From assembly GCA_021789565.1 (NCBI GenBank), contig JAJYJL010000346.1, positions 1 through 7,570 of the forward strand: a stretch of DNA of 7,570 nt. Reading direction: 5' to 3'. The notes beneath the pieces are model-generated. The model was not told the DNA's origin. It ran no database searches and saw only the letters and a list, made by a program, of their open reading frames with translations. This DNA is from Acidobacteriota bacterium (GTDB lineage Bacteria > Acidobacteriota > Terriglobia > UBA7540). Position 1 is the stretch's first letter; each line of letters opens with the position of its first letter. The translations under genes were made by a program, and so were the position numbers. This document shows positions 1 through 7,570 of this stretch, piece after piece.

Positions 1-285
1 GCGCGGGCAGAGCGAGATAGCGTGATGGCTCCTGCGCGGGCCGAGTACGATAGCGTGATGGCTCCTGCGCGGGCCGAGTACGATAGCGTGATGGCTCCTG
101 CGTGGGCCGAGTACGAGCGCGTGACGGCTCCTGCGCGGGCCGAGTACGAGCGCGTGACGGCTCCTGCGTGGGCCGAGTACGATAGCGTGGAGGCTCCTGC
201 GTGGGCCGAGTACCAGCGCGTGACGGCTCAGACATGGGCTCGCTGCTACACTGTGGATGGCAGCTCAGAGAAGGGCAAATCATGA
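1..285 (+). CDS. C-terminal part of an 11-residue tandem-repeat protein (partial, 5' end outside window)
   Basis: The frame is open from the first base, so the gene begins upstream. Residues 6-71 of the visible part consist of six 11-residue units of the form D/E-S/R-V-M/T-A-P-A-R/W-A-E-Y, with a degenerate unit on each side, followed by a short unique tail ending in KGKS. Small residues, one Pro per unit and the E-Y pair are invariant; Arg/Trp and Asp-Ser/Glu-Arg alternate. Repeats of this AEY-type occur in uncharacterised phage and bacterial proteins; no function is known to me. An extended or helical repeat rod is possible but is inference. The stop overlaps the next gene's ATG (ATGA at 282-285), so the two are probably translationally coupled. 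Confidence 0.75.
   Translation, partial: ARAERDSVMAPARAEYDSVMAPARAEYDSVMAPAWAEYERVTAPARAEYERVTAPAWAEYDSVEAPAWAEYQRVTAQTWARCYTVDGSSEKGKS
16..213 (+). repeat. Six tandem 33-bp repeats
   Basis: Units start at 16, 49, 82, 115, 148 and 181, each exactly 33 bp and in frame, ending in GCCGAGTAC. Degenerate units flank them at 1-15 and 214-246. Units differ at only a few fixed positions: CGG/TGG, GATAGC/GAGCGC and ATG/ACG/GAG. The exact length and near-identity suggest recent expansion by slippage or unequal recombination. Confidence 0.95.
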
Positions 286-692
286 CCGCATCTGTGAAAC
301 GGATCTATCGCACGATCTACCGACCGTGGCCGTGGGTGCTGTTGGGTTCGGCTGCTATGCTCATGGCGCAAGCCGTGATCTGGTCTCCCCTGGCAATAAA
401 GGGCGCGGTGCTCGGGCTGGCGTTCGTAGCGCTCATAGCCTCGGCTATCGTGCACCGCAAGCAGGAAGACAAGTTCTATTCGCTGACAGCGCTGACATTC
501 GAGGAAACCATGCTCTACGTCGCCGCGGTCGAGAAGTGGGGCCGCATTCGGCCATGCCGAAATTTGCCGTGGAAGCAGTGTTTCAGCGTGCTTCCCGACA
601 AGGGCTTGTCGATGTGGTTCAACATCAAGGGCGGATCGACAAAGATTCTGTCATGGTCTCAGATCGGTACGGAGGTAGACGATGCCCGGTAA
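282..692 (+). CDS. Small membrane protein with two transmembrane helices, unknown function
   Basis: 136 aa. The ATG at 282 is chosen because it overlaps the previous stop as ATGA and has AGAGAAGGG just upstream; a longer frame from 201 would run deep into the repeat gene. A basic N-terminus (KRIYR) precedes a hydrophobic segment at about residues 16-36, and a second at about 38-58 begins after a very short turn, giving a helical hairpin with both ends probably cytoplasmic. The remaining 75 residues look soluble, with a mixed beta-like pattern and a WSQIG stretch near the end. I do not recognise the family. It sits immediately before the recombination genes and overlaps the next gene by 11 bp, so it belongs to the same early operon. 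Confidence 0.75.
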   Translation: MTASVKRIYRTIYRPWPWVLLGSAAMLMAQAVIWSPLAIKGAVLGLAFVALIASAIVHRKQEDKFYSLTALTFEETMLYVAAVEKWGRIRPCRNLPWKQCFSVLPDKGLSMWFNIKGGSTKILSWSQIGTEVDDAR

Positions 693-891
693 GACGACGG
701 TAACGTATGACGCCGAGACATACGCGCGAATCAGCGATCTTGTGAAGCAGATTGAACTTTGCGTGTCGGGTGCTCTGTCGCACAAAGCAATCGGCCATAA
801 TGTTGCCGAGTCCATTTTCACGCGGCTGCGGCAGCTTGAGGCGAATCTCAAGGAGGGAGTGATCAATGAAAGCAACGTCGATCCAAGTTAA
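682..891 (+). CDS. Small helical protein, unknown function
   Basis: 69 aa with a clear ribosome binding site (GGAGG at 671-675) seven bases before the ATG. The sequence reads as mostly alpha-helical: an N-terminal stretch with alternating polar residues (TTVTYDAETYARI), then two amphipathic helices with Leu/Ile spacing (LVKQIEL and IFTRLRQLEANL). One Cys and no zinc-binding pattern. It overlaps the upstream membrane-protein gene by 11 bp and the downstream ERF gene by 26 bp, and its 3' end carries the ERF gene's ribosome binding site (AAGGAGGGA at 850-858). The position suggests an accessory of the recombination block, but nothing in the sequence proves it. Confidence 0.7.
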   Translation: MPGKTTVTYDAETYARISDLVKQIELCVSGALSHKAIGHNVAESIFTRLRQLEANLKEGVINESNVDPS

Positions 892-1603
892 GGATGTAGC
901 AGTGCGTAGGCCTCGGACTCCGAAGGTACAGTCACCGGCGATCGATCCAAAGGACGCCTTTCTGCTGGAAGTGCTCAAGCAGGGAGCGAGCCTGGACCAG
1001 ATGCAAAGGCTAATCGACATGCGCAACGCGGAGCAGGAACGGCAAGCTAAGCTCTCGTTTGACGAGCACTTCGCGGAGATGCAACGCGATTTCACGGAGA
1101 TCCACGCCAAGCGCGTAAAGCAGGGCCACAACTACAAATACGCACCCATCGAGGTGCTTGTGAATGCCTACGGCCCTACAATCGCAAAGCACGGTTTTTC
1201 GTTCCGCTGGGGGAAAGAGAAGTCGTTAGATGGCGGCGGAAAACAAAGCCTCATGTATGTTTCTGGATTTGGGCATACTGAGGAGATCACCTTCGATCTT
1301 CCAAAGCTCGACGGTACTTCGCAGATGAACCCGATCCAGGTTGCCGGAGCTATGTCGAGCTATGGCCACAGGTACACGTTTCTGGCCGGTTTCGGAATCA
1401 CAGTTGAAGACGAAGACACTGACGGAAATCTCACGTTCGAGGACGGTGTGAAGTACGCCGCCGAGGTCGCGCTGATTCGTGAAGCGAAGGACATGGACGA
1501 GCTCGCAGCGGATTTCAAGCTGCTGTACCAAAAGCTCGACAACGAAGGCCGTCAGATCATTTCGCGCGAGAAAGACAAACGGAAGAAGGAATTGAGCAAA
1601 TGA
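866..1603 (+). CDS. erf: ERF-family single-strand annealing protein
   Basis: 245 aa. ERF proteins bind single-stranded DNA, form rings and anneal complementary strands during phage recombination and genome circularisation. The core signature is visible: YKYAPIEVLVNAYGPTIAKHG at about residues 90-110 (the strand-helix motif of the ERF fold), FSFRW directly after, and the glycine-rich AMSSYGHRYTFLAGFGI at 162-178, matching the conserved SYG-RRY-L--LGI pattern of the family. The first 60 residues are a basic and helical lead; the C-terminus is highly charged (KDKRKKELSK). Length fits the family. The start follows AAGGAGGGA by seven bases. It is coupled by ATGA (1600-1603) to a YqaJ nuclease, the classic pairing of annealase and 5'-3' exonuclease analogous to lambda Bet/Exo. 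Confidence 0.9.
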   Translation: MKATSIQVKDVAVRRPRTPKVQSPAIDPKDAFLLEVLKQGASLDQMQRLIDMRNAEQERQAKLSFDEHFAEMQRDFTEIHAKRVKQGHNYKYAPIEVLVNAYGPTIAKHGFSFRWGKEKSLDGGGKQSLMYVSGFGHTEEITFDLPKLDGTSQMNPIQVAGAMSSYGHRYTFLAGFGITVEDEDTDGNLTFEDGVKYAAEVALIREAKDMDELAADFKLLYQKLDNEGRQIISREKDKRKKELSK

Positions 1604-2238
1604 GCGACGAGCAGCGCACGGAGCAATGGATTCAGGACAGGCTTGGATGCGTGACGGCATCTCGATTGTCCGACGTGCTCGCTATCGTCAAAAGCGGCTA
1701 CTCGGCATCTCGGAAAAACTACATGGCCGAGTTGATTTGCGAGCGGCTTACAGGAGTGCCGTATCCCCACTTCACGTCAAAGGAAATGGAATGGGGAATC
1801 GAACAGGAGCCGTTCGCCCGATCGGCCTACGAAGCAACGACCGGGGTGCTCGTGCAGGAAGTCGGGTTTATCAGGCATCCCGACATTTCGGATACCGGGG
1901 CTTCTCCTGACGGGCTCGTTGGCGACAACGGAGGACTTGAGATCAAGTGCCCGACCACCGCAACGCATATCGAGACCATGCGATCTGGAAAGGCTGACTC
2001 GAAATACTACCCTCAGATGCAGTGGGCTATGGAGTGCTGTGACCGGGACTGGTGGGACTTCGCAAGCTTCGATCCCAGGTTGCCGGAAGGTTTGCAGCTA
2101 TTCGTGGTTCGCGTTCATCGTGACGAAGTGTTTCTCAAAGAGGCTCGCGCGGAAGTCGTGAAGTTCCTTGCCGAGCTTGAGCAGGCAGTGGACGAGCTTC
2201 GAAAGATCGGAGCTCGCAACTTGGAGCCCGTGACATGA
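1600..2238 (+). CDS. YqaJ-type phage recombinase exonuclease (PD-(D/E)XK, lambda exonuclease fold)
   Basis: 212 aa. Expected to digest one strand of double-stranded DNA ends so that the ERF protein encoded just upstream can anneal the exposed strand. The N-terminus carries the R-x-G-x-VTAS motif (R14 to S21), followed by EWGIEQEPFAR around residues 64-73 with the conserved Glu (E70). The catalytic core is SPDG (D104) and LEIK (E114, K116), the PD-(D/E)XK metal site, and a YYPQMQ motif at 136-141 matches the family's Q-x-Q helix. Spacing from SPDG to LEIK is as in lambda exonuclease. All core residues are present, so the enzyme should be active. It overlaps the ERF gene by ATGA and the next gene by ATGA (2235-2238). 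Confidence 0.92.
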   Translation: MSDEQRTEQWIQDRLGCVTASRLSDVLAIVKSGYSASRKNYMAELICERLTGVPYPHFTSKEMEWGIEQEPFARSAYEATTGVLVQEVGFIRHPDISDTGASPDGLVGDNGGLEIKCPTTATHIETMRSGKADSKYYPQMQWAMECCDRDWWDFASFDPRLPEGLQLFVVRVHRDEVFLKEARAEVVKFLAELEQAVDELRKIGARNLEPVT

Positions 2239-2687
2239 AAGTCACGTGCGCTGGTGTCTTCAAAGACGGGCAGATACGCAACCTGGAACCTGGGAAGCTT
2301 CGAGCGATGAAAGCGAAGCACGGCGACGGGGAAGCATGTACCATAATCTTTGAGGACACCGCACCGCGACCGGAGGGGCCGTTCGAACGCGCTTTCAAGC
2401 TGTTCCACGTTGTGGTCGAGCGATACGCGAAGGCCAACGGCTACAACAAAGAGGCGGCAAAGACTGAGTTGAAATGGTTGCACGGTGAGCGAATGCAGTA
2501 CGTCGAAGGGTTCAAGCCTCCCGATTGGAGCAAGGGGCGATTCGTGCTGATTGACGGCAGCTACTGGTATCTCAAATCAACGACGATCTACGACATGACG
2601 GAGATATCGGCGCTGATTGACGGATCGCTTCAAGCCTGTATCGAATGCGGGGCCGATGTTGAGGATTTGTTGGAGGGGATACGATGA
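2235..2687 (+). CDS. Phage recombination-block protein, possibly NinB/Orf-like
   Basis: 150 aa, coupled by ATGA to the exonuclease gene. The first 45 residues look like beta strands (MKVTCAGVF, ACTIIFED). From about residue 48 a helical part follows: FERAFKLFHVVVERYAKANGYNKEAAKTELKWL reads as two helices (broken here: FERAFKLFHVVVERYAK, then GYNKEAAKTELKWL). Next comes a strand-rich stretch (GRFVLIDGSYWYLKST), then S-T-T-x-x-x-M-T-E-x-x-x-L-I-D at about 115-129 and a helix ending in ECGADVE. The layout of aromatic/HxxxxRYAK helix, KST element and terminal helix with ECGxDVE resembles phage NinB/Orf-type mediator proteins, which load annealases or recombinases on SSB-coated DNA. This is a pattern-level resemblance only; the gene order supports a recombination role. 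It may also be an unrelated conserved phage protein. Confidence 0.6.
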   Translation: MKVTCAGVFKDGQIRNLEPGKLRAMKAKHGDGEACTIIFEDTAPRPEGPFERAFKLFHVVVERYAKANGYNKEAAKTELKWLHGERMQYVEGFKPPDWSKGRFVLIDGSYWYLKSTTIYDMTEISALIDGSLQACIECGADVEDLLEGIR

Positions 2688-2878
2688 ACAAGCGGTATCA
2701 TGTTCACTTGAGCATGGTGATCGACATGGAGAAAGATGAGGCGGTCGATCCGATAGCTCGATTGAACGAGCAGGACGAAGAGATCAAGGATTTGAAATCC
2801 AAGCTTCTGCGCGCGGTCGAAGAGGGCTGCGAGTGGAAGCGCAAGTACGAGGAATTAGAAGCTCGCTCGCATGAGTGA
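2684..2878 (+). CDS. Small charged protein, probable coiled coil
   Basis: 64 aa. The start is fixed by ATGA overlap (2684-2687) and GGAGGGG at 2672-2678. After a short N-terminal strand (RYHVHLSMVIDME) the protein is almost all helix: residues about 25-62 show heptad-like spacing (L-N-E-Q-D-E-E-I, L-K-S-K-L-L, W-K-R-K-Y-E-E-L-E-A), with alternating acidic and basic side chains, typical of a short coiled-coil dimer. Function unknown. It is the last gene before the non-coding gap, and its stop lies about 100 bp upstream of the internal promoter. Confidence 0.65.
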   Translation: MNKRYHVHLSMVIDMEKDEAVDPIARLNEQDEEIKDLKSKLLRAVEEGCEWKRKYEELEARSHE

Positions 2879-2987
2879 GCAAAAGCCTCATGAGGTCGGC
2901 GCGAGAACTGTAGACGTACACGCACAAATAGCCGCTACCGGCCAGCGGCGTTATCCAACCCGAAGCACGGCGCTTGACAAGGGCTGA
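2871..2987 (+). CDS. Doubtful 38-codon open frame
   Basis: ATG at 2871 overlaps the end of the coiled-coil gene by 8 bp and the frame runs to TGA at 2985-2987, coding 38 residues starting MSEQKPHEV. The MSE start matches other small genes of this window, but there is no well-spaced ribosome binding site, the composition is unremarkable, and the frame runs across two inverted repeats and the -35 box of the promoter below. It is listed because nothing else occupies 2879-2973; it may well not be translated. Confidence 0.2.
   Translation: MSEQKPHEVGARTVDVHAQIAATGQRRYPTRSTALDKG
2886..2955. repeat. Inverted repeats upstream of the internal promoter (possible operators)
   Basis: Two dyads are visible: a perfect 10-bp palindrome CCTCATGAGG at 2886-2895, and GCCGCT (2931-2936) facing AGCGGC (2944-2949) across a 7-nt loop, with ATA/TAT just outside. 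They lie about 80 and 25 bp upstream of the -35 box. They could bind a repressor or activator. The second could also form a weak hairpin at the end of the upstream transcript, but it has no T-run and so is not an intrinsic terminator. Confidence 0.3.
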
Positions 2988-3002
2988 GAGGGGCATTATG
3001 AT
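2974..3002 (+). promoter_or_regulatory. Near-consensus sigma70 promoter
   Basis: TTGACA at 2974-2979 (perfect -35), 17-nt spacer, TATGAT at 2997-3002 (one mismatch to TATAAT). Predicted start of transcription is an A around 3008-3010. It is the clearest promoter in the window and lies in the only sizeable intergenic gap. The dyads upstream could be control sites. It would drive the structured RNA described next and, by read-through, the replication gene. Confidence 0.75.
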
Positions 3003-3008
3003 TCTTGA

Positions 3009-3107
3009 AAGCATTGTGTCGGCAGTGCGAAAGAGGCTTGATTCTGGTATTCGGTGCCGACACACCGAACCCTTGGCAGCGGGGCCGACCAGAGTCAAGC
3101 CTTTTTT
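3009..3107 (+). ncRNA. Structured small RNA, about 100 nt, three-way junction (candidate phage regulatory RNA)
   Basis: The unit is bounded by a sigma70 promoter and an intrinsic terminator. A basal stem pairs 3034-3047 with 3089-3102 (14 pairs, one G-U), extended inside by 3048/3088 and outside by 3029-3033 with the T-run. It encloses hairpin 1, TTCGGTG (3050-3056) with CACCGAA (3063-3069) and loop CCGACA, and a weaker hairpin 2, CCCT (3070-3073) with GGGG (3081-3084). The 5' leader 3015-3024 (TGTGTCGGCA) is perfectly complementary to 3055-3064, so it can form a pseudoknot with loop 1 or replace hairpin 1. No coding signal is convincing here. Size and branched shape recall the C4 antisense RNAs of P1/P7-like phages, but I cannot confirm membership. 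Location before the replication gene suggests control of replication or immunity. Confidence 0.6.
3034..3107 (+). terminator. Intrinsic terminator formed by the basal stem of the small RNA
   Basis: The right arm of the long basal stem (3089-3102) runs directly into a T-run, TTTTTT at 3102-3107. The ribosome binding site of the replication gene (GGAG at 3111-3114) starts three bases later. It should end the small RNA and stop read-through from the upstream recombination genes unless antitermination occurs. The stem is interrupted by the two inner hairpins, so it is not a standard compact terminator. Confidence 0.6.
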
Positions 3108-3120
3108 GTTGGAGCAGCTA

Positions 3121-3714
3121 ATGGCGGATCGTTACTTCTGGCTCAAGCTTCAAACAAAGTTCTTTGCTACTGACGATATCAGGGTCATTCAGGCGCAACC
3201 AAACGGAGACAAGTACGTGGTATTTTGGCTCAAGCTTTTGTTGAAAGCGATCGAGCAGAGCGAACCCGGATTGCTCCGTTACAAGAAGGATATTCCGTAC
3301 AGTCCCGAAACGCTCGCTATCGTAACTGACACGGATATCGACGTAGTCAAGAGCGCGATTCAGCTGTTTCAATTGCACAAAATGATCACACTGTGCGACA
3401 ACGGAGACATCTGGATTGAGTCTATTCACGAGATGATAGGGTCAGAAAGTACGTCAGCCAAACGAGTTAGGGCATTCAGAGCCAGAAGAGCAAGGGCGTT
3501 ACTTGGTAACGGTGATGTAACAAAAGGTAACACAGAGTTAGATCTAGAGAAGAGTAAGAAAAAAAAAGAGAAGATTGCGAAAGACGAGGACGAAGAACGC
3601 TCCCGGAGCTCGCCGCTTGAAGCGGCTCCGGTCGCTCAAATACCGAAGGAGATTGCTGAGCCGTTAGCTCAGTTGGAAAGCACGTTAGCGCGGGCCAAAC
3701 GATGGAAACACTAA
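3121..3714 (+). CDS. Phage replisome organiser (N-terminal domain family), replication initiation protein
   Basis: 197 aa. Proteins with this N-terminal domain bind the phage origin and help load the replicative helicase. Family features are visible: YFWLKLQTKFF at 5-15, the I--IQ-QPNGDKYVVFWLKLLLKAIE stretch (broken here: IQAQPNGDKY, VVFWLKLLLKAIE) at 23-45, G-LLRYK-DIPYSPETLAIVT at 50-69 and a winged-helix-like LFQLHKMITLCDNGDIWI at 82-99, followed by the family's SES--AKRVRAFRAR link. The rest is a charged linker with KSKKKKEK and DEDEER and no DnaD- or DnaC-like domain that I can see, so the protein is on the short side. Start at 3121 is preferred: GGAG with six-base spacing, and the M-A-D-R-Y-F-W start fits the family. 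A longer frame from 2974 would begin inside the -35 box. Confidence 0.85.
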   Translation: MADRYFWLKLQTKFFATDDIRVIQAQPNGDKYVVFWLKLLLKAIEQSEPGLLRYKKDIPYSPETLAIVTDTDIDVVKSAIQLFQLHKMITLCDNGDIWIESIHEMIGSESTSAKRVRAFRARRARALLGNGDVTKGNTELDLEKSKKKKEKIAKDEDEERSRSSPLEAAPVAQIPKEIAEPLAQLESTLARAKRWKH

Positions 3715-3992
3715 ACAGTAAACCTCGCTTCATTCTGTCGTTCGCCGAACGTCGAAAAGAAATCGAGCAGAAAGAATGCGATCACGTTAACATCGAGGTG
3801 TCCGAATCTGAGTGGTTGATCTATTGCGCTGATTGTCATGTTGCGCTTGATCCGATTTGGTACTTGCTCAAATGGTCACGTTTTGAGAGAGACGTGCAAT
3901 TCAAAGTTGATATGCTGAAAGAGAACCTAAAGGCGCTCGAAGCCCGACGTAGATTCAAGTGCGTACATTGCGGAAAGGTGAATACTCTATGA
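3702..3992 (+). CDS. Zinc-binding protein of unknown function
   Basis: 96 aa, starting inside the replication gene's last 13 bases. Zinc ligands are evident: C26-x-H28 and C42-x2-C45 (CADCH) could form one site, and C87-x2-C90 (CVHCG) at the C-terminus is the start of a second ribbon-like knuckle or a completing half. Between them is a helical segment rich in Trp and charged residues (WYLLKWSRF; ENLKALEARRR). Small proteins of this kind are common in phage early operons downstream of replication genes and may bind nucleic acid or act as adaptors; no specific function can be given. The stop overlaps the ATG of a 24-codon frame. Confidence 0.75.
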   Translation: METLNSKPRFILSFAERRKEIEQKECDHVNIEVSESEWLIYCADCHVALDPIWYLLKWSRFERDVQFKVDMLKENLKALEARRRFKCVHCGKVNTL

Positions 3993-4063
3993 TCAAATTA
4001 AGCAAGCATGAGTACGGTAGGATGCTTGCTGCTCAGCGCGAGCAGATATTACGAGGGGAGTAG
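3989..4063 (+). CDS. 24-residue micro-ORF
   Basis: ATGA overlap at 3989-3992 with the zinc protein's stop and GGAAAGG about ten bases upstream give it a plausible start. It codes MIKLSKHEYGRMLAAQREQI plus LRGE and ends at TAG 4061-4063, which overlaps the AGGAGG ribosome binding site of the next gene. It could be a true small helical protein or a translation-coupling leader that carries ribosomes to the next gene. No family is recognisable. Confidence 0.4.
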   Translation: MIKLSKHEYGRMLAAQREQILRGE

Positions 4064-4073
4064 GAGGCGTGAG

Positions 4074-4526
4074 ATGACGAAGAGAGAAGCGAGTGAGAGT
4101 CTTGCTACTGCGCTCAGCGAGTGGCGGGACGCGGGAGGCCCAGTGGAAGCGGTTGTCGTGGCAATCCGGCAGCTTGAGGAATCAACCCAGGACGATCCGC
4201 CCGAGATCCAGCCGGGTGAGCTACATCTTTGCCCGCAGCGCGAACTCGACGCCGCCCGAGCGACGATCAAGGAGCTGGAAGGTGATCTTGAATACGAGAA
4301 GCAACAGCACGGGATCACGTCGGCGGGAACGGATGTACTCGTGAAACTCGCGATCGAGCGGTGCGCGGGAGTCGTGAAAGCTCACAGCGAACACATGTAT
4401 GGCTGTTACACAGAATTGGACGCCGACACTGACGAAGCTGATCGGCTGCTCGCCGACATATCGATGCTTGATGACATAACCCGCGAAATCCGCGCGCTCC
4501 CGGCGAAAGGAGGAAGCGATGAGTGA
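4074..4526 (+). CDS. Accessory phage protein, Ead/Ea22-like layout, unknown function
   Basis: 150 aa. The start at 4074 has AGGAGG at 4062-4067; a frame from 4008 is possible but lacks such a site. The N-terminal 40 residues are helical (SLATALSEWRDAG, VEAVVVAIRQLEE); residues about 55-78 form a probable coiled coil (ELDAARATIKELEGDLEYEK); the C-terminal part contains IERCAGVV and ends with DDITREIRALPAKGG. The modular make-up of coiled coil plus an ERC ... IRAL tail is typical of variable phage early proteins such as Ead/Ea22, whose role is poorly known. The same tail type appears in the 102-aa protein at 4742. It overlaps the next gene by 8 bp. Confidence 0.65.
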   Translation: MTKREASESLATALSEWRDAGGPVEAVVVAIRQLEESTQDDPPEIQPGELHLCPQRELDAARATIKELEGDLEYEKQQHGITSAGTDVLVKLAIERCAGVVKAHSEHMYGCYTELDADTDEADRLLADISMLDDITREIRALPAKGGSDE

Positions 4527-4752
4527 GTACCCGTGGAGACCGTTGAAATCAAGCTGTACGAATTGTCTGAAGCCACTTGAAGGGCGCCCTAAATTCAGCG
4601 GGGGACGCGTGGTACTCGCCGGATGTGAACCCATGGAATATCGTCACACAGATGGTACAACAGTATGCGTCATCCACAACACTCCAAGGCCGTATTCCGA
4701 TTGGGGCCAGTTTGCAGATTGGGAAAAGGGAGGCGCCCCCGATGGCGAGTGA
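4519..4752 (+). CDS. Small Cys-pair protein, unknown function
   Basis: 77 aa; AAAGGAGG lies just upstream of the ATG at 4519, which overlaps the previous stop. C13-x2-C16 (CTNCLKPLEG) opens a possible zinc ribbon; C36, H43, C50 and H53 are candidates for the remaining ligands. The C-terminal third is rich in Trp, Asp and Pro and is probably unstructured or a short helix (DWGQFADWEKGG). Not recognised as any family with a known role. Confidence 0.6.
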   Translation: MSEYPWRPLKSSCTNCLKPLEGRPKFSGGRVVLAGCEPMEYRHTDGTTVCVIHNTPRPYSDWGQFADWEKGGAPDGE

Positions 4753-5050
4753 ACAACCGGCCTACTGGTGTGGAATCTGCAAAAGATTCGTGCTTATTGA
4801 AGACTCACAATGTCGTCACAGGGGGGTACACTACATTCCCGCCGCCGCGCTCGACGCACACACGGCTGAGGTGGTGGAGCGGTGCGAACAGGTACTACGG
4901 AACCTTGCAGATGCCAGGGACATTGAAGCGAGCGATCTGGAAGATATCGCCGGGCAGACGACTATTGTCGAAAAGCTCATGCACGATTGCTATTTACTCA
5001 ATGCTGCTGCAAACGCAATTCGCGCGCTCGCCCCGCGCAAGGAGGGTTAG
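4742..5050 (+). CDS. Zinc-binding protein with ERC...IRAL tail, unknown function
   Basis: 102 aa from the ATG at 4742, preceded by GGGAGG at about 4727-4732; a longer frame from 4577 would overlap most of the previous gene and is less likely. The N-terminus has C10-x2-C13 (CGICK) and C24-x-H26 (CRH), a possible zinc knuckle. The C-terminal half is helical (VVERCEQVLRNLADARDIEA, then a helix ending NAIRALAPRKEG). The VERC and NAIRAL elements match the C-terminal part of the 150-aa protein at 4074, so the two genes seem to share a module. Likely an accessory early protein. Confidence 0.65.
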   Translation: MASEQPAYWCGICKRFVLIEDSQCRHRGVHYIPAAALDAHTAEVVERCEQVLRNLADARDIEASDLEDIAGQTTIVEKLMHDCYLLNAAANAIRALAPRKEG

Positions 5051-5053
5051 GGA

Positions 5054-5458
5054 ATGGCGCGATTTGAGTTTGATGTAGACGGACGATACATGTTTTGGTG
5101 CCCAGGCTGCCAAGAAGTCCATTATTTCACGAAGGATTGGCAGATGAGTGGCGACCCCGAATGTCCAACATTTTTTCCGAGTCTCCGTTATCTCCCGCAT
5201 TGGAGAATGCCTCCGGGGTGGAACCCCGACAATGCTCCGCGTGATGCGAACGGAAAGCTTACTATTCGGGCTGACGGAAAACTCGTTGATGCCGTAGAAT
5301 GGACATGCCATCTTTTCGTGAAGAACGGCCAAATCGAATATCTGTCAGACTGCACACATGAATTACGCGGTACAACGATTCCATTACCTGATCTGCCTAA
5401 ATGGATTGAAAGCCCATCAACTCGCTCTCGTGCGAGCGCAGAGGAGAAGAAGGCGTGA
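5054..5458 (+). CDS. DUF6527-like zinc-binding protein
   Basis: 134 aa. Features typical of this uncharacterised family are present: FWCPGC (C16, C19) followed by H23, a W---GD--CPTFFPSL stretch at about 29-44, then TCHLFVKNGQIEYLSDCTHELRG (broken here: TCHLFVKNGQ, IEYLSDCTHELRG) with C85-H86 and C100-x-H102, and IPLPDLPKW near the end. The paired Cys/His sets suggest a bound metal ion. These proteins are frequent in phages and mobile elements; the molecular role is unknown. The start at 5054 follows AAGGAGGG at about 5040-5047, and the gene lies three bases after the previous stop. It overlaps the next gene by GTGA. Confidence 0.75.
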   Translation: MARFEFDVDGRYMFWCPGCQEVHYFTKDWQMSGDPECPTFFPSLRYLPHWRMPPGWNPDNAPRDANGKLTIRADGKLVDAVEWTCHLFVKNGQIEYLSDCTHELRGTTIPLPDLPKWIESPSTRSRASAEEKKA

Positions 5459-5655
5459 GTGATAAAACAGAAACGAAAGACACATACACGGTTTTGGCCG
5501 GATGCGAGAATTGCGGTTACTCGGGTAAAGTTACATTGACTCAAACGGAGACTACTTTCCGAAGCATAAAAGGGCGTGCGACGGGCGCATCACGCATCAG
5601 CTTCCCAGTGAGCTATCGCCAATGTGCTCCGGCTGCGGCAAGCGGATCGAGGTGA
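5455..5655 (+). CDS. Zinc-ribbon protein, probably frameshifted near its middle
   Basis: 66 aa as read, with a GTG start in a GTGA overlap and AGAAGG upstream. C-E-N-C-G at residues 17-21 is the first half of a zinc ribbon, but in this frame the second half is missing and the end (RQCAPAAASGSR) looks like out-of-frame translation. In the -1 frame the same DNA codes a well-formed end, R-A-C-D-G-R-I-T-H-Q-L-P then SPMCSGCGKRIEVKE, with the missing C-x2-C pair, and stops at 5663 in an ATGA junction with ninG. The most economical reading is a one-base loss around the AAAA at 5568-5571. It may be a sequencing error, a real mutation, or recoding. Confidence 0.55.
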   Translation: MSDKTETKDTYTVLAGCENCGYSGKVTLTQTETTFRSIKGRATGASRISFPVSYRQCAPAAASGSR

Positions 5656-5663
5656 AGGAATGA
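5568..5663 (+). pseudogene. Displaced C-terminus of the zinc-ribbon gene (frame -1)
   Basis: The frame is open from 5529 to 5663 without its own good start. It supplies CSGCGK, the second zinc knuckle expected after CENCG of the gene at 5455, and ends with TGA overlapping the ninG ATG exactly as other gene pairs here do. It is treated as the broken-off end of that gene. Confidence 0.5.
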
Positions 5664-6106
5664 AGCGCAGGCCTACTCAGAAGGCAGCGAAGGCCAAGGC
5701 GTGGAAAGCGTTCTCGATATTCATTCGGACGCGGGATTGCTTGCTTACGGCAGGCGAACCAGATAACGGAAGTTGCTACACGTGTAACTTTCGTTACTCT
5801 TTCAAGTCGCTACAGGCGGGACATTTCGTACCGAATCGATCCGGTGAAAACCTTTGGGATGAACGTGGAGTACATGCGCAATGTTACCGATGCAACGGGC
5901 CGCGCAAAGGCAATTGGCCCGCGTATCTCAAGCGCATGCTTGCGGAGTATGGACAAACAGTAGTCGATGAACTAATGGCAAAGGCTCATGTGCCCACGCG
6001 TCTTAAAGCCGTCGACTATCTCGACATGGCAGAGCTATACAAGCAGCGGACTGCTGAATTGCTGAAGGATTACGAACGCGGGAAGGTAGCAAAAGGAGGC
6101 GAGTGA
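5660..6106 (+). CDS. ninG: NinG-family recombination protein
   Basis: 148 aa. Lambda NinG (Rap) acts on branched recombination intermediates and aids exchange in the Red pathway. Zinc-type signature residues are present: C39-x2-C42 (CYTCN), then LQAGHFVPNR with H55, and C75-x2-C78 (CYRCNGPRKGNW). The following YLKRMLAEYGQTVVDELMAKA segment (21 residues, given here as YLKRMLAEYG and VVDELMAKA) is the family's C-terminal helix. The N-terminus is basic (KRRPTQKAAKAKAWKAF). It is shorter than lambda NinG but within the range of the family. The start at 5660 has GAGGTGAAGG upstream and forms ATGA with the displaced zinc-ribbon frame. An HNH-like nuclease role is possible from the Cys/His layout. 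Confidence 0.85.
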   Translation: MKRRPTQKAAKAKAWKAFSIFIRTRDCLLTAGEPDNGSCYTCNFRYSFKSLQAGHFVPNRSGENLWDERGVHAQCYRCNGPRKGNWPAYLKRMLAEYGQTVVDELMAKAHVPTRLKAVDYLDMAELYKQRTAELLKDYERGKVAKGGE

Positions 6107-6288
6107 TGAAGAAACGATTTTTTGTACAGGCTGACCATGCGAACGCATTCACGGGCCGAACGTTTGGAGATGGAGCGGTGCAGGCTGCACTCGCCAATTC
6201 CAGCATGACAGTAAAAATGACTCGCAAAATAGCCGCCGCTCTGCTACAATTGGCAGACGCAGCGGACAAGGAAGCTAAACCGAGTTGA
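6106..6288 (+). CDS. Small protein, unknown function
   Basis: 60 aa. ATG at 6106 has AAGGAGG at 6093-6099 with six-base spacing; a GTG at 6103 is too close to it. The ninG TGA overlaps this ATG by one base. The N-terminal half is mixed (KKRFFVQADHANAFTGRTFGDG), given here as its first residues, and the C-terminal half forms one amphipathic helix (TRKIAAALLQLADAADKEA). No motif is recognised. Confidence 0.65.
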   Translation: MKKRFFVQADHANAFTGRTFGDGAVQAALANSSMTVKMTRKIAAALLQLADAADKEAKPS

Positions 6289-6295
6289 GGAAAAC

Positions 6296-6742
6296 ATGAA
6301 CCGAGGATACTTCGAAGTTGGGGTATATCACCCAAAAACCGAAACAAATATCGGTACTCTGTGGAGAAGCGCTAATCAACTGGGGGCTTCCGGTATCTTC
6401 ACAATTGGAGCAAGATATCACAAACAATCTTCCGATACTCTCAAGGCGTGGCGTCATATCCCACTTCGATGTTACGAAACGATAGAACAATTTCTATCAG
6501 TGCGGCCATACGATTGCCTGTTAATCGGAATAGAAATGGGCGGCATAGCGCTTGATCAATGGGAACATCCAGAACGGGCGATCTACTTGCTTGGGGCAGA
6601 GGATCACGGTCTTCCGGAAGAGATTCAGAAAATGTGCAACAAGGTGATTTCATTACGGTCTATCAATACGGCATCGTTCAACGTTGCAGTTGCCGGATCA
6701 ATAGTGATGTATGATCGGTGTTTTAGAAAGGTCCAAGCTTGA
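6296..6742 (+). CDS. SpoU/TrmH-type RNA 2'-O-methyltransferase (SPOUT fold)
   Basis: 148 aa, close to the minimal SPOUT domain as in TrmL. Family motifs are all visible: motif 1, TNIGTLWRSANQLGASG at residues 17-33 with N18, R24 and G30; motif 2, LLGAEDHGLPEEI at 98-110, with the G-x-E-x-x-G-L core; motif 3, SFNVAVAGSIVMYDR at 127-141 with N129. Motifs 2 and 3 form the trefoil knot that binds S-adenosylmethionine, and R24 is the catalytic-type Arg. No extra RNA-binding domain is present. The enzyme should methylate a ribose 2'-OH, most likely in a tRNA, but the target is unknown. The start has GAGG six bases upstream. Its TGA overlaps the TTG of the next gene. Confidence 0.88.
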   Translation: MNRGYFEVGVYHPKTETNIGTLWRSANQLGASGIFTIGARYHKQSSDTLKAWRHIPLRCYETIEQFLSVRPYDCLLIGIEMGGIALDQWEHPERAIYLLGAEDHGLPEEIQKMCNKVISLRSINTASFNVAVAGSIVMYDRCFRKVQA

Positions 6743-7191
6743 GGAAAGCAGCCGTGATCCTGTTCGCTCTCGCTACAGCGAAGCTACCCGCTCTGAGCCC
6801 GAATGACTTCATCGACTACTGCACCCAAGTGCAGGCGCAAGAGCTTGGTATCCCGTTTGGGGTTGCCGAACGGCTGCGCTACAGCGAGTCGTCTAACTAC
6901 CGATACGCCAAAGCCTGGGAGCCCGCAACGAAGTCATGGAGCCTCGGTTGGTGGGGATTGAACACAAGATTCGGGCATGATTTCGTCATGCGTTTCAACG
7001 GAGGTAAACCGATCGACCCCTATGATCCCGTGACCAGCACACGAGTTGCCTTAAGACTTCTTGCATCACTCTACTGGCAGACAGGGGACTGGACCGAAGC
7101 GGTATATGCGTACAAAGGAGCGCAAGGTGAACTTGCATGGAAGGTAGCCGAGTACGTCGTGACGGGGAAACCATGGGAGGGAATGGAATGA
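6739..7191 (+). CDS. SLT-like lytic transglycosylase
   Basis: 150 aa. A TTG start in a TTGA overlap is required; AGAAAGG lies about eight bases upstream. The N-terminus (RKAAVILFALATAKLPALS) is a possible signal peptide or short anchor. The soluble domain shows the SLT pattern: AERLRYSESSNYRYAKA with the candidate catalytic Glu at residue 50 (ESS), then SLGWWGLNTRFG in place of the usual G-x-x-G-L-x-Q motif, and AVYAYKGA in place of the usual A-Y-N-A-G. This enzyme type cleaves the glycan strand of peptidoglycan. It is separated from any holin or tail gene, so its job (DNA entry, lysis, or wall remodelling) is unclear. The Gln after GL is replaced by Asn, as in some divergent members. Confidence 0.7.
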   Translation: MRKAAVILFALATAKLPALSPNDFIDYCTQVQAQELGIPFGVAERLRYSESSNYRYAKAWEPATKSWSLGWWGLNTRFGHDFVMRFNGGKPIDPYDPVTSTRVALRLLASLYWQTGDWTEAVYAYKGAQGELAWKVAEYVVTGKPWEGME

Positions 7192-7355
7192 CCGAAGGCG
7201 AAAAAAACAAACTGGTCCGAGGACTGAGATTGCTTCTTTGGTGCGCTCGAACGAAACAAGGGAAACTGTGGGTGCTCCAAAAAGCGAGAGACAAAGAGAT
7301 CCCGCTTGAGGAGTTATCGCTTGCGTGGATTGATGAGAAGGAAACCGATGAGTGA
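7188..7355 (+). CDS. Small protein, unknown function
   Basis: 55 aa from ATG 7188, which overlaps the previous stop as ATGA and has GGGAGGG ahead of it. It is basic in the first half (KNKLVRGLRLLLWCARTKQGK) and acidic at the end (DEKETDE); here the first half is summarised by KNKLVRGLRLL and the WCARTKQGK that follows. Helical throughout by eye. No motif is recognised. Overlaps the next gene by 8 bp. Confidence 0.6.
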   Translation: MTEGEKNKLVRGLRLLLWCARTKQGKLWVLQKARDKEIPLEELSLAWIDEKETDE

Positions 7356-7515
7356 AATACAATCGAGTGATATCGTGGCAGCTGCAATAACGAGTGACAA
7401 AATAGCTAGTTATACCAACACTGTTCCCAACACTGTTCCCAACACTGTTCCCAAGATAAGAGCAAGGGGTTTCGTATCGGTCCGTTCGTGTTCGCGTGGG
7501 ACCCAGATAGACTGA
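7348..7515 (+). CDS. Small protein with NTVP repeats, probably frameshifted
   Basis: 55 aa as read; ATG at 7348 with GAAGGAAA upstream. The N-terminus MSEIQSSDIVAAAITSDKI is followed by three NTVP tetrapeptides encoded by 12-bp DNA repeats. After them the residues (RARGFVSVRSCSRG) look like out-of-frame translation. In the -1 frame the same DNA codes KGFRIGPFVFAWDPDRLIS and then TKRRNHQ, ending at TGA 7542-7544 in an ATGA junction with the gene at 7541. A one-base loss between the repeats and about 7465 would explain this. Function unknown. Confidence 0.45.
   Translation: MSEIQSSDIVAAAITSDKIASYTNTVPNTVPNTVPKIRARGFVSVRSCSRGTQID
7417..7452 (+). repeat. Three tandem 12-bp repeats, AACACTGTTCCC
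   Basis: Three identical copies at 7417-7428, 7429-7440 and 7441-7452. Each holds AACA-C-TGTT, a short dyad. They code NTVP in the frame of the gene at 7348. They could be simple expansion of coding DNA or a set of binding sites for a regulator. Confidence 0.9.
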
Positions 7516-7544
7516 TATCCACAAAAAGGAGGAATCATCAATGA
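7453..7544 (+). pseudogene. Displaced C-terminus of the NTVP gene (frame -1)
   Basis: The frame is open from 7410 to 7544 and has no ATG, GTG or TTG start of its own in a useful place. Its residues FRIGPFVFAWDPDRL look like a folded protein, and its last codons cover the AAGGAGG site of the next gene and end in ATGA, as at other junctions here. It is read as the true end of the gene at 7348. Confidence 0.4.
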
Positions 7545-7570
7545 CAAGAATGGTGTGTGACGGATGCGGG
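7541..7570 (+). CDS. Start of a CxxC protein (partial, continues beyond window)
   Basis: ATG at 7541 with a strong AAGGAGG site nine to ten bases upstream. The ten visible residues, MTRMVCDGCG, begin a probable zinc ribbon (C6-x2-C9), in line with the many small zinc proteins of this operon. The gene runs off the right edge. Confidence 0.65.
   Translation, partial: MTRMVCDGCG

Follow-up and report, generated by a model that had tools for sequence, protein, structure and literature searches.

A putative terminated leader RNA before a phage replisome-organizer gene, with a 5' loop complementary to its own terminator hairpin

What occupies the 242-nucleotide gap that precedes the replisome-organizer gene of a phage sequence in an Acidobacteriota assembly? 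The window, by which we mean the whole stretch of 7,570 nucleotides that was analysed (GCA_021789565.1, contig JAJYJL010000346.1), is a phage early region as judged from its gene content. Genes for an ERF-like annealing protein and a YqaJ exonuclease are followed by two small genes, the gap, and a gene of the Phage_rep_org_N family (hereafter rep), beyond which lie genes for NinG, a SpoU-type methylase, and an SLT-domain protein. An earlier note had proposed that the gap holds a self-contained small-RNA gene, possibly C4-like. The features that bear on the question are the following.

866-1603: ERF-like annealing protein
1600-2238: YqaJ exonuclease
2974-3002, + strand: sigma-70-like promoter, TTGACA-17-TATGAT, consensus score 11/12
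about 3009-3107, + strand: predicted structured leader or small RNA of about 99 nucleotides; fold z -5.47, lowest-energy window
3011-3028, + strand: 5' hairpin, GCATT paired with AGTGC around the loop GTGTCGGC (3016-3023); pair probability about 1 in nested folding
3035-3101, + strand: terminator hairpin, from folding, with a 14-bp basal stem and a structured apical part
3056-3063, + strand: GCCGACAC, complement of the 5' hairpin loop; p 0.005 against shuffled leaders
3102-3107, + strand: T6 tract, from the sequence
3111-3114, + strand: Shine-Dalgarno-like GGAG of rep, 3 nucleotides past the T-tract
3121-3714, + strand: replisome-organizer gene (Phage_rep_org_N), start placed by homologues

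The promoter-like sequence is the best in the window: in 500 dinucleotide shuffles of the window, sites with a score of at least 11/12 numbered 0.008 per shuffle on the + strand, and 0.5% of 2,000 random window positions reach 11/12. Its spacing sets the presumed RNA start at 3009. The sequence from 3000 to 3110 has a minimum free energy of -54.7 kcal/mol, as compared with -32.2 +/- 4.1 for shuffled versions, none of which (0/200) was as low, and the 100-nucleotide window at 3011 on the + strand has the lowest energy among 1,494 windows on both strands. In the basal stem, 3035-3048 pairs with 3088-3101 through 14 base pairs, one of them G-U, and further A-U and G-U pairs lengthen it into the T6, which ends 13 nucleotides 5' of rep. 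No tandem repeat was found in the element. The promoter, the 14-pair basal stem, and the terminal TTTTTT described in the earlier note were thus all borne out. Its two inner hairpins were not recovered as the fold of lowest energy; forming them carries a penalty of about 9 kcal/mol, and nested folding gives them a probability of about 5%. The form that contains them leaves a CCGACA loop available for kissing. Nor is the RNA likely to be self-contained; because the ribosome-binding site of rep begins 3 nucleotides past the T-tract, it would also serve as the rep leader.

A feature that the earlier note had not seen is the 5' hairpin, whose loop GTGTCGGC is complementary to GCCGACAC within the terminator hairpin. 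The complementarity amounts to 10 nucleotides if 3055-3064 is counted with 3015-3024, and GCCGACAC could make up the greater part of the loop in an inner terminator hairpin. The p value listed above was obtained with the leader and inner boundaries set by hand. The 9-mers GTGTCGGCA and TGCCGACAC occur once each in the window. When folding of the growing transcript was modelled, the helix between leader and loop was dominant from 56 to about 80 nucleotides and was absent at 88 nucleotides.

Taken together, these signatures give about an even chance, in our judgment, that the element is a terminated leader RNA (a transcription attenuator) of rep, because a gene whose ribosome-binding site comes right after the T-tract should be expressed only by read-through. 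Host RNA polymerase would initiate at the 2974-3002 promoter, and most transcripts would adopt the 5' hairpin and the long terminator hairpin and end at the T-tract, yielding an RNA of about 99 nucleotides, with rep mRNA arising from read-through only. During synthesis, the 5' loop would first pair with the segment that is to become the apical part of the terminator. The resulting intermediate, which would go on to be a kissing loop or pseudoknot, may compete with or tune formation of the terminator, and the amount of Rep would thereby be held down or released. The proposal builds on the promoter and terminator signatures, the stable fold, the loop complementarity, and the ribosome-binding site after the T-tract, together with the recurrence and the class-level covariation described below; what is postulated is transcription itself, its termination and the read-through, the sense in which the kissing acts, and any involvement of a ligand or factor.

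Does the anatomy recur in other phages? We retrieved from viral contigs 47 loci that encode rep-organizer relatives and measured the 300 nucleotides upstream of each rep start. Sixteen of the 47 upstream regions were read by eye; other GC-rich regions of equally low energy, such as those of L037, L038, L050, L054, and L056, lie outside that set. Seven loci (L022, L027, L061, L032, L034, L036, and L048, with L061 a repeat of L027) combined, as judged by eye, a terminator-like hairpin with a promoter-like site or T-run and with a complement of at least 6 nucleotides between leader and loop. In a test blind to complementarity, applied to the 47 loci and the window, we looked for a T-tailed stem of at least 9 bp closing within 62 nucleotides of rep. 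Such stems were present in 9 of 48 loci (the seven loci found by eye, L052, and the window), and a complement of 6-10 nucleotides accompanied seven of the nine (six of eight distinct sequences), the complement being 5 nucleotides in L032 (in an ungapped reading) and in L052. With the window set aside, the stem was found at 8 of 47 loci, six of the eight having a complement of at least 6 nucleotides. The test by pairing in related phages that the earlier note had proposed had a mixed outcome: such a stem is found at 8 of the 47 rep-organizer loci and is absent from the other 39. Because of those 39 loci, and because rep lies 0-20 nucleotides behind the preceding gene in all four cultured phages examined (out of 265 records with a rep match), the element appears to be dispensable for rep. 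In another phage (L088 3939-3976) a T-tailed hairpin without a leader complement stands directly before rep.

A descriptor scan, which is blind to short-stem variants such as that of L022, added one further copy to that of the L036 phage (G005) and revealed three in the L057 phage (G007), where none stands at rep. In all, ten occurrences of the anatomy were scored, spread over seven phage records (the window, G001, G002, G004, G006, two copies in G005, and three in G007), mostly with no evident sequence similarity; these ten elements are the basis of the statistics, from which L032 (G003) was left out. The best promoter-like site scored at least 9/12 in nine of the ten, a score reached at 7-9% of random positions; the exception, G004, scored 8, which 40% of random positions reach. 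In G007c the scored site overlaps the RNA start as defined, and TTGTAT-17-TAGCAT, picked by eye, fits better. At the other end, a Shine-Dalgarno-like motif (from a loose motif list) begins no more than 7 nucleotides from the defined RNA end in nine of the ten elements, leaving no space for a second promoter. The downstream gene is rep in the window, G001, G002, G004, G005b, and G006; it is an antirepressor gene with a KilAC domain in G005a, an HNH endonuclease gene in G007c, and an unknown 79-aa open reading frame in G007b, and in G007a a DNA methyltransferase open reading frame lies 226 nucleotides on. The HNH endonuclease gene behind G007c (L094 16402-17028, - strand) has no ATG soon after its Shine-Dalgarno motif, and the ATG that opens its frame sits in the 5' strand of the G007c element.

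The two G005 paralogues allowed the structure to be examined for covariation. All 37 of 37 proposed pairs, including 7 kissing pairs, are standard in both copies, and 12 pairs are changed on both sides, one of them within the kiss. None of 500 shuffles was as good, and slid structures gave 0-2 double changes, a comparison that is favoured by the structure having been drawn from copy 1. In the three G007 copies, the 5' strands GGATGTC, GGTCAGT, and GGTATCC each have an exact complement in the terminator loop. Between L022 and L027, one kissing pair is changed from A-U to U-A and one stem pair from U-G to U-A, and none of the 28 pairs is lost; the shuffle control is uninformative with two sequences (251/500). 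We dropped the conservation between these two as evidence of RNA constraint, as the mosaic block that holds the element also spans about half of rep. The L022 and L027 phages (L069 and L070, rep start region) are mosaic, the element and first part of rep being near-identical and the flanks diverged.

Comparison of leaders with shuffled leaders in eight elements gave a Fisher p of 1.5e-9 for the complementarity, a value that is too favourable in that G005a and the G007 copies were first found by scans using complementarity. For the four elements found by fold alone (the window, G004, G005b, and G006), Fisher p was 1.3e-4. Taken alone, neither G006 (p 0.16) nor G005a (p 0.08) reaches significance. 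In prefix folding the leader-loop helix reached a probability of at least 0.85 in six of ten elements once its 3' strand had been made, and in five of the six it was lost near completion; in G007c it was still present, with probability 0.91, when 80 of 83 nucleotides had been made. The remaining four formed no such helix, by a method that cannot represent a kissing loop.

The strongest competitor of the attenuator is an RNA that acts in trans in the manner of P4 CI or P1/P7 C4, which we regard as possible though rather unlikely. The terminated RNA would build up, in a lysogen for instance, and through its loop bind the 5' loop of leaders newly made by that phage; termination would be forced or rep blocked, so that the loop pair would set the specificity of immunity. 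Complementary loops on one strand and loop pairs that differ among paralogues of one phage are in keeping with this, as is the position of the elements before replication and antirepressor genes, classes that are under the control of P4 CI (PMC4825925) and C4 (PMC12197685). The partner, however, is in the same molecule, and pairing in cis would be expected first. Moreover, the longest exact complements elsewhere are near chance length at 10-11 nucleotides, G007 being the exception with words of 13-14 nucleotides, and the GCCGACAC 8-mer recurs just once in the window, at 4422 within another gene, probably by chance.

Could the hairpin simply be a strong intrinsic terminator of the recombination operon, the promoter being that of rep or fortuitous and the loop complementarity having no role? 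Terminators between modules are common, and most related loci lack the element, but the promoter is upstream of the terminator, with no room left between the terminator and the ribosome-binding site, and the covariation covers kissing pairs as well as stems. Counts of stems served as controls. In 707 kb of real sequence (81 loci, duplicates removed by hand), the descriptor found 22 stems, 11 with a complement of at least 6 nucleotides and five with at least 8, the five being confined to the window, G004, and G007. Two shuffle sets gave 25 stems, seven with at least 6, two with 7, and none with at least 8. Compact terminator-like stems by themselves are only mildly enriched (22 in the real sequence against 25 in two shuffle sets), which counts against the attenuator. 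Among compact stems in element-bearing records, taken with no complementarity filter, nine of nine had a complement of at least 6 nucleotides, two of which (L094 6640-6570 and L096 4915-4852) look like chance. A 638-kb control, made up of 19 rep-organizer records (that of L060 and 18 in which no element was recognised) in 37 pieces that are mostly whole or nearly whole records and partly overlap the 707-kb loci, held 16 compact stems; five had a complement of at least 6, one of these 7, and none at least 8. We consider an ordinary terminator unlikely.

Less probable still is a structured RNA that works through a protein, either on RNA polymerase, of which the HK022 put RNA is an example, or as a decoy, with the kiss as a scaffold only. 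The element is indeed structured from near its first base to its last and is present in multiple copies in two phages with its shape conserved and its sequence freer; against this, no protein-binding motif common to all copies was noticed by eye, and no known family matches.

Finally, an ATG at 2998 opens a frame that runs through the element into rep and is preceded by a G-rich, Shine-Dalgarno-like stretch, and the public gene call P0001 (238 aa) starts there. In an alignment of P0001 with 19 homologues, similarity in the family begins at MxxRYFWLKL. Nothing similar to the 41-residue N-terminal extension was seen by eye in any of the 19, a few of which have other, dissimilar extensions. Since no homologue has a similar extension, 3121 rather than 2998 is probably the start of rep. 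The codon score of the 2998-3120 extension lies between coding and non-coding, being as low in 7.8% of in-frame pieces and as high in 3.3% of off-frame pieces. We judge it very improbable that Rep begins at 2998 with the hairpin inside its gene.

How does the putative attenuator compare with known systems? Two plasmid systems offer parallels. In ColE1 RNA I/RNA II, hairpins whose loops come from opposite strands kiss in the control of replication. The window element likewise has short, fully complementary loops on two hairpins, here before a replication gene, but both loops are on one transcript. Rep attenuators of the pT181/pIP501 type also place a terminator just before a rep gene, as in the window, but they need an antisense RNA from the opposite strand. 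Two further candidates were rejected. HDV-like ribozymes have a catalytic J4/2 segment between the P1 and P2 3' strands; in the G007 topology the place of J4/2 is, by our reading, 0-2 nucleotides, the stems are 16-20 bp, and there is no Rfam match. Type III toxin-antitoxin RNAs are tandem RNA repeats before a toxin gene, whereas the element has no tandem repeat and is followed by the replisome organizer.

Among phage RNAs, the nearest in working principle appear by analogy to be the P4 CI RNA and IsrK, and the nearest in setting C4. In PMC4825925, P4 CI is described as a leader upstream of replication genes with a 5' segment complementary to the RNA, the P4 replication genes as limited by premature termination, and the P4 "SeqA RNA" as a structural homolog of IsrK. 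The complementarity of 3016-3023 to 3056-3063 recalls seqA; here, however, the complementary loop is within an intrinsic terminator hairpin with a T6, and Rfam gives no match. No clear seqC-like downstream site was found; of the 7- and 8-mers of GTGTCGGCA only GTGTCGG recurs, once, upstream at 763. IsrK, of the Salmonella prophage Gifsy-1, is, according to the same paper, a short terminated RNA that shares one promoter with a read-through mRNA (PMC4825925), and the predicted order of promoter, terminated RNA, and read-through in the window fits this anatomy. The regulatory helix of IsrK pairs with the downstream orf45, whereas the window element would pair within itself and is followed by rep; a search with exact words found no complementarity of the short RNA to the downstream open reading frame. 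C4 (P1/P7, RF01695) is, according to PMC12197685, a short phage RNA with complementary loops that is tied to a lytic-switch gene. The window element too is a short phage RNA with complementary loops, but it has its own intrinsic terminator and its downstream gene is rep, not ant; only G005a has the C4-type position before an antirepressor gene.

Identity with C4 was rejected. Its covariance model had no match in the window, in 2880-3200 at E 10, in ten related sources, or around G005a, and no exact complementarity to the ribosome-binding site, as C4 loops would show, was found: the longest exact complement outside the element in the window was 10 nucleotides (about 10 expected), on the other strand and off the ribosome-binding site. 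Nor did Rfam 15 at gathering thresholds give a match to any family in the window or the ten related sources; at E 10 there were three matches in 2880-3200, all far under their cut-offs, and at E 5 nothing convincing, and no C4, around G005a. Of the regulatory RNA that the earlier note had envisaged, a structured, promoter-driven, terminated phage RNA is thus well supported by the sequence, and likeness to C4 survives as a loose functional analogy. None of these comparisons places the element within the P4 CI, IsrK, or C4 class. From its sequence, we take it to be of a known kind, that of phage leader RNAs tied to premature termination, with the predicted self-kissing terminator as its distinguishing mark, and it has the look of an RNA switch of a little-known sort. 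Judging from titles and the openings of abstracts, we found no published description of such an element.

We raise, tentatively and as a rather unlikely reading, a new class of phage riboregulator, a "kissing attenuator", in which a promoter-proximal hairpin or strand would be exactly complementary to the apical region of the terminator hairpin in the same RNA. It would serve several operons per phage through orthogonal loop pairs, each short RNA recognising only its own leader, and would set immunity or timing at the RNA level for genes of replication and of the lytic switch. If so, a compact RNA device would control replication and antirepressor genes in some phages, and it would be invisible to sequence-based searches for RNA families because mainly shape and self-complementarity are kept. 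Orthogonal loop pairs in one phage would make RNA-based immunity or timing testable with reporters.

Searches revealed no close relative of the window. Its Rep protein had none in viral contigs, and with the annealing protein as query 13 distant loci (28-36% identity) were obtained, in none of which was an element recognised before rep. Blastn of the window against phages and plasmids gave no match, and a 16-mer of the stem had four exact matches, checked by descriptor only, with no close relative of the window. Scans of genome contigs with the rep profile and the G005 core pattern found no relative, and in viral contigs the core pattern found only G005 itself. The Rep proteins of L036 and L022 gave 4 and 23 loci, several on known contigs, but no new element-bearing phage (21 upstream regions were read by eye and all new loci checked by descriptor), and that of L057 found only itself. 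A search for KilAC in 20 further records found 0/20. Blastn in phages gave no match with the L057, L036, and L048 elements and one 23-nucleotide match with that of L022.

Three minor observations concern the rest of the window. The SpoU-family RNA methylase gene at 6296-6742, unmatched in PHROG, adjoins the gene for the short SLT-domain protein in this phage early region. Positions 1-229 hold a 33-bp tandem repeat in 6.9 copies, whose open frame gives an 11-residue repeat of the type APARAEYDSVM. At 7415-7454 lies a perfect 12-bp tandem repeat, CCAACACTGTTC, in 3.3 copies, one frame of which reads NTVPNTVP.
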